From Malaciobacter molluscorum LMG 25693 (GTDB lineage: Bacteria; Campylobacterota; Campylobacteria; Campylobacterales; Arcobacteraceae), in the NCBI RefSeq assembly GCF_003544935.1, contig NZ_CP032098.1, positions 992,001 through 1,056,000 of the forward strand: DNA of 64,000 nt. Reading direction: 5' to 3'. Below the pieces are notes generated by a model. The model had not been told where the DNA came from. It was given only the letters and a program-made list of their open reading frames with translations, and did no database searches. Positions 1 through 64,000 of this stretch are shown piece after piece. The stretch's first letter is position 1, and each line of letters starts with the position of its first letter. Both the position numbers and the translations under genes were made by a program.

Positions 1-480
1 AAGAATTATTTTTCTTAATGCTTGTAAAATAGAGATTTTTTATAAAAATAATTATTTTATTATATTTTATATTTAAAAAAAAATCTCATTTATGTCACAT
101 TGATGACAGAATAAATATTATTTTTATATTAATATTTAAGTATTTTAAAATAAATTTAAAAAAATAAGTTACTTATTATATTTAAATTTATCAATTAAAA
201 GGGAAGGAATAAAACAATCTAAATTATATGTACTTATTTTAGAGAAATAGTGATTTTAATTTGAATGAAAAAAAATCAAAAAAGTTCTCTAATAAAAGAA
301 CATTTGTTAATGATAGTGAACTTTGTTTATAACGTTTATTTAGATAATCATCTTATGAGTTTCTAAATAAACTTATTAAACCAATTTTTTGTAAAAATTT
401 CAAGTGAAATTTCAAAAAGAGTTTTATACAGATATGCAAATGCATTTATCTGAATTAAATCAAACATTAAGGAGATAGTT
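1..480. promoter_or_regulatory. Gene-free leader of the hyf operon with several inverted repeats
   Basis: No convincing gene lies here. The sequence contains several inverted repeats: an 11-bp perfect pair at 334-344 and 362-372, an 8-bp pair at 239-246 and 285-292, a 7-bp pair at 281-287 and 318-324, and a short dyad at 430-451 about 30 bp before the hyfA start. A 16-bp dyad TGTCA-N6-TGACA at 93-108 has the geometry of a CRP/FNR-type site but not the consensus bases. A strong ribosome binding site (AAGGAG) stands at about 468-474. I infer that the region controls the operon; I could not assign a sigma factor or regulator. Confidence 0.5.
334..372. repeat. 11-bp perfect inverted repeat upstream of hyfA
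   Basis: GTTTATTTAGA at 334-344 is matched exactly by its reverse complement TCTAAATAAAC at 362-372, with 17 bp between the arms. It could be an operator or an mRNA hairpin; no T-tract follows, so it is not a standard terminator. Confidence 0.6.
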
Positions 481-1041
481 ATGAGCTTACCGTTGAATAA
501 TAAATATATTGTTGCAAATCCAAATACTTGCATAGGCTGTGCCACTTGTATGGCGGCATGTTATGAATCTGCCCATGAAAGAGGTAAGTTAGCGGTTCCA
601 AGATTAATTGTTACAAGAACAAATAGTGGAACTGTTCCAAATCAATGTAGACAATGTGATGATGCACCTTGTGCAAATGTTTGTCCTGTAGGAGCATTGG
701 AATTTGGAAAAGATTCAATTTTATTACATGAAGAGTTATGTATTGGCTGCAAAATGTGTACTTTAGTTTGTCCTTTTGGTGCAATTAGACCAGAAGCAGA
801 ACCAATGCCATCGGTTGATTATTCTACAGAACCTAAATATAACTTAGGTATTGAATCAGAAGTTGGTGCAAAAAGTATAGCCGTAAAATGTGATTTATGT
901 ATAGGAAGAGAAGATGGGCCTGCCTGTGTTGAAGTTTGTCCAACAGAAGCTTTATCTTTTGAAAATAATAATAGCATAATTGAAGAAAATGCAAAAAGAA
1001 GTCTTGAAGTTTATGTAAAAGAAAGAAAAAAATTCGTATAA
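481..1041 (+). CDS. hyfA: HyfA-like 4Fe-4S ferredoxin subunit of formate hydrogenlyase
   Basis: A cytoplasmic electron carrier of 186 residues that should link the formate dehydrogenase to the hydrogenase. Four cysteine sets are visible: C17/C20/C23/C27, C56/C59/C64/C68, C87/C90/C93/C97 and C137/C140/C149/C153, enough for four [4Fe-4S] clusters. This is the HycB/HydN/HyfA family pattern and its usual length. The ATG follows AAGGAG. It is the first gene of a tightly packed operon; hyfB starts 10 bp after its stop. HydN or HycB would be equally good family names, but the context favours HyfA. Confidence 0.93.
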   Translation: MSLPLNNKYIVANPNTCIGCATCMAACYESAHERGKLAVPRLIVTRTNSGTVPNQCRQCDDAPCANVCPVGALEFGKDSILLHEELCIGCKMCTLVCPFGAIRPEAEPMPSVDYSTEPKYNLGIESEVGAKSIAVKCDLCIGREDGPACVEVCPTEALSFENNNSIIEENAKRSLEVYVKERKKFV

Positions 1042-1051
1042 AGGACAATTT

Positions 1052-3013
1052 ATGACACAAGTATATTTTTTATATTTTATTGGCTGTGTTATCTCTTTAT
1101 TATTATATAAACAAAATAGAATTGCTGCAAAAGTTGGATTTTCAATCTCTGCAATTGCTTCTGCGTATGGAGTTTTATATTTTCTAATAAACATAGGTGA
1201 AAGCTCAAGTCTTTCTATGTTTGAAAGTTTATTGTATAGTCCAAAACTTACTTTAAATCCCTTAGGAAATTTTTTCTCATTTATTGTTTCACTTATAGCA
1301 TTTGCATCTTCAGTATATGCAATTCAATATACTCAAGAGTATGAAAAAAAAGGAAGTCTTGCTGTTATGGCAGCTATGTTTAATGGCTTTATTTTATCAA
1401 TGCTTTTATTAATTGCATCATCAGATGTATTTTGGTTTATAATTTATTGGGAATGTATGACACTTATTTCTGCATATTTAATCTGTTTTAATGACTCAAA
1501 AGAGTCGTTAAAGGCAATTATGATTTATTTAGGAATTGCTCATCTTGGTGCTATGTGTATAACTGCAGCATTTTTACTTTTATCTTCTCAAAGTGGATCT
1601 TTAGAGTTTAGTTCATTTGAACATATTACTTTAACTCCAGTAAAAGCAAGTGTGATTTTTATATTAGCTTTTATAGGTTTTGGTTCAAAAGCAGGAATGT
1701 TTCCTATGCATGTTTGGTTACCAAAAGCTCACCCAGCAGCTCCAACAAATGTATCTGCTCTTATGAGTGGGGTTATGATAAAAGTAGCATTATTTGGAAT
1801 TATAAAATTTTGTTTATGGCTTCCTGTAATGAAATGGTGGGGATTATTAATTATAGTAATTGGAGCATTATCTGCTTTATTAGGAGTGTTATATGCTTTA
1901 GTTCAACATGATTATAAAGCACTGTTAGCTTATCACTCTGTTGAGAATATTGGAATTATTCTTTTAGGTTTAGGAACAGGAGTTTATGGAATTGCTGCAC
2001 ATATGCCTACATTAGCTGCAATTGGATTTTTAGCAGGTATGTATCATATTTTAAATCATGCAACTTTTAAAGGGTTGCTATTTTTAGGTGCAGGAAGTGT
2101 TCTTTATACAACTCATACAAAACAAATGGATGTTTTAGGTGGACTTGCTAGAAAAATGCCATTAACTGCATTTGCTTTTTTAATTGGATCTTTATCTATT
2201 ACTGCAATACCTCCTTTAAATGGATTTATTAGCGAGTGGGTTACTTATCAAGGTATGATTCAAGGTGCATTATCTGAATATATGAGTAGTAGAATGATTT
2301 TTGTAATTGCTGTAATAGCTTTAGCTTTAACAGGAGCTTTGGCAATCATGTGTTTTGTAAAAGTTTATTCAGTTATTTTTGGTGGTACACCAAGAGATGA
2401 AAAAATTTTTAATAAAGCTAAAGAGGTACCTTTTACTATGGTTTTAGGTATGTTTATTCTTGTTACTGGATGTTTAGCATTTGGTTTAGGTGCAAATGTA
2501 GTAGTGGAAAATATAATGTTAGTTATATCTTCTTTTTCTGAACCTTATGTAGCTACTAATAGTACAGTAATAACTTCACCTATTGGTTCAATGGTTTCTC
2601 CATTATTAATATTAATAGTATTAGCAATTAGTTTATTAATACCAATATTAATAGTTAAATTATTAAATGCTAATAGAACTAAACCAAGACAAACTGATCC
2701 ATGGGCTTGTGGTTTTAAATACAACAGTAGAATGCAAATGACTGCTTCACCTTTTACAGGAGATTTAAGAAGACTTCTAAATTGGTTATACAAAAGTGAA
2801 ACAAAAGTTGTTGATCAAGGTTATTTTAAACCTGTTGTTTATAAAACACATGCAAAAGATGTATGGTGGGATTTATTATATGCCCCAATAATTAACTTGA
2901 CAACAAAAAGTGCAAAGCTTATTTCAAAAATGCAAAATGGAAATGTTAATTCGTATTCATTATATATTTTAATAGCACTTTGCTTATTTGTTGGTATAAG
3001 TTCCGTTATTTAA
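1052..3013 (+). CDS. hyfB: HyfB, antiporter-like membrane subunit of hydrogenase-4
   Basis: A 653-residue polytopic membrane protein of the NuoL/Mrp antiporter family (proton_antipo_M), with hydrophobic segments from the N terminus to the end. The conserved core around residues 210-235 (FGSKAGMFPMHVWLPKAHPAA) carries the lysine and histidine residues of the ion channel, and Q-H-D-Y-K-A-L-L-A-Y-H near 286-296 is also typical. It should couple hydrogen evolution to ion movement. The C-terminal extension with a soluble loop matches HyfB/HycC length. It is the first of two such subunits in this operon. Confidence 0.94.
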   Translation: MTQVYFLYFIGCVISLLLYKQNRIAAKVGFSISAIASAYGVLYFLINIGESSSLSMFESLLYSPKLTLNPLGNFFSFIVSLIAFASSVYAIQYTQEYEKKGSLAVMAAMFNGFILSMLLLIASSDVFWFIIYWECMTLISAYLICFNDSKESLKAIMIYLGIAHLGAMCITAAFLLLSSQSGSLEFSSFEHITLTPVKASVIFILAFIGFGSKAGMFPMHVWLPKAHPAAPTNVSALMSGVMIKVALFGIIKFCLWLPVMKWWGLLIIVIGALSALLGVLYALVQHDYKALLAYHSVENIGIILLGLGTGVYGIAAHMPTLAAIGFLAGMYHILNHATFKGLLFLGAGSVLYTTHTKQMDVLGGLARKMPLTAFAFLIGSLSITAIPPLNGFISEWVTYQGMIQGALSEYMSSRMIFVIAVIALALTGALAIMCFVKVYSVIFGGTPRDEKIFNKAKEVPFTMVLGMFILVTGCLAFGLGANVVVENIMLVISSFSEPYVATNSTVITSPIGSMVSPLLILIVLAISLLIPILIVKLLNANRTKPRQTDPWACGFKYNSRMQMTASPFTGDLRRLLNWLYKSETKVVDQGYFKPVVYKTHAKDVWWDLLYAPIINLTTKSAKLISKMQNGNVNSYSLYILIALCLFVGISSVI

Positions 3014-3023
3014 AGGATTTGCG

Positions 3024-3947
3024 ATGAGTAGTATATTTTTTATGATATTACAAGTTATTGCAATTATTCTTGTGGCTCCTTTATTTGATGGAATGGCAAG
3101 AAAATTAAGAGCAAAACTTCAATCACGTGAAGGAATTCCTGATTTCTTTCAAACATATAGAGATATATTTAAATTGATGAAAAGAGCAAGAACTGCACCT
3201 AATTGTGCCCATTGGGTATTTAAAACTGGACCATTTACTATTTTTGCAGCAGGAGCTGCACTATTAGCTGCCATACCTATTACATATAGTACAAACAGTT
3301 TTGCAGGAGCTTATTCTGATATTTTAGTATTTATTTATATAGGAGCACTTTTAAGATTTATTTTTGGTGCAACTTCAATTGATTCAGGAAACCCTTTTGC
3401 AGGTGTTGGTGGAGGAAGAGAACAAATAATTGGTATTTTTGTTGAACCTGTACTTATGATTAGTTTATTAGTTGTTATTTTATTAGCAAAAACAACTAAT
3501 TTAGTTGAAATTCAACACTTAGTAAGAGTAGGGGAAATTGGATATCAAACTCCTGCATTTGCAATTGCTTCAATCTCTTTTCTTTGGGCAATGTATGTTG
3601 AAGCTGGAAGAAATCCATATGATTTAGCAGAAGCAGAACAAGAGTTACAAGAAGGTGTTCTAGGTGAATATTCAGGTTCAGACTTTTCATTGGCACATGC
3701 AGCTTTAATTTTAAAACAGTTTGCAATGATTGGGTTATTTTTAACTATTTTTGAACCTTGGAATTTTGAAAATCCAATATTAGCTTTGATTGTTTTTATA
3801 TTAAAAGCTGGAATATTTTATGTAGCTGCTGTATTTATTGATAATTTTGGACCTAGATTTAAAATATTAACAAGTTTTAAAAATAGTGCTATACCTCCAT
3901 TAATAGTATCAATTATTGCATTAGTTTTATATGTGGTAGGAGTTTAA
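3024..3947 (+). CDS. hyfC: HyfC, NuoH-like membrane anchor subunit
   Basis: A 307-residue membrane protein of the NuoH/HycD family, which anchors the soluble hydrogenase arm. The loop segments LRAKLQSREGIPDFFQTYRD near residue 30 and the acidic YVEAGRNPYDLAEAEQEL near residue 195 are hallmarks of the family and form the interface with the large subunit and the ion path. It starts 10 bp after hyfB. The following gene starts 1 bp after its stop and is hyfE, not hyfD as in E. coli. Confidence 0.94.
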   Translation: MSSIFFMILQVIAIILVAPLFDGMARKLRAKLQSREGIPDFFQTYRDIFKLMKRARTAPNCAHWVFKTGPFTIFAAGAALLAAIPITYSTNSFAGAYSDILVFIYIGALLRFIFGATSIDSGNPFAGVGGGREQIIGIFVEPVLMISLLVVILLAKTTNLVEIQHLVRVGEIGYQTPAFAIASISFLWAMYVEAGRNPYDLAEAEQELQEGVLGEYSGSDFSLAHAALILKQFAMIGLFLTIFEPWNFENPILALIVFILKAGIFYVAAVFIDNFGPRFKILTSFKNSAIPPLIVSIIALVLYVVGV

Positions 3948-3948
3948 C

Positions 3949-4596
3949 ATGATTGATTTATTAAGTATTTTATCAATAGTTTTAATTATTAGTTCACTTT
4001 GTGTTTTTGGAATTAGAAATTATAAAATTGCCACATATGTGTATGCTTTTCAAACATTTATTTTAGTAATGATATTTTTATTTTTATATATAACATATGA
4101 TGCTGAACAATTAGGTGGATGGGCAATAATTGCATTTTTTACAAAAGTTATTTTTGTTCCATTTATTTTATTAAGATTAATAAAAAAATTAAAAGTAGAG
4201 CATGAAGACGAACCATTACTTGGCTTTTTTATAAGTCCAGTGGTTGCTATTGCATTCTCATTAGCTATTGCTATGGCTATTTATCCAATATATTTAAAAT
4301 TTTCATTAATACAAGAGCATATTCCATTGATTGCTTCAATTACAATTTTTATGATTGGTATTTTTGGTTTCATATTAAGAAATTCTGCCATCAAACAAAT
4401 ACTTGCTTATTGTACTTTTGAAAATGGTATACATTTATCTTTGGCATTAATGGCATATAACTCACCAGAAATAGCAGAATTAGGAATTTTAACTGATGCT
4501 ATTTTTGCTGTTTTAATTATGGCTATTTTATCTCAAAGATTTTTCAAATATTTTGGTTCTTTAGATGTATCTAAAGCAGATGAATTGAAAGGATAA
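3949..4596 (+). CDS. hyfE: HyfE, small membrane subunit of hydrogenase-4
   Basis: A 215-residue protein with about seven hydrophobic segments, the length and profile of HyfE, which combines NuoJ/NuoK-like features. The segment near residues 146-165 (LRNSAIKQILAYCTFENGIH) resembles the NuoK-type helix with a conserved glutamate. It sits 1 bp after hyfC and 3 bp before hyfF, so translation is probably coupled. Its function is inferred from family and position. Confidence 0.9.
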   Translation: MIDLLSILSIVLIISSLCVFGIRNYKIATYVYAFQTFILVMIFLFLYITYDAEQLGGWAIIAFFTKVIFVPFILLRLIKKLKVEHEDEPLLGFFISPVVAIAFSLAIAMAIYPIYLKFSLIQEHIPLIASITIFMIGIFGFILRNSAIKQILAYCTFENGIHLSLALMAYNSPEIAELGILTDAIFAVLIMAILSQRFFKYFGSLDVSKADELKG

Positions 4597-4599
4597 GTT

Positions 4600-6084
4600 A
4601 TGGAAATTCAAGAATTATTAATTATATTAATGCTTATTCCTTTTGTAGCATCAATTATTATTTGGTTTGCCCCAAATAACTATAAAGTATTAAGTATTCT
4701 TCATGTGCTAGGAGCAATTTTAAATGCAGTTGTAGGATTAAGTATAGTATCAAGTGTAATAAATGGACAAACATATTTTGTTTTTAATGATATGTTTTTT
4801 ATAGATTCATTAGGTGCTGTATTTATTAGTCTTATTTCAGTTACTGGCTTATTAGTAAATTTATATTCAGTTAAATATATGCAATGGGAATTAGATCATA
4901 AACATTTAGAAGTTAAAGATACAAAACTATTCTTTAGTTTGTTTCATCTTTTTGTTTTTACAATGACTTTTTCTGTATTAGCTAATAATATTGCATTAAT
5001 GTGGGTTGGAATTGAAGCTACAACATTATCTTCTGTATTTATGGTTGCGTTAAATAAAAATAAAAAATCAACTGAGACTGGGTGGAAATATATTGTTATT
5101 TGTAGTATTGGTTTAGCATTTGCTTTATATGCAACAGTTTTACTTTATAGTGCAGGTTTTAATGTAATTCATGATAGCCATAGTGCAATGTTATGGACAA
5201 CATTAATTGCACATGCAAAAGATATTGATCAATATGCATTAAAACTTATATTTATTTTTGCATTAATTGGTTTTGGTACAAAAGCAGGACTTGCACCAAC
5301 TCATACTTGGTTGCCAGATGTTCACTCTGAAGGACCAGCACCATCTTCAGCTATGCTTTCAGGAATACTTTTAAAATGTGCAATTTTAGGACTTATTAGA
5401 TATTACGCTGTTACAGGTAATTCACTTGCAGGATTTGAATATGTACAATCTTTGATGATTATAAGTGGTCTTATAACTATTTTTATTGCATCATTTTTCT
5501 TGCTTGTTCAACACGATGTAAAAAGAATGTTTGCATATCACTCAATTGCACATATGGGTGTAATTGCTTTTGGTTTGGGTGTTGGTGGACCAATAGGTCT
5601 TTTTGCAGCACTTTTTCATGCTTTAGCACACTCAGTAACAAAAGCTTTGGCTTTTTGTGTTACTGGAAATATGATTCAAGTATATGGAACAAGAGATATG
5701 ACAAAAATGGGTGGTTTAATTAAAATAGCTCCTATTACTGCAATACTATTTGGTATTGCTGTTTGTTCTCTTGTTGGGGTACCTGGCTTTGCAATATTTG
5801 TAAGTGAGTTTTTGATGATTAAACAATCAATTATTGGTAATTTAAATATTGAAGTTACACTATTTATTATTGGTTTGATTATTATTTTTATTGCAGACTT
5901 TTCTCACTTTAATCTTGCAACATTTGGTGAAAGTAGATCAAAAGTATTAACAAATGAGTTGCCATTAAGTGCAAACTTACCATTAATTGGTCTAGCTGCA
6001 TTAATTTTAATCTTTGGATTGTTTACAGTTAGTCCTTGGGTTACATTACTTAAAAATGCAGTAAATATTATTATAGGAATATAA
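4600..6084 (+). CDS. hyfF: HyfF, second antiporter-like membrane subunit
   Basis: A 494-residue polytopic protein of the NuoN/NuoM/antiporter family. The core motif FGTKAGLAPTHTWLPDVHSE near residues 225-245 and QHDVKRMFAYHSIAHMG near 305-321 match HyfF. It probably forms a second ion channel next to HyfB. Length is close to E. coli HyfF. It starts 3 bp after hyfE and ends 11 bp before hyfG. Confidence 0.93.
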   Translation: MEIQELLIILMLIPFVASIIIWFAPNNYKVLSILHVLGAILNAVVGLSIVSSVINGQTYFVFNDMFFIDSLGAVFISLISVTGLLVNLYSVKYMQWELDHKHLEVKDTKLFFSLFHLFVFTMTFSVLANNIALMWVGIEATTLSSVFMVALNKNKKSTETGWKYIVICSIGLAFALYATVLLYSAGFNVIHDSHSAMLWTTLIAHAKDIDQYALKLIFIFALIGFGTKAGLAPTHTWLPDVHSEGPAPSSAMLSGILLKCAILGLIRYYAVTGNSLAGFEYVQSLMIISGLITIFIASFFLLVQHDVKRMFAYHSIAHMGVIAFGLGVGGPIGLFAALFHALAHSVTKALAFCVTGNMIQVYGTRDMTKMGGLIKIAPITAILFGIAVCSLVGVPGFAIFVSEFLMIKQSIIGNLNIEVTLFIIGLIIIFIADFSHFNLATFGESRSKVLTNELPLSANLPLIGLAALILIFGLFTVSPWVTLLKNAVNIIIGI

Positions 6085-6095
6085 GGAGATAGGCT

Positions 6096-7835
6096 ATGAA
6101 AATAGGTGAAAATTTAATTAATAAAGTAAAAGAGAAAATAGCCATTAGTGATGTATATAGACAACCAGAAGATCAAATCACAATAACTGTTGATAGAAAC
6201 GATCTTCCAGAAGCGGTTAGAATTTTATATTATGACTTAGGTGGTTGGTTATCTTCTATGGTTCCAAATGATGAAAGACAAATAAATGGTAATTATACTC
6301 TTTATTATATTTTATCAATGGAAGGTGGAAAAATGACGCCTGATGATGAAATTGTAAAAGAGGATAAATGTTGGATAACAGTAAAAACATATATTCCAGC
6401 AAATGATCCAACTTATCCGTCTGTAACTCTTAAAGTTCCAGCAGCTGTTTGGTATGAAAGAGAAGCTTTTGATATGTTTGGCTTAACTGCAGTTGGTTTA
6501 CCAGATCCTAGAAGATTGATGGTATCTGATGATTGGCCAGAAGGTCTTTTTCCTTTAAGAAAAGATTCAATGGATTATAGACATAGACCAAATCCTGTTG
6601 ATCATAAAGATGAACCAGAACATGAATTTATAAAACCAGAAGGTGCAGGAGTTCTTGATGTTCCTTTAGGTCCTTTGCATATTACAAGTGATGAACCGGG
6701 TCATTTTAGATTGTATTGTGATGGTGATACTATTATTGATGCTGATTATAGACTTTTTTATCAACATAGAGGAATGGAAAAATTAGCAGAAAATAGAATG
6801 AACTATGACCAAATGGGTTATTTAGCAGAAAGAGTTTGTGGTATATGTGGTTATGCTCACTCAATTGCTTGTATAGAAGCAGCTGAAAAAGCAATAGGTT
6901 TAGAAATTCCATTAAGAGCACAAGCTATGAGAGTTATATGTTTAGAGATTGAAAGATTGCACTCTCATCTTTTAAATATAGGTCTTGCATGTGAAGTAAC
7001 TGGAAATGTAAATGCATTTATGCATATTTTTAGAATCAGAGAATTTTCTATGGAATTAGCTCAATTAGTAACAGGTGGACGTAAAACTTATGGAAATGTT
7101 GTTGTTGGTGGACTAAGAAGAGATATGACTGGTAATGAAATAAAACAGAGTTTAAAAATTCTAGAAACAATTGAAACTCAAACAAATGAAGTTTGGGATG
7201 CAGTTATGGATGATAAAAATCAAATTAAAAGATGGAAAGGCGTTGGAATATTAGATAAACAAGTTGCAAGGGATTTTTCAGCTGTTGGACCAAATGTTAG
7301 AGGTAGTGGATTTAAAAGAGATTCACGATATGACCATCCATATGATTTTTTAACTCAACTTGATTTTGATATCCCAACTGAAGATGGTTGTGATGTATTT
7401 GCAAGAGAGACAGTTAGATATAAAGAGTTATTACAATCCGTTTCAATAATTAGACAATGTTTTGAAATGATGCCAGGAGGATTAACTGTTATTAAACCAC
7501 AAACATTAATCAAACCACAAGCTTTTGCAATTGGTAATGATGAAGCACCAAGAGGTGAAAATATTCACTGGATTATGCATGGTAATGCACAAAAAGTTTA
7601 TAGATGGAGATGTAGAGCAGCAACTTATAATAATTGGCCATCTTTAAGATATCAATTTAGAGGAAATACAATTGCTGATGCAGCATTAATTGTTTGTTCT
7701 TTGGACCCTTGTTATTCTTGTACAGAAAGAGTTACTGTTGTTGATGTTAAAAGTAATAAATCTAAAATATTAACACATAAAGATTTGAAAAGATATTCAC
7801 AATCTTTGAAAAATCATCCATTGAAAAATCTGTAG
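6096..7835 (+). CDS. hyfG: HyfG, NiFe hydrogenase large (catalytic) subunit
   Basis: A 579-residue group-4 NiFe hydrogenase large subunit fused, as in HycE/HyfG, to an N-terminal NuoC-like domain (about residues 1-170). The nickel ligands are visible as C248/C251 in RVCGICG and C539/C542 in DPCYSC. The tail after R545 (34 residues) resembles the peptide removed from E. coli HycE during maturation, so the enzyme should need the protease encoded by hycI downstream. The active site evolves hydrogen from protons. No missing ligand or frameshift is seen. Confidence 0.96.
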   Translation: MKIGENLINKVKEKIAISDVYRQPEDQITITVDRNDLPEAVRILYYDLGGWLSSMVPNDERQINGNYTLYYILSMEGGKMTPDDEIVKEDKCWITVKTYIPANDPTYPSVTLKVPAAVWYEREAFDMFGLTAVGLPDPRRLMVSDDWPEGLFPLRKDSMDYRHRPNPVDHKDEPEHEFIKPEGAGVLDVPLGPLHITSDEPGHFRLYCDGDTIIDADYRLFYQHRGMEKLAENRMNYDQMGYLAERVCGICGYAHSIACIEAAEKAIGLEIPLRAQAMRVICLEIERLHSHLLNIGLACEVTGNVNAFMHIFRIREFSMELAQLVTGGRKTYGNVVVGGLRRDMTGNEIKQSLKILETIETQTNEVWDAVMDDKNQIKRWKGVGILDKQVARDFSAVGPNVRGSGFKRDSRYDHPYDFLTQLDFDIPTEDGCDVFARETVRYKELLQSVSIIRQCFEMMPGGLTVIKPQTLIKPQAFAIGNDEAPRGENIHWIMHGNAQKVYRWRCRAATYNNWPSLRYQFRGNTIADAALIVCSLDPCYSCTERVTVVDVKSNKSKILTHKDLKRYSQSLKNHPLKNL

Positions 7836-7844
7836 GAGTAAGAA

Positions 7845-8381
7845 ATGAAACTACTTGATATGGCAAACAAATATGGAAAAGCTACATATAATTATCCTTT
7901 TCAACCATATGTAGTTGCAGAAAATTTTAGAGGTAAACCCTCATATATATATGAAAATTGTATAGGGTGTACAGCTTGTGGTGTTGCTTGTCCTTCTAAT
8001 GCAATAAATGTAAAACTAAATGAAGATAAAACAAAACTTGTTTGGGAATTTGATGCTGCAAGATGTATTTTTTGTGGTAGATGTGATGAGGTTTGTCCTA
8101 CAGGTGCAGTAGTTTTATCTCAAGAGTTTGAATTAGCTGTTAAGTTTGATAAAAATAACTTAAAAGAAAAAGGTGAACTTGATGTTGAATATTGTGAAGT
8201 TTGTAATAAACCTTTTACAACAAAAAGACTAATTTCATATAACTTACATAGATTAGAAAAAGCTGGTTGGAATAAAGAAACACTTGATAAAAAAGTACAT
8301 TACATAAGAACTTGTCCTGATTGTAAAAGAAAACATAAAGTTGAAGTTATAACACAATATTTAAAAAGGGGTACAAAATGA
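7845..8381 (+). CDS. hyfH: HyfH, two-cluster ferredoxin subunit
   Basis: A 178-residue NuoI/HycF-like subunit. Two [4Fe-4S] motifs are visible, CIGCTACGVAC near residue 40 and CIFCGRCDEVC near residue 75. A C-terminal pair of CxxC motifs (YCEVC near 126 and CPDC near 157) forms the zinc-ribbon-like tail also found in HycF. It should relay electrons to HyfI. The stop overlaps the start of hyfI by four bases, indicating translational coupling. Confidence 0.94.
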   Translation: MKLLDMANKYGKATYNYPFQPYVVAENFRGKPSYIYENCIGCTACGVACPSNAINVKLNEDKTKLVWEFDAARCIFCGRCDEVCPTGAVVLSQEFELAVKFDKNNLKEKGELDVEYCEVCNKPFTTKRLISYNLHRLEKAGWNKETLDKKVHYIRTCPDCKRKHKVEVITQYLKRGTK

Positions 8382-9193
8382 GTAAAACATATGTAGTACC
8401 AGAAGAGATAAAAAGTACAAATAATCTTGAATCAAAACTTGAACATTTAAAAAATATCAAAAGAAGTTTCAATGTATATAGAGTGGATTGTGGTTCTTGT
8501 AATGGTTGTGAAATTGAAATTTTTGCAGCTATTACACCAATGTGGGATCCTGAAAGATTTGGGTTCAAACTTGTAGCTAGTCCAAGACATGCAGATATTT
8601 TACTTTGTTCAGGACCTGTTACTAGACAAATGTACTATCCACTTTTAAGAGCATATGAATCAACTCCTGATCCAAAAGTAGTAGTAGCAATTGGTGCTTG
8701 TGGTTCTAGTGGAGGAATATTTCATGATGCATATAGTGTATGGGGAGGAGTAGATAAAGTCATTCCTGTTGATGTTTATATTCCAGGATGTCCTCCTCAT
8801 CCAGCAACAATTATTCATGGATTAGCTAGTGCACTTGGAATATTAGAACAAAAATTAGAATATAAAGAACATACTGAAGATAGTGATGTAGCAATTGAAG
8901 TTGAAGATTCATTACTTGGAAATATCCTTTTTGAAAGAGATGTTTTAGTTGAGTCAAAAAGATTAATGAGTTATTTTTTTGGTAGAAAGCTTTATGCAAA
9001 ATATATTAATGCACTAAAAAAATCAACTGATATTAAAGATATTAAAAAAACTAAGGAGGTAATTAATATATATAGTAGTGAAGAAGAAGATTCAAGATAT
9101 GAAGAGTGTATGAAAAGACTTCATAATAATGTTTATTTAAAATATATGAAACAGTTTGCACCTATAAAAGATGAATATAAATTTATAATATAA
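8378..9193 (+). CDS. hyfI: HyfI, NiFe hydrogenase small subunit
   Basis: A 271-residue NuoB/HycG-like small subunit. The cluster-binding motif DCGSCNGCEIE gives C38/C41/C44, followed by GACGSSGG and PGCPPHP further along, the remaining ligands of the proximal [4Fe-4S] cluster. It is slightly longer than E. coli HycG or HyfI because of a charged C-terminal extension after about residue 170. It pairs with HyfG. It overlaps hyfH by 4 bp and is followed after 10 bp by hycH. Confidence 0.95.
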   Translation: MSKTYVVPEEIKSTNNLESKLEHLKNIKRSFNVYRVDCGSCNGCEIEIFAAITPMWDPERFGFKLVASPRHADILLCSGPVTRQMYYPLLRAYESTPDPKVVVAIGACGSSGGIFHDAYSVWGGVDKVIPVDVYIPGCPPHPATIIHGLASALGILEQKLEYKEHTEDSDVAIEVEDSLLGNILFERDVLVESKRLMSYFFGRKLYAKYINALKKSTDIKDIKKTKEVINIYSSEEEDSRYEECMKRLHNNVYLKYMKQFAPIKDEYKFII

Positions 9194-9203
9194 GAAGTTT
9201 AAT

Positions 9204-9551
9204 ATGATTGAAATATGTAAATTAACAAAAAGAAGAGTTGAACCAACATCAAAAGAATTACCTCATAAATATGAACAAGTAAAAGTTTTTTCTATGTCAG
9301 TAGGACATGGTGTTGGGACAGTAGATTTTATGGAGTGTATAGAAAAGATAAAAGAAGAAGATTATAAAAATATTGTAGAACAATGTGAGGATTATGCACA
9401 GTTTAAATTAGGGAATTTAACTAAATATTTTGAAGTTGAAATTTTTCCTGAGCATGCAGAAAAATTAATTCCTCAAATGCCAGATTGCTCTTTAAAAGAT
9501 ATTTTTTCTTCTTTAAAAGAAGGGTTTATTGTTATAAGGAAAAGCATATGA
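9204..9551 (+). CDS. hycH: HycH-type formate hydrogenlyase maturation protein
   Basis: A 115-residue soluble protein. The segment VFSMSVGHGVGTVDFMECIE near residues 28-48 lines up with the signature of E. coli HycH (YYSLAIGHHLGVIDCLEAA). HycH/HyfJ proteins act in assembly of the hydrogenlyase; their biochemical role is poorly known. At 115 residues it is somewhat shorter than the E. coli protein, ending soon after the conserved C-terminal hydrophobic strand. Its stop codon overlaps the hycI start (ATGA). Confidence 0.85.
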   Translation: MIEICKLTKRRVEPTSKELPHKYEQVKVFSMSVGHGVGTVDFMECIEKIKEEDYKNIVEQCEDYAQFKLGNLTKYFEVEIFPEHAEKLIPQMPDCSLKDIFSSLKEGFIVIRKSI

Positions 9552-9991
9552 GAAAAGCGATTCTTACAATAGGAAATACATTAAGAGGTGACGATGGAGT
9601 CACTACATATTTAGGAAAGCTAATTGAGGCTGAAGATTCTTTAGATTGGGAAATATTTTATGGAGAAGATGTACCTGAGAGTCAATTTCATAAAATTAGA
9701 GAATTTAATCCTGATTTAGTTGTGGTTGCAGATGCAATAACGGGAATGAGAATAGGACAAGTGGAAGTTATTGATATAAGTAATGATGTAGATTACATGT
9801 ATTCAACACATAATCTTCCGGCTCCGATATTAATGAGTTATTTAAAAGGATTTTGTAAAAGCGTTCTTTTTTTAGGACTTACAGTAGATTTAGAAAATGT
9901 ATTAGAGGTTAATGAGAATATATCAAAAGAAGCTCAAGTCACTGCAGAAAGTGCTTTGAAAAAGGTTCTTGAGATTGATTCGATTTTTTGA
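9548..9991 (+). CDS. hycI: HycI-like hydrogenase maturation endopeptidase
   Basis: A 147-residue protease of the HybD/HycI (M52) family that cuts the C-terminal tail of the nickel-loaded large subunit. The start TIGNTLRGDDG contains the nickel-sensing aspartate, DAITG near residue 60 holds the second acidic ligand and the THNLP segment the histidine. I chose ATG 9548 because it overlaps the hycH stop and starts exactly where the family begins; a longer frame from 9485 would add 21 unrelated residues. Its expected substrate is HyfG. Confidence 0.93.
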   Translation: MRKAILTIGNTLRGDDGVTTYLGKLIEAEDSLDWEIFYGEDVPESQFHKIREFNPDLVVVADAITGMRIGQVEVIDISNDVDYMYSTHNLPAPILMSYLKGFCKSVLFLGLTVDLENVLEVNENISKEAQVTAESALKKVLEIDSIF

Positions 9992-10019
9992 TGATAATAA
10001 TTAAGGGAAGGAATAAATT

Positions 10020-10874
10020 ATGTTATCACCAGCAGATACAGCACAGTCGTTATTTAGTGGAATGGATCATAAAGCAAAAATGCCAATAATTAGTATTATA
10101 TTTTTATCTATTATGGCAGGTGGTTCAATAGCAATGGGTGATATCTTTTGGGCTCACTCAACAGTTGGCGTTGCCAAAGCATCTTCTCCTGGAATTGCAA
10201 ACTTCATTGGAGGTGTTGCCTTTTCAGTAGGACTTATGATGGTTGTTTTTTTTGGAGGACATTTATTTACAAGTTCTTTGATGACAGGTGTTTCAACATT
10301 AGACCAAAAACTAACATTTTCGAAAATGATTGGTTATTGGATTATCGTTTGGATTTTTAATTTTATTGGAGCAGCATTAGTTGCTTATATGTATTATAAG
10401 TCACAGCTGCCTTTTAAATATGAAGGAGAAATATTACATCATTTTCTTGTATTAGGAGTTGCAAAAAGTAGTTTATCTTTTGAAGCAGCATTTATAAGAG
10501 GAATATTTTGTAATGTTTTTGTATGTATGGCAGTTTGGGCTGCTACTGGTGCTTCTGATGCTGCAGGTAAAGTATTATCAATAGCATTTATTATTGCAGC
10601 ATTTGTTGGCTCTGGTTATGAACACGTTGTTGCAAATATGTTTATATTCACTGAAGCATTATTAGCAAAAGCATATTATTTACATGAAGTAGGAGGAACG
10701 CTTCAAGCATTGTCTCAACATGTAAATATTTCTATAGATAAATTGGAAGCATTGAGTTTTATAAAAATCTTCCCTAATAATTTATTACCAGTAACTTTGG
10801 GAAATATTGTTGGTGGATTATTTTTTGTTGGTGTAATTGGCTTTATGTCACATAAAACAGATATGAAAAAATAA
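10020..10874 (+). CDS. focA: FocA-type formate channel
   Basis: A 284-residue FNT-family channel with six hydrophobic segments. It should import formate for the hydrogenlyase, or balance formate across the membrane. Family features include GGSIAMGDIFWAHS near residue 35, GGHLFTSSLMTG near 80 and the SGYEHVVANMF motif near 198, which carries the central pore histidine. RBS GGAAGGA lies just upstream of the ATG. It sits between hycI and fdhF in the same operon, 28 bp after hycI and 13 bp before fdhF. Confidence 0.94.
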   Translation: MLSPADTAQSLFSGMDHKAKMPIISIIFLSIMAGGSIAMGDIFWAHSTVGVAKASSPGIANFIGGVAFSVGLMMVVFFGGHLFTSSLMTGVSTLDQKLTFSKMIGYWIIVWIFNFIGAALVAYMYYKSQLPFKYEGEILHHFLVLGVAKSSLSFEAAFIRGIFCNVFVCMAVWAATGASDAAGKVLSIAFIIAAFVGSGYEHVVANMFIFTEALLAKAYYLHEVGGTLQALSQHVNISIDKLEALSFIKIFPNNLLPVTLGNIVGGLFFVGVIGFMSHKTDMKK

Positions 10875-10887
10875 AAAGGTAAATATT

Positions 10888-13137
10888 ATGAAAGAAACAA
10901 ATGTTATTTGTCCTTATTGTGGGACAGGTTGCGGAATAAAATTAACTTCGCATGATAATAAAATAGTAAAAGTTACAGGTATCAAAGAAAATCCAGTGAA
11001 CGAAGGGCATTTATGTCTAAAAGGTTTATATGGATGGGATTATGTTGAATCAAAAGATAGATTAACAAAACCTCTAATTAGAAAAAAAGATGGTGTTTTT
11101 TCAAAAGAGGGAACTTTTGAAGAATCATCATGGGATGAAGCATTATCATTAGTTGTATCAAAAATGAAAGAAGCTAAAGAAGCATACGGACCAGATTCTA
11201 TTGTTGGGAACTTTTCTGCAAGATGTACTTTGGAAGAAAATTATTTAGCACAAAAATTCATGAGAGCAATTATTGGTACAAATAATGTTGATCACTGCGC
11301 AAGAGTTTGTCATGCACCAACAGTAGCCGGTCTGGCTAAAACAATTGGTAATGGTACAGCAACAAACAGTTTTACTGAATTTGAAGAACATACAAATTGT
11401 ATTATGATGATAGGTTCAAATCCAGAAAATGCACACCCAATTGCGGCTATGTATATACAAAGAGCTCTTAATAGAGGAGCAAAACTAATTGTAATTGACC
11501 CTATAAAAACTGAATTTGCACAAAAAGCAGATGTTCATATTCAACTTCCAGCTGAATATAATATTCCAATTATAAATGCATTAATTAATCATATAATTGC
11601 AAAAAATTTATATGATAAAGAGTTTGTAGAAAATTATACACATGGCTTTGAATATTTAAAAGAAGCTGTAAAAGAATATACTCCACAAAAAGTTTCTGAA
11701 ATGACAGGCGTTGATGCTTCTTTATTAATTAAAGCAGCAGAACTTTATGCTACAACAAGTCCTGCAGCAATTACTCATGGTATGGGAGTTACTCACTTCA
11801 ATCATGGTGTTGGTAATGTTTGCGATATTTCAAATATTATGTTAATAACTGGAAATATTGGTAAAGTTGGAGCTGGTGACTTACCATTAAGAGGTCAACA
11901 AAATGTACAAGGTGCCTGTGATATGGGTGTATTACCAAATATTTTTCCAAACTTAAAACTTGTTTCAAGTGCAGAAGATAAAGCATTTTTTGAAAAGTTA
12001 TGGGATTGTAAACAACCTTTAAGTACTGAAATTGGGATTCATAAAACAGAAGTACCTGATGCAATTATGGATGGAAGAGTAAAAGTATTTTATACAATAG
12101 GTGAAAATCCAGTTATGTCTGAACCAAATACAAATCACTTCTTAAAAGGTATATCAAAACTTGATTTTTATGTTGTTCAAGATATCTTTATGACAGAAAC
12201 TGCACTAAAAGCTGATGTTGTTTTACCAGCAGTTAGTGTTGGTGAAAAACAAGGATGTTATTTAAATGCTGAAAGAAGAGTGCAATTAAATGATAAAACT
12301 TTAGATCCAAAAGGTGAAGCTAAACAAGATTGGCAAATAATTTGTGAACTTGCAAAAAGATTTGGTGCAACTGATTTTAATTATGAAACACCTGAAGAAA
12401 TTTGGAATGAAGTAAGAGAAGCTGATCCAAGAAGATTTGGAGGAATTACTTATAAAAGGTTAAGAGAATTACCTGGTATTGCATGGCCTTGTCCTGATGA
12501 AAATCATCCTGGAACACCAAGTTTATATATGGATAAAAAGTTTTTTACAAAAGATAAAAAAGCAAATTTGGTACCTGTAATTTTTATTGATAATAAAGAT
12601 AATACAGCACAAGCAGAAGAAGATCTAAGAAAAGAGCTTAATATTCCAGAAAATTATCCTTGTATGGTAGGTTCTGTGGATGAAAAAATAGATGAAAAAT
12701 ATCCTATTTCTTTATTGACAACAAGAAAAGTTTATCAATATACAGTAGGAACAATGACAAGACGATCAAAAGCTCTTGAACAAGGTGGTGATTCACATGG
12801 ACCATCAGCAGAGATACATCCAGATTTAGCAAAAAGATATAATCTTAAAAATCATGACTTTATAAAAGTTGAGAGTAGATATGGATATATTGCAGTTTTA
12901 GTAGAAGTAACTGAAGTGGTTCCTGATAATACTATGCAAATGGCTTTTCACTATTGGGAAGGATTATGTAATGAATTGACAAGTGGTGGTTGGGATTATA
13001 TAACAAAAACTCCAACTTATAAAGCAGCAGTAAGAATGGAAAAAATTACTCAAGAAGAGTACAGTGATATTGTTACTCTTAAAAAAATGAAATTCAAAAC
13101 TTCAAAAATAATTTATGATGATTATCATCACGCTTAA
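10888..13137 (+). CDS. fdhF: Formate dehydrogenase H-type catalytic subunit, Cys form
   Basis: A 749-residue molybdenum or tungsten bis-MGD enzyme that oxidises formate to CO2 and feeds electrons to the hydrogenase. An N-terminal [4Fe-4S] motif is seen (C8, C11, C15, C43). The active-site segment HCARVCHAPTVAGL places Cys141 (codon TGT, 11308-11310) at the position of Sec140 in E. coli FdhF, followed by the conserved histidine. There is no in-frame TGA. The C-terminal molydopterin-binding domain is intact. There is no twin-arginine signal, so it is cytoplasmic, in line with a hydrogenlyase role. It is the last gene before a terminator. Confidence 0.95.
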   Translation: MKETNVICPYCGTGCGIKLTSHDNKIVKVTGIKENPVNEGHLCLKGLYGWDYVESKDRLTKPLIRKKDGVFSKEGTFEESSWDEALSLVVSKMKEAKEAYGPDSIVGNFSARCTLEENYLAQKFMRAIIGTNNVDHCARVCHAPTVAGLAKTIGNGTATNSFTEFEEHTNCIMMIGSNPENAHPIAAMYIQRALNRGAKLIVIDPIKTEFAQKADVHIQLPAEYNIPIINALINHIIAKNLYDKEFVENYTHGFEYLKEAVKEYTPQKVSEMTGVDASLLIKAAELYATTSPAAITHGMGVTHFNHGVGNVCDISNIMLITGNIGKVGAGDLPLRGQQNVQGACDMGVLPNIFPNLKLVSSAEDKAFFEKLWDCKQPLSTEIGIHKTEVPDAIMDGRVKVFYTIGENPVMSEPNTNHFLKGISKLDFYVVQDIFMTETALKADVVLPAVSVGEKQGCYLNAERRVQLNDKTLDPKGEAKQDWQIICELAKRFGATDFNYETPEEIWNEVREADPRRFGGITYKRLRELPGIAWPCPDENHPGTPSLYMDKKFFTKDKKANLVPVIFIDNKDNTAQAEEDLRKELNIPENYPCMVGSVDEKIDEKYPISLLTTRKVYQYTVGTMTRRSKALEQGGDSHGPSAEIHPDLAKRYNLKNHDFIKVESRYGYIAVLVEVTEVVPDNTMQMAFHYWEGLCNELTSGGWDYITKTPTYKAAVRMEKITQEEYSDIVTLKKMKFKTSKIIYDDYHHA

Positions 13138-13138
13138 T

Positions 13139-13162
13139 AAAAAAGAGGTTTTCCTCTTTTTT
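13139..13162 (+). terminator. Rho-independent terminator of the hyf-fdhF operon
   Basis: AAAAAAGAGG, a TTTT loop and CCTCTTTTTT form a perfect 10-bp stem just after the fdhF stop, with the T-run within and after the right arm. Confidence 0.85.
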
Positions 13163-13277
13163 ATTATTAAAAGTGCTTCTTTATAAAATTAATTATACAA
13201 TACCTCTTTAAGCTTCTAGTTAGAAGAGAAAGCTACTAAAACAAAGCTTTTTTATTAACTTACAAAAAAGGCAATTT

Positions 13278-13622
13278 ATGCAAAATACATTAAATAAAAC
13301 TGTTTTTATAAAATCAGATAAAATTGGTGAGGGTGAATTAGGTTTAATGCTTACAAAAGGTTTTTTAACTGCAATGAGTCAACAAGAAAACTTACCAGAA
13401 CAAATTATTCTTGTAAATAGTGCAATTTTACTAGCAACAGCAAATGAAAATGATGAAGTTTTAGCAATACTAAAAGATTTAGAAAAAAAAGGTGTAGAGA
13501 TTTATTCTTGTGGAACTTGTTTAGATTTTTATGTAAAAAGAGATGATTTAAAAGTTGGAAAAGCAGGTAATGCAAACGATATTATAAATGCACTTTTAAA
13601 TACAAATACTGTTAGTTTGTAA
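13278..13622 (+). CDS. yedF: YedF-like DsrE-family protein
   Basis: A 114-residue protein matching the C-terminal DsrE-like half of YedF, a family linked to selenium metabolism. Recognisable parts are GEGELGLMLTKGF near residue 18, the EILVNSAI-type strand near 42 and SCGTCLDFY near 78, whose two cysteines are typical of YedF. The N-terminal TusA/SirA-like domain of full-length YedF is absent. It lies 140 bp after fdhF, beyond a terminator, with its own putative -10 (TATACAAT near 13193), so it is likely a separate unit. Its true role, selenium or sulfur handling, is not shown by the sequence. Confidence 0.75.
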   Translation: MQNTLNKTVFIKSDKIGEGELGLMLTKGFLTAMSQQENLPEQIILVNSAILLATANENDEVLAILKDLEKKGVEIYSCGTCLDFYVKRDDLKVGKAGNANDIINALLNTNTVSL

Positions 13623-13627
13623 TAAAC

Positions 13628-13651
13628 AACTAAGAGCTAATGCTCTTAGTT
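13628..13651. terminator. Bidirectional terminator
   Basis: AACTAAGAGC, loop TAAT and GCTCTTAGTT make a perfect 10-bp stem between the convergent yedF-like gene and the EF-hand gene; it touches the stop codon of the latter. Confidence 0.85.
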
Positions 13652-14018
13652 ATTTATTATTCATCATACCCATACCTTTGCCTTGCTGCATACCCATACC
13701 TTGCCCTTTGTTTTTCATGTTGTTTTTCATTCTATCAAGTCTAAATTCAGTGAACTCTTCTTTTGTTATTTTTCCATCTTTGTTTTTATCCATAGATTCA
13801 AATGCTGGAGCATTTGCAGCATTTCTCATTGGCATGTTTTGTTGAGCTTTTTGTGTCATTCTGTCATTTCTAACTTTATAAAACTCCTCTGAAGTAATAA
13901 CTCCATCATTATTTAAATCAAATGAACTAAATGGCATTGGCCCTTTATTTGGTGTATTTTGGGCAACTAAAAATGAACAAAGTGCTACACTTATTGCAGC
14001 AATTCTTAATGTTTTCAT
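13650..14018 (-). CDS. Secreted EF-hand calcium-binding protein
   Basis: A 122-residue protein with an N-terminal signal peptide (residues 1-19, ending near LVAQ) and two EF-hand loops, DLNNDGVITSEE at 34-45 and DKNKDGKITKEE at 77-88, both with all the expected acidic ligands. The C-terminal 25 residues are rich in Met, Gly and Gln. It is likely periplasmic. Its function beyond calcium binding is unknown. It stands alone between a terminator and the methyltransferase gene. Confidence 0.8.
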   Translation of the reverse strand: MKTLRIAAISVALCSFLVAQNTPNKGPMPFSSFDLNNDGVITSEEFYKVRNDRMTQKAQQNMPMRNAANAPAFESMDKNKDGKITKEEFTEFRLDRMKNNMKNKGQGMGMQQGKGMGMMNNK

Positions 14019-14080
14019 TGTTTATCCTTTGAATTTACTTAATCTAATTATAGCACTTGTATTTTAATGAATATTTAATA

Positions 14081-14599
14081 TTATGTTTTATAAACATAAA
14101 TTGTAGTATTAATAAATGATTTGTCTTTTATAATTTTTTTAGGTTTTATATTTCTAAAAGCAAAAGTATTGCTTATTATTGTAGTATTTATTTGATCTTC
14201 AAATAGCTTATTTTCGAGTTTTTTCATACCCTTGGGATATAAATAGCATATTAAATCACAATTTTTTAAATCTTGTTTTAGAAAATCTTTTTTATAAAAA
14301 TATAAATTTTTTATTCTCAATATATATTTTAATATTAGTGAAACTAAAAAGGCAAAAAAAGATAATTCATATCCAATTACTTTTTTATTTGGAAAATTAA
14401 CAGCTAGAAATATTGCAAGTGTTCCAAAACCTGAACCTAAGTCAATAATTGTATCCTTTTGGGAATTTTGTAACATTGGTACAATTATATTTTTCACAGA
14501 TTTTGATGTTGGCATTGGAGAAATACCAATTCTTAAGGAACTAATAACAATAAATAAAATAATTATAAGTAGTGTTAAAAGTAAATAGTATTCAAACAT
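14081..14599 (-). CDS. Membrane-anchored class I SAM methyltransferase-like protein
   Basis: A 172-residue protein with an N-terminal membrane helix (about residues 4-24) followed by a Rossmann-type domain. DLGSGFGTLAIFLA near residues 55-68 is the glycine-rich SAM-binding motif I and GYELS near 77 supplies the acidic ribose ligand. The substrate is unknown. Its start directly abuts the end of trkA, so it is probably cotranscribed with the potassium uptake genes. The domain is short for a complete methyltransferase with a substrate-binding part. Confidence 0.75.
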   Translation of the reverse strand: MFEYYLLLTLLIIILFIVISSLRIGISPMPTSKSVKNIIVPMLQNSQKDTIIDLGSGFGTLAIFLAVNFPNKKVIGYELSFFAFLVSLILKYILRIKNLYFYKKDFLKQDLKNCDLICYLYPKGMKKLENKLFEDQINTTIISNTFAFRNIKPKKIIKDKSFINTTIYVYKT

Positions 14600-15259
14600 T
14601 TAACTTTCACTACAAATCTTTTTAAATAGATCTTGCATTATTTCACCTTTTCCTAATAATACAATTATATCATCTTTTCTTACTATATAATTTGGGTCAG
14701 GATTTATATTCCAAATACCTTCTGTTTTATAAGAAATTATTCTGATTTCATTATAATATTCTTCTATTTCTTTTATTGATCGAGATATTACTTTTTTATT
14801 TGCTAAAAATTTTACCATTTTTACACTATTACTTAAATCTATCTCATCAACAGTTATATTTTGTACAAGTTTTTTAACAAGAAGTCTTCCTGCAAGTTTT
14901 TCAGGATATATTACTTTAAATGCACCAATTTTTGATAATATCTCACCATGAATAGAAGTAATCGCTTTTGCAATTATATTTTTATTATTTAAATCTTTTA
15001 AAGCCATAACTGTCAAGATACTTGATTCTATATTTTCACCAATACTTACAATAACTGTATTTAAATTATATATTCCTACTTCTTCTAAAGCATGTTTTTT
15101 TGTACTATCTATTACAAATGCATTGTCAACATATTCACTTATTTCTTGAACTTTTGCTTCATCATTATCTACAGCAATTACTGTATGTTTTAATCTTGAA
15201 AGTGATTTGGCTATATAAAATCCAAATTTCCCAAGTCCTATAATAGCTACTGTTTTCAT
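14600..15259 (-). CDS. trkA: TrkA/KtrA-type potassium uptake regulatory subunit
   Basis: A 219-residue cytoplasmic protein with one RCK_N domain (GLGKFGFYIAKSL nucleotide motif at 8-20, acidic VDND near 33) and one RCK_C domain (about 140-219). It gates the TrkH-type channel in response to nucleotides. The single RCK pair makes it closer to KtrA or CglK-type proteins than to the double-length E. coli TrkA. Its ATG overlaps the trkH stop by 4 bp. Confidence 0.9.
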   Translation of the reverse strand: MKTVAIIGLGKFGFYIAKSLSRLKHTVIAVDNDEAKVQEISEYVDNAFVIDSTKKHALEEVGIYNLNTVIVSIGENIESSILTVMALKDLNNKNIIAKAITSIHGEILSKIGAFKVIYPEKLAGRLLVKKLVQNITVDEIDLSNSVKMVKFLANKKVISRSIKEIEEYYNEIRIISYKTEGIWNINPDPNYIVRKDDIIVLLGKGEIMQDLFKKICSES

Positions 15260-16581
15260 ATAATTATCCTTCCTGTAGGGTATTTAAAATGTTTTGTTTT
15301 TGCTTTTCCTATAAGTGCTAATCCAAAGGCAAACACTCCTAATCTTCCTGCAAGCATTAAAATAATAATTACTGCTTTTCCAAAAGTATCAAATTGTTGA
15401 GAAAAACTTAAAATTCCACCATTTCCTGTTGAAACTCCAACTGTCCCAAAAGCAGAAACAACTTCAAAAAGTGTTTTTAGCAATGGCAGTTTTTGTGTCT
15501 CTATTAAAATTAATGCAGATAATAGAACAAAAAATGATGAACACATTATTATTGCAAGTGCTTTATTTATAAGTTTTTGGTCTATAGTTCTTTTAAAAAT
15601 ATTTGGTTGTTGATTACTCTCTTTTAAAATATAGATTACTGTGATTATTAATATAGCAACGGTAGTTATTTTCATTCCTCCTGCTGTACTTCCTTGTCCT
15701 CCTCCAATCATCATAAATAAAGATGAAAAAAATAAAGAAGAGTCTTTTAATGAACTAATATCAATACTATTAAATCCACTTGTTCTAAAATTTATTGATA
15801 AAAAAAATGAGTTCAATAACTTTTGATAAAAAGTCATATTCCCAAAAGTATTTTTATTATTCCACTCAATTGATAAAAATAAAATCATTCCAAAAATAAT
15901 TAAAAATATTGTTCCATATATCATGATTCTAGTATGAATAGAGAACCTTTTAGATATTTTTCTATTTTCATATATTTCAATCAATACAAAATAACCTAAT
16001 CCTCCAAATATTACTAAAAAAGATATAATTGTAAGTACAAGTGTATTATTCTGAAAATCCATTAAACTATTAGGAAACAATGAAAATCCAGCATTATTAA
16101 AAGCACTAATACTATGAAAAATTCCATACCAAATTGAATCTAATAAAGGATACTTTTCATAAAAGCCAAATGATAGAAAAATTGCACCAATTAATTCAAT
16201 TATTAAAACTATTAATATGATTTTTTTTACAAAAGAACTTACATGTAAATCAGGTAAATCTAAAGACTCTTTCATAGCTCTTTTTTCATTAATAGTAAGT
16301 CTGTTTCTAATAAAAATATAAAAAATAACCACTAATGTCATATATCCAATTCCACCACATTGAATAAGTATCAGTATTGAAATTTCTCCTAAGAGAGTAA
16401 AGTTATCAGATGTACTTGTAACTATTAGTCCTGTCACACAAGTAGCACTAGCTGAAGTAAAAATTGCATCTATAAATGATAATTCACCTTTATGGCATAT
16501 TGGTAAACTTAAAAATAATCCACCAAATACAATTATAATTACATAACCTAAAAAGATGTTTCTTACATATTTATAACCCAT
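15256..16581 (-). CDS. trkH: TrkH/KtrB-type potassium transporter
   Basis: A 441-residue membrane protein of the Trk/Ktr/HKT family that moves K+ across the inner membrane. Repeated pore loops are visible: SATCVTGL near residue 46, SAFNNAGFS near 157, FRTSGFNS near 263 and SAFGTVGVSTGN near 380, with the expected glycine in each filter. It overlaps the kdpE-like gene by one base and trkA by four, indicating a single operon with the two-component genes upstream. Confidence 0.92.
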   Translation of the reverse strand: MGYKYVRNIFLGYVIIIVFGGLFLSLPICHKGELSFIDAIFTSASATCVTGLIVTSTSDNFTLLGEISILILIQCGGIGYMTLVVIFYIFIRNRLTINEKRAMKESLDLPDLHVSSFVKKIILIVLIIELIGAIFLSFGFYEKYPLLDSIWYGIFHSISAFNNAGFSLFPNSLMDFQNNTLVLTIISFLVIFGGLGYFVLIEIYENRKISKRFSIHTRIMIYGTIFLIIFGMILFLSIEWNNKNTFGNMTFYQKLLNSFFLSINFRTSGFNSIDISSLKDSSLFFSSLFMMIGGGQGSTAGGMKITTVAILIITVIYILKESNQQPNIFKRTIDQKLINKALAIIMCSSFFVLLSALILIETQKLPLLKTLFEVVSAFGTVGVSTGNGGILSFSQQFDTFGKAVIIILMLAGRLGVFAFGLALIGKAKTKHFKYPTGRIII

Positions 16582-17273
16582 TAATCTTCTTTATTACTAC
16601 AAAACCTATATCCAACACCTGAGATAGTTTTTATATATTTAGGTCTTGTACTATCTTCTTCTATTTTTTTTCTTAATATATTTACATATGTTCTTAAGTA
16701 TTGCATTTCATTTTGATAACCTGTACCCCAAACTTCATTTAAAGTCTGTTTATGAGTTAATGTTTTATTTGCATTTAAAATAAAATATTTAAGTAAATCG
16801 TACTCAATTGGTGTTAGTTTCAGTATTTCATCTTTTAAACTTATATCTCTTGTAGAAATATTTAATTGTAGTTCTCCACAATTGTATATATCTGAAATAT
16901 TTTCATTTTGTATATTTCTTCTTAGATTTGCTCTAATTCTAGCAAGTAATTCTTTTACCGAAAAAGGTTTAGTAATATAATCATCTGCTCCTGCATCTAA
17001 AGTAGAGATTATCTCTTTTTCATCATCTCTTGCTGTTAATACAATAATAGGAACTTTTGAAATCTCTCTTATATTTCTAATAAACTCTTTTCCATCCCCA
17101 TCAGGTAATCCTAAATCTACAATTAATAAATTTGGATTATGACTTAAATACATTACCATTGCATTTTTTTTACTTTCACTTGAAATAAAATTAAAATCAT
17201 ACTCTTTAAAAGTCTCTTCTAAAAGCTTTCTTACTGAAGAATCATCTTCTATTATATGTATTAGTTCTTTCAT
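16581..17273 (-). CDS. kdpE: KdpE-like response regulator
   Basis: A 230-residue OmpR-family regulator. The receiver domain (1-120) has acidic residues near 10-11, phospho-acceptor D53 in IVDLGLPDGDG and K102 in ITKPFS; a winged-helix DNA-binding domain follows (about 130-228). It is KdpE-like by similarity and because its partner kinase has the KdpD membrane domain. Since trkH and trkA follow with overlaps, it likely regulates this uptake system. No kdpABC genes are in the window. Confidence 0.88.
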   Translation of the reverse strand: MKELIHIIEDDSSVRKLLEETFKEYDFNFISSESKKNAMVMYLSHNPNLLIVDLGLPDGDGKEFIRNIREISKVPIIVLTARDDEKEIISTLDAGADDYITKPFSVKELLARIRANLRRNIQNENISDIYNCGELQLNISTRDISLKDEILKLTPIEYDLLKYFILNANKTLTHKQTLNEVWGTGYQNEMQYLRTYVNILRKKIEEDSTRPKYIKTISGVGYRFCSNKED

Positions 17274-18298
17274 TATAATTTCGCTTTTTTATTAACAGGT
17301 AAATCAACTTCTATTAACATACCTCTATTTTTGTGAGATGCTTTTATCTCTCCACCATGTAGTTTTACAATATTTTTACATATTGCTAATCCTATACCAC
17401 TTCCTGAAATATCATTTGTATCTTCTAATCTATAAAATTTATCAAATATATTTCTTAATTTCTTTTTATTTATAAATTCACTTTTATTAAATACTGTGAT
17501 TTTTATATATTCATCAAAGTTTTCTATTTGCAATTCTATTCTTGTATTTGCTTTTGAATACTTAAATGCATTATCTAATAAATTAGTAATCAATTGAGTT
17601 AAAAGTGTATTATCACCCCAATATAAACCAAGTTCATCAAGTTCAATATCTAAACATTCTTCACTTTGTTTTTGTGAAAAATTTTCAATTGCAACTCCTA
17701 CAATATCTTCAAAATCACACCACTCATATTTTAATTTTATTCTTCCAGATAATCTTGTACTATCAAGTAAATTTGTAATTAATCTTTTCATTCTCAATGA
17801 AGCATAATTTATATCTTCAAGTAATTCTGTTTTTTTTAGTTCTGATAAGTCATCATTTGATAATAAAAGATTTGTAGTTCCATGAATTGTTGCAAGTGGT
17901 GTTCTTAAGTCATGTGATATTATATTTAAAAGACTTTCTCTTAGTTGATTTTGTTTTTTTTGACTATCTAATTTTTTTGATTGAAATGTAATAATCCCTC
18001 CTACAATAGCAAAAATTGCAAAAGTGATAAGATATAGTTCATTATGTACATTAAAACTATATAAAGGCGGAATATATAAAAAGTTTATACAAACAACACT
18101 AATAAGAGTGATAAAAAAAGTAGTCTTTATTTTTCCATGAATAGCAACATATATTACAGGAATAATATGAATTAATGTAATATTTATTATATCTAGATGT
18201 TGTCTAAAGATATGACTAACTACTGTTATAATTATCAAAATGATAATGGCTTGTACAAAATAGTTAAATTTTGTATATTTACTAATAATATTTTTCAT
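17273..18298 (-). CDS. kdpD: KdpD-like sensor kinase lacking the N-terminal Usp domain
   Basis: A 341-residue inner-membrane histidine kinase. Four closely spaced membrane helices (about 14-32, 36-54, 58-80, 86-106) form the DUF4118 domain of KdpD, then HisKA with H129 in NIISHDLRTPL and an HATPase domain to the end. The large N-terminal cytoplasmic KdpD/universal-stress domain (several hundred residues in E. coli) is missing, so sensing must use the membrane part or other inputs. It abuts the response regulator gene. Confidence 0.88.
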   Translation of the reverse strand: MKNIISKYTKFNYFVQAIIILIIITVVSHIFRQHLDIINITLIHIIPVIYVAIHGKIKTTFFITLISVVCINFLYIPPLYSFNVHNELYLITFAIFAIVGGIITFQSKKLDSQKKQNQLRESLLNIISHDLRTPLATIHGTTNLLLSNDDLSELKKTELLEDINYASLRMKRLITNLLDSTRLSGRIKLKYEWCDFEDIVGVAIENFSQKQSEECLDIELDELGLYWGDNTLLTQLITNLLDNAFKYSKANTRIELQIENFDEYIKITVFNKSEFINKKKLRNIFDKFYRLEDTNDISGSGIGLAICKNIVKLHGGEIKASHKNRGMLIEVDLPVNKKAKL

Positions 18299-18303
18299 AT
18301 ATT

Positions 18304-18384
18304 TTATGCTTTTATTAATTTTATTAACATAATAAATGTCAATAAAACTAAAATACCTAGCATAATATAGTTTGTTATTGACAT
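18304..18384 (-). CDS. KdpF-like 26-residue membrane peptide
   Basis: A short reading frame of 26 codons, preceded by AAGGAATAAT as ribosome binding site, and ending 5 bp before the kdpD-like start. The peptide is one hydrophobic helix (residues 5-21: NYIMLGILVLLTFIMLI) with a basic C-terminal end. Size, topology and position next to Kdp-type genes resemble KdpF, the single-span stabiliser of KdpFABC. No KdpA/B/C is encoded here, so a role with the TrkH channel or the kinase is only an inference. It could be non-functional, but the RBS and spacing argue otherwise. Confidence 0.55.
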   Translation of the reverse strand: MSITNYIMLGILVLLTFIMLIKLIKA

Positions 18385-18480
18385 ATTATTCCTTTTCTAT
18401 TTTATTAAATTATAATCTAATAAATTTAAAGAGGAAATCAAATATATCAATAAAATATAAAAATTTTATAAAAATTATAT

Positions 18481-19236
18481 TTAATCAAATACTTCATATC
18501 CTGCACATGCTGCACCAATTGCACCAATTAATTGAGGATGTTTTGCTGGTTGGATATTTTTTTGTAATTTTTTTGATAATAGATGTATTAAAAATGGATT
18601 TAATGCACCACCACCAGTAAAAATTATATTTTCACTATTTATTGCAAATTTTTTTGCCATAGAAGCAAGTCTTGAAGCAATTGAATCATGAACGGCATAA
18701 CAAATATTTGCAGCTGATTCTTTTTTGGCTATTAATGAAATTACTTCTGATTCTGCAAAAACTGCACACATACTTGAAATTGATAACTCTTTAGTAGCTT
18801 CAAAACCAATTTTAGAAAATTCTTGCATCTTTAATCCCATTCTATTTGATGCAATTTCTAAAAATCTACCTGTTCCTGCTGCACATTTATCATTCATTTT
18901 AAAATCTGTAAAACCACCGGATAAATCTAGTTTTATTATTTTACTATCTTGTCCACCCAAATCTATTACCATATCAGAACTATTTAAAAAATTATAAGCA
19001 CCTTTAGCATGAGCATTAATTTCGCTTATAACAGGACAAGAAAAAACCTCTTCAATCATATGTCTGCCATATCCTGTTGATACTAACATTTTGATTTGTT
19101 TACCTTTTAAATAATCTTTTACAATTTCATCTTGATTTACAATTGTTGGTATTACTTGTGTATCTATAATATTTCTATTTTCATCTAGTCCACATATTTT
19201 AGTATATGTGGACCCTACATCAACTCCCCAAAACAT
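18481..19236 (-). CDS. HgdC-family ATPase activator (reductase of a double-cubane or dehydratase protein)
   Basis: A 251-residue ASKHA-fold ATPase of the BadF/BadG/HgdC family. The phosphate motif GVDVGSTYTK is at 4-13 and DLGGQDSK at 92-99. C118 (KCAAGTGRF) and C157 (SSMCAVF) are 39 residues apart, as in HgdC, and bind one [4Fe-4S] cluster at the dimer interface. It injects low-potential electrons into its partner at the cost of ATP. The partner gene ends directly before its ATG. E. coli YjiL belongs to the same family. Confidence 0.88.
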   Translation of the reverse strand: MFWGVDVGSTYTKICGLDENRNIIDTQVIPTIVNQDEIVKDYLKGKQIKMLVSTGYGRHMIEEVFSCPVISEINAHAKGAYNFLNSSDMVIDLGGQDSKIIKLDLSGGFTDFKMNDKCAAGTGRFLEIASNRMGLKMQEFSKIGFEATKELSISSMCAVFAESEVISLIAKKESAANICYAVHDSIASRLASMAKKFAINSENIIFTGGGALNPFLIHLLSKKLQKNIQPAKHPQLIGAIGAACAGYEVFD

Positions 19237-20565
19237 CTATTTTTCTTGGTTCTGTTTAAATTGTTTAGCTTTATTTTTAAAACTTATACTTTCTAAAAAG
19301 GCTTCAACTCTTGTTTTTATTTGTCCTGCATCTTCAGGTGAATAATCTGATTCTATAACTAAGCATGGAATACCTTCATTTTCTAAAGCTTGAGTTACTA
19401 AATGAGCTTCAACATTATATGTATGACAAAAAGATAATGTATAGTATATAACTCCATCTAATTTTCTATCTTTATACATTTTTAGAACTTTATCAATTCT
19501 TGGTGCATTTGGAGTAAAACAAGCACAATCAACCGCACTATATTTATCTAGTAACTTTTGCATTAATGTATCTTCATCTTGAACATTATCTAAATCTACA
19601 TTATCTTTATAATATCTGTGTCCTATACAAGACTCTTCATTTACTATTGCTCCACCACTTGTTTCAACAGCAGTATGAAGTTTCCAATTTGGTGGTGCAA
19701 AAGGAGTTCCTAATACCATAAGTCTAGGAGTCTGTTTTTCAAATACACTTATTTTATCTTCTACTCTTTTTTCTAATTCATCACATAATTCATTTACTTT
19801 TTGTGTATATCTAATAGGATCATCTAAAAATCCCATTTGTGTGATAAATAATCCATCTTTTCCACTAATAGGAATAATATCAGGATTCATGCTTCTTAAT
19901 CTATCTAATCTTTGTAAAGCTTCTCTTTTTGCATTTACTATTTTTACTCCTTCTTTCATCTGTTCTAATGAAAGCTTTTCTTCTGTAATTTCTTCTAAAT
20001 GTTCTTTAAATTCAACTAACTCTTCTTTCCATAATTTTAAATCTTTTTCTCTTTTCATATGAGGAATATTCATAACTTTTACAGGATGATGTTTACCTAA
20101 AATTTCCCATGTTTTCTTTTTTGCTTCACATGTAGTTTCACCATAAATAAAATCAGAAGATTGTGTATAAGCACATGTTTTTTGAAGTTTAAATCCATGA
20201 GCTGATTTTATTAAAGGACATATATTTCTAGGTAGTTCAGTTTCAGCATCTGCAATTGTTGCTGGGCTTCCTCCACAAAGTCCAAAACATGCTCCTCCTG
20301 CTGCAACTATTAACTCTTCTGGAACAAATATACAAAAAGCACCAATTGCTGGTTTTTTATTTTCTCTTAATTTATTTATTTCAGCAATTCTTTGCCCTTG
20401 CATTTCACTCATAAACCAATTGAAATATTTCATTGCTTCTGGTCTATTTTCTTGACTCATAAATTGATTTTTATATGATTCAAATCCCATTTCCATCATC
20501 TTAGCATGTCTTGGTACATCTACGCCAAGTTTTTCTAGTAGATCTTTATGTTCATGTACACCCAT
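19237..20565 (-). CDS. HgdB-like protein, probable double-cubane cluster protein
   Basis: A 442-residue protein of the 2-hydroxyacyl-CoA dehydratase D-component family. Cysteines that can carry iron-sulfur clusters lie in GGACFGLCGG (C93, C97), RNICPL (C116), C131, C146, ESCIGH, DCACF and SFCHTYN. Classical dehydratases need two such subunits; only one is present next to the activator, which is the arrangement of the double-cubane [8Fe-9S] cluster protein and of E. coli YjiM/YjiL. The physiological substrate is unknown. A divergent AraC regulator stands 238 bp upstream. Confidence 0.82.
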   Translation of the reverse strand: MGVHEHKDLLEKLGVDVPRHAKMMEMGFESYKNQFMSQENRPEAMKYFNWFMSEMQGQRIAEINKLRENKKPAIGAFCIFVPEELIVAAGGACFGLCGGSPATIADAETELPRNICPLIKSAHGFKLQKTCAYTQSSDFIYGETTCEAKKKTWEILGKHHPVKVMNIPHMKREKDLKLWKEELVEFKEHLEEITEEKLSLEQMKEGVKIVNAKREALQRLDRLRSMNPDIIPISGKDGLFITQMGFLDDPIRYTQKVNELCDELEKRVEDKISVFEKQTPRLMVLGTPFAPPNWKLHTAVETSGGAIVNEESCIGHRYYKDNVDLDNVQDEDTLMQKLLDKYSAVDCACFTPNAPRIDKVLKMYKDRKLDGVIYYTLSFCHTYNVEAHLVTQALENEGIPCLVIESDYSPEDAGQIKTRVEAFLESISFKNKAKQFKQNQEK

Positions 20566-20803
20566 AATAATTACCTTTGATTGTTGCTGTTTAAAATTAG
20601 AATTTACATGTATAAAAAAGCTTTATTTGAGAATAAATGAGATGCTTTAACATGATTGTCTAATCCATAGACCTAATATACAGCTTAGCTTATAATTATA
20701 ATATAATTTAATTAATTAAGTATTAAATAATATAAGAAAAATAAATATATTAAATAGCAATTTTTTTCTATTTTTCTATTTTATTTTTAGTTATAATTGA
20801 AAG
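20566..20803. promoter_or_regulatory. Divergent intergenic region
   Basis: This 238-bp gap separates the HgdB-like gene (minus) from an AraC-family gene (plus), so it must contain both promoters. A short dyad GTCTA-N5-TAGAC lies at 20658-20672. The rest is highly AT-rich; no regulator site could be named. Confidence 0.35.
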
Positions 20804-21604
20804 ATGAAATTACAAACATTAAATAATATTCGGTTTGAAAATATAATAAAAACTGATAACAGCTTCTCTAAACATTTTCACAATACTTATACTGTTGGAT
20901 TAACTCATGATGGTATATTTAAATCAATAAATCAAAATAGTGCTTTTGTCTCTTATAAAAACTCTACAAGAATAATAAATCCAGGGGAAGTTCATAGTGG
21001 TGATTCAAAGTCTTGGAAATATACAAATTTTTATCCAACATTAGAATTAATGAGTGAAATATATGAACAGATGTATTTTGAAAAAAAGGTACCAGAATTT
21101 TCTTCTCATATTATCAATGATATAGTTTTATACTCTTTTTTATCAAAATTCTTTATTAGTGTTTATTCAAATGCTAATAAAATGCAAATTGAGACAAATT
21201 TAATAGAAGCTCTATCTTATCTTATAAGTAATTATACAACTAAAATTAAAAAGTATGAACCTATTTTTAGTGATACTAAAATTATCAAAAATAGCATTGA
21301 TTTTATTATGGATAATATAGAAACAAATATTACTTTAGAACAATTAGCAATGAGTGTTGATTTAAGTAAATATCATTTTTTAAGAGTATTTAAAAATAGA
21401 GTTGGTTTAACACCTCATCAATTTATTATTTCACAAAGACTAGAAAAAGCAAAAGAACTTATTTCAAAAGGTGTAACTTTAAATGAAATTGCATTTAATG
21501 TTGGCTTCAGTGATCAATCTCATTTTATTAGAAATTTTAAAAGAGTGTATGGATATGCACCTAGTAAATTAAAAAATAGTAGCAATTATATTCTATACAA
21601 ATAA
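20804..21604 (+). CDS. AraC-family transcriptional regulator
   Basis: A 266-residue regulator with an N-terminal AraC-type ligand-binding cupin (HFHNTYTVGLTHDG near 26-40, INPGEVHSGD near 62-71) and two C-terminal helix-turn-helix units (about 165-260, including FSDQSHFIRNFKRVYGYAPS). The following EamA exporter gene starts 38 bp after its stop, so the exporter is a likely target. It is divergent from the double-cubane pair and could also act there. The effector is unknown. Confidence 0.87.
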   Translation: MKLQTLNNIRFENIIKTDNSFSKHFHNTYTVGLTHDGIFKSINQNSAFVSYKNSTRIINPGEVHSGDSKSWKYTNFYPTLELMSEIYEQMYFEKKVPEFSSHIINDIVLYSFLSKFFISVYSNANKMQIETNLIEALSYLISNYTTKIKKYEPIFSDTKIIKNSIDFIMDNIETNITLEQLAMSVDLSKYHFLRVFKNRVGLTPHQFIISQRLEKAKELISKGVTLNEIAFNVGFSDQSHFIRNFKRVYGYAPSKLKNSSNYILYK

Positions 21605-21642
21605 CTATTTTATTGATAAAGTTTCAATAAAAAAGGTTATAT

Positions 21643-22539
21643 ATGTTAAAAACAAATAAAAATATATTTTATATATTATTATTTCTTTCAATGTTTGCTT
21701 GGGGAGCATCGTGGGTTAATGTAAAAGTTTTAAGTGAATATATAAATGAATTTCAAACGATGTTTTTTAGATTTTTTATTACAGCTTTAACTATGGTTCC
21801 TATAATTATTATTTTGAAGAAATCATTTAAAATAGACTTCAAGACTTTTTGTTTAGTTGTTATTACTTCTATTGCTTTAATACTTTATATGAAATATTTT
21901 TATTTAGGAACAAAATATGGTACAGCAAGTTTAGGAGGAGCTTTTGTTACTACACTTGTCCCAATAAATACTTTTTTACTTATGGCATTTTTAGGAAAAA
22001 GAAAAATTGAAAAGAAAGACACAATTGCATTGATTATAGGGGCTATTGGAGTATTAATAATGCTTCGTATTTATACGTTTAATGTATCAGAAATATTTAC
22101 TATACATAATTTATATTTTATTTTGGCTTCTTTATTTTGGCCTATTGTTACGATATTAAGCTCAAAATCAACAAAAATATCTCCTATTGTTTTTACTTTT
22201 TATTTATATGTTGTAACTTCAATTATAAATATCTTATTTTTTATTGATATAAGAACTATTTCTTTTAGTGAGTTTGATTTCAAATTTTGGATAAATATTT
22301 TTAGTCTTTCAATTTTAGCTTCTACTTTTGCAAATACAATTTATTTTTTAGGTATTTCCAAATTAGGAGCAAGAGAAGTTAGTTCATTTGTATTTTTTGT
22401 TCCTATGTCTGCAATTATATTAAGTGCAGCTTTTTTAAAAGAGAATATAAATCTTTCAATTGTAGTGGGAACTATATTAACTTTAATATCAATATCAATT
22501 TTAAATAATATAAAAATAAGAAAAAAGAAAAGATTATAA
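21643..22539 (+). CDS. EamA/DMT-family transporter
   Basis: A 298-residue inner-membrane protein with about ten hydrophobic helices in two EamA repeats (about 10-140 and 150-290). FAWGASWVNVKVL near 18-30 and FRFFITALTMVP near 42-54 are typical of the drug/metabolite exporter superfamily. The substrate is unknown; many relatives export amino acids or related metabolites. An AraC regulator precedes it and may control it. Confidence 0.88.
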   Translation: MLKTNKNIFYILLFLSMFAWGASWVNVKVLSEYINEFQTMFFRFFITALTMVPIIIILKKSFKIDFKTFCLVVITSIALILYMKYFYLGTKYGTASLGGAFVTTLVPINTFLLMAFLGKRKIEKKDTIALIIGAIGVLIMLRIYTFNVSEIFTIHNLYFILASLFWPIVTILSSKSTKISPIVFTFYLYVVTSIINILFFIDIRTISFSEFDFKFWINIFSLSILASTFANTIYFLGISKLGAREVSSFVFFVPMSAIILSAAFLKENINLSIVVGTILTLISISILNNIKIRKKKRL

Positions 22540-22608
22540 AATTAAGCAATATCTGGCTTGTTAATAAAAAAAAACTTTGATATTATTTATATATATTAAA
22601 GGATTGAT

Positions 22609-23844
22609 ATGATTTATAAAAATAAAAAACTTTGCAAAGTAAGAACAATAACAACATTTTTATCTTTAAATAAAAATAAAAATTTATGGGAAGAAGAGAT
22701 TAAAAAAGCTTGTAATTTTTGTATAGAATTAAGTAAAAAGTTTAATAAAATAGATTATGAAGTACAATCTATTAGAATTGTAACAAATGCTTTTGGAGAA
22801 TATTTAGATACTACAAATTTTGAAAATACAAAAAAAGAGTTTGAATTAATATCTTCTTATTTGAATAAATATTCAACTAATAATTTAAGAATGAGATTTG
22901 CAATAGGTGAAGCAAAAACAAATGAAGAGATACAAATGTTACCTAAACTTATTAGTCAGTTTGGTGATTTATCAAATGCTTGTGTAAATATTAAAAAAGA
23001 TGATTTTGATATATTAGATAATGAAACTATTTTACAATCTGCTAAAGTAGTAAAAGAAATAAGTGAAATAACACCTAGAGGTGAGGGGAATTTTAATTTT
23101 ACGGTAAATTTTAATTGTAAACCATTTATACCTTATTTTCCTGCATCTTTTCATGATAGTAGTTTACAAAATTCTTATGTTGTTGGACTTGAAACACCTG
23201 ATTTACTTGTTGAAGTATTAAAAGATTATAACTTAAAAAATAAAAACGAAAATATATCTCATCAAAAATTATTTAAAGATTATTATGATGTATTATCAAA
23301 TGCTTTACAATATCATATTGATAATATAAAAGAAGTGATTGATAACTATTCAAATAGTGATTTTAAGTTTGTTGGTATAGATAGTTCTGCAGCTCCATCT
23401 AAAAATTGCTCTTCAATGGTAAGTGTATATAATCAGCTTGATGTTGAATTTTTTGGAGCTTCAGGAAGTGTTGAAGCATCTTCTTTATTAACTAAAGTAT
23501 TTAAAAGTGTGAAAAATACACCGCTTGTAGGATTTTCTGGTCTTATGTTAGCAGTAATTGAAGATTTAGGTTTAGCAAAAGGAACTATAAATAAAGATTT
23601 TGATATTAGAACTTTACTTACAAATAGTGCTGTTTGCGGAATTGGTCTTGATACTGTTCCTATTGAAGGTGATACGTCAATTAAAAAAATAGCTTCAATT
23701 ATGAGAGATACAGGAACAATGGCTTTTAGGTTAAATAAACCTTTAACTGTTAGACTTTTCCCTTATCCAGGTTTAAAACAGGGGGATATTACAGCTTATG
23801 AGAGTGATGATTTGTGCAATTGTGCAGTATTAAAAGTAAAGTAA
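22609..23844 (+). CDS. DUF711 (UPF0210) family protein
   Basis: A 411-residue soluble protein recognised as DUF711 by its overall pattern, including the opening KVRTITTFLSL, the RIVTNAFGEYLD segment near 56-67 and GCGIGLDTVPIEGDTS-like VCGIGLDTVPIEGDTS near 345-360. The family is structurally related to glycyl-radical proteins, but no biochemical role is established. It has its own RBS (AAAGGATTG) 69 bp after the exporter gene. A strong terminator follows. Confidence 0.8.
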   Translation: MIYKNKKLCKVRTITTFLSLNKNKNLWEEEIKKACNFCIELSKKFNKIDYEVQSIRIVTNAFGEYLDTTNFENTKKEFELISSYLNKYSTNNLRMRFAIGEAKTNEEIQMLPKLISQFGDLSNACVNIKKDDFDILDNETILQSAKVVKEISEITPRGEGNFNFTVNFNCKPFIPYFPASFHDSSLQNSYVVGLETPDLLVEVLKDYNLKNKNENISHQKLFKDYYDVLSNALQYHIDNIKEVIDNYSNSDFKFVGIDSSAAPSKNCSSMVSVYNQLDVEFFGASGSVEASSLLTKVFKSVKNTPLVGFSGLMLAVIEDLGLAKGTINKDFDIRTLLTNSAVCGIGLDTVPIEGDTSIKKIASIMRDTGTMAFRLNKPLTVRLFPYPGLKQGDITAYESDDLCNCAVLKVK

Positions 23845-23868
23845 ATTAAGAAAAATCTTAATTTACTT
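23839..23868. terminator. Bidirectional terminator
   Basis: AAGTAAATTAAGA and TCTTAATTTACTT form a perfect 13-bp stem around an AAAA loop between convergent genes; it overlaps the ends of both. Confidence 0.85.
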
Positions 23869-24256
23869 CTAAATAAAATTTATGTTCAGAGTTATTCTGA
23901 CATTGAATATATTCAGTATTGAATTTTTTTACAATTTTTAATTGTCCATCACAAGTTGGGCATCTTCCTTTTAGTTTAGTAAGGTATAAATCTCCTGCAT
24001 TTGAACACTCTATACTATAATTCCCAAAATATATAATTCTATTTTGATAAACTATTAATGCAATTATAAAAAGTATAGCAGGAATAATTCCAATAATTAA
24101 AGGAGTTAATGTTCTTATTTCAAAATATAAACTAATAAAATAGATTAATCCAACTATTAATATTAATAATACTCTTGTTAGTTTTAACTGTTTTCCAAAA
24201 ACTTTTATTGGTTTTTCTATTTCTCTTTTTAATTTAATTTTTTTATTTTTTTTCAT
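23858..24256 (-). CDS. Two-helix membrane protein with a C-terminal zinc-ribbon-like motif
   Basis: A 132-residue protein of unknown function. The N terminus is strongly basic, two hydrophobic helices lie at about 25-47 and 51-70, and the soluble tail carries CPTC near 100 and C-x5-H near 119-125 (QCQNNSEH), which could bind zinc. The start codon is preceded by a weak RBS. It is transcribed toward the DUF711 gene and away from the DsbA-like gene. Confidence 0.6.
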   Translation of the reverse strand: MKKNKKIKLKREIEKPIKVFGKQLKLTRVLLILIVGLIYFISLYFEIRTLTPLIIGIIPAILFIIALIVYQNRIIYFGNYSIECSNAGDLYLTKLKGRCPTCDGQLKIVKKFNTEYIQCQNNSEHKFYLEVN

Positions 24257-24376
24257 ATGCTTTCTTTTTGATTTTTGTAATGATACAAAATTACTTTTTA
24301 ACTATTGATTATTCTACACGTAATCTACACATCAAAAATGTAAAATAAAGACATTTTAAAATAATTGGGAGAAGTG

Positions 24377-25015
24377 ATGAAAAATAAGAAGATAGTTTTA
24401 GGTTCTATTCTTACTTTATTAGTAGCATTTATTGCAGTTACTTATTTTTATAAAAATAAACAAACACAAGAGTATAATGCACTTTTAGAAAAAAAAGCAC
24501 AATTTTTACAAAGAGATTACTCAATAGTTGAAGGTAATAAAGATGCAAAAGTTCAATTAGTTGAGTTTTTTGATCCAGCTTGTGGTACTTGTGCACAGTT
24601 TTATCCTTATGTAAAAGAGTTAATGAAAAAAAATGATGGGAAAATAAAACTTGTATTGAGGTATGCTGCTTTTCATGAAAATTCTGATTTTGCAGTAAGA
24701 GTTTTAGAAGCTGCAAGAAAACAAGATAAGTTTTTTGAAGTATTAGAATTTATGTTTTCTACTCAGCAATATTGGATTGATCATCATGTTGTAAATCCTA
24801 AAAAACTAATTGCAATTTTACCAAAATCAGGTGTAGATATGGAAAAATTAGCTAATCATATAAATGATGAAGAAACAACAAAAATATTACAACAAGATTT
24901 AGCAGATTCTAAAGAATTAAAAGTTACACAAACTCCTGAATATTTTGTAAATGGAAAACCTTTAGAAAAATTTGGGTTACAAGAGTTGATTGATTTAGTT
25001 AATTCTGAATTATAA
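24377..25015 (+). CDS. DsbA-like thioredoxin-fold protein, membrane-anchored
   Basis: A 212-residue periplasmic thiol oxidoreductase or isomerase. An N-terminal hydrophobic anchor (about 3-25) is followed by a DsbA-type fold with the active site DPACGTCAQF near 68-77 and a cis-proline loop TQTPEYFVNG near 182-191. I chose ATG 24377, which has GGGAGA at a proper distance, over an upstream TTG. It is paralogous to the protein encoded at 33908. No DsbB gene is adjacent here. Confidence 0.85.
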   Translation: MKNKKIVLGSILTLLVAFIAVTYFYKNKQTQEYNALLEKKAQFLQRDYSIVEGNKDAKVQLVEFFDPACGTCAQFYPYVKELMKKNDGKIKLVLRYAAFHENSDFAVRVLEAARKQDKFFEVLEFMFSTQQYWIDHHVVNPKKLIAILPKSGVDMEKLANHINDEETTKILQQDLADSKELKVTQTPEYFVNGKPLEKFGLQELIDLVNSEL

Positions 25016-25039
25016 AAGGAACTATTTTTTGTTCCTTTT
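25014..25039. terminator. Bidirectional terminator
   Basis: AAAAGGAAC and GTTCCTTTT form a 9-bp stem around TATTTTTT between convergent genes. Confidence 0.75.
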
Positions 25040-25705
25040 AGAAAATAGTTTTCTAATCTTATTTATCAAAATAATAACTACAAATATTAAAAGTGTAATC
25101 CATATAATTTTTTTATCAAAACTAATCATCATAGAGACAATTTCATTTAAAAATAGTCCCCAAAGTGAAATAGCAAAACATGTTGCTACAAAAACAATAA
25201 AAATAGTTACATAGTGCTTAAGACCAATTAAATAGCCAATTATTGCTCCTACTATTGGACCTGTCATCCAAAATGGAATAAAAACAAATATAAATAATCC
25301 AATTTTTCCATATTTTTTAAAACTCTCTTGATGTTGATGTTTTTTATCATTTATCTTTGAAAAAAAATCTTCTAATATTTTTATTTTTAGAATACCTTTA
25401 AAACTAAAAATAAAAAGTGGGTAAATTAATGTAACCAAAATTAACTCTGTGATGATGTTTACAGGTATTACTATATTATTTGGTAAATTGTATGCATAAC
25501 CTAATGATAGAGATGGAACTCTTCCAACAAAAATATTTGATATAACTAATGAAGTAATTTTATTTGCTAATTTTGCATCAAATAAGTATGTTAATAAAAC
25601 TGCACAAACTAGTATAAGAGTAAGAAGTAAACATAAAATTAAAATAGTACCTAATTGTTCTTTTAGTATTAGTTTAAAAATATTTTTCATATTTGATTTT
25701 ATCAT
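25022..25705 (-). CDS. Putative small multidrug export family membrane protein
   Basis: A 227-residue membrane protein with about five hydrophobic segments. The stretch KKYGKIGLFIFVFIPFWMTGPIVGAIIGYLIGL near 130-163 resembles the core of the Sm_multidrug_ex family (PF06695), where an ERKYG-x-GLF start and a proline-rich break are typical. Actual transport function is not established for the family. An internal ATG at 25690 would remove five residues and is an equally possible start. Confidence 0.6.
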   Translation of the reverse strand: MIKSNMKNIFKLILKEQLGTILILCLLLTLILVCAVLLTYLFDAKLANKITSLVISNIFVGRVPSLSLGYAYNLPNNIVIPVNIITELILVTLIYPLFIFSFKGILKIKILEDFFSKINDKKHQHQESFKKYGKIGLFIFVFIPFWMTGPIVGAIIGYLIGLKHYVTIFIVFVATCFAISLWGLFLNEIVSMMISFDKKIIWITLLIFVVIILINKIRKLFSKRNKK

Positions 25706-25784
25706 AGAAAAATAAAATCTTTCATTTTGTTATAAAAAAGAAATAGATTAAAAATTTTAAATATAATTGTAAAAAAGGAAAAAT

Positions 25785-26204
25785 ATGATTATTTGTGGAA
25801 TAGAGTTAAAATCTAATTATGCAATCTTAAGTGTTTTAAAAAATAGTCTAATTGATGATATTATTGATTATGTTGATTTAAAAATAAAAAAAATCACATT
25901 AGAAGATGATGAAAATAAAGAAAATATTGAACTATTTTTTAAGCAAATAAATGAATTTTTTGAAGTAAATAATATAGATAAAGTAGTTATAAAAAAAAGA
26001 GCAAAAAAAGGTAATTTTGCAGGAGGTGCAGTTACTTTTAAAATAGAAGGATTGATCCAGTTATCTTCATTATGTAAAGTTGAATTAGTTTCATCTCAAA
26101 CATTAAGTTCTTTTGAGAAAAGAAATAGTATAAATTTCCCTTCAAATTTGAAGAAATATCAAGAACAAAGTTATATTTGTGCATTAAGTAGTTTTTGTAA
26201 ATAA
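25785..26204 (+). CDS. DUF3010 family protein
   Basis: A 139-residue soluble protein. The opening ICGIELKSNYAILSVL and the central VVIKKRAKKGNFAGGAVTFKIEGLIQL match DUF3010, a family with a probable RNase H-like fold and no known function. Clear RBS (AAAAAGGAAAA) precedes the ATG. It lies alone between two promoter-like regions. Confidence 0.78.
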   Translation: MIICGIELKSNYAILSVLKNSLIDDIIDYVDLKIKKITLEDDENKENIELFFKQINEFFEVNNIDKVVIKKRAKKGNFAGGAVTFKIEGLIQLSSLCKVELVSSQTLSSFEKRNSINFPSNLKKYQEQSYICALSSFCK

Positions 26205-26299
26205 GAAATTATAAAAAAAGATAATTTTTATACTTTTTTTCATTAAATACAATAGATATAATAGATATAATTGCATCTTAATTTATAAGAGGCATTTTT

Positions 26300-27892
26300 A
26301 TGCAAAATATTTTATTTACACTATTTTTAACAATCGCAATTTCAACTGTACTTAATATTGTTTTAAAAAGATTTGGTATTTCTCACATCATTGGATATAT
26401 CGCAACTGGTACAATAATTAGTTATCTTTTTAACTTTAATGGAATAGATATTCACTCTTTAGAACTTATAGCAGAATTTGGTATTGTTTTTCTAATGTTT
26501 ACTATTGGTTTAGAGATGAGTTTTGAAAGAATTAGAAAAATGAAAGAGATACTTTTACTTAATGGGTTTTTACAAGTAAGTCTAAGTTCTATTATAATCT
26601 TTTTATTTTCACATTTTATAATTAATATTGCAATAGTTCCATCAATAATAATATCATTAGCTTTTTCTTTATCTTCAACTGCTATTGTATTAAGTTATTT
26701 AAAACAATCAAAAGATATTTATACACCATTTGGTGAGAAATCTACAGCAATTCTGATTTTTCAAGATTTAGCAGTAATCCCTATATTATTACTTATCTCT
26801 TTTTTAGCAAATGATACATTATCTGTAAGTGAAGTAATTATCAATACATTTTTATCTGCAGTAATAGTAATTTTATTTTTATTTACAATTGGAAAAAAAC
26901 TAATGAATTGGTTATTAAAGTTTGCTTCTAATACAAATGTTGAAGAGTTATTTTTAGGTTCAATTTTTTCTATTGTAATGGGTGCATCAATTTTAGCACA
27001 TGAGATGGGCTTTACATACTCTTTAGGTGCTTTTATTGCAGGTATGATTATTGCAGAAACAGGATTTAGAATAAAGATAGAATCAGATATAGCTACATAT
27101 AAAGATTTTTTATTAGGTACTTTTTTCTTTAGTGTTGGAACAAAAATTGATATATTCTATTTTTTACATAATATACATTATATTTTTGCTATATTTGTAG
27201 GAATAATTCTAATAAAAGCCATTGTTGTTTATTTTATTATTAGAAGAAAATCTAATAAAAGTACAGCAATAAAAACTGCAATTTCACTTTGTCAAGTTGG
27301 CGAATTTTCATTTGCCATTTTTGCATTAGCGACAAATGATGGATTGTTATCAAAACAATTATCAAGCTTTCTTATTTTAATAACTGTTTTATCTATGATT
27401 TTAACACCTTTTATTATAAGTAATGTATATAAAATTGCTTCATATTTTGAAGTTGAATTTTATGAATCAGATAAAATTACACCAATTGAAAAAAAGAATC
27501 ATATTATTATTTGTGGTTTCACAACTTTAGGTAGAATTATTGCAAGAAAGTTAAAAGCAGAAAATAAACCTTTTGTAATTATCTCTGATGATTTAAGACA
27601 TGTTCTTTTAGCAAGGAAACAAGGATATATGGCATACTTTGGACACTTAGATAAAAAGCCAGTTTTAGAATCATTAAAAGTTGATTCTTCTTCAAGTATA
27701 ATTATTACACTATCTAATACAAAAAGAAAAAGACTAATATGTGAAGCAATATTAGCCTTTTATAAAGATGCAAATATTGTATTAAAAATTAATTCAACAG
27801 AAGAGAGAAAAAACTTGAAAGATTTAAATATAAGAAGTTTTGTTCATGCATATAATGAAGTGGCAAATTTATTAATAGAAAGAGCAACATAA
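26300..27892 (+). CDS. CPA2-family monovalent cation:proton antiporter with RCK domain
   Basis: A 530-residue KefB-like transporter. The membrane domain (about 1-385, some twelve helices) contains the family segments HIIGYIATGTIIS near 29-41, EFGIVFLMFTIGLEMSFERI near 59-78 and the GEKSTAILIFQDLAVIPIL stretch with its ion-binding aspartate near 160. The C-terminal TrkA_N domain starts at about 400 (HIIICGFTTLGRIIARKL). Expected role: K+ or Na+ efflux in exchange for protons, gated by nucleotides. Two overlapping TATAAT-like sequences lie at about 26250-26270. Confidence 0.88.
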   Translation: MQNILFTLFLTIAISTVLNIVLKRFGISHIIGYIATGTIISYLFNFNGIDIHSLELIAEFGIVFLMFTIGLEMSFERIRKMKEILLLNGFLQVSLSSIIIFLFSHFIINIAIVPSIIISLAFSLSSTAIVLSYLKQSKDIYTPFGEKSTAILIFQDLAVIPILLLISFLANDTLSVSEVIINTFLSAVIVILFLFTIGKKLMNWLLKFASNTNVEELFLGSIFSIVMGASILAHEMGFTYSLGAFIAGMIIAETGFRIKIESDIATYKDFLLGTFFFSVGTKIDIFYFLHNIHYIFAIFVGIILIKAIVVYFIIRRKSNKSTAIKTAISLCQVGEFSFAIFALATNDGLLSKQLSSFLILITVLSMILTPFIISNVYKIASYFEVEFYESDKITPIEKKNHIIICGFTTLGRIIARKLKAENKPFVIISDDLRHVLLARKQGYMAYFGHLDKKPVLESLKVDSSSSIIITLSNTKRKRLICEAILAFYKDANIVLKINSTEERKNLKDLNIRSFVHAYNEVANLLIERAT

Positions 27893-27915
27893 TTATTGTT
27901 TTTATATTTTTTTTG

Positions 27916-27921
27916 TATAAT
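27916..27921 (+). promoter_or_regulatory. Candidate -10 element of the diguanylate cyclase gene
   Basis: TATAAT preceded by a T-rich stretch, 33 bp before the ATG at 27954, the form usual in Campylobacterota where the -35 is weak. Confidence 0.4.
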
Positions 27922-27953
27922 GAAATAATTTATTCTAAGGAAATTTCTTTACA

Positions 27954-29804
27954 ATGCGTAAAAAATCAACTCTTCTTTTTCTTATAATAGGTATAAGTGT
28001 AACAGTGCTTATAACTGGACTTAACCTATATAACTTACGAGATTCAAATTTAAAATCTTCCATTAAAAATGCACAAATAATCTCTGATGTAGTAAAAAAT
28101 GGTCTTTTATCTCATATGATTAATGGAAATACTGATCAAATAAATACTTTTATTAACTCGGTTGGTTCTTTGAAAAATATAGAAGAGTTATGGTTAATTA
28201 GAGGTGATTATATAAGAAAACAATATGGAAAAGATAAATTAAGAGTTCCAAAAGATCAAATTGATAGAGATGTTTTAAATACTGGAAAAATAAAATATTC
28301 TCTTAATGAACACTTTTCTCAAACTATAATGAGAATAACAGTTCCATATAAAGCAATTCCTTCAAATGGTGTTGATTGTGTTAATTGTCATAATGTAAAT
28401 TATGGAGATACTTTAGGTGCGGTTTCTTTAAAAATGGATATTAGCGATATTAAACAAAATGGTTTAGAAGTTGCTTATATTATACCACTTATTTTAATAT
28501 TAACGTTATTTATTATGATTCAAATATCAAGAAGAGAAAATAATTACTACCTAGATATTTTGCAACAACTTGGAAAAAGTATAAAACTTGCAATTTCTGG
28601 TAAATTTAAAAGAATTCATAATTACGAAGTTTCAAAAAATGATAGAGTAACAAATTTAATTAACGATTATAATACTATGATGATAACTTTCAAAGATACT
28701 TCATATGATATAGAAAAAAAACTACAAGGATTTATTGGACAACAAATAGATAATTCTAATGTTAATCCTTTAGAAAAATCAAAAGATATAATCAACAATC
28801 TATCAAATTTATATCAATTTAAAAAAGAGATAGAACTTGATAATACAAAAGATGAAATTTACACAAGATTATCTCAAGTATTTATTAATCAATATGGTGT
28901 AAATAATTTTACTTTTTTAGAGATTGATACTTTAAAAAATAAAATGGAAATAGTAAAACAAGTAGGTAATGTAGAATTATATTGTAAAGATAATATTATT
29001 AATGATCCTGAATTATGTAGATGTGCAAGAACAAGAAATGATGTTGTATCTATAGATTTTCATAAAAGTTGTCCATACTTTACACAAAAAAATAAGTTTC
29101 ATTATTGTATTGATGTTGAAATTAGTAAAAATATATGTTTAATTATCAATTTTATAAGTTATTCAAAAAATGAATTAGAGAATTTAAAAAATAAAATATC
29201 ATTTGTTAAAAGTTATATTAATGAAGCAGCTCCTTCTATAGAAGTTAAATTACTTATGAATGTACTTCAAGAATCAGCTTTTCAAGATGCTTTAACTGGT
29301 TTATACAATAGAAAATTTTTAGAAGAACATACTAAAAAGCTTGTTCCTCAAGTAAAAAGAGAAAATATTAATATAGGAGTTCTTTTACTTGATATGGATC
29401 ATTTTAAAGCTGTAAATGATGAATATGGACATGATATTGGAGATAAAGTATTAAAAGAGTTGGCTAATATTTTAAATGAGACAGTAAGAGAGTCCGATTT
29501 AATTGTTAGATATGGTGGAGAAGAGTTTGTTGTTTTATTAATTGGTGTAAATTCGGAATCTGATGCAATTTTTGTTGCAGATAAAATCAGACGAAGAGTT
29601 AGAGAAAATGAGATTGATGTTTATGCTGGGAATAAACTTAGAAAGACTGTAAGTATTGGTTTATCAATGTTTCCTCAAGATTCTAATAATTTGGATAGTG
29701 TTATTAAAAATGCAGATATAGCACTTTATGAAGCTAAAAATAATGGTAGAGATAAGGTTGTTAGATTTCAAGAGAGTCAAGTCTCAAGTGTAGATTTATT
29801 TTAA
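27954..29804 (+). CDS. Membrane diguanylate cyclase with periplasmic haem-c motif
   Basis: A 616-residue inner-membrane protein. Two helices (about 6-24 and 174-192) enclose a periplasmic sensor domain with CVNCH at 142-146, the covalent haem-binding motif. A cytoplasmic middle region (about 290-425) has the cysteine-rich stretch ELCRCARTRNDVV through KSCPYF, GAF-like. The C-terminal GGDEF domain contains YGGEEF near 520 and an inhibitory RxxD site (RESD) five residues before it. It should make c-di-GMP in response to redox, oxygen or NO; the signal is inferred. A long terminator follows. Confidence 0.88.
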   Translation: MRKKSTLLFLIIGISVTVLITGLNLYNLRDSNLKSSIKNAQIISDVVKNGLLSHMINGNTDQINTFINSVGSLKNIEELWLIRGDYIRKQYGKDKLRVPKDQIDRDVLNTGKIKYSLNEHFSQTIMRITVPYKAIPSNGVDCVNCHNVNYGDTLGAVSLKMDISDIKQNGLEVAYIIPLILILTLFIMIQISRRENNYYLDILQQLGKSIKLAISGKFKRIHNYEVSKNDRVTNLINDYNTMMITFKDTSYDIEKKLQGFIGQQIDNSNVNPLEKSKDIINNLSNLYQFKKEIELDNTKDEIYTRLSQVFINQYGVNNFTFLEIDTLKNKMEIVKQVGNVELYCKDNIINDPELCRCARTRNDVVSIDFHKSCPYFTQKNKFHYCIDVEISKNICLIINFISYSKNELENLKNKISFVKSYINEAAPSIEVKLLMNVLQESAFQDALTGLYNRKFLEEHTKKLVPQVKRENINIGVLLLDMDHFKAVNDEYGHDIGDKVLKELANILNETVRESDLIVRYGGEEFVVLLIGVNSESDAIFVADKIRRRVRENEIDVYAGNKLRKTVSIGLSMFPQDSNNLDSVIKNADIALYEAKNNGRDKVVRFQESQVSSVDLF

Positions 29805-29835
29805 TATAATTACAAGTTTGACTTGTAATTATATT
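29803..29835. terminator. Bidirectional terminator
   Basis: A perfect 15-bp stem (29803-29817 with 29821-29835) around TTG between convergent genes. Confidence 0.85.
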
Positions 29836-29841
29836 TTGTTT

Positions 29842-30405
29842 TTAAACTAAAAGTTTATTAAATTCTGCTAACCATTTTGGATGTGCTGGCCAAGCTGCTG
29901 CTGTTACTAAATTATTATCAACATAAGCATCTTCAAAACCTATATCTTTCCAAGTTCCACCATTTGTATTTAAATCAGGTGCACAAGCAGGATAACAAGA
30001 ACAAGTTCTATTTTCTACTATTTGTGCCGCAACTAAAACTTGTATTCCATGACAAATTGAAGCAATCGGTTTATTCTGTTTATCAAAGTATTTTACTATA
30101 TCTAATACTCTTTGGTTTAATCTTATATATTCAGGAGCTCTACCTCCTGGTACAACTAAAGCATCATATGTTTTTTCATCTATTTCATCAAAGGAAGCAT
30201 TTAATACAAAATTATGTCCAGGTTTTTCAGTATATGTTTGGTCACCTTCAAAATCATGTATTGCAGTTTTTATAGTATCACCTGCTTTTTTATCTGGACA
30301 AACTACATCTACTTGGTGTCCTAACATTAACAAACATTGGTAAGGTACCATTAATTCATAATCTTCTACAAAATCGCCGGCTAAAACTAATATTCTTTTT
30401 GACAT
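29842..30405 (-). CDS. DJ-1/PfpI family protein
   Basis: A 187-residue class-I glutamine amidotransferase-like protein. The nucleophile elbow [10 protein letters not shown] holds the conserved cysteine near residue 117 followed by histidine, and [11 protein letters not shown] lies near 85-95. Members act as protein or nucleotide deglycases, chaperones or proteases; which applies here cannot be read from the sequence. RBS AAGGAG lies 8 bp before ATG. Confidence 0.88.
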
Positions 30406-30444
30406 TTAATTCTCCTTATAAGTTTAAAATATCACAAATTAGAC

Positions 30445-30666
30445 TTACTTAATTACTCTTGCTTCTTTTATAAATTTATCCATTCCATAACTATCTGTTA
30501 CTATAAAAATAATTTCATTATTACTTATAACAGCTTTGCCTTTAGCTATTTCAATTCTAGTATCTGCATTAAAATAGTCTCTTTCTTGATATTGAATAGA
30601 ATAGATTTCATCTTCTTTTATATCCATACTTTTCAATTCTTCTTGTGTATGAGGGATAAATTCCAT
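30445..30666 (-). CDS. Small hypothetical protein
   Basis: A 73-residue acidic soluble protein that I do not recognise. It has no membrane helix, signal or cysteine motif. The RBS is AAAGGAGC before the ATG, and base use matches the neighbours, so it is probably real. It may share a transcript with the DJ-1 gene 40 bp downstream. Confidence 0.6.
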   Translation of the reverse strand: MEFIPHTQEELKSMDIKEDEIYSIQYQERDYFNADTRIEIAKGKAVISNNEIIFIVTDSYGMDKFIKEARVIK

Positions 30667-30732
30667 AATGCTCCTTTTGCGTAAAAGAACATTATGATGA
30701 AATAAAGATTATAGTTTTCTTATAAAAAGAAC

Positions 30733-31707
30733 TTACTTTATTGATAATTGTGCTACTATTTGTGCATGGTCAGATTGTAAAATAGAACCATCTTTATTAT
30801 CTTTTAAATGCAAATCAAAATGCTCAAATTTTAAAACATCTATATCTTTTGAGACAAAAATGTAATCTAAAATATTTCCTACTGTTTTATAATATGAAGT
30901 AGGTCTTCTTTTTTCTTTTCTTTTTGTTTTATTATAACTATCATACATAAAAGTTACTTTTTCAAAAGAAATTGTTTCATACTCTTTAAGAAAAGTAATA
31001 CTTTGACATTTTTTATTTGTAAGAATATCAATACATAAGCTGTTTTGTCTATCATTTAAATCACCTAATACACAAATGTTTTTATACTTTTTTTGTGTTT
31101 TTAAAATATCAGATGCTATATTGAAACTCTCTATTAATCTTTGTTTTAAAGCAGGAGAATTACCTCTATTTATTGAAGGAATTATTTTTTTTAGTTTTTC
31201 ATTTATTGTATTTTTATCGTTAAATTTATATTCGTACTCATTTAATCTATTTGATTTAAGGTGAATAACATAAGTTATTAACTCATAATTATCTATTTTT
31301 ATTGTTGCTTTTATTGGGATTCTTGCAAATTCAAAAGCATCTTTATGTTCAAATCTTTCTAAAAAATTATTGTCTATATTTACACTTTTTGTTTCAATAA
31401 TTGGATATTTAGATGCAAGGGCAACTGTTGTTGATATAAATATATTTTTATTTTCTTGTGAAACTTTTGCTTTATCAACATAAGTAAAGTATTGATATCC
31501 TAAAGATTGAACTAATTCTTTTAATGCTTGAGTGGAAAATACTTCTTGAAAGCCAACAATATCACAATCCATTAAAATTAATTGATCTTTTATCCATGAA
31601 CTCTTTTTTTCCCATTGTATATCATCAAATTTATCTTTTTTTATATACCAAGAGTAGGGAGGTTTTACAAATTGAAAAAGATTAAATGTTCCTATTTTTA
31701 TATTCAT
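30733..31707 (-). CDS. Endonuclease/exonuclease/phosphatase family protein
   Basis: A 324-residue soluble hydrolase of the EEP superfamily. Catalytic signatures are visible: FQEVF near 57-61 (metal-binding Glu), YVIHLKSNR near 146, LGDLNDRQ near 214-221 and the terminal SDHAQIVA near 313-320. The substrate could be DNA, a phosphoester or a lipid headgroup. No signal peptide is seen. It is divergent from the S24-like gene. Confidence 0.85.
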   Translation of the reverse strand: MNIKIGTFNLFQFVKPPYSWYIKKDKFDDIQWEKKSSWIKDQLILMDCDIVGFQEVFSTQALKELVQSLGYQYFTYVDKAKVSQENKNIFISTTVALASKYPIIETKSVNIDNNFLERFEHKDAFEFARIPIKATIKIDNYELITYVIHLKSNRLNEYEYKFNDKNTINEKLKKIIPSINRGNSPALKQRLIESFNIASDILKTQKKYKNICVLGDLNDRQNSLCIDILTNKKCQSITFLKEYETISFEKVTFMYDSYNKTKRKEKRRPTSYYKTVGNILDYIFVSKDIDVLKFEHFDLHLKDNKDGSILQSDHAQIVAQLSIK

Positions 31708-31762
31708 ACTTTTATTTTACTATATTAACTTTAAAGTAAAAATTTTTAGATATACTTTTTCT

Positions 31763-32137
31763 ATGAATAATATAATAACTTTAGAATATACAGATGTATT
31801 TGATGAAAATAGGCAAAAAAAAGTAACTTTTTCACAAGATTTAATACCATCTAAAACAAATGTTAAATCTTTATTTGCAATATTAGTTGATGGTAAATCT
31901 ATGCAGCCAAAAATCAATGATAAAGCAATTGTCATTGCTGATTTATCTTCAAAAGAAGTAGAAGATGATTCAATATATATTGTTTATTATGATAATAAAA
32001 TGTGGGTTAAAAAAGCTATTTTAAAACAGAACTCTTTTTTATTTATATCAATAAATGAAGATTATAAACATCTAGTTTATAAACAAGAAGATGTTTACGT
32101 AGTTGCTAAAGCTATATTAACATTTACAAAACTTTAA
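31763..32137 (+). CDS. Stand-alone S24 (LexA-like) peptidase domain protein
   Basis: A 124-residue protein that consists almost only of an S24 domain. VDGKSMQPKINDKAIVIADL at 42-61 contains the catalytic Ser46, and WVKKAI near 81-86 the lysine of the dyad. There is no helix-turn-helix DNA-binding part, so it is neither LexA nor a CI repressor; UmuD-like proteins have a similar domain. There is no umuC here. It ends one base before the convergent EAL gene. Confidence 0.75.
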   Translation: MNNIITLEYTDVFDENRQKKVTFSQDLIPSKTNVKSLFAILVDGKSMQPKINDKAIVIADLSSKEVEDDSIYIVYYDNKMWVKKAILKQNSFLFISINEDYKHLVYKQEDVYVVAKAILTFTKL

Positions 32138-33325
32138 TTAATCTGCTAATATATCAAAGCAGATTATAAAGTTATCATTATTTATATTTATAACTTTTGC
32201 ATAAGTTCTACACATACTGCCAGATGCTTTAGATATGTATTTAGGACTCAAAAACTCTTTTGATTTTGATTCTTTTGTGATATAAAAATACTCTTTTAAA
32301 CTATGATCTTCATTATGTTTTGAAGGATGATAAAAACTACTAGAAATAGATTTTATAATAGTATCATTTATTTGGTTTCCTGTTTCAAAATCAATTAAAT
32401 AAATTGCTTCAATATGTGGATTTATTTCAATAAAAGAACTGATTTTATCAAAGTGAAATTTCTCTTCAAAAGATATTATATTAACTGCATCTTTAGTTTG
32501 ATGTTTTATTTTTTTAAATAGATTTTTTTTAATCTTTATATGAGTTTGTACAGCTTTTTTATACTCTAATCCAATATTAATTATTTTTTGTTTAATTTGT
32601 TCTATATTTGTTTGTTCAATTATATTAATTGCTTTTTCAAAATAAAATCCTTGATAAATATCAACATGTTTCTTCATGCAACATAATATTTCTTCTTTTC
32701 TTTCTACACCTTCTGCTAAAGTTAATGCACCAATTTTATTACAAATATCTACAATTGATTTTAGAATTGAATCATTAATATAATTAGAATCAATATTATC
32801 AATAAGAGTTCTATCTATTTTTACAATATCTGGTTTTACAATCGCAAGTCTATCAAAACTTGAATATCCTGTACCAAAATCATCAATAGCAATAGTAAAA
32901 CCAAGTTTTTTATGAATTTGACAAAATTTTTTTAATAAAATACTATCTTTTATTGTATCTTCTTTTATTTCTAAAACTATATTACATTTTTTTATTTGAA
33001 GTTTTTCTACTTGTTTTATAAAATCAAAAGTAAGATTATTTTTCATGTGTTCTTCAATAACCGAAGACTCAAAATTTAAAAAAAGAAGTAGATTTTTATC
33101 CTGATTATAATATTCTCTAAATTTATTTATAGCTTTTTGTCTTACAAGGTTATCTAAAATATCTATTTTATTCTCTTTTTTTGCTTCTTGAAAAAGTTTA
33201 AGTGGAGATATAAAGTTATCATCTTTATCAAAACTTCTTGTCAATGCTTCAAATGCAAAAATCTTTTTTTCTTTTATTGAAATTATTGGTTGAAAAAAAA
33301 CCTCAATCCTTTTATCTAAAAACAT
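32138..33325 (-). CDS. EAL-domain cyclic-di-GMP phosphodiesterase
   Basis: A 395-residue cytoplasmic protein. The EAL domain covers about 1-245, with FQPIISIKE, AFEALTR near 24-30, AIDDFGTGYSS near 144-154 and LAEGVER near 203-209, so metal and catalytic residues appear present. The C-terminal 125 residues resemble the YkuI_C/PAS-like sensor. It should degrade c-di-GMP. It begins with a poor RBS close to a run of A and T; there are no membrane helices. Confidence 0.87.
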   Translation of the reverse strand: MFLDKRIEVFFQPIISIKEKKIFAFEALTRSFDKDDNFISPLKLFQEAKKENKIDILDNLVRQKAINKFREYYNQDKNLLLFLNFESSVIEEHMKNNLTFDFIKQVEKLQIKKCNIVLEIKEDTIKDSILLKKFCQIHKKLGFTIAIDDFGTGYSSFDRLAIVKPDIVKIDRTLIDNIDSNYINDSILKSIVDICNKIGALTLAEGVERKEEILCCMKKHVDIYQGFYFEKAINIIEQTNIEQIKQKIINIGLEYKKAVQTHIKIKKNLFKKIKHQTKDAVNIISFEEKFHFDKISSFIEINPHIEAIYLIDFETGNQINDTIIKSISSSFYHPSKHNEDHSLKEYFYITKESKSKEFLSPKYISKASGSMCRTYAKVININNDNFIICFDILAD

Positions 33326-33489
33326 TATTCTCCTCTTAAAATTGTATAAATATTATATCAAATAGTTTCAATTATCTATTTTTTATACTGTTTATTTTTT
33401 ATATACTTTCAAAAAATAATTTTTTAAGTTAAATACACATATACTACACGGAAATTTGTTAGAATAAATTAAAAAAAATAGGAAATAAA

Positions 33490-33918
33490 GTGAATAAAAT
33501 TAGTTCAAAGATTGTTTTTCTCTCTTTTTTAATTTCATTAATTGCAACATTTGGGAGTTTGTTTTTTAGTGAAGTTATGCAATTTATACCATGCACTATG
33601 TGTTGGTATCAAAGAATATTTATGTATCCTTTGGTTATTATTTTTCTTATGGGATTATTGTATCCTGATGAAAAAACTTTTAAATATTCAATTGTTTTAG
33701 TAATTATTGGTTGGTTTTTTTCTGTTTATCATAATTTATTAATGTTTAAAATAATACCAGAAGATATAGTTCCGTGTGTTCAAGGTGTTCCTTGTAGTAC
33801 AGAATATATTAATTGGTTTGGTTTTATTACTATTCCATTTTTATCATTTGTCTCATTTTCGTTAATTTTGATACTATTATTTTTAGGTAAAAAAGGATTT
33901 TTAAAAGATGAAGAATAA
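33490..33918 (+). CDS. dsbB: DsbB-like disulfide bond formation protein
   Basis: A 142-residue inner-membrane protein with four helices. The redox cysteine pairs are visible: C35/C38 in PCTMCW, and C96/C102 in VPCVQGVPC. It should reoxidise the DsbA-like protein encoded next and pass electrons to quinone. The start is GTG 33490, with AGGAAA upstream. It overlaps the next gene by 11 bp. Confidence 0.9.
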   Translation: MNKISSKIVFLSFLISLIATFGSLFFSEVMQFIPCTMCWYQRIFMYPLVIIFLMGLLYPDEKTFKYSIVLVIIGWFFSVYHNLLMFKIIPEDIVPCVQGVPCSTEYINWFGFITIPFLSFVSFSLILILLFLGKKGFLKDEE

Positions 33919-34564
33919 GAACTTAGTAATTTTATCTTTGGGATTAATTGTTGTATTATTTATAGCTGGTGCATATTTTTTTAAGCAAACTAAAACAAAT
34001 AAATTAGGAAATTTAAGTGATACAAATAAAGCTCCATTTGTAAGAGATAATTCTGTATCTTTTGGTAATGCTAATGCAAAAATTACAATTATTGAATTTA
34101 TGGACCCTCAATGTGGTTCTTGTGCTGCATTTCATCCAATTGTTGAGGCTGTATTTAAAGAATATTTTCAAGATACAAAAATTGTGTATAGATATTTAGC
34201 AAATCATCAATATTCGAAATATGCAATAAAAATATTAGAAGCAGCAAGATTACAAGGTAAGTATAAAGAAGCTTTAGAGATAATTTATAAAACACAAAGA
34301 GCTTGGGCTAATATAAATAATCCTCAACCAGAATTGATTTGGGAGTATTTAGAAACGTCAAGTGTAAATATAAAAAAATTAAAAGAAGATTTTTCAACTA
34401 TAAATATTGATAAAATGCTTAAAACTTCAAGAGAAGATGCAAAAGCTTTAAATGTTCAAGGAACACCTACTATTTTTGTAAATACTAAAGAGTTAGAACA
34501 ATTAAGTTATAAGTCATTAGTTAAATTAGTTGAAGATGAAATTATTAAAGAAGGAACAAAATGA
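33908..34564 (+). CDS. DsbA-like thioredoxin-fold protein
   Basis: A 218-residue periplasmic protein with an N-terminal anchor (about 5-24), active site DPQCGSCAAFHP near 71-82 and cis-proline loop VQGTPTIFVNT near 179-189. It is the probable partner of the DsbB-like protein whose gene overlaps its start. It is similar throughout to the protein encoded at 24377. The next gene starts 4 bp inside its end. Confidence 0.88.
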   Translation: MKNKNLVILSLGLIVVLFIAGAYFFKQTKTNKLGNLSDTNKAPFVRDNSVSFGNANAKITIIEFMDPQCGSCAAFHPIVEAVFKEYFQDTKIVYRYLANHQYSKYAIKILEAARLQGKYKEALEIIYKTQRAWANINNPQPELIWEYLETSSVNIKKLKEDFSTINIDKMLKTSREDAKALNVQGTPTIFVNTKELEQLSYKSLVKLVEDEIIKEGTK

Positions 34565-35136
34565 AAAAATTGTATTTAATATTATTAATACCTATAGTTT
34601 TGATATTTTCAGGTTGTAATAATGAGGATGAATCATCAGCAGTTGTTATAAAAGATTCTCAAAGTTTCAAAGATTTAAAAAAGCAAAGTAATAAAGAATA
34701 TAAATTAAAAACTATTCAAGGCAAAGATATTATATTGATTGTTGATAATGGAGTATTAAAATCAAATGATGCACAATTAAAAGGTAAAATGGTATTGATT
34801 AACTTTTGGGCTACATGGTGTCCCCCTTGTATAAAAGAGATTCCTATATTAAATAGGTTATATGATGATTATAAAAATGATTTTGTTATTATTGGTGTAT
34901 TATATGAAAAAAATAAAGATTTAGATGAATTGAAACTTTTTATGGAAGAGCATAATATGAAGTTTCCTGTATCTGTAAATGGTGATGAAAATTTTAGAAT
35001 GGCAAAAAATATTAACAATGTTAAGAAAATTCCAGAGTCATATCTTTATGGAAAAGATGGAAAAATTATCGAAAAATATATAGGTTTAGTTGATGAAGAG
35101 AGTTTAGAAAATCATATTAAAAATGGTATTAAATAG
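34561..35136 (+). CDS. TlpA/ResA-like thioredoxin lipoprotein
   Basis: A 191-residue lipoprotein: signal peptide with lipobox IFSGC (Cys19), then a thioredoxin fold with WATWCPPCIKEIP near 77-89. TlpA/ResA proteins reduce periplasmic disulfides, for example in cytochrome c assembly. It completes a three-gene operon with the DsbB- and DsbA-like genes, so oxidising and reducing functions are expressed together. Confidence 0.87.
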   Translation: MKKLYLILLIPIVLIFSGCNNEDESSAVVIKDSQSFKDLKKQSNKEYKLKTIQGKDIILIVDNGVLKSNDAQLKGKMVLINFWATWCPPCIKEIPILNRLYDDYKNDFVIIGVLYEKNKDLDELKLFMEEHNMKFPVSVNGDENFRMAKNINNVKKIPESYLYGKDGKIIEKYIGLVDEESLENHIKNGIK

Positions 35137-35155
35137 AACAATTTGTTCTATTTAA
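35129..35155. terminator. Bidirectional terminator
   Basis: TTAAATAGAACA and TGTTCTATTTAA make a perfect 12-bp stem with an ATT loop between convergent genes. Confidence 0.85.
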
Positions 35156-36027
35156 TATTTTATTGATACATAAAAACTCATCTTAAATCTATTATCATCA
35201 CTTAAAAAATTGTTTTTATAATATACTGCGTATGAAGGTTTTGTTGTTGTCTCATATTCGCTATTTACTAACCACTCATGATATACCCAGTGAATAAACT
35301 TTAACATATCTCCATGAACACCTTCTAAATCAAACTTAGCATAAACACCATCTGAAATTTTAAAATTAGGTAATCTATCACTTTTTACATCATCTTTATT
35401 TTCAGGCACAATACATGCAATATATTGACACTCATTAAGCGGTGTAATTGTAGGATTATCATGTAAAAGTGCAATTTGTTTATAGTTTTTTAAATCATTA
35501 TTTAAAATTAGAGTATGTAGTTTTTGCCAAGTCTCTTTTACATTTACATTGTAGCCTTTATTTCTAATATAAAAACTATCTAAAGTTGGCATTTTAACTA
35601 TTTTAGGCGTTAGTTTAGAAAAATCTGCATTTGATTTTAATGCACTTTTTGATTGTTGCAATATCTTATTTGAATACTCTTTATACCCGTAATTTTTCCA
35701 CTGTTTTGGTGACATATCAAATCTTTGTTTGAATGCTTTTATAAAAGATGATTGAGAACTATACCCACACAAATTAGCAATATTTGATATTGTTGAATAT
35801 TTGTTTGTAAGTAGTAGATTTGCCGCTTTTTGAAGCCTTATTGACTTTATACTTTCATAAATATTTTTTCCAAACTCTTCTTTAAATATTCTTTGCATAT
35901 GAAATTTACTTATTTGTAAATCATAGCTTAACTCTTCAATATCGATATGTGTATCAATATGGGTATAAATATAAAACATAATGTCATTTGCTATTTTTGT
36001 TCTTTTTTGTAATGTTTGTTTTTTCAT
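35152..36027 (-). CDS. AraC-family regulator with GyrI-like effector domain
   Basis: A 291-residue regulator. Two helix-turn-helix units lie at the N terminus (about 15-110; CGYSSQSSFIKAFKQRFDMSPKQW near 87-110). A GyrI-like small-molecule binding domain fills about 135-291 (FYIRNKGYNVN near 152, with YIACIVPE near 205). This architecture is that of Rob/TetD-type and Bmr-type multidrug sensors. No transporter is adjacent, and the target is unknown. Confidence 0.87.
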   Translation of the reverse strand: MKKQTLQKRTKIANDIMFYIYTHIDTHIDIEELSYDLQISKFHMQRIFKEEFGKNIYESIKSIRLQKAANLLLTNKYSTISNIANLCGYSSQSSFIKAFKQRFDMSPKQWKNYGYKEYSNKILQQSKSALKSNADFSKLTPKIVKMPTLDSFYIRNKGYNVNVKETWQKLHTLILNNDLKNYKQIALLHDNPTITPLNECQYIACIVPENKDDVKSDRLPNFKISDGVYAKFDLEGVHGDMLKFIHWVYHEWLVNSEYETTTKPSYAVYYKNNFLSDDNRFKMSFYVSIKY

Positions 36028-36175
36028 AAAATATATTTTAGCACATATTAATTATGAAATTATTATAAATAAACAAAAAATAAAGCACAAATGAACAATA
36101 AAACTAGCAATAAAGAGGAAGAAATATTTTTTTTATAAGTTTAAAATAAGAAGTAATTTTTTTATAGGAAGAATC

Positions 36176-37627
36176 ATGGGAAAAATATCAAAAGTTTTAA
36201 TAGCAAATAGGGGAGAGATCGCACTAAGAATTATAAGAGCATGTAAAGAATTAGATATTACAAGTGTTGCGATTTTTTCAGAAGTAGATGTAGAAGGTGT
36301 TTGGGTTAAAAAAGCAGATGAATGCTATCCAATTATGGGCGATGTTATAAAAGCATATTTAGATTATGATGTAATAATTTCAATTGCTAAAAAAGCAAAT
36401 TGTGATGCAATTCATCCTGGATATGGATTTTTAAGTGAAAATGCAGATTTTGCAAAAGCTTGCGAAGATAATGGAATAATATTTATAGGTCCAAAACCAG
36501 AACATATTGCACTGTTTGGTGATAAAATGGCATCAAAAGTTGCAATGAAAGAAGTGGGAGTTCCTGTATTAGAAGGAACAGATGAACCAATTGACAATGT
36601 AAATGAAGCACAAAAAATAGCAGAAGATATTGGATTTCCTGTAATTATAAAAGCTGCCTTTGGTGGTGGAGGTAGAGGAATGAGAATTGTAAGAAGTAAA
36701 AAAGAGTTCAAAGAGATGTTTGAAAGTGCAACAAATGAATCAATTAAATATTTTGGTAGAGGTGAAGTTTTTATTGAAAAATTTGTTGAAAATCCAAGAC
36801 ATATAGAGGTTCAAGTAATTGCAGATAAATTTGGAAATGTTTTACACTTGGGTGAAAGGGATTGTTCTATTCAAAGAAGACATCAAAAAGTAATTGAAAT
36901 TGCTCCATCTCCAAGATTAAATCCATCTGCTAGAAAAGAACTTTATAGAATTGCCACAAAAGCGATGTTCAAACTTGGATATGAAAGTGTAGGAACAGTT
37001 GAGTTTTTACTTGATAGTGAAGATAATATATATTTTATAGAAATGAATACAAGAGTTCAAGTAGAACACCCCGTTACAGAGATAACTTCAGGCGTTGATA
37101 TTATTCAAAGAATGATTCAAATAGCAGAGGGTGATAAACTTCAAATGTTACAAGAAGATATTAAATTTAGAGGTTATGCAATAGAGTTTAGAATAAATGC
37201 AGAAAATCCTCAAAAGAATTTTATGCCATCAGTTGGTACAATAACAAAATATTTAACTCCAGGTGGTCCTGGTGTAAGACTTGATACTGCAATTTATTCA
37301 GGATATAAAGTTCCTGCAAACTATGATTCTATGGTGGGTAAATTAATTGTATGGTCATTAGATTGGGATGGTGCTGTTAAAAAAGCAAGAAGAGCACTTG
37401 ATGAGTTTTATATTGAAGGTTTTCCTACTAATATCTCTTTACATAGAGAAATTGTACGGGATGAAGATTTTAAAAATGGAAAATTTACAACAAGTTATTT
37501 AGATGAAAAATTGGAAACTTTTACTTTAAGTGGTGAACAACATATTAAAGAAGAAGAGGAAAAAGTTGCAAGAATTGTATCTTTTATTTCAAAATTAAAA
37601 GAGAAAAATATTAAAACAAAACAGTAA
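36176..37627 (+). CDS. Biotin carboxylase subunit (pyruvate or acetyl-CoA carboxylase)
   Basis: A 483-residue ATP-grasp enzyme that carboxylates biotin with bicarbonate and ATP. It shows SKVLIANRGEIALRIIRACKE at the start, FGGGGRGMR near 162-170, and EMNTRVQVEHPVTE near 289-302. It is about 35 residues longer than E. coli AccC, with a charged tail, which in Campylobacterota points to the pyruvate carboxylase A subunit; both are possible. No biotin acceptor gene is adjacent. A carbonic anhydrase gene follows 14 bp later. Confidence 0.88.
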   Translation: MGKISKVLIANRGEIALRIIRACKELDITSVAIFSEVDVEGVWVKKADECYPIMGDVIKAYLDYDVIISIAKKANCDAIHPGYGFLSENADFAKACEDNGIIFIGPKPEHIALFGDKMASKVAMKEVGVPVLEGTDEPIDNVNEAQKIAEDIGFPVIIKAAFGGGGRGMRIVRSKKEFKEMFESATNESIKYFGRGEVFIEKFVENPRHIEVQVIADKFGNVLHLGERDCSIQRRHQKVIEIAPSPRLNPSARKELYRIATKAMFKLGYESVGTVEFLLDSEDNIYFIEMNTRVQVEHPVTEITSGVDIIQRMIQIAEGDKLQMLQEDIKFRGYAIEFRINAENPQKNFMPSVGTITKYLTPGGPGVRLDTAIYSGYKVPANYDSMVGKLIVWSLDWDGAVKKARRALDEFYIEGFPTNISLHREIVRDEDFKNGKFTTSYLDEKLETFTLSGEQHIKEEEEKVARIVSFISKLKEKNIKTKQ

Positions 37628-37641
37628 TTAAGGTTATAAAA

Positions 37642-38292
37642 ATGGGGTTTGAACAATTAATACAGGGGAATTTAACTTTTAAAAATTCAAGATTTAAAGA
37701 TTATAAAGATGATTTTAATACATTAGTTGAAAAAGGACAAAAACCAGAAGTATTATTTATAGGATGTAGTGATAGTAGGGTTGTTCCTGATTTGATAATG
37801 GATTCTAAACCAGGTGATATGTTTATTATAAGAAATGTGGGGAACTTTGTTCCTCCTTTTGAAGCAGATCATGACTTTCATGGAAGTTCTGCTGCAATTG
37901 AATTTGCTGTAAGTGTATTAAATGTTAAACATATTATTGTTTGTGGTCACTCTTATTGTGGTGCTTGTAGAACACTTTATAAAAATATTGATGATAATGA
38001 TATTGGATTAGTTCATGTAAAAAAATGGTTAGAGCTTGGTCAAAAAGCAAAAAATTATGTTTTAAATAACTATTTAGATTTATCAGCTGAAGAAATATAT
38101 ACAAAAACAGAAAAAACTTCAATTGTATATCAATTACAAAATCTTTTAACATATCCAGAAATTAAAAAAAGAGTAGAAGAAAAAACTCTTGAAGTTCATG
38201 GTTGGTATTATAGAATTCAAGATGGAACAATTTTATATTATGATACTTCAGATGAGAAGTTTAAAGAATTAGAAGAAAAAAAGACTCATTAA
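37642..38292 (+). CDS. Beta-class carbonic anhydrase
   Basis: A 216-residue cytoplasmic enzyme that interconverts CO2 and bicarbonate. Zinc ligands are visible in CSDSR (near 42-46) and CGHSYCGACR (near 101-110). It starts 14 bp after the biotin carboxylase gene, so it is probably cotranscribed and supplies bicarbonate to it. RBS is weak (AAGGTTATAAAAATG), in line with coupling. Confidence 0.92.
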   Translation: MGFEQLIQGNLTFKNSRFKDYKDDFNTLVEKGQKPEVLFIGCSDSRVVPDLIMDSKPGDMFIIRNVGNFVPPFEADHDFHGSSAAIEFAVSVLNVKHIIVCGHSYCGACRTLYKNIDDNDIGLVHVKKWLELGQKAKNYVLNNYLDLSAEEIYTKTEKTSIVYQLQNLLTYPEIKKRVEEKTLEVHGWYYRIQDGTILYYDTSDEKFKELEEKKTH

Positions 38293-38301
38293 GAGTCTTT
38301 T
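38279..38301. terminator. Bidirectional terminator
   Basis: AAAAGACTC and GAGTCTTTT form a 9-bp stem around ATTAA, overlapping the end of the carbonic anhydrase gene. Confidence 0.8.
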
Positions 38302-38785
38302 ATACAAGCTTTTCTTCAGTGATAATTACACCATCACAATCAGCATAAATATAATCACCGCTATTAACTTTTATACCTTCAAAATTTAGTTCTATATCTC
38401 TTGCAGAATTAGTTTTTTCAAAGTTTCTTTGGGGACAAGTTCCAATTGCGTATAATCCAACATCGATATTTACTGTTTCATTTGTATCTCTTACATAACC
38501 ATTTATAATAATTGCTTCATAGTTGTTATTTTTTGCAAATGCCATTAATCTATCACCAACAATTCCATAGTATGCTTGATCAACATCTACAACAACAACT
38601 TTTCCGTCACCTTTTTCATCTTTTAACATAGAAAGTAGTAACCAGTTGCTTTTATCTAATTTTACAGTAATTACTTCACCTTGGAAGTTTGTTTTCCCTC
38701 CATATGATTTAAATTTTGGAGAAAGTACTTGTATTTTAGCTTTATCTCTAAAGTCATCGCATATATCAGCAGTGCTAATACTCAT
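38300..38785 (-). CDS. rraA: RraA family protein
   Basis: A 161-residue protein matching RraA, the regulator of RNase E activity, with TADICDDF near 5-12, GDRLMAFAKNN near 76-87 and YADCDGVIITEEKL at the end. Related proteins are hydroxymethyl-oxaloacetate aldolases. Campylobacterota mostly rely on other RNases, so an aldolase-type or unknown role should be kept open. It is convergent to the carbonic anhydrase gene. Confidence 0.8.
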   Translation of the reverse strand: MSISTADICDDFRDKAKIQVLSPKFKSYGGKTNFQGEVITVKLDKSNWLLLSMLKDEKGDGKVVVVDVDQAYYGIVGDRLMAFAKNNNYEAIIINGYVRDTNETVNIDVGLYAIGTCPQRNFEKTNSARDIELNFEGIKVNSGDYIYADCDGVIITEEKLV

Positions 38786-38982
38786 AATAATCCTTTTTGT
38801 TTATCTAGCCACAAAGATTATATAAAAATCATGTGTATATAAAGTGTTGAATTTAGTAAAATATAGAATAAAATTTAAGCTTAATTTTATTTATTAAAAC
38901 TAATTAAAGTTTTAAAATCACTTTTATAGAAAAAAGAACAAAAAATTGTTAAAATGAGAAAATCTTAATAAAAAGAGTTCTT

Positions 38983-39291
38983 ATGAATGAATTGTTAAAT
39001 GTGATATTGATATTTTTAATTGTTTTTGCTGGTTACTTATTATTAAAAAAATATTTTTTTATTTCTCCTAAACATAAAAATAAAGAGGATAAAAAAGAAG
39101 AAATTATAAAAGCTTATGAAAATGAAATGATTAAGATTTTATCTGAAAATAAACAAAACAATGATCTTTTATTAAAAAAGAAAAAAGAGTTTTTAATAAG
39201 AGCAAATCAAGAATTATCAATGAACATATATTTTGATAAAACTGAAATACAACAAATTGTTCAAAGATTAATAAATATAAAAATTGATTAA
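38983..39291 (+). CDS. Small single-span membrane protein, unknown
   Basis: A 102-residue protein with one N-terminal helix (about 4-22) followed by a highly charged, lysine-rich cytoplasmic part that is probably helical. I do not recognise a family. It has a weak RBS and a TTAAAATGAGAAAAT promoter-like stretch upstream. It lies 55 bp before the next hypothetical gene. Confidence 0.6.
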   Translation: MNELLNVILIFLIVFAGYLLLKKYFFISPKHKNKEDKKEEIIKAYENEMIKILSENKQNNDLLLKKKKEFLIRANQELSMNIYFDKTEIQQIVQRLINIKID

Positions 39292-39346
39292 AATTTTTTT
39301 TATATGATATAATTGAATTAGAAACTATTATTACAAGGAGAATGCC

Positions 39347-39697
39347 ATGGAACTAAAAGGTATAACAATAGATTTTGATGATAAGAAGACTTGTGGATTA
39401 CTCCCTGATTTATGTTTTGAGTGGGATGAAAAATTTGAAGAATTAGAAGATAACCAAAAATTGATTAAATATTGGGAAAACAATATAAATAAAGTTTTAT
39501 CTCAAACTAAAAATATAATAACTGGTACAATTAATTCAAGAGCAATTATCTGTTCTGCAAATGACGAAGCTATAAAAATTATAAAAGAGACTTTTAAAGA
39601 TTTGGAACTGTCAACTATATCTTATGAAGAGTTAATGCAATGTGAAAGTTGTCTTTCTCATAACTACTTAGATAATGACTTTAATAAAGAAAAATAG
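39347..39697 (+). CDS. Hypothetical protein, unknown
   Basis: A 116-residue acidic soluble protein, with a strong RBS (AAGGAGA) before its ATG. Cysteines occur at 16, 22, 70, 103 and 106, the last two as ESCLSH-type CxxC-like spacing. I do not recognise a family. A TATAAT-like element lies at about 39303. Confidence 0.6.
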   Translation: MELKGITIDFDDKKTCGLLPDLCFEWDEKFEELEDNQKLIKYWENNINKVLSQTKNIITGTINSRAIICSANDEAIKIIKETFKDLELSTISYEELMQCESCLSHNYLDNDFNKEK

Positions 39698-39791
39698 ATA
39701 ATTATTTCTATTTTTCTTTGTATTCTGGTTACAAATCTTTTTTAATACTTTCTATTTCGTTTTAATCAAGCAATCTCTTAATTAAATATAT

Positions 39792-39797
39792 TATAAT
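39792..39797 (+). promoter_or_regulatory. Candidate -10 element of the alpha carbonic anhydrase gene
   Basis: TATAAT 31 bp before the ATG at 39828, within an AT-rich stretch. Confidence 0.4.
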
Positions 39798-39827
39798 GAT
39801 TTAAAATCAATTGTTAAGGACTAGTGT

Positions 39828-40586
39828 ATGAAGAAAACTATGATATACATATGTATAGTTGCAGTTATTGCATTGCTTTTATCAAATAGTGATAAAAAAC
39901 ATGAAAAACTGGCTCATTGGGGGTATGCTGGTAAAGAAGCTCCTATAAATTGGGCTAATCTTGATGCAAGATATAATATGTGTAAAGATGGTAAACATCA
40001 ATCTCCTATTAATATCACAAGAGAGGATATAATAGACTCAAACTTAGGCGATGTTACATATTATGATGACTCAATTGCAAGCAATTTTGAAAATAATGGG
40101 CACACTTTAAAAGTAAATTTTAAAAGTGGAAATATGATTGAATATGCTTCAAAAGAGTATGCATTATTACAAATGCATTTTCATACACCAAGCGAAAATC
40201 AAATTAATGGTAAAAGTTTTCCAATGGAAGCTCATTTTGTTCATAAAGACTCAAAAGGAAATTTACTTGTAATTGCAGTAATGTTTGAAATAACGGATGA
40301 TTCAAATGTGATAATTAGTAAACTTCTTAAAAATCTTCCTTCAAAAGTAGGTGATAAAAAAGATTTAAAAGCTGATATTTATGGATATGATATTTTACCA
40401 GAAGATAGAGATTTTTATAGTTTTGATGGTTCTTTAACTACTCCACCTTGTAGTGAAGGTGTAAAATGGATAGTATTAAAAAATCCTGTTAATATATCGG
40501 TTAGTCAATTAGAAAAGTTTAAAAATATAATGCAAGAAAACAATAGACCAATTCAAGAACAAAATAATAGATATATTTTAGAATAG
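39828..40586 (+). CDS. Alpha-class carbonic anhydrase, periplasmic
   Basis: A 252-residue enzyme with an N-terminal signal segment (about 1-20) and the alpha fold: WGYAGKEAPINW, KHQSPINI near 56-63, QMHFHTPSENQ near 107-117 and EAHFVH near 124-129 carrying the three zinc histidines, then SLTTPPCSEGV near 204-214. It hydrates CO2 in the periplasm. The last eight bases of the gene are part of a duplication (see the repeat at 40579); the reading frame is intact. Confidence 0.93.
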   Translation: MKKTMIYICIVAVIALLLSNSDKKHEKLAHWGYAGKEAPINWANLDARYNMCKDGKHQSPINITREDIIDSNLGDVTYYDDSIASNFENNGHTLKVNFKSGNMIEYASKEYALLQMHFHTPSENQINGKSFPMEAHFVHKDSKGNLLVIAVMFEITDDSNVIISKLLKNLPSKVGDKKDLKADIYGYDILPEDRDFYSFDGSLTTPPCSEGVKWIVLKNPVNISVSQLEKFKNIMQENNRPIQEQNNRYILE

Positions 40587-40740
40587 AGATAACTATTTGT
40601 TATCTTTATTCTCTTTTTCTTCTATTATATTAATCTTTTTAATTTCATTTTGATTTTCAATGGAGTTATTTATATTATTAGTGTTGTTTGTACCATTTAA
40701 TGATGCTATCAATTTAGCTTCCGTCTCTTTTGATCTGAAG
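40579..40740. repeat. Left copy of a duplicated gene end (69 bp shorter than the right copy)
   Basis: These 162 bp are identical to 43660-43890 except that exactly 69 bp are missing (positions 43810-43878 or the equivalent between two 16-bp direct repeats). The copy covers the last eight bases of the carbonic anhydrase gene, the terminator hairpin and the 3' end of the coiled-coil lipoprotein gene. It runs without a gap into the broken transposase; the last four bases (GAAG) may belong to either side. Confidence 0.95.
40581..40611. terminator. Bidirectional terminator, left copy
   Basis: GAATAGAGATAAC and GTTATCTTTATTC form a 13-bp stem with one G-T pair around TATTT. It ends the carbonic anhydrase gene; the same hairpin recurs at 43662-43692. 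Confidence 0.7.
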
Positions 40741-41820
40741 CTGCATTACAAGCAGAACTTGAATCTCATCTTACAACAGAGATAAATAAAAATAGAAAAA
40801 ATGGTAAATCTACCAAAACTATGAAAAGTAGTGTTGGTGAATTTGAACTTGATGTTCCAAGAGATAGAAATGGTTCTTATGAACCTCAAATTGTTAGAAA
40901 ACATCAAACACACATTTCAGAACATATAGAGCAAAAGATTTTATTTATATGCTTTAGGTAACAGCTATAGTCAAATATCTGAACATATTGAAGAGATATA
41001 TGGTATTGAATTTTCCAAAGCTACAATAAGTGCTGTTACAGATAAAGTAATACCATTACTCAAAGAGTTGCAACAAAGACCGTTAGAATAAATCTATCCA
41101 TTTATGTGGCTTGATGCAATACACTATAAAATAAAAGAGAATGGTAGATATGTTTCAAAAGCAGTTTATACTATCCTTAGTGTTGGACTAAATGGTAAAA
41201 AAGAGATACTTGGATTGTATCTTTCAGAAAATGAGGGTGCAAACTTTTGGTTGCAGGTTTTAACTGATTTAAACAACCGTGGAGTACAAGATATACTTAT
41301 CGCTTCTATAGATGGGTTAAAAGGATTTTCAGAAGCTATAAATGCAATATTTCCTAATACTGAATTACAACTTTGTATAGTTCATCAAATTAGAAATGTT
41401 GCTTCAAAAAACCAAAAAGAGTTTATGAAAGATTTGAAACTTGTTTATCAAGCTATATCAAAAGAAGCAGCAGAGGAAGCTATTGTTCAACTTGAGGATA
41501 AGTGGGGCAAGAAATATCCTATCGTGATTCAATCTTGGAAAAATAAATGGGAGAATCTATCTGCTTATCTTAAATATCCTGAAGATATTAGAAAAATTAT
41601 CTATACAACAAATATCATTGAATCTGTTCATAGGCAGTTTAGAAAGCTAACTAAAACTAAAGGGGCATTTCCGAATGAAAATTCACTTTTAAAACTTTTA
41701 TATATGGGAATCCAAAATGCTTCTAAAAAATGGACTATGCCAATGAGAAATTGGTCACTTACAGTTTCTCAACTTGCTATATTTTTTGAGGGAAGGCTTG
41801 AAGAGAAATTAGATTTGTAA
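40737..41820 (+). pseudogene. IS256-family (mutator-type) transposase, broken
   Basis: Translation shows an IS256-type transposase that starts in mid-protein at EAALQAELESHL, so roughly the first 45 residues are missing. A frameshift near 40944 moves the frame (the expected YALGNSYSQISEHI continues from 40948), and an in-frame TAA lies at 41089-41091. From 41104 the rest is open for 238 codons and includes FMWLDAIHYK, IASIDGLKGF and YTTNIIESVHRQFRK, the parts around the DDE residues. It cannot make an active enzyme. No left terminal repeat is present. Confidence 0.92.
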
Positions 41821-41979
41821 TTTAAACAAGTGGTTTTTATTGTTCCAAAACTCTAAAAGGTTTAAGAAAATTTAATATTTAGACTTTTTGAACACTTTGA
41901 GGATCACGGTAAACTTATAATTGATACCTGTGTTCCAAATATAAGAGATTGAGTAAGAAACAATTCAATATCTTGTATT
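41821..41979. other. IS-derived tail between the transposase remnant and phzF-like gene
   Basis: No gene is seen. TTGAACACTTTG near 41888 weakly resembles the putative IS end at 43636-43659, so the original right end of the element may have been here; this is uncertain. Confidence 0.3.
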
Positions 41980-42816
41980 CTATTTAGCGTTTACAAATCT
42001 ACAAGTTCCCGAAACTTTAATTGAACTATTGGGAACCTCGTTAAAACTAACAAACAATTGAGATGGTTGTTTCATATCAAATCCTTGTAAAATCTCAATT
42101 TCTCCTGATTTTTTAATTCCCATACTTCTTAAATATTCTCCTAAAGAAATCGCCGCAGAACCAGTTGCAGGGTCTTCATATACACCACCATAAGCAAAAG
42201 CATTTCTTGAATGAAATAAATTTTTATTCTCTTCCCATAAAATATTAATAGTAACAATATTTTTATTTATCATTAGCTCTTTTACTTCTTCAAAATCATA
42301 TTTCATTTCTTGAAGTGTATTTTTATTTTTAACAAATAAAATTAGATTATTTATTCCTGAAAAAGATACTTTTATTGGATATTTTTCATTTAAATCATTT
42401 CTAGTAAATGAAAAAGCACCAATAATATTATTTATGTAATCTTCTTCAATCTCATATGTATATGTTTTCACAGAATTTATACTTGTAAAAATTTTATTAT
42501 TATTTTTAGTAACTTCAATTTGTATTTTGTCATCATTTAAAACTAAATCATACATACCTAAGCCAAATTTTTGACCAAGTACAAATCCACTTGCAATTGT
42601 TGCATGACCACAAAAAACTATTTCTGTTTCAGGTGAGAAGTATCTTATTCTAAAAGAATTACCTTGTTTAAGTAAAAATGCTGTTTCTGAATAATTAATC
42701 TCTTTGGCAATTTCAAGCATTTGTTTTTCACTTAATGTTTCATCTAAAATCAATACACCTGCAGGATTGCCACCTCTATTTTCATATGCAAAGGCAGATA
42801 CTTTTTCTACTTTCAA
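41980..42816 (-). CDS. PhzF-family isomerase/epimerase-like protein
   Basis: A 278-residue protein of the PhzF/DapF-like fold. The start KVSAFAYENRGGNPAGVLIL and NYSETAFLL near 40-49, with the conserved glutamate, and CGHATIASGFVL near 69-80 and ATGSAAISLGEYL near 215-228 are typical. Family members isomerise small metabolites; the substrate is unknown and no phenazine genes are present. It lies 2 bp after the LysE-type gene, within the segment bounded by the duplication. Confidence 0.88.
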   Translation of the reverse strand: MKVEKVSAFAYENRGGNPAGVLILDETLSEKQMLEIAKEINYSETAFLLKQGNSFRIRYFSPETEIVFCGHATIASGFVLGQKFGLGMYDLVLNDDKIQIEVTKNNNKIFTSINSVKTYTYEIEEDYINNIIGAFSFTRNDLNEKYPIKVSFSGINNLILFVKNKNTLQEMKYDFEEVKELMINKNIVTINILWEENKNLFHSRNAFAYGGVYEDPATGSAAISLGEYLRSMGIKKSGEIEILQGFDMKQPSQLFVSFNEVPNSSIKVSGTCRFVNAK

Positions 42817-42818
42817 TA

Positions 42819-43442
42819 TTAAGCTCTTTTTGTATTTGCCATAAAAATTGCAGCTAAAATAAGTAATCCACCTGTTATTCTATTTTGTATTTTTATTGCT
42901 TTTACATCTTTTAATAAAAATTTCAATTTTGATGCAAGAGAAGAATAACATGTCATTACAAAAATATCTAATACACTCAATGTAACAGCAAGAATCATAA
43001 ATTGAAAAAATATTGATTCATTAGGATTAATAAATTGAGGAATAAAAGCCACTAAAAATATTGTTGCTTTTACATTTGTCAGATTTATTAAAATAGAACT
43101 AAAAAAAGCTTTTTTAGGATTATATGAATTTATTTTTTCTTGTTCATCAACCAACTCAACTTTTTCAAAAATTTTACTTAATCCAAAATATACTAAATAA
43201 GCTACACCAATCCATTTGATAATATTAAAAACCATTACAGATTTAGTTATAATCGCTCCTAATCCAACAACTACAATAAAGGCTTGAATTAGATATCCAA
43301 CTTGTAATCCTAAAATTGCAGGATAAGATTTTTTAAGTCCATATTTTAATCCATAATTCATCGAAACTACTGCTCCAACTCCTGGAGAAAGAGATACAAC
43401 AAAGGTTGCTATCGCAAAAGTTAACCAAATATGAAATTCCAT
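42819..43442 (-). CDS. LysE/RhtB-family exporter
   Basis: A 207-residue inner-membrane protein with six hydrophobic segments. The N-terminal VSLSPGVGAVVSMNYGLKYGLKKS near 17-40 is the LysE/RhtB signature, and NLTNVKATIFLVAF lies near 115-128. It should export an amino acid or related compound. The PhzF-like gene follows 2 bp later, so the pair forms one operon. A promoter should lie in the 230 bp upstream, which also contain the putative IS end. Confidence 0.88.
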   Translation of the reverse strand: MEFHIWLTFAIATFVVSLSPGVGAVVSMNYGLKYGLKKSYPAILGLQVGYLIQAFIVVVGLGAIITKSVMVFNIIKWIGVAYLVYFGLSKIFEKVELVDEQEKINSYNPKKAFFSSILINLTNVKATIFLVAFIPQFINPNESIFFQFMILAVTLSVLDIFVMTCYSSLASKLKFLLKDVKAIKIQNRITGGLLILAAIFMANTKRA

Positions 43443-43635
43443 CTTATTTTCCTTTTTTTAATATTTTTTTATAATTATATTTAGTAAAGTCTTAATTTAC
43501 AATTACTGTATTTTAGGTAAGTAATAGAAAATTATTCTTTTGATATAAGTATTTTTTATTTCAATGTCTGTACTTTTTGGTACAAATTGTTTCACTAAAA
43601 TAGACTATGTTACAATTTCATCATCTATCGGCTAC

Positions 43636-43659
43636 TGACACAAAATTCTGAACAGTCTC
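43636..43659. repeat. Putative terminal inverted repeat of an IS256-family element
   Basis: TGACACAAAATTCTGAACAG followed by TCTC ends exactly where the right duplicated copy begins. The form (TGACACAAA-type inner part, TGAACA-type outer part) is like IS256-family ends as I know them. The next eight bases TAGAATAG also stand at the left boundary (40579-40586) and could be a target site duplication. No intact partner end is found in the window. Confidence 0.45.
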
Positions 43660-43890
43660 TAGAATAGAGATAACTATTTGTTATCTTTATTCTCTTTTTC
43701 TTCTATTATATTAATCTTTTTAATTTCATTTTGATTTTCAATGGAGTTATTTATATTATTAGTGTTGTTTGTACCATTTAATGATGCTATCAATTTAGCT
43801 TCCGTCTCTGGTTTTAAATCGCCTTTTGCAATAGTATCTAAGATTTTATTTGCAATTTGGAGTTTAGCTTCCGTCTCTTTTGATCTGAAG
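43660..43890. repeat. Right copy of the duplicated gene end (full-length)
   Basis: These 231 bp are the source form of the repeat at 40579-40740. They contain the end of the lipoprotein gene, the hairpin and, at the left, the last eight bases of the carbonic anhydrase gene. Two 16-bp direct repeats (TTTAGCTTCCGTCTCT) lie inside at 43794-43809 and 43863-43878, 69 bp apart. Confidence 0.95.
43662..43692. terminator. Terminator of the lipoprotein gene, right copy
   Basis: The same 13-bp stem with TATTT loop as at 40581-40611. Here it serves the minus-strand lipoprotein gene, whose stop codon lies within it. Confidence 0.65.
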
Positions 43891-44426
43891 TATTTTTCCA
43901 TATTATCTTCATATGCTCTTAACTTATCTTTTCTTCTGTTGTTTAAATAATAAAAAAGTATTACTGCTAAAATTAGTAAAACGAATCCAGCTAATAATAT
44001 AAGATATAAATCTAACTCTTTTTGTTGCTCTTTTTCAAGTTTTAGAAGTTCAAACTCCAATCTTTTCTCTCTATTTATAGCTTTCACTTTCTCTTTTTCT
44101 ATTTTTATTTTTTCTTTTTCTATTTGAGATTTTATTTTTTCTATTTCTATATCTTTTTTATTATCTAATTCAGCTTTTTTTTCTTCAAGTTTAGCTTCAG
44201 CTTCTTTTTCTTTAATCTCTTTATTTTGATTTAATTCTTTTTCTTTTAAGTCTAATTCTTTTTGTTTTAGAGCTATTTGTGCATCAAACTCTTTTTGTTT
44301 TAACTCTTTTGCTTGTTGTAATTCTTTTTGTTTTAATGCAATCTCTTCATCACTTGGTCCAAACATATCACAACCACTAAAGAGTAAAGCAATTAAAAAA
44401 ATTGGTAATATAAAAAATTTGTTCAA
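43674..44426 (-). CDS. Coiled-coil lipoprotein with internal transmembrane helix
   Basis: A 250-residue protein of unknown function. The signal peptide ends in LLFSGC (lipobox Cys19). Residues 27-140 are a long lysine/glutamate-rich coiled coil with repeated IALKQKEL units at 29 and 51. A membrane helix follows at 141-161, then a basic stretch (NNRRKDK) and an acidic, asparagine-rich tail with two ETEAKL units. The lipid anchor and helix together suggest a coiled coil in the periplasm attached to the inner membrane at both ends. The 3' third is duplicated at 40579-40740. Confidence 0.75.
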   Translation of the reverse strand: MNKFFILPIFLIALLFSGCDMFGPSDEEIALKQKELQQAKELKQKEFDAQIALKQKELDLKEKELNQNKEIKEKEAEAKLEEKKAELDNKKDIEIEKIKSQIEKEKIKIEKEKVKAINREKRLEFELLKLEKEQQKELDLYLILLAGFVLLILAVILFYYLNNRRKDKLRAYEDNMEKYFRSKETEAKLQIANKILDTIAKGDLKPETEAKLIASLNGTNNTNNINNSIENQNEIKKINIIEEKENKDNK

Positions 44427-44477
44427 ATCTAATCCTTAATATTGACAATTAGAATATAGCATAATTGTGGTAATTTT

Positions 44478-44990
44478 TTATTGAAAATTTAATATATAAA
44501 CATCTCTTTGTTTTCTTGAATCAGTAGTCTTTACACTTTTTAAATAATTAAATCCTAGTGATTTTATAGTTTTTATTGAAGCAGTATTATTAGTATCAAC
44601 AAGTGCAAGTGCTTTTTTTGCTTTTAGTTTATCTTTTATAAAATCAATTTGAGCTTGACCTATCTCTTTTGCAAATCCTTTTTTCCAAAATCTTTTAGCT
44701 AAAATAAATCCAATTTCATAATCAATTTCATCTAAATACTCACATTGCAAAACTCCACCAAGTCCTATTATTTCATTTGTATCTTTTTTTTCAATAATAC
44801 TAAGACCAATCTTGTCTTTAAAATTGCAATTGTTGTTTATGAAATTTTTTGTTTGTTCGTAAGAAAAATTTTCATTACCAAATGTGTATTTCACAACATC
44901 ACTACACTTAAATACATCTTCATATAAAGTATCAATATCTAATTTGGTAAAAGTTCTAAGTATAAGTCTTTTTGTAGTTAATATAGTCAA
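44478..44990 (-). CDS. GNAT-family N-acetyltransferase
   Basis: A 170-residue acetyltransferase of the RimJ/RimL-like GNAT group. The opening TKRLILRTFTKLDID, the DYEIGFILAKRFWKKGFAKEIGQ segment near 89-112 (acetyl-CoA binding) and LALVDTNNTASIKTIKSLGF near 129-148 are typical. The substrate, a ribosomal protein, another protein or a small amine, is unknown. Confidence 0.85.
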   Translation of the reverse strand: MTILTTKRLILRTFTKLDIDTLYEDVFKCSDVVKYTFGNENFSYEQTKNFINNNCNFKDKIGLSIIEKKDTNEIIGLGGVLQCEYLDEIDYEIGFILAKRFWKKGFAKEIGQAQIDFIKDKLKAKKALALVDTNNTASIKTIKSLGFNYLKSVKTTDSRKQRDVYILNFQ

Positions 44991-45024
44991 GTTATTTCCT
45001 AATATATGGAATAAGTTCCATATA

Positions 45025-45528
45025 TTAAGATAATCTTGCTAATTGTTCAATTATATTTTTTGCTGTTTCTTCATTTAGAGGTTTGTCATAAGAAGTTAAA
45101 ATCTCTCTAGCCAAAATATTTGCACCTAAGTGTTGGAACATAATTCTCATAGCTTGAAGTCCTTTTGCACCACCACCGCCACTGTGTGTTGCAAGTGCTA
45201 CAATTTTTTCATTAAATGCATCTCTCCAACTTGGTGTACTTCTCGAAGTCCATGCCATTGCATTATTTAGCACAGGAGGCATAACTCCATTGTATTCTGG
45301 TGCAACAACAATAAATGCTTTTAAATCAAGGATTTTATTTGCTAAGTCTAAAGCTTCAGAAGGTAAACCATTTCTCTCTTCTTCAACTGTTGAGTATAAA
45401 GGTAAGTTTAAAGCAACTAAATCAATAAACTCAACTTCATGTCCTAATTCATGTGCTAATTCTTCTAATCTTCTACCTAATTTTATATTACTTACAGCAC
45501 TAGCCACTAAAATTCCAATTTTTGCCAT
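45025..45528 (-). CDS. NADPH-dependent FMN reductase family protein
   Basis: A 167-residue flavodoxin-like protein. IGILVASAVSNIKLGRRLEE is the phosphate-binding start, VVAPEYNGVMPPVLNNAMAW near 76-95 is the family hallmark, and ATHSGGGGAKGLQAMR near 112-128 also fits. It should reduce FMN, quinones or azo compounds with NAD(P)H. RBS AGGAGA precedes ATG. Confidence 0.88.
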   Translation of the reverse strand: MAKIGILVASAVSNIKLGRRLEELAHELGHEVEFIDLVALNLPLYSTVEEERNGLPSEALDLANKILDLKAFIVVAPEYNGVMPPVLNNAMAWTSRSTPSWRDAFNEKIVALATHSGGGGAKGLQAMRIMFQHLGANILAREILTSYDKPLNEETAKNIIEQLARLS

Positions 45529-45724
45529 AAAATCTCCTAATATTTTTTAAATTGCAAAATTATACTCTTAAAAATTTAAAAAATCTTTGTAGTCAATAAT
45601 TAATATCAAAAATAAGGTTAAAATAGAAATAGTAAAAAAGTTATTTATTAAAAATGAATATATAAAGATATTGTAAAGTTTGATTTGATTGTGAAAAAAA
45701 GTTTTGAAGTTTGATTATTATAAG

Positions 45725-45812
45725 TGGTGCGAATGGTGAGAATCGAACTCACACTCCCAAAACGGGAACGGGATTTTAAGTCCCGCGCGTCTACCAGTTC
45801 CGCCACACTCGC
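45725..45812 (-). tRNA. tRNA-Leu (anticodon UAA)
   Basis: An 88-nt tRNA with encoded CCA. The anticodon loop CTTAAAA gives UAA; the long variable arm and the acceptor stem GCGAGTG with CATTCGC (one G-U pair) fit leucine. It is the last of three tandem tRNA genes. Confidence 0.93.
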
Positions 45813-45833
45813 ACAAATAATAAATAAAAAAAG

Positions 45834-45909
45834 TGGTGGCGCGGGGCAGAATCGAACTGCCGACACAAGGATTTTCAGTCCTTTGCTCTACCGACTGAGC
45901 TACCGAGCC
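45834..45909 (-). tRNA. tRNA-Phe (anticodon GAA)
   Basis: A 76-nt tRNA with encoded CCA and anticodon loop CTGAAAA. The acceptor stem GGCTCGG with CCGCGCC has one mismatch, U4 against C69; the other stems are regular. The middle of the three tRNA genes. Confidence 0.93.
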
Positions 45910-45924
45910 ACTGTTAAACTTAAG

Positions 45925-46009
45925 TGGTGGTGAGAGAAGGATTTGAACCTTCGAAGCCATAGGCGGGAGATTTACAGTCTCCTGGATTTGACCACTCTCC
46001 AACCTCACC
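45925..46009 (-). tRNA. tRNA-Tyr (anticodon GUA)
   Basis: An 85-nt tRNA with long variable arm, encoded CCA and anticodon loop CTGTAAA. The acceptor stem GGTGAGG pairs with TCTCACC. It is the first gene of the tandem, 15 bp before tRNA-Phe. Confidence 0.93.
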
Positions 46010-46116
46010 GATTGTTAAGTTTTATGTCGCTTTATTGTTAAGCGGGTGGAATTATAATAGTTACTATATTAAAACAAGCTGAAAATATTAAAAAGTATAA
46101 AAAAAAGTTATAAATT

Positions 46117-47733
46117 TCAATATTGTTTAATATTATTATTTTTTAGCCATTCATTTTGAAGTTGTTTTAATTTTCTCATTGGAAGTTTTTTCTTATTTTT
46201 TTTAGGATGAGTTATTTTATTGATTTGTGTACTTTCACCAGAATAGTCTAAGTGTAGTTCTGCCATATTTAAAGCATCTATTGTTCTTGTTGCTGCTACA
46301 TAATATATATTTAGTTCTTCATTTACTTTAAGATTATTAAATTTATTTTTCTTATTTACTATTTGTTTATTTGAAATAAAGTCATCATCACACATAACTA
46401 CTTGTGAATATTGCATACCTTTTGATTTGTGTGCTGTTGTAAAGATAATATCAGCATTATTTTTATTCATAGTAAGATTTTCTTTAATTTGTTTGTTTAT
46501 ATCAAATATATTATCGTTATAAGTATTTATAAATTTTATAATATTTATGTATTCTTGATTTTTAGTATCTTTTGCATACTCTTCTAGATCTTCAATTGAG
46601 ATAAATTCTTTTATCTCATCAACTGTTATTTTGTCATATTTTTTCTGTTTTAGATAAAAAATAGAGTAAACTGTTTGATTCATAAAAGAGTATGAGCTAT
46701 AGCCACCTTCAAAGTATATTTTGTAATCTTTTTTTTGATTTAAAAATTTTATTACTTCTTTTATTAGAGCAAAACTGCTTCTACTTATCACACAAAACTG
46801 TTTATTATAATCAACTACATTTTTTCCTACTTTAGAGACTTTATTCTCAAGACCAAAGATTTTTAATTTTTTTAATTCATTCTTTTCATAAATCTCATTT
46901 AAGTTTGATTCTATTGTTTTTGCAAGTTTATTAGAAAATCTAAAGCTTTTACTTAAGTTGTATGTTGGTAGTTTGATTTTATCAAGGGCATTTATAGCAA
47001 ATCTAAAAGAGTATATTTGTTGAAAGCTATCTCCTACATAGACTCTTTTACATTTTTGATTTTCTACGATTGCTATCATTACATCAGAAATATCTTGTGC
47101 TTCATCTACTAAGATTAAATCATAACCTAAGTTTGATGATATACGTTTATTTAAATAAAAAAATTTTAAATAAAAATCATGTGTTGATTCTATTTTATTA
47201 TTTTTCATACAAGATAAGATATATTTTGTATGATTTAAAATATTATCTTCTCTTAGTTTTAAAAGTTTTAATATTTTAGCATCTAAATTTGAGTATTTCT
47301 TATAATTTTGTAATAGTTTGGTATCTATATTTACAAGAGAACTATTACAATAAAAATTAACAATATCTTTTATTAATGCTAAATAATTAGCTGTTGGTTC
47401 ATATGCTCTTGTATTTTCGAACTCTTTTATACATGCTGCAATTGTTTGCATTTTTAAATCATGAGTTAATCTAAAATTCCAAGCTTGCATTTTATTATAA
47501 GCAAGTGAATGAATAGTCTTTATTTGCATATTTGAAATTTTTAGTTTGTGAAGTTTTTCTTCAAGTGATATTTGTAAAGATTTATTGTATGCAAGATATA
47601 AGATTTTTAATTTTGGAAATTGTTTTGCATATTCCAGTAAAGTGGTAGTTTTACCACTTCCTGCTACTGCATTTATTTTAAATGAGTGATCTTTTGAGTT
47701 TATTATTTCAAGTTGTTCGTCTGTAAAGTGCAT
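46117..47733 (-). CDS. Short UvrD-like superfamily 1 helicase
   Basis: A 538-residue ATP-dependent helicase, clearly shorter than UvrD, Rep or PcrA (about 670-720). Motifs in order: Walker A NAVAGSGKTT at 21-30, LILVDEAQDISD near 210, VYVGDSFQQIYSFR near 230, FTTAHKSKGMQ near 432 and NIYYVAATRTIDAL near 485. All catalytic motifs are present, so only accessory subdomains seem reduced. It starts 3 bp after an unknown gene that is probably its partner, next to a tRNA cluster. Confidence 0.87.
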   Translation of the reverse strand: MHFTDEQLEIINSKDHSFKINAVAGSGKTTTLLEYAKQFPKLKILYLAYNKSLQISLEEKLHKLKISNMQIKTIHSLAYNKMQAWNFRLTHDLKMQTIAACIKEFENTRAYEPTANYLALIKDIVNFYCNSSLVNIDTKLLQNYKKYSNLDAKILKLLKLREDNILNHTKYILSCMKNNKIESTHDFYLKFFYLNKRISSNLGYDLILVDEAQDISDVMIAIVENQKCKRVYVGDSFQQIYSFRFAINALDKIKLPTYNLSKSFRFSNKLAKTIESNLNEIYEKNELKKLKIFGLENKVSKVGKNVVDYNKQFCVISRSSFALIKEVIKFLNQKKDYKIYFEGGYSSYSFMNQTVYSIFYLKQKKYDKITVDEIKEFISIEDLEEYAKDTKNQEYINIIKFINTYNDNIFDINKQIKENLTMNKNNADIIFTTAHKSKGMQYSQVVMCDDDFISNKQIVNKKNKFNNLKVNEELNIYYVAATRTIDALNMAELHLDYSGESTQINKITHPKKNKKKLPMRKLKQLQNEWLKNNNIKQY

Positions 47734-47736
47734 ATA

Positions 47737-48486
47737 TTAAAATGATTCTATTTTTGGTGGAAATTCTTCAAATGATCTAAATATAGCTTTTGTTATTTCT
47801 TGTTTATATTTTGGATTTTGCATTGGTGTAGCAAATTGAATTAAATCTTTTGCAAACTCTAAAGATTTCTCTTCTTTATAAACAAAAGCGATTTTTTTAC
47901 CAAGTTTTTCACAATTGTTAAATATCATTCTTGCATAATCATCAATATAAACAAACTCTTTTGAACTTATTTTTTCTCCCCATGCAAAAAAGACAAATTT
48001 CCCATTTGGAATTAAATTTTGTGCATCAAGATACATAATATCTCTATCAAATTCAGTATTTTGAGATGAGTAGTATTTTTCTAAATCAGAATTAAATTTT
48101 ATTAATAGTGTTGAAGCATCAATATTCTTCTCATTTAAGTTGAATAGATTTCTAATTTGAACAATTTTACCTCTATATTCATCTTGTTTCATAGCATTTT
48201 TGAATATAGTTACATAAGTTTCTATTTTTAATTCTACTAATTCACCAAAGTTATCAAAATCTTGATCTAATAGAAAAGTATTAGAATCATAACCAAGTGG
48301 AGTTACTATTGGATTGTATATAAAAATTGTTCCAATTATATTTTTCTTTTTTAGTTTATTATTTTTTATTTTTTCTTTTAACTGTTTTGGTGTGATTATA
48401 TCTTCATCATCGTGACTTATATATAAATAACTCTCAGTTAAAAAAACCTCTTCATACTTAGTTTCAAAAGTACCAAAATATTGCAT
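47737..48486 (-). CDS. Unknown protein encoded with the UvrD-like helicase
   Basis: A 249-residue soluble protein that I cannot place with confidence. The first half contains IIGTIFIYNPIVTPLGYDSNT; the second half has DAQNLIPNGKFVFFAWGEK near 152-170, which faintly recalls DUF1643-type proteins (phage and plasmid families). No membrane helix or cysteine motif. The helicase gene starts 3 bp downstream, so the two are almost certainly cotranscribed. Confidence 0.6.
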   Translation of the reverse strand: MQYFGTFETKYEEVFLTESYLYISHDDEDIITPKQLKEKIKNNKLKKKNIIGTIFIYNPIVTPLGYDSNTFLLDQDFDNFGELVELKIETYVTIFKNAMKQDEYRGKIVQIRNLFNLNEKNIDASTLLIKFNSDLEKYYSSQNTEFDRDIMYLDAQNLIPNGKFVFFAWGEKISSKEFVYIDDYARMIFNNCEKLGKKIAFVYKEEKSLEFAKDLIQFATPMQNPKYKQEITKAIFRSFEEFPPKIESF

Positions 48487-48636
48487 ATTAATCCTCTTAT
48501 TTTATTAAATATAATATTATCAAAACAAAATAGTTAAAAAGCTTATTCTTTTTTGTTAACAAATTGTAAAAAATTTAAAATTAATTAAATAAATTATTAT
48601 TAAACTGGGATAATTAAGGTGATTTTTTGATACTAT

Positions 48637-48642
48637 TATAAT
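48637..48642 (+). promoter_or_regulatory. Candidate -10 element of the FIST-kinase operon
   Basis: TATAAT in CTATTATAATACAC, 75 bp before the ATG at 48717, in the divergent gap. Confidence 0.4.
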
Positions 48643-48716
48643 ACACTTTATTTATAAAATAGTTATATATGGATAGTTGTTGTTAATTATTGTATATAAA
48701 TGGAAAGGAGTTTACA

Positions 48717-49778
48717 ATGAGTATCAATGTTGAATATTTTTCTAGTTTAGATACTTTTGTAAAAAATTGTACGGAAAATAATAATAAATATTTTTTATTA
48801 GTATCTCAAAAATGTAAATTTTATATCTCTTTATTACGAAATTCAAAAATCCAAGCTTATGGGGCGTTTTTCCCAGAACTAATATTTGAAGGTGAAATTT
48901 ATACTGATGGGTTATTGGCATATAAATTAGATGAAAATGATGATATTTTTATTCAAAAAGATATTTCTAATATAACTTTAACTCAAAGTGATTTTGAAAA
49001 TGTTAAATCTGTTATTACATTTGTAGATGCATTAAGCCCATATAAACAGACTTATTTGGATAATTTATTTGAGTTGTTGCCTGTTGATACTCAAATTATG
49101 GGTGGAGGGTCTGGTGAACTTCCATATAATAGAAAAGAAGTAATATTTTCAAATAATGGTATTTATAAAGATGCAGCAATAATATTATGTAAAAAACAAA
49201 ATTTAAAAGTTGGTATTGAACATGGATGGAAAATATTAAAAGATAAACTTGTAGCAACGATGAGCAATAAAAATATTTTATCTCAAATTGATTATCAAAA
49301 TGCGCTTGATGTATATAAAGATATAATAAAAGAGGATTTAAAAGAAGATTTTACAAATGTAACCTTTCATTTATTAAAATATCCAATAGGTTTAGTTAAA
49401 TATGGAAATAAAATACATATTAAAGAAGTTATAAATGTTGATGAAAAAAATGGTTTTACTTTAGGCTCTTGTGTTTCTCAAAATTCTATTATTTGTGTAT
49501 TAAAAGGAACAAAAGACAATCTTATAAAAGCAGCATATAATGCTACAAAAAAAGCAGTTGAACAATGTGAAAATAATCAAAGTTTAGTATTTTTATTTGA
49601 TGATATAGATAGAAGAATATTTTTAAAGGATAGATATTATGATCAATTAGAAATAATAAAAAGAACGATAAATAATAAGACTTTGATAGGAGCTTTAACA
49701 TTAGGTGAAATATTAAATGAAGATAATATTAGTCTAACTTTTTATAATAAAACTTGTGTAGTAGGTGCACTATGTTAG
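48717..49778 (+). CDS. FIST-domain sensor protein
   Basis: A 353-residue cytoplasmic protein with FIST_N (about 20-215) and FIST_C (about 225-345) domains; GGGSGELPYNRKEVIFSNNGIYKDAAIILC near 136-165 is a typical stretch. FIST domains bind small ligands, probably amino acids, and feed signalling proteins. I chose ATG 48717, 6 bp after AAGGAG. Its stop overlaps the next kinase gene, so it probably senses for that kinase. Confidence 0.85.
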   Translation: MSINVEYFSSLDTFVKNCTENNNKYFLLVSQKCKFYISLLRNSKIQAYGAFFPELIFEGEIYTDGLLAYKLDENDDIFIQKDISNITLTQSDFENVKSVITFVDALSPYKQTYLDNLFELLPVDTQIMGGGSGELPYNRKEVIFSNNGIYKDAAIILCKKQNLKVGIEHGWKILKDKLVATMSNKNILSQIDYQNALDVYKDIIKEDLKEDFTNVTFHLLKYPIGLVKYGNKIHIKEVINVDEKNGFTLGSCVSQNSIICVLKGTKDNLIKAAYNATKKAVEQCENNQSLVFLFDDIDRRIFLKDRYYDQLEIIKRTINNKTLIGALTLGEILNEDNISLTFYNKTCVVGALC

Positions 49779-51424
49779 TAGAACAATTAGCTTTAACCTA
49801 TAAATGTCATAGTGCAATAGGAAATAGCTTAGATTTAAAAGAGATGTTAAAAGAAGTTTTAAAGACTTTTTTAAATGAAACTTTTGCATTGTACGGAAGT
49901 TTTTATTTATATGATGAAAATAAAAAGATATTGAATAAAGTTATTAGTATTGGAAAAGTAAAAGATTTTGATATTGAAGAGTATAGTGATGTATATGATA
50001 GTTTTAATATTTTAGATCATAAAAATGATAGAACTCAAAGGGTTCTAATCTTACCTTTAGATAGAGGTTTGATGTTTTTTATTTATAGTAAAAAGAGTAT
50101 GAATATGAGCTTTTTAGGTTCTATGTTTCAAGGTTTAGCTCATAAATTAAATATTAGTATTGATTCATGTTTAAATGTAAAAATTATGAAAAAAAGAAAT
50201 GAAAAACTAAAAGCATTAGCTATAGAACTTGAAAGGCAAAGAAAAGAGTTAGTAGAAGCAAATAAATATAAAAATGATTTTTTGGCAAATATGAGTCATG
50301 AATTAAAAACACCTTTAAATTCAATTATTGTTATATCATCTGTAATGAAAAAAAATAAAAAAGGTAAACTTGATGAAGAACAAGTAAAAAATATGAATAT
50401 AATTAATAATTGTGGAAATGATTTACTTGTTTTAATAAATGATATTTTGGATATTTCTAAAATTGAAGCAGGGGAGTTATCCTTAAATTTAAAAAGATTA
50501 AATGTAGAAGAAATTATTGATATTTTATATGATTCTATGAAGCCATTAGCTGATGATAAAAATATAAATTTTGTTAAACACTTCAATATGAATAATTATG
50601 AAATACTAAGTGATGAATCAAGAATAAAACAGATTGTAAAAAATCTACTTAGTAATGCTTTTAAGTTTACTGAAGATGGTAATGTTGAAATAAAAGTAGA
50701 AGAGAGTGATGAAGAAATTTATATTTCTGTAATTGATGAAGGTATTGGAATAGGTGAAGATAAATTAAAAAATATTTTTGATAGATTTAAACAAGCCGAT
50801 GGAAGTACGACTAGAAAATATGGTGGTACAGGATTAGGTCTTGCTATTTCTAAAGAGTTGTCTCATTTATTAGGTGGTGATATTAGTGTTACAAGTAAAG
50901 TAGGTAAAGGAAGTACATTTAAAGTTACTTTACCTAAAAAAGTAGTAATTAAAAATGTTTCTGATGATAAAGTTGATATTTCAAGTGGAAATGATTCTAA
51001 GGTTAAAACAGATGATATTGTATTTTTTGATATGGAAAATACAGATAAATTAGTTGATGAAGAGGATGAAATATCAACTTTTGAAAATCTTTTGATTGTA
51101 AAAGGTGATCATTCTACACTATTTTCTGTGATTGTTGCATTTAAAAAACAAGGCATCCTAGTATCTCATAGTAATTCTATAGAAAATGCTCAAAAGATGC
51201 TTCAAAATAATACTTTTGAGGCTGTGATATTTGATGAAGAAAATTGTAAAGGTACAGATATTGAAAGTTTTATAAAAACTGCAAAAGATAATAATATAGT
51301 TTTAATTTCAATCTCAAATGAGTGTATTATTGAATCTGATATTTGTATAAAAAGAGAAGAAGTTGATAATTTTTTGGTAAAAAAAGTTATTAATTTAGTA
51401 AAAGAAAAAAAGAAAAATAGTTAA
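49772..51424 (+). CDS. Soluble hybrid histidine kinase with degenerate receiver
   Basis: A 550-residue kinase without membrane helices. A GAF-like N-terminal region (about 1-135) and a short coiled coil lead to HisKA with H176 in NMSHELKTPL, then HATPase (GIGIGEDKL, GGTGLGLAISKELS). The C-terminal about 110 residues have a receiver-like pattern, where VIFDEENC keeps one candidate aspartate but the usual motifs are weak. ATG 49772 overlaps the FIST gene's stop; with no sensor helices, the FIST protein is the likely input. Confidence 0.86.
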   Translation: MLVEQLALTYKCHSAIGNSLDLKEMLKEVLKTFLNETFALYGSFYLYDENKKILNKVISIGKVKDFDIEEYSDVYDSFNILDHKNDRTQRVLILPLDRGLMFFIYSKKSMNMSFLGSMFQGLAHKLNISIDSCLNVKIMKKRNEKLKALAIELERQRKELVEANKYKNDFLANMSHELKTPLNSIIVISSVMKKNKKGKLDEEQVKNMNIINNCGNDLLVLINDILDISKIEAGELSLNLKRLNVEEIIDILYDSMKPLADDKNINFVKHFNMNNYEILSDESRIKQIVKNLLSNAFKFTEDGNVEIKVEESDEEIYISVIDEGIGIGEDKLKNIFDRFKQADGSTTRKYGGTGLGLAISKELSHLLGGDISVTSKVGKGSTFKVTLPKKVVIKNVSDDKVDISSGNDSKVKTDDIVFFDMENTDKLVDEEDEISTFENLLIVKGDHSTLFSVIVAFKKQGILVSHSNSIENAQKMLQNNTFEAVIFDEENCKGTDIESFIKTAKDNNIVLISISNECIIESDICIKREEVDNFLVKKVINLVKEKKKNS

Positions 51425-51438
51425 AAGATAAGGTTTTT

Positions 51439-53265
51439 ATGAAATCGCTAACAAGTTTTTTAGGAATATTATTATTTAAAAAGATATTTTTTATATATAT
51501 TATTTTTGCTTTTATTATTACTGCTTTAGAGATAAATTCAAAATATAATTTAACAAAAGATAATTTAAATAGAGAATTTTCAATAATTAAAACTAGTTCT
51601 TTTAAAAATCTATCTCAAGGTGTTTATAATCATGATACAAATAAAATAGAGAATATTGTAAAAGAGATAATAAATACAAATAATATAGTTGGTATGTCTA
51701 TTAAATTATTAGATAATCAAATAGTTTATGAGAAAGGTTTATTATCAAATAATAATTTAAATTTTTATGAATATTTTTTAAAAATAGATAATAAAAAAAT
51801 AGCAAAAGTATTTTTATTTTATGATAAAAACGCAGTTTATAATCTGATAAAAGATGATATATTAATTATTACAATTGCTACATTGGCTAAGTTTATTGTG
51901 ATATTTTTCTTATTTATATATTTTATTTATCATATTATTACTGTGCCTTTAAAAAAAATAATTGAAGCAACTAGACAAGTAGATAATAAAAATAGAGCTT
52001 TTGTCCATTTAGATAATACTAAAGAATATACAGAGTTAACTGAATTAGCTGATAGTTTTAATTATATGTCAAAAAGAATATTTGAAGATTATGAAAATGT
52101 AAGTAAATTAAATGCAAAATTAAAAAAACAAAAAACAGATTTAATAGAAGCAAATGAGTATAAAAACTTCTTTTTAGCAAATATAAGTCATGAATTAAAA
52201 ACACCATTAAATCCTATAGTTTTAATATCTTCTGTTATGTTAAAAAATAAAAATAATGAATTTAGTGAAAAAACAATTGAAGATTTAAAAATAATAAATA
52301 AATCATCAAATGAGTTAAAAATACTTATTGATGATATTTTAGATTTAACTAAAATAGAAGCAGGTGATATTACTTTAAACTATGAATATATAAATATTAG
52401 AGAGTTATTTAATAATCTTACAACTATTTTTAAACAAGCTGCGCAAAGAAAAAACTTAGAGTATGAAATTTCTATTAATATAAAAGATGACTACCAAATT
52501 TTAGATTCAAGACGATTTAATCAAATATGTAGAAACTTAATAAATAATGCAATAAAATTTACAAATGAAGGTTTTGTAAAAGTAGAGTTATTTGAATCTT
52601 CTACTCAATTAAAAGTAAATGTAATTGATTCTGGTATTGGACTAAAAAAACAAGATATAAAAAAAGTTTTTACAAGTTTTAAACAATTAGATGCATCTAC
52701 AACTAGAAAATATGGAGGAACTGGATTAGGACTTGCTATATCAAAAGAGCTAGCAAAATTACATGATGGAGATATTTTTGTTGAAAGTGTAGAAGGAAAA
52801 GGAAGTTGTTTTAGTTTTATTTTTTATAAAAAAAATAAAGAGGATATTACTTGTACATTTAAAAAGAAGAAAAAAGAAGAATTTGATAATAATAAAGAAT
52901 TGAAATTAATTATTTCAGATAAAGTGGAAAATTATAGTAAGATAGATATAATTATTATAAATAGTAATCCACTATTATTTTTTAAATTAGATATATTTTT
53001 AAAAAAGCAGAAAGATATTAATTTAATTCAATTTGACTCATTAAATAAAGTAGAAGAATTGATAAAAAATGAAATATCTAATAAATATATTATAATTATA
53101 GAAATAGAACAAAATAATAAAAAGTTCTTAGAAATATTAAAATCTAGGTATGACATTATTTTAATAGGTATTGGAAAAAGCGATGATGAAATTTATGATT
53201 GTGTAGTAAATAGACCAATAGAAAATGAGAATATATTAAAACAAATAAAAAAATTAATAAAATAG
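51439..53265 (+). CDS. Membrane histidine kinase with degenerate receiver
   Basis: A 608-residue inner-membrane kinase. Helices at about 11-30 and 147-171 enclose a periplasmic sensor domain; HAMP, HisKA (FFLANISHELKTPLNP) and HATPase (IGLKKQDIKKVF, GGTGLGLAISKELA) follow. The C-terminal about 110 residues look like a receiver fold in which IIIIEIEQNN puts glutamate where the phospho-accepting aspartate is expected. The kinase core is closely related to that of the preceding gene, suggesting duplication. It starts 14 bp after that gene. Confidence 0.86.
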   Translation: MKSLTSFLGILLFKKIFFIYIIFAFIITALEINSKYNLTKDNLNREFSIIKTSSFKNLSQGVYNHDTNKIENIVKEIINTNNIVGMSIKLLDNQIVYEKGLLSNNNLNFYEYFLKIDNKKIAKVFLFYDKNAVYNLIKDDILIITIATLAKFIVIFFLFIYFIYHIITVPLKKIIEATRQVDNKNRAFVHLDNTKEYTELTELADSFNYMSKRIFEDYENVSKLNAKLKKQKTDLIEANEYKNFFLANISHELKTPLNPIVLISSVMLKNKNNEFSEKTIEDLKIINKSSNELKILIDDILDLTKIEAGDITLNYEYINIRELFNNLTTIFKQAAQRKNLEYEISINIKDDYQILDSRRFNQICRNLINNAIKFTNEGFVKVELFESSTQLKVNVIDSGIGLKKQDIKKVFTSFKQLDASTTRKYGGTGLGLAISKELAKLHDGDIFVESVEGKGSCFSFIFYKKNKEDITCTFKKKKKEEFDNNKELKLIISDKVENYSKIDIIIINSNPLLFFKLDIFLKKQKDINLIQFDSLNKVEELIKNEISNKYIIIIEIEQNNKKFLEILKSRYDIILIGIGKSDDEIYDCVVNRPIENENILKQIKKLIK

Positions 53266-53315
53266 GGTATTAATTATTTAAAATAAATAATATTTATCTT
53301 CTAAAAGGATTGAAA

Positions 53316-54437
53316 ATGGAAAAATTTAGTATATTATTAGTGGATGATGTGGCAGAAAATATACACTCTTTAAAAATGATGATAGAAGATAGTTTTGATG
53401 TTAAGATTTTTAGTGCCTTAAGTGCTCAAGAAGGTATGGAAATTTTAATGAAAAATGAAATAAACCTTATTCTTACAGATGTTCAAATGCCAGAAATTGA
53501 TGGTTTTGAATTTGCTGAATATCTAAAAGGAATAGAAAAAACTAAAGATATTCCCTTGATTTTTATTACTGGTATTTATGATAAAGATGAGTATAAAAGA
53601 AAAGGTTATGATATTGGGGCTATTGAATATATTACAAAACCTATAGATGATGTTTTGCTTGATGCAAAACTAAAAGTTTATATTGATATTTTTGAAAGAA
53701 GTAAAGCAAGACAAGATGAAATAGAACAAAAAAATGAGATTTTAATTCATCAAGCAAAAATGGCAACAATGGGTGAAATGATTGGAGTTATTGCCCATCA
53801 ATTAAAACAACCTTTAAATATCTTATCTTTATATTGTAATGATGTAAAAGATACCTATAAATTAGGTGAAATAGATGATGCTTTTATTGATGACTTTAGT
53901 AAAAATACAAAAGAAAATATTGAATTTATGAGTAAAACAATTGATGGTTTTAGAGATTTTTTTAATCCAAAAAAATCAAAAAAGATTTTTCAACTTAAAA
54001 AAGTTATTGATAATTCAGTAAAATTATTACATAAACAATTAGAAACAAATAAAGTTGAGCTAACAATTGATATTAATGATGAAGAAGTTTATGGCGTTGA
54101 TTCTGAATTAGAACAAGTTGTATTAAATTTAATTACAAATGCACAAGATGCTTTTATTGAAAGAAAAGTAGAAGATAGAAAAATAAACATAACTTCTGGT
54201 TCTCATAAAAACTATACTATCTTAGTTGTGGAAGATAGTGCAGGTGGAATAAAAGAAGATAATTTAGATAAGATTTTTGATCCATATTTTACAACAAAAG
54301 AGACAGGTACAGGCACTGGTCTTTATATGGTGAAACTAGTTGTAAAAACTAGTTTTGGGGGAGATTTAAAACTTGAAAATAGTAATATTGGAGCAAAATT
54401 TATATTAATTTTACCTAATCAGTCATTAACTAAGTAG
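53316..54437 (+). CDS. Response regulator fused to histidine kinase
   Basis: A 373-residue protein with an N-terminal receiver (acid pair near 8-9, TDVQMP aspartate near 57, ITKP lysine near 108) joined to a HisKA domain (GVIAHQLKQPLNIL near 156-170) and an HATPase (NLITNAQDA, GTGTGLYMVKLV). The AHQLKQP box is of the type common in Arcobacter. It likely takes phosphate from the two upstream kinases. I prefer ATG 53316, with AAGGA 6 bp before it, over TTG 53310. Its 3' end overlaps the convergent gene by 12 bp. Confidence 0.86.
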   Translation: MEKFSILLVDDVAENIHSLKMMIEDSFDVKIFSALSAQEGMEILMKNEINLILTDVQMPEIDGFEFAEYLKGIEKTKDIPLIFITGIYDKDEYKRKGYDIGAIEYITKPIDDVLLDAKLKVYIDIFERSKARQDEIEQKNEILIHQAKMATMGEMIGVIAHQLKQPLNILSLYCNDVKDTYKLGEIDDAFIDDFSKNTKENIEFMSKTIDGFRDFFNPKKSKKIFQLKKVIDNSVKLLHKQLETNKVELTIDINDEEVYGVDSELEQVVLNLITNAQDAFIERKVEDRKINITSGSHKNYTILVVEDSAGGIKEDNLDKIFDPYFTTKETGTGTGLYMVKLVVKTSFGGDLKLENSNIGAKFILILPNQSLTK

Positions 54438-55688
54438 AGCTTTTGGATCAAGCTCTCTTAACTGAGATTCTCTATGTTTTATAACATCATTTAAATCTTC
54501 TATTCTTTTATTTTTTACTTCTATTGTTTCTTGTTTTTTCTCTATATCTACTTTTTTTGCTAATATTTCTTCTTCTAAAGTATGAATTTTTTCAATTAAA
54601 AGTTCTTTTTCTCTTTTTATTTTATTCATTGCTTCTTTATAGTCTTCTATTTGTTTATTTTTGATTTTTAAGATACCTTCTTGTTTTTCATCAATATTTA
54701 ATTTTTCATCCTCATAATGTTTAATTTGTTGTAATTTTGCTTGATTTCTTTTTTTCTCTAATTCTAATTCACTTTTTAGCATAGGTAATATATTTTCATA
54801 TTTTGAAAGCTTAAGTTTTGTCTCTTCCAATTGATTTTTTGCTTTTGCCAAAAGTTCTTTATGCTCTTGAATATTTTTAATAACTTTCTTTTTAAATTCT
54901 CTTTTTTCTATATTTTCTTCTGTTGATAAAAAACCAATACTTATGAATAAATTTTTTTCATTCTCAATAATTTCAAAAATATTATTATTTGTATAAAAAG
55001 GTTCATTTTTACTATTAGAAAATTTCAATTCACCTTTAAAACTTTTTTTTTGTTTCAATGCATTAAATATATCTTCTATCATATCTTTTGAAATATCTTT
55101 ATGAATTAACTCTTTTATATTTGTTTCTAAAATCTCCTCTTGATTTTTTTCTATAGATTCTAACATTGCTGAGTTTGCAAAATATATTTTACCTTCTTCA
55201 TCAAATTTCACTACAATAGCTATATTATCTATTGCATTTAGATATTGTTGCAATTCTTGATTTTTTAAAGTTAGCATTCTTTCATAATATTTTTTTTGAC
55301 AAACTTCTTGTGATTTTAAAATCACATCTTCTGTATCTATTGGTTTTAGAATATAATGGTTAGCTTTTAGTTCTATTGCTCTTAGTAAATTTTCAGATTC
55401 AGATCTTGCAGTTGTGAATATAAAAGGAACTTCTTCATCTAATTCTCTTATTTGTTCTAACATCTCAATACCACTCATTTTAGGCATATTAATATCACTA
55501 AGAACTAAATCTACAGGAGTTTTTGCAAGGTGAAGTTTTTGAAATTGTAAATAACCTTCCATACCATTTGGGGCAAGATAAACAGTTTTAAAAAGTCTAG
55601 TTAAGGTTTTAGCTAGCTTTTCCCTCGCTAGGTCTTCATCTTCAACATATAATATTGTCAACTTTTTTAAAAACTCTTTATTAATCAT
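54426..55688 (-). CDS. Response regulator with PAS and long coiled coil
   Basis: A 420-residue protein. The receiver (about 8-130) has LVLSDINMPKMSG with the phospho-acceptor near 65 and LKPID lysine near 115. A PAS domain (about 150-255) follows, and residues 265-410 form a long charged coiled coil. There is no kinase or DNA-binding domain, so output is by protein contacts. It is convergent to and overlaps the kinase operon by 12 bp and may belong to the same circuit. Confidence 0.82.
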   Translation of the reverse strand: MINKEFLKKLTILYVEDEDLAREKLAKTLTRLFKTVYLAPNGMEGYLQFQKLHLAKTPVDLVLSDINMPKMSGIEMLEQIRELDEEVPFIFTTARSESENLLRAIELKANHYILKPIDTEDVILKSQEVCQKKYYERMLTLKNQELQQYLNAIDNIAIVVKFDEEGKIYFANSAMLESIEKNQEEILETNIKELIHKDISKDMIEDIFNALKQKKSFKGELKFSNSKNEPFYTNNNIFEIIENEKNLFISIGFLSTEENIEKREFKKKVIKNIQEHKELLAKAKNQLEETKLKLSKYENILPMLKSELELEKKRNQAKLQQIKHYEDEKLNIDEKQEGILKIKNKQIEDYKEAMNKIKREKELLIEKIHTLEEEILAKKVDIEKKQETIEVKNKRIEDLNDVIKHRESQLRELDPKALLS

Positions 55689-55729
55689 AGTAACTCTTTT
55701 TATTGATATACTAAAATTTTATCATAAAA

Positions 55730-56359
55730 CTACAAAAGTTCTTTTAAATCTTCAAATTTATTTATAAAATGTTTTGCTTTATTAAAATTGTGTGATTTTG
55801 TAAACTCATTTTTAACAATAATACAATCAATATTTGCTTTAAATGCAGAATCTAAACCTCTTTGACTATCTTCTACAACTATTGTATCTTGTGCATTTGC
55901 ATTGAACTTTTTTAATCCTGCTAGGTAAGGATCAGGATGAGGTTTTGCTCTTTTATAGTCCTCTACACATAATACAAACTCCATAAAATCAATAATCCCT
56001 CTATTTTTATGGATTAATTCAAAATCAACTCTTCTTGAAGTTGTTATTATAGCCATTTTATATTTTTTACTTAGTTGTTTTAAGGTATTTTTGACACCAT
56101 TAATTTCAATGTTTTTTGTTTTTAAAAAATGTTGATATAGTTCATCTCTTTTTTCTCTTAGTTTATCAACTTCTTCTATGCTATAACCTTTATTTAAAGC
56201 TAATTCCCATGCAGTACCACCTCTTATCATGATCTTTTGATAATCATCAAATTCTAAATTAATATTAATTGTTTTTAGAATATCTTTGTTTGCTTGATAG
56301 TACCAAATCTCTGTTTCAACTAAAACTCCATCATTATCAAATAGTATGTATTTTTTCAT
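55730..56359 (-). CDS. HAD-superfamily hydrolase, beta-phosphoglucomutase-like
   Basis: A 209-residue phosphatase or mutase. FDNDGVLVETE at 7-17 is motif I with both aspartates, ITTSRR near 105 is motif II and VVEDSQRGLDSA near 169-180 is motif IV with the metal ligands. Substrate unknown. Confidence 0.87.
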   Translation of the reverse strand: MKKYILFDNDGVLVETEIWYYQANKDILKTININLEFDDYQKIMIRGGTAWELALNKGYSIEEVDKLREKRDELYQHFLKTKNIEINGVKNTLKQLSKKYKMAIITTSRRVDFELIHKNRGIIDFMEFVLCVEDYKRAKPHPDPYLAGLKKFNANAQDTIVVEDSQRGLDSAFKANIDCIIVKNEFTKSHNFNKAKHFINKFEDLKELL

Positions 56360-56498
56360 TATTTATAGACTCTTATATTTAAATTTCATTTATTTATATC
56401 AATTATTAACTTTACAAATTATTTAAAGTAGATTGTATTTATGATAATTAAAAATATGTTTTCTTTTATTTAATTATTTTTTTGCAGCAAAAAATATT

Positions 56499-56520
56499 TT
56501 ATAACTATTTTAAGTTATAA
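56499..56520 (-). terminator. Possible terminator of the 56555 gene
   Basis: TTATAACT and AGTTATAA form an 8-bp stem; on the minus strand AAAATATTTTTTG follows. The stem is all A/T except one pair, so it is weak. Confidence 0.4.
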
Positions 56521-56554
56521 AAATTATGTAGAAAAATTTATTTCTAAGGTTAAT

Positions 56555-56902
56555 TTAGAAGCATTCTGTTTTACAAACAATAGAGTTAAGATTAACAGCA
56601 TCAATTGTCATATCTTTTTCTAAAGCTTCTTTTAAAGAAAAATTTTTATTTTGTTCTTTATCAATATTTTTTATTAACGCATTGTATATATCATCATTTA
56701 TATCTAAAAATGATAAATTATTAGAAACATCTAATTCGCAGTTTGTAATAGTTATATCCATGTTTTTTATGATTTCTTGCATATCTTTAGGATTTATTCC
56801 TATAAGCTTTGCTACTCTAAAAGCTTTTAAACAAGATAATTTCCCATCTTCATCCAAGTTAGTCATTAATAGTTCTGTTTGAATATTATCTAATCTTTTC
56901 AT
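56555..56902 (-). CDS. Hypothetical protein, unknown
   Basis: A 115-residue mostly helical soluble protein starting MKRLDNIQTELL. I do not recognise a family. ATG 56902 is preceded by AAGGA at good distance; an upstream ATG would add 13 residues without an RBS. Cysteines cluster at the extreme C terminus (VCKTECF). Confidence 0.6.
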   Translation of the reverse strand: MKRLDNIQTELLMTNLDEDGKLSCLKAFRVAKLIGINPKDMQEIIKNMDITITNCELDVSNNLSFLDINDDIYNALIKNIDKEQNKNFSLKEALEKDMTIDAVNLNSIVCKTECF

Positions 56903-57214
56903 TATTTCATCCTTACCAATTATGAACATCCATTCATACAATTATATACTATAAAGTATTATTTTTTATATATTTTAATTATTTTTCAAAAAAATTATTG
57001 AAAATGTTTACTTTCTTAACATTTCTATAAATTTTAAAATTAATATTCTTATTTTTGTTAAAATAAAAGGGAGAAGAGAAGTTTCTTCTCCCCCAAAGAC
57101 ATTTTTTTATTTAACAAGGAGAGAATATACTAAAATTAATAGTATATGTAAGTTTAAATTATATAGGTTGATAGTTAATAGAATTATAACAGGACATTAA
57201 TATTTTATTAATAT
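56903..57214. other. Gene-free gap with two inverted repeats
   Basis: 312 bp without a gene. GGGAGAAGA (57069-57077) pairs with TCTTCTCCC (57084-57092); ATATACTA (57125-57132) pairs with TAGTATAT (57140-57147). An AAGGAG stands at 57117-57122 but is not followed by a usable frame. The first hairpin could end the LOG gene transcript on the minus strand (TTTTATTTTAA follows it there) or be a leader element. Confidence 0.5.
57069..57092. terminator. GC-containing hairpin, possible terminator
   Basis: A 9-bp perfect stem with loop GAAGTT; flanked by T-rich sequence on both strands. Confidence 0.5.
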
Positions 57215-57775
57215 CTATTCCCATTTTGCTTTAATAGGTTTAAAATTAAGAATTCTTTCACAAATTTCATTTGGATTATCTGATATAATAAGCATATCAA
57301 CAAATCTCTTATCAATAAAACCTTCTTTTACACATGTATTTAAAAATTCTACTAATTTATTATAATATCCATTTACATTGTAAAATGCACAAGGTTTTTT
57401 ATGGTATCCAATTTGGGCATTTGATATTACTTCAAAAATCTCCTCAAAAGTTCCATAACCACCTGGCATTGCAATAAAAGCATCGCTTAACTCTTCCATT
57501 AAAGCTTTTCTATCTTTTATAGTGTTAACTTTATAAAGAGTTTTTATTTTTTCATTTGCAATCTCTTTTTTTATTAAATCATATGTGATTACGCCAGTAA
57601 CTTGAAGATTGTTTTTAATAGCTTGATTTGATATTGTTCCCATAAGACCAGAGACACTTCCTCCATAAACTAAGGAGAAAGAGTGCTCTTTAAAAGTATT
57701 TATTAATTGTATAGCTTTTTGTTCATATATTTTATTTGAACTATTCTTTGAACCACAATAAATAGCTACTTGCAA
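57215..57775 (-). CDS. LOG-family (TIGR00730) nucleotide phosphoribohydrolase-like protein
   Basis: A 186-residue protein. YGGSVSGLMGTISN near 37-50 and PGGYGTFEEIFEVI near 103-116 are the two family motifs; the latter holds the catalytic residues of cytokinin riboside 5'-monophosphate phosphoribohydrolase. It releases a base from a nucleotide monophosphate; the natural substrate here is unknown. It starts 11 bp after the RND gene and probably shares its transcript. Confidence 0.87.
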   Translation of the reverse strand: MQVAIYCGSKNSSNKIYEQKAIQLINTFKEHSFSLVYGGSVSGLMGTISNQAIKNNLQVTGVITYDLIKKEIANEKIKTLYKVNTIKDRKALMEELSDAFIAMPGGYGTFEEIFEVISNAQIGYHKKPCAFYNVNGYYNKLVEFLNTCVKEGFIDKRFVDMLIISDNPNEICERILNFKPIKAKWE

Positions 57776-57786
57776 TACTTTTCCTT

Positions 57787-60276
57787 TTAAACTTTTGAAA
57801 ATGGTTTAAATAATATAAGTAGTCTTGGTAATAATAATATAGCAGATAGCAAAATTGTAGCCATTACAATTACTGTTAATAATCCAAAATAAATAGTTGG
57901 AATTAAATTAGAAAGCACTAATATTGAAAAACCGACCATAACAGCCACTGATGTATAAACCATAGCAAAACCTATTGTTCTATGAGATCTCATCATTGCA
58001 TTTTCATAATTATGATCTTTTTTGAACTCTTCTTTAAATCTATGAATATAGTGAATAGTATCATCAACCCCAATACCAATTGAAATAGCAGCAATTGTAA
58101 TAGTCATAATATCTAAAGGAATTCCTGTCCAACCCATTATTCCAAAAACTATTGAAATTGGCACAATATTTGCAAGTATAGCGATTGTTGCTAAAATTAA
58201 TGATCTAAAAAGAAGTAAAAACATTATAAATAGAGATAAAATAACAAATCCTAATGTTTTTACTTGCGAATCAAATAATGATTGAAGCATGTTATTATAT
58301 AAAACCATTAGATTTGATAATCTAATTTCAACATTATCATCTCCAACAATTTTTGTTAAATCTTTTTTTATTTGTTTTAATAATTCATCTCTTCTTAAAT
58401 CTTTATTTGAATCAACAATTCTCATTGTAATTCTTGCTTGATTTTTATCAATATCAATATAAGGATCAAGGATTATTGATTTATATTCTTGAGGAAGTTT
58501 TTTATAAAGTAATGCTAATTTAAATGAATCTAAATCTTTTCCATCATTTAGTATTTTTCCTACTTCTAACATTGTTGCTAAAGATTGAACTTTTCCAATA
58601 TATTTGATACTTTCTAAATAGTTATGAACTTTAGAAATAATATTCATTTTATAATTAGTAAACCAATATTGGGCATCATTGCTACTTGTATTAAATTCAT
58701 CTTCAAAAGAGGATAGCATATCATCAGGATTGTTAGTCTCCTCTTTTTTCTCTTTATTATTTTTATCTTTTATATCAAAATTGATAATAACATCTAAAGG
58801 AGTTGTTCCTCCTAATTTTTGATCTATTATTTTCATACTTTTATATATTTCAGTATTTTCTTTAAAGTATGAGATAAAACTATTTTCTACTAAAAGTTTA
58901 GAAGCTCCTGTAAGTGAAAAAATAATTAATACAATACTTCCAATTAAGATTAAATTACCTTTGTTTTTTACAATATTTATTGCAACTTCTATAAAATGTA
59001 AATTATTCTCAAAACTTTTATTTGGTTTTGATTTTCTTAATAAAATTAAAATTGCAGGAAATACTAAAAATGAAATAATTAATGAAATAGCAATACCTGC
59101 ACTCATCATCCAACCAAGATTTATTACAGGTTGAATATTTGATAATAAGAGTGAACCAAATCCTGCTATTGTAGTAATAATTGCAAAGAAAGATGGACTA
59201 AACTTCGATAACATAGTATTTAATACTAATTTACTTTGAGAAGAATTTGTATATTTTGAGCTTAATTCTCTATATCTAACTATTAAGTGTAAAACTATAG
59301 ATATGGTAATTATTAACTGGAGTGAAATAAAGTTTGAAGATATAACTGTAACTTCCCAATTAAAAAATCCAAGCATTCCACTTGTAGCTATAACAGAAAG
59401 AGCACAAATTAATACAGATAATAAAACCCATTTTATTTCTCTAAAAATAATCCATAAAATTGCAATTAAAAGAAGTATAAGTGTTGTCCCATATATTACT
59501 AAGTCATTTTTAACAAAAGAAATAATATCTGTAGCAATCATATTAACTCCACCTAAAAATAGAGTTTCTTCATTTTGATATTTTTTAATTACATCTCTTA
59601 CATTTTGAATATATTTACTATTCTCTTCTCTTTGATTATCTCTATACTGCTTGAATTCTTGACTAACTTTTTTATATTTTAATAATTCTTCTTTTGAAGC
59701 AGTTCCATCATTTTTTTTCTTTAATAGTGCATTTCTTTTTTCAACTAGTGAAAAAAAACGATTTTCTCTTTTTAGATTAATTACAATTGCTGTAGTTTTA
59801 AAATCATTACTTACTAAACTATTTTTATATAAAGGAGAATTTAGAAACTCTTTTTTTACTAACTTTTTATCTATATTTTTGCTATTTTGAATAGTTTTTA
59901 CATTATCTACAAGTTCAGAAATAGGTCTTACTGGTGATTGAAGTAATGGAACATTTAAAACAGAAGTTATACTGTCTGTTTCTTTTAGTTTAAGTAAATC
60001 ATCACTAATATTTTTTATTGTGTTTAAACTCTCTTCTGAAAGCAGATCTTTTTTAGGAGTAAAAGTTACAATTAGCATATCTTGAGTTTCATAATTTTTA
60101 GAAACTTCTCTTGCAAAGGCTAAATCTTTGTCATTTTCTAATAGTAATGTTTCAGATGATGCATCTATTTCTAGTTTTGTTGCATAATACCCTAAAAAAG
60201 AGATTAGTATAAAAACTAATAAGATAACTTTTTTAGGATTTTGAAATAGAAATTTTGAATAAAAGTTCTTTATCAT
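57787..60276 (-). CDS. RND-superfamily (MMPL-type) transporter, probable lipid exporter
   Basis: An 829-residue inner-membrane protein with helices near 15-33, a large periplasmic loop (35-235), five to six helices (about 240-415), a second loop and a final helix group (about 670-820) where ISIGIGVDDTIHYIHRF near 735 is the MMPL/HpnN motif. The two halves are typical RND repeats. Its gene follows mlaC- and mlaA-like genes, so it probably moves phospholipids or related lipids rather than drugs. It overlaps the mlaC-like gene by 4 bp. Confidence 0.85.
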   Translation of the reverse strand: MIKNFYSKFLFQNPKKVILLVFILISFLGYYATKLEIDASSETLLLENDKDLAFAREVSKNYETQDMLIVTFTPKKDLLSEESLNTIKNISDDLLKLKETDSITSVLNVPLLQSPVRPISELVDNVKTIQNSKNIDKKLVKKEFLNSPLYKNSLVSNDFKTTAIVINLKRENRFFSLVEKRNALLKKKNDGTASKEELLKYKKVSQEFKQYRDNQREENSKYIQNVRDVIKKYQNEETLFLGGVNMIATDIISFVKNDLVIYGTTLILLLIAILWIIFREIKWVLLSVLICALSVIATSGMLGFFNWEVTVISSNFISLQLIITISIVLHLIVRYRELSSKYTNSSQSKLVLNTMLSKFSPSFFAIITTIAGFGSLLLSNIQPVINLGWMMSAGIAISLIISFLVFPAILILLRKSKPNKSFENNLHFIEVAINIVKNKGNLILIGSIVLIIFSLTGASKLLVENSFISYFKENTEIYKSMKIIDQKLGGTTPLDVIINFDIKDKNNKEKKEETNNPDDMLSSFEDEFNTSSNDAQYWFTNYKMNIISKVHNYLESIKYIGKVQSLATMLEVGKILNDGKDLDSFKLALLYKKLPQEYKSIILDPYIDIDKNQARITMRIVDSNKDLRRDELLKQIKKDLTKIVGDDNVEIRLSNLMVLYNNMLQSLFDSQVKTLGFVILSLFIMFLLLFRSLILATIAILANIVPISIVFGIMGWTGIPLDIMTITIAAISIGIGVDDTIHYIHRFKEEFKKDHNYENAMMRSHRTIGFAMVYTSVAVMVGFSILVLSNLIPTIYFGLLTVIVMATILLSAILLLPRLLILFKPFSKV

Positions 60277-60851
60277 GCTTTAAGATTTTTTTCTTTTAGG
60301 TATTTAATTAAATCATCAATTGTTTTTTCTTTTAAGTATTCATCAAATTGTTTTCTATATGTTTGAATTATACTTACTCCTAAAATATTAACATCATATA
60401 CATACCATTGATTATTTTTTCTATTTTCATAAAATTTATAGTCAATTGGATAGTTCTCTTTTTTACCAATTAAAATAGTATTTAAAACTAATCTAGATTT
60501 ATTCTCTTTTAGATCATTAATTTTGATTTTTTGATCATTATATAATTCTAATTTATCAATATATGACTCTTTTAATCTTTTTATAAATATATTAGAAAAA
60601 TTCTCTCTTTGTTCACTTGATATTGTTTTCCAAGTTCTTCCTAATACAAGCATAGACATAATATTATAATCGAAAGACTTGTCAATTATTTTAATAATTT
60701 TATCATTTTTTTCAGTTTTTGAAATATTTGTATTTTTTAAAATATTAAGCACTTGATGAATATTTTCACTCATTTGCTTTTGAATATTTTCTTTTTCAAA
60801 TGCAAATAATGAACTCATTAAACATGCTATTAAAAATAGTTTTTTAAACAT
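60273..60851 (-). CDS. mlaC: MlaC/Ttg2D-like periplasmic lipid carrier
   Basis: A 192-residue protein with a signal peptide (about 1-17, LMSSLFAF) and the MlaC fold: DKSFDYNIMSMLVLGRTWKTISSEQRENF near 51-79, with the NWYVYDVNILGVSIIQTYRKQF-like end near 147-170. It shuttles phospholipids between the membranes. It lies between mlaA- and RND-type genes in one operon. Confidence 0.88.
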   Translation of the reverse strand: MFKKLFLIACLMSSLFAFEKENIQKQMSENIHQVLNILKNTNISKTEKNDKIIKIIDKSFDYNIMSMLVLGRTWKTISSEQRENFSNIFIKRLKESYIDKLELYNDQKIKINDLKENKSRLVLNTILIGKKENYPIDYKFYENRKNNQWYVYDVNILGVSIIQTYRKQFDEYLKEKTIDDLIKYLKEKNLKA

Positions 60852-60854
60852 ATA

Positions 60855-61622
60855 TTATTCCTTTATTTGTTGTTCTCTTCTTTTATTATAATAATCTTTT
60901 AAATATGGGTATAAATCAATTGCATCTTTTCTCATCTTGTCATACACTGGATAAGTATAAGAAGTTGAATTTACTTTATCAAATGTTTTTAATCCAATAG
61001 ATTTATCAGTTGAATCAGTTATGTAAAATGATTTATCTTCAGGTTTTAATGGACTAGCATATTCATCTACAAATAGTGAAAATGTATCTCTTAAGTTTGA
61101 TGGTCCTAATATTGGTAAAACTATGTGGAAACCTCCACCAACTCCCCAATGTCCTAATGTTTGACCAAAATCTTCATCATGGTATCTTAATTCAAAATTA
61201 TTTTCTTCAGCAACATTTATTAATCCACCAACTCCAAAAGTAGTATTTAGAACAAATAGTTGTAATTCATCCCAAGAATTTTTGAATTTAAATTGTAATA
61301 AATTGTTTATAAATCTAATAGGAAAACCCAAATTTGTAAAAAAATTTGAAACACCTTTTCTTGCAGTTGGGTGAACTACTTCTTTATAAGTTTTTACAAC
61401 CGGTCTAGACACATATACATAGAATTTATCATTAAAAGTGGTCATAATACGATTATATCCACTTAAAGGATCAAAGTTATTTTCATAGCTATCTTGAAAT
61501 TCACTTGATATATCATCAAATTGATTAATAGCAACACCATCTTTATTACTTTTTTCAATATTTTGTGCATTACATGCATAAAAAAATGATAAAATTAAAA
61601 ATAAAACTGTAATTTTCCTCAA
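60855..61622 (-). CDS. mlaA: MlaA/VacJ-like outer-membrane lipoprotein
   Basis: A 255-residue lipoprotein with Cys17 as the probable lipidation site (SFFYAC), then the MlaA domain: DPLSGYNRIMTTFNDKFYVYVSRPV near 52-76, NLGFPIRFINNLLQF near 96-110, TFGVGGLINVAEE near 129-141, and FGQTLGHWGVGGG near 152-164. It removes misplaced phospholipid from the outer leaflet. First gene of a set with mlaC-like and RND genes. Confidence 0.9.
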   Translation of the reverse strand: MRKITVLFLILSFFYACNAQNIEKSNKDGVAINQFDDISSEFQDSYENNFDPLSGYNRIMTTFNDKFYVYVSRPVVKTYKEVVHPTARKGVSNFFTNLGFPIRFINNLLQFKFKNSWDELQLFVLNTTFGVGGLINVAEENNFELRYHDEDFGQTLGHWGVGGGFHIVLPILGPSNLRDTFSLFVDEYASPLKPEDKSFYITDSTDKSIGLKTFDKVNSTSYTYPVYDKMRKDAIDLYPYLKDYYNKRREQQIKE

Positions 61623-61708
61623 TTTTTTTCCTTGTTTCTTTGTTGTGTATAAATATTATATAAAAAAATTATAAAAAAAATAGTTAAACTAAATATTTAG
61701 AAAACTTT

Positions 61709-62575
61709 TTATAATTTATTTAAAGTTTTTATTAGTTGCAATGGATCAACTTGTACAGAATTTACTCTTGCACTAAAATGTAAATGTGGTCCAGTTACTC
61801 TTCCCGTTTTTCCACTAAGAGCAATTATTTGGCCTCGTTTTACTTTTTGATTAGGTTTTACAAGAAATTTATTTAAGTGATAATAACAAGTATAAACTCC
61901 TTGTCCATGGTCTATAATTATTGAATTACCAGCATAAAATCTATTTTTTGCAAGTACTACCACTCCATCATTTGCAGCAACAATTTTTGTTCCTATATTT
62001 GCTTTAAAATCAGTACCACTATGATAACCTTTTAGGCTATTATTATATACTCTTTTTGTACCAAAATCACTTGTAATTGGTGTATGTAATGGAAGTATAA
62101 ATTTTTTATTCCATAATTTTTTAGTGCTAAAAGTATTGTATATATTCATAGCTTCTTTATACTCTTTTTGTGTTCTTTCTTTTGCTTTGTTATTTAATTT
62201 AACTTTTGAACTTTTTACATTAATTACTTCACTTTTATAATCACCTTCTTTTACATTTAAATAAATTGATTTAAAATCTTTATTTTTTTCTTTTATATAA
62301 GAAACAATAATTTTTATTTTTTTATTTATATCATAATAAGAAGTTGGAATTAATGCATAATAACTATTATTTTTTAAAGGTAATTTATTAAAATTTATAT
62401 TTATTTTTTTGTCTGTAATTGTAAGTTTTGGTTCTTTTATATCTTTTCCATTTAGATATAAAACAGTAGTTTGTGCGTTTTTTATACTGTTTTTATTAAA
62501 ATATAAATTTACTTTGTCAGCTGCTAATAAAGTATTTATAATTAAAACAAAAAAAATAATTATTTTTTTTAACAT
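61709..62575 (-). CDS. M23-family (LytM) peptidase
   Basis: A 288-residue periplasmic protein with a signal peptide (MLKKIIIFFVLIINTLLA). An N-terminal beta-rich part (20-155) precedes an M23 domain where GYHSGTDFKA and GPHLHFSAR carry zinc-binding His, Asp and His. All ligands are seen, so it should cut peptidoglycan cross-bridges. I prefer the start at 62575 over one at 62638 because only the former begins with the signal peptide. Confidence 0.87.
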   Translation of the reverse strand: MLKKIIIFFVLIINTLLAADKVNLYFNKNSIKNAQTTVLYLNGKDIKEPKLTITDKKININFNKLPLKNNSYYALIPTSYYDINKKIKIIVSYIKEKNKDFKSIYLNVKEGDYKSEVINVKSSKVKLNNKAKERTQKEYKEAMNIYNTFSTKKLWNKKFILPLHTPITSDFGTKRVYNNSLKGYHSGTDFKANIGTKIVAANDGVVVLAKNRFYAGNSIIIDHGQGVYTCYYHLNKFLVKPNQKVKRGQIIALSGKTGRVTGPHLHFSARVNSVQVDPLQLIKTLNKL

Positions 62576-62698
62576 AATATTTATTTTCCTAAAAAGATAA
62601 AATAGTCGTGTGATTATATCACAAAAAAAGTTATTCATAATTGAAGTGTTTATTTAATAATCAAAAATTTAATAATTACATATTTATTACAAAATTGG

Positions 62699-62704
62699 TA
62701 TAAT
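62699..62704 (+). promoter_or_regulatory. Candidate -10 element of yebC
   Basis: TATAAT preceded by GG and an A-rich run, 28 bp before the ATG at 62732. Confidence 0.45.
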
Positions 62705-62731
62705 CCCCAAAAAAATAAATTGGAGTAATTT

Positions 62732-63442
62732 ATGGGTAGAGCCTTTGAATATAGAAAAGCGGCTAAAATGAAAAGATGGGGAAATATGTCTAGAGTTTTC
62801 CCAAAATTAGCAAAAGCAATTGAAATAGCAGCAAAATCAGGTGGTGGTGATCCTGATATGAATCCTGCATTAAGAACAGCTATACTAAATGCAAAAGCAC
62901 AAAACTTACCAAAAACAAATATTGAAGCAGCTATTAAAAGAGCTACAGGTAAAGATGCAAAAAACTATACTGATGTTAATTTTGAGGGTAAAGGTCCTTA
63001 TGGTGTTTTAATCTTTGTTGAATGTGCAACAGATAATAATACAAGAACAGTAGCTAATGTAAAAATGTATTTTAATAAAAATGGTGGACAAGTTGTTCCT
63101 ACTGGTTCTTTAGAGTTCATGTTTGATAGAAAAGCAATATTTGAATTTGATAAAACAGAAGAAATGGATTTAGAAGAGTTAGAATTAGAACTTATTGATT
63201 CAGGATTAGAAGAGTTAGAAGAGGAAGATGGACTTTGTATTGCAATTGCAGATTTTACTGATTTTGGTAATATGAATACTAAGTTTGAAGAACTTGGAAT
63301 TGAACTTAAAAAAGCTGAATTAAAAAGAATCTCAAATAATCCTCAAGAATATACACAAGAGCAACAAGAAGAGATTGGAAAGTTATTAGAAAAGCTTGAA
63401 GATGATGATGATGTTCAGGCTGTATTTACAAATATAGCTTAA
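62732..63442 (+). CDS. yebC: YebC/PmpR-family protein
   Basis: A 236-residue protein with the YebC opening GRAFEYRKAAKMKRWGNMSR, GGGDPDMNPALRTAI near 38-52 and GKGPYGVLIFVECATDNNTRT near 86-106. The family binds DNA as a regulator and also helps ribosomes pass proline-rich stretches. It has its own RBS (TTGGAG) and ends in a strong terminator. Confidence 0.93.
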   Translation: MGRAFEYRKAAKMKRWGNMSRVFPKLAKAIEIAAKSGGGDPDMNPALRTAILNAKAQNLPKTNIEAAIKRATGKDAKNYTDVNFEGKGPYGVLIFVECATDNNTRTVANVKMYFNKNGGQVVPTGSLEFMFDRKAIFEFDKTEEMDLEELELELIDSGLEELEEEDGLCIAIADFTDFGNMNTKFEELGIELKKAELKRISNNPQEYTQEQQEEIGKLLEKLEDDDDVQAVFTNIA

Positions 63443-63471
63443 ATAAAAGGGAAATTTTTCCTTTTATTTAA
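63439..63471. terminator. Bidirectional terminator
   Basis: TTAAATAAAAGG and CCTTTTATTTAA make a 12-bp perfect stem between yebC and the convergent M48 gene, overlapping both ends. Confidence 0.8.
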
Positions 63472-64000
63472 TGTAATCTTTCTCCTAAATTCTTATTTTT
63501 TATTAAATTATTGAAATTTTTTACTTTTTTATTTTCTATTTGTTGTATGACTTTTTTTATATTTTCAATTCTTGTTTTTGAATTTGGATGAGTTGAAAAG
63601 AATTCATATCCTTCTTTTTTACCTTGACTCATATTCTCCCAAAATTTTAGTGCTTCATGTATATTATATCCAGCTTCATACATTAAATGTATTCCTATCT
63701 CGTCTGCTTCACTCTCTTGCATTCTTCCATAAGGTAAAAGTACACCGTATTGACTACCTAAACCAAAAGCTATATTAAATGCTCTATTATATTGTGGGAT
63801 TTGTGTACCTACAATGATATTTCCAGCTGTAAATACTCCTTGTGCTACTAGATTTGTACTTATTCTTTCGGCTCCATGTCTTGCAAGAGCATGGGCTATT
63901 TCATGTGAAATTACTGTTGCTAATTGATTATCATTTTTTGCAACTTTTAAAATTCCAGTGTAAACTACAACTTTACCACCTGGTAAACAAAATGCATTTT
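63468..64000 (-). CDS. M48-family metallopeptidase, C-terminal part (gene runs off the window)
   Basis: The frame is open from the window edge to the stop at 63468, giving 177 residues. ATVISHEIAHALARHGAE near 63880-63935 contains the zinc motif HEIAH, and ESEADEIG near 63696-63720 the third ligand, so the catalytic domain is complete here. The preceding NAFCLPGGKVVVYTGIL fits the M48B/BepA-like or LoiP-like family. The N terminus lies beyond 64000. An internal ATG at 63722 is not the start, since the motif lies upstream of it. Confidence 0.88.
   Translation of the reverse strand, partial: NAFCLPGGKVVVYTGILKVAKNDNQLATVISHEIAHALARHGAERISTNLVAQGVFTAGNIIVGTQIPQYNRAFNIAFGLGSQYGVLLPYGRMQESEADEIGIHLMYEAGYNIHEALKFWENMSQGKKEGYEFFSTHPNSKTRIENIKKVIQQIENKKVKNFNNLIKNKNLGERLH

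What the first reader, a model, noticed from the sequence alone, without database searches (positions are those of the whole stretch)
18481..20565. Probable double-cubane cluster protein and its ATP-dependent activator
One HgdB-like protein with many cysteines abuts an HgdC-like ATPase with the C118/C157 pair. A dehydratase needs two large subunits and CoA-pathway genes, neither of which is here. The pair therefore matches the double-cubane proteins, which carry an [8Fe-9S] cluster and can reduce small molecules such as acetylene in vitro, but whose natural substrate is unknown. In a bacterium with formate hydrogenlyase this gives a source of very low-potential electrons.
Basis: partly seen in the sequence, partly recalled or inferred. 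Interest (0 to 1): 0.55.

Follow-up and report, generated by a model that had tools for sequence, protein, structure and literature searches.

The report
Selenium-linked double-cubane reductase and leader RNA
The two genes are a genuine double-cubane iron-sulfur reductase and its ATP-driven activator, whose natural job is unknown; comparison of many genomes ties them, and an RNA element in front of them that is missing from the RNA family catalogue searched, to the handling of selenium.

Summary
Window 20565-19237 (-) encodes a double-cubane cluster protein (DCCP) and 19236-18481 (-) its activator; the genome holds no other gene over the cut-off of either family. Family model, cysteines, tree and predicted structure (TM 0.93, 46% identity to the solved DCCP) agree: a member of a known kind whose substrate is unknown.

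New: this DCCP type goes with selenium genes. The 27 sampled genomes of the phylum that carry it all have SelD and the selenium protein YedF. In Clostridia 21 of 21 DCCP genomes have SelD, against 23 of 175 others. selD, yedF or a Se/S-carrier gene lies near dccp in 16 of 78 loci, in several phyla; the window has a YedF gene 5 kb away. A provisional selenium link was already in print.

Also new: dccp follows a leader RNA (window 20686-20584, -) with covarying helices and no Rfam match. Relatives have the same RNA before yedF, transporter and rhodanese operons. Best reading: DCCP is an ATP-driven reductase supplying reduced selenium to SelD. The substrate, and what the RNA senses, are inferred. 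The formate-hydrogenlyase link is not supported.

The parts
19237..20565 (-). dccp, double-cubane cluster protein, 442 aa
   Evidence: NF040772 450.3 bits, cut-off 350; 7yyl E 3.9e-131; predicted fold TM 0.93 to 7yzm and 6eno
18481..19236 (-). DCCP activator (DCCP reductase), 251 aa, C118 and C157
   Evidence: TIGR00241 223.5 bits, cut-off 125.4; PDB matches 9gai_D, 4eht, 1hux, 7yyl_E; cysteine positions
20584..20686 (-). structured leader RNA of dccp (helices P1, P2, P3)
   Evidence: model R1, built without the window, matches 20587-20683, E 0.0035 in 1.23 Mb, the only match in the whole genome, E 0.008; fold through the start codon shows P1, P2, P3, fold of a 99-nt piece without the 3' arm of P1 does not
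20658..20672 (-). P2 hairpin GTCTATGGATTAGAC, core of the element
   Evidence: covariation of P2 in relatives
20695..20700 (-). -10-like TATAAT, which would start the transcript at about P1
   Evidence: read by eye; inference
13278..13622 (+). yedF (DsrE half only), selenium metabolism protein, 114 aa
   Evidence: TIGR03527 124.6 bits, cut-off 110, profile positions 84-191 of 194; Pfam gave no match

Best explanation
The pair is an orthologue of the structurally known DCCP/DCCP-R system (shown by sequence, predicted fold and tree). The activator, reduced by ferredoxin or flavodoxin, docks on the DCCP dimer, hydrolyses ATP and pushes electrons at very low potential into the [8Fe-9S] cluster (inferred from the homologues). 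Its task in the cell is to supply reduced selenium: it reduces a selenium species that thiols or ferredoxin alone do not, most likely selenium(0) held on or released from a carrier of the YedF or Se/S-carrier type, to selenide, which SelD turns into selenophosphate. That it belongs to selenium metabolism rests on genome evidence; the substrate is a guess. In the window's family and in Sulfurospirillum relatives the gene is led by a structured RNA that also leads yedF and several transporter-type operons, so it is probably switched with the selenium supply, perhaps at translation (inferred).
For: Identity. Neighbours: selD, yedF or Se_S_carrier within five ORFs in 16 of 78 loci from several phyla, 0 of 23 in group C and one weak hit in 11 group B loci. 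Distribution: the 27 A-type genomes of the phylum all have SelD (283 of 397 overall) and YedF (190 of 397); 6 of 6 within the family against 9 of 42 overall; Clostridia 21 of 21 against 44 of 196; 42 of 46 other genomes. Shared leader RNA before dccp, yedF, rhodanese, MerT/HMA and ABC operons.
Against: No experiment. Kinship inflates the counts. In 62 of 78 loci no selenium gene is within five ORFs; four of 46 genomes lack SelD. E. coli yjiML (group B) has no selenium gene beside it, and group C shows no tie at all, so the link is not general to the fold. The energetic argument for selenium(0) rests on a recalled potential; one review passage puts H2Se close to H2. Four weak leader matches precede no selenium-type gene. 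The leader is missing in 11 of 36 A-type genomes searched.
Confidence: 0.55

Rival explanations
1. DCCP cleaves carbon-selenium (or carbon-sulfur) bonds of small methylated compounds and so releases selenide: a salvage reductase rather than a reductase of inorganic selenium.
For: The preprint PMC10418091 says many type 1 mlp clusters, argued there to handle methyl-selenium, contain DCCP (passages). MetN/MetQ-like operons share the leader in L079, L120 and L126 (scores below the family cut-offs).
Against: No methyltransferase or corrinoid genes were noticed among the recurrent neighbours here, though these were not searched for by model.
Confidence: 0.2
2. The link runs through sulfur: DCCP reduces persulfides or another sulfur species in a YedF/TusA and rhodanese relay, for instance for formate dehydrogenase maturation, and selenium genes only share the company.
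For: YedF, rhodanese and TusA-type proteins also serve sulfur; the window's FdhF has Cys, not Sec, at the active site and its SelD has no in-frame TGA.
Against: The tie is to SelD itself, in Clostridia 14 of 14 A-type genomes with a TGA-containing SelD; Se_S_carrier and a yedF leader beside tRNA-Sec.
Confidence: 0.12
3. DCCP is a general detoxifying or electron-sink reductase of small molecules (azide, hydrazine, acetylene-like), coupled to formate hydrogenlyase.
For: Such substrates are reduced by the known DCCP in vitro (PMC11971306, passages); E. coli yjiM and yjiL change together with hyc genes in one table (PMC9068703, passages); in the family the 3 genomes with this HycE are all DCCP genomes.
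Against: DCCP without this HycE in G001, G023, G400 (and only weak HycE matches or none in G358, G363, G061); the selenium tie is not explained.
Confidence: 0.1
4. The conserved element before dccp is a DNA operator for a dimeric regulator, not an RNA.
For: P2 is a short dyad; some leaders (L022, L023, L080, L107, and the yedF leaders L226-L228) keep P2 but no clear P1; folding energies are mostly not below shuffles (z from -2.08 to -0.02 in six leaders); RNAalifold keeps only P2.
Against: Fixed orientation to the gene; P1, with arms some 70 nt apart, changes on both sides in all 6 pairs, and 96 such cells stand against 20.0 in shuffles; P1, P2 and P3 form in 6 of 9 leaders folded through the start codon.
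Confidence: 0.2

Closest known systems
DCCP and DCCP-R of the entries 6eno, 7yyl, 7yzm, 7yzq (Carboxydothermus hydrogenoformans, organism as named in PMC7306483)
   Same: Same subfamily, 46% identity, TM 0.93, same cysteines, activator gene next to it
   Different: Different organism; here tied to selenium genes and led by an RNA element; natural substrate unknown for both
E. coli YjiM/YjiL
   Same: Same family and activator pairing
   Different: Another subgroup (B); no selenium gene beside it
Benzoyl-CoA reductase subunit BzdN and 2-hydroxyisocaproyl-CoA dehydratase HadC
   Same: Same fold, TM about 0.75; BzdN also holds a double cubane (PMC11971306, section read)
   Different: Two-subunit CoA enzymes; HadC lacks the cysteines at columns 78 and 313
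Published selenium context genes (Lin et al. 2015, PMC5322559; preprint PMC10418091)
   Same: List a 2-hydroxyglutaryl-CoA dehydratase subunit and an activase near YedE/YedF/DUF3343 in Slackia; call DCCP provisionally linked to selenium (passages)
   Different: No reaction, no Campylobacterota case and no leader RNA in the passages seen

Membership tests
Double-cubane cluster protein (NF040772) | Equivalog model above its cut-off | tested here: met
   450.3 bits, cut-off 350
Double-cubane cluster protein (NF040772) | Six cysteine ligands of the [8Fe-9S] cluster | tested here: met
   C78, C116, C146, C313, C347, C380 present in all 136 aligned DCCPs, as is C97; which six are the ligands is inferred from BzdN and DCCP
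Double-cubane cluster protein (NF040772) | Fold of the solved DCCP | tested here: met
   TM 0.93, rmsd 1.2 to 7yzm and 6eno
Double-cubane cluster protein (NF040772) | [8Fe-9S] cluster and ATP-dependent reduction | not testable with these tools
   needs protein
2-hydroxyacyl-CoA dehydratase / class I benzoyl-CoA reductase | Two different HGD-D subunits | tested here: not met
   one PF06050 gene in the genome; dehydratase and reductase models 67-107 bits, cut-offs 421-700
HgdC-type activator | Two conserved cysteines that share a [4Fe-4S] in the dimer, ASKHA ATPase | tested here: met
   C118, C157; TIGR00241 223.5 bits; the cluster itself not testable here
Selenium metabolism gene | Genomic company and co-occurrence with SelD | tested here: met
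Selenium metabolism gene | Selenium phenotype | not testable with these tools
   needs a mutant
Riboswitch-like leader RNA | Conserved structure with covariation, upstream of genes of one pathway | tested here: met
   the alignment was fitted to the model, RNAalifold keeps only P2
Riboswitch-like leader RNA | Known Rfam family | tested here: not met
   no credible match
Riboswitch-like leader RNA | Binds a small ligand and changes expression | not testable with these tools
   needs experiment; a protein such as SelB could bind it instead (recalled idea)

The most novel reading that the evidence does not exclude
The leader RNA is a new riboswitch class, or a protein-bound switch, that reads the cell's selenium state and controls a selenium-supply regulon: uptake transporters, rhodanese and carrier proteins, yedF/selD and DCCP. 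DCCP is the ATP-driven reductase that makes selenide for SelD, which would be the first physiological role of a stand-alone double-cubane enzyme.
Probability: 0.22. Interest if true: 0.92.

Novelty: new variant of a known kind. Interest (0 to 1): 0.7.

Why it matters
PMC11971306 states that the biological function of DCCPs is unknown. How cells make and deliver selenide to SelD is, to my knowledge, also unsettled. A tie between the two across phyla, and by a shared leader RNA, turns both into one testable question: delete dccp and look at selenium. The RNA's other target operons name further candidate selenium transporters and carriers.

Tried and rejected
Acyl-CoA dehydratase or benzoyl-CoA reductase: rejected, one subunit only. 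Formate hydrogenlyase as partner: not borne out by distribution. A constant operon partner besides the activator: none. Group C as a guide to function: it sits in a TonB-type operon and is not tied to selenium, so it served as a negative control. FNR- or sigma-54-like sites upstream: a small pattern test printed none. Rfam: nothing in the window region; in L079 MIR2606 at 52.3 bits (gathering 139.7), which spans two leaders in opposite orientation and is an inverted-repeat artefact, and two further weak matches; in ten loci one tRNA and one tRNA-Sec; in four loci one weak CRISPR repeat match. On the ten-row seed only 2 of 18 pairs had two-sided changes. Translation switching by hiding the start region: free folds show no common pattern, so the mode of control is open. 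The Se(0)/HSe- potential could not be sourced. The leader was not found at E below 0.1 in group B or C loci, in E. coli or in the non-Campylobacterota loci given, nor in the seven such genomes, so it is a feature of a few families. Prior art was looked for (open-licence papers only); two riboswitch reviews hold no word beginning with 'selen'. The original DCCP papers and Haft and Gwadz 2023 are not held and are known only through citations.

Full report
OBSERVATION. The first is HGD-D by Pfam (386.7 bits) and the NCBIfam equivalog 'double-cubane-cluster-containing anaerobic reductase' (450.3 bits, cut-off 350); dehydratase and benzoyl-CoA reductase models score 67-107 bits, far below their cut-offs. 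The second is an acyl-CoA dehydratase activase (TIGR00241, 223.5 bits) with C118 and C157. The whole genome (one contig, 2,800,582 bases) has no other PF06050 gene and no other PF01869 gene over the cut-off.

IDENTITY. By sequence the nearest solved protein is DCCP (7yyl, E 3.9e-131), followed at great distance by HadC, BzdN and MbdN. All 11 cysteines in the aligned part of the solved DCCP are present. Six of these, without C97, fit the six ligands of the double cubane (inference): BzdN matches five of them, and its sixth cysteine falls two columns away, on C349. HadC has P at 78 and A at 313, leucine at 146 (with a cysteine nearby), and keeps cysteine at 116, 347 and 380. An AlphaFold2 model from 25 sequences (mean pLDDT 91.9) matches 7yzm and 6eno with TM 0.93 and rmsd 1.2, and BzdN and HadC with TM about 0.75. 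FastTree puts the window protein with the solved DCCP (55 leaves, support 1.0), E. coli YjiM in a second group (16 leaves, 1.0) and a third group apart (23 leaves, 1.0). I call these A (window type), B (YjiM type) and C. In the phylum search, genomes were put into A, B or C by BLAST and tree where the locus was fetched, otherwise by family and score (11 of the 27 A-type genomes). Several fetched loci are the same organism in two collections, so locus counts are not independent.

THE ORGANISM. The window genome shares its genus with G003, whose dccp contig (57,577 bases) has the size of a Malaciobacter halophilus contig carrying a dccp; the nearest dccp in named genomes is that of Arcobacter sp. 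CECT 8985, 96%. The window is therefore from that genus of Arcobacteraceae (inference).

SELENIUM BY NEIGHBOURHOOD. Neighbours of dccp vary; only the activator is constant (18 of 18 group A loci; in 54 of 78 loci within five ORFs, some loci being cut by contig ends). Yet the neighbours that recur across distant lineages are selenium genes. With profiles made from these clusters, SelD lies within five ORFs of dccp in 8 of 78 loci, YedF in 12 (13 with a weak TusA-MerT protein) and the Se_S_carrier protein PF11823 in 4; together 16 of 78, 17 with the weak one (two of 80 loci had no complete dccp and were dropped). They include selD, dccp-activator and yedF side by side in Arcobacteraceae-type loci (L105, L107, L128; also L022 and L023 of the phylum set), dccp-activator-yedF-selD in deep-sea Campylobacteraceae (L109-L111), yedF-dccp-activator in Nautiliaceae (L136), dccp-selD-yedF in L148, dccp-yedF in L153 and L160, and the carrier near dccp in four Clostridia or Firmicutes loci. 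The same scan gave nothing in 23 group C loci and one weak hit (21 bits) in 11 group B loci. The window has its own YedF (DsrE half, 124.6 bits, cut-off 110) at 13278-13622; in the window and in L024 other genes, among them potassium-transport genes by inspection, lie between it and the pair, while in L022, L023 and L080 it directly follows the activator. selD of the window genome is at 959255, 52 kb from dccp.

SELENIUM BY DISTRIBUTION. In 397 genomes of the phylum DCCP of any group was found in 85 (50 over the cut-off), SelD in 283 and YedF in 190 (168 over the cut-off). By reading these lists, the 27 A-type genomes all have both. Within the window's family (42 genomes) YedF is in 9, and all 6 A-type genomes are among them (p 1.6e-5); by genus 10 of 10 among 30 of 68 (p 1e-4). 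Group C does not follow: YedF in 4 of 27 (two of the four also carry A), SelD in 16 of 27. In 14 genomes on chromosome-size contigs dccp-A and selD are within 70 kb in 12, although 8 of the 14 are of one genus; for 7 group C genomes in none. Of the other 13 A-type genomes, 7 have the two within 61 kb on a shorter contig, one has them 164 kb apart, and 5 have them on different contigs. Outside the phylum, 42 of 46 genomes reached through dccp loci have SelD. In 196 genomes of the class of Clostridium thailandense (two of them already known to carry dccp), 21 have a DCCP (14 A-type at 490-560 bits, 7 only B-like at 229-318 bits) and all 21 have SelD, against 23 of the 175 others (p 2e-16); all 14 A-type genomes have a SelD with an in-frame TGA. 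There, two B-like genes (G533, G633) and one A-type gene (G495) lie within 5 kb of selD. These p values ignore kinship and overstate the strength.

A STRUCTURED LEADER RNA. Aligning the upstream regions of eight group A genes of the family showed one conserved block, GGTCTAWGGNTTAGAC with ACATG behind it, about 90-116 nt before the start codon in most loci. Flanking bases add two helices: P1 closes a junction from which P2 (the block) and P3 branch. Folds of L074, L079, L104, L109 and L127 give this shape, that of a 99-nt piece of the window does not; the energies are mostly no lower than those of shuffles (z -2.08 to -0.02). Folded through the start codon, 6 of 9 leaders, the window's among them, form P1, P2 and a P3 hairpin; L117, the metN-like leader of L079 and L216 do not. 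A covariance model from ten rows without the window (R1) found 41 matches at E 0.0035 or better in 82 loci, its ten seeds included: 37 before dccp, three before a metN-like gene, one before yedF-dccp; the window's (20587-20683) is the weakest. In the window's whole genome it is the only match (E 0.008). On 51 matches 17 of 18 pairs show changes on both sides with the pair kept: 96 such cells against 20.0 (sd 3.5) in shuffles and at most 24 when slid; 92.6% of cells are paired. P2 alone has 17 such cells against 1.1 and is 99.3% paired, while its loop nearly always keeps GG. P1 arms include AUGCUG/CAGCAU, GCACGA/UCGUGC, GCACAA/UUGUGC and GUAUAG/CUAUAC. The alignment was fitted to the model, which favours the structure; RNAalifold on it keeps only P2, and on the ten-row seed only 2 pairs covary. 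No credible Rfam match was found.

WHAT THE RNA PRECEDES. Among 80 genomes chosen by me (36 A-type, 44 not) 30 have a match at E 0.05. In 25 of the 36 A-type genomes it precedes dccp; the 11 without are G061, G262, G209, G363 and seven outside the phylum. Of the 44 others 5 match. Further sites whose genes I looked at: five before a transglutaminase-like gene with MerT and HMA genes (L215, L216, L217, L256, L257, of 13 sites that seem to be of this kind); three before a rhodanese lipoprotein with a [4Fe-4S]/CCG protein or VTT membrane proteins (L218, L219, and weakly L223); four just before yedF (L225-L228), besides L136; one before a PstS-like ABC operon beside an fdhF with TGA at codon 140 (L255); MetN/MetQ-like operons (L079, L120, L126). 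The MetN, MetQ and PstS models score below their cut-offs. One yedF leader lies beside tRNA-Sec (L225). Four weak matches (G307:C4, G207:C24, G374:C22, G006) precede no such gene. A PstS-like operon is also next after dccp in four Pelotomaculum-type loci (L167, L169, L177, L178; two of the four checked by model, 203.5 and 206.4 bits, cut-off 206.6). G188 and G374 have the RNA but no DCCP in the list.

MECHANISM. Shown: gene pair, family, fold, conserved cysteines, association with selenium genes, covarying leader. Inferred: ATP-gated electron transfer from the activator, selenium as the substrate element, selenide for SelD as the product, control by the leader. That selenide from Se(0) needs more driving force than ferredoxin gives rests on a recalled potential (about -0.7 V); a review passage that I read calls H2Se a powerful reductant with a potential close to that of H2 (PMC5187540, passages), so this step is weak. 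Methylated selenium is the main alternative substrate.

NOVELTY. The gene pair is of a known kind. A provisional link of DCCP with selenium is in print: Lin et al. 2015, Table 1 (PMC5322559, passages) and the 2023 preprint PMC10418091 (passages). I found no statement of its reaction, of the Campylobacterota association or of this RNA in searches, which cover open-licence papers and of which I read only listings, abstracts and passages. E. coli yjiM and yjiL stand with hyc, hyp, ynjE and ydjY in one table of expression changes (PMC9068703, passages); that is group B and only suggestive.

Observation confirmed; identity supported; the formate-hydrogenlyase sentence not: within the family HycE is in G000, G002 and G018 only, DCCP-A in six of the 42 genomes.

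Noticed in passing
L088:2682-15943, L089, L097, L093, L031 and other group C loci (not in the window): A third DCCP group lies in a conserved operon with a TonB-dependent receptor, a DsbD_2-type membrane protein, two NapH-like polyferredoxins (one with a DUF4198-like tail), the activator and, in part of the loci, ExbB/ExbD/TonB: 23 loci examined, polyferredoxin clusters beside dccp in most. It suggests a DCCP used in uptake of an unknown compound.
   Followed up: partly
G121, G134, G144, G160, G166, G182, G186, G280, G297, G334, G396 (genus g29) and G293 (g49): DCCP remains with in-frame stops or in pieces: the gene is decaying in part of this genus.
   Followed up: no
L104:2981-3556 (-): A TusA-MerT fusion protein (TusA 61.2 bits, MerT 46.2 bits) next to the 362-aa gene whose relatives follow the leader RNA; a weak leader match lies at 4680-4750 (-).
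   Followed up: partly
L225:4715-5030: tRNA-Sec and yedF flank the leader, with what looks like a second hairpin of the same core (CCTAAGGTTTAGG) upstream.
   Followed up: no
window 10888-13137 (+): The window's FdhF has Cys (VCHAPTVAGL) where the relative in L255 has an in-frame TGA at codon 140; a terminator-like hairpin separates it from yedF.
   Followed up: partly
window about 18304-18384 (-): A 26-codon membrane-peptide-like ORF, read by eye, just before the sensor kinase of the potassium-transport block; KdpF-like in look (recalled likeness).
   Followed up: no
L079, L120 (Sulfurospirillum): Two tandem dccp copies, each with its own leader RNA, before one activator.
   Followed up: no
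P0001 C93, C97, C131, C261, C349: Cysteines beyond the six presumed ligands, present in 19 of 19 group A rows; C97 is in all groups, C131 also in group B, the other three are absent or nearly so in B and C.
   Followed up: no
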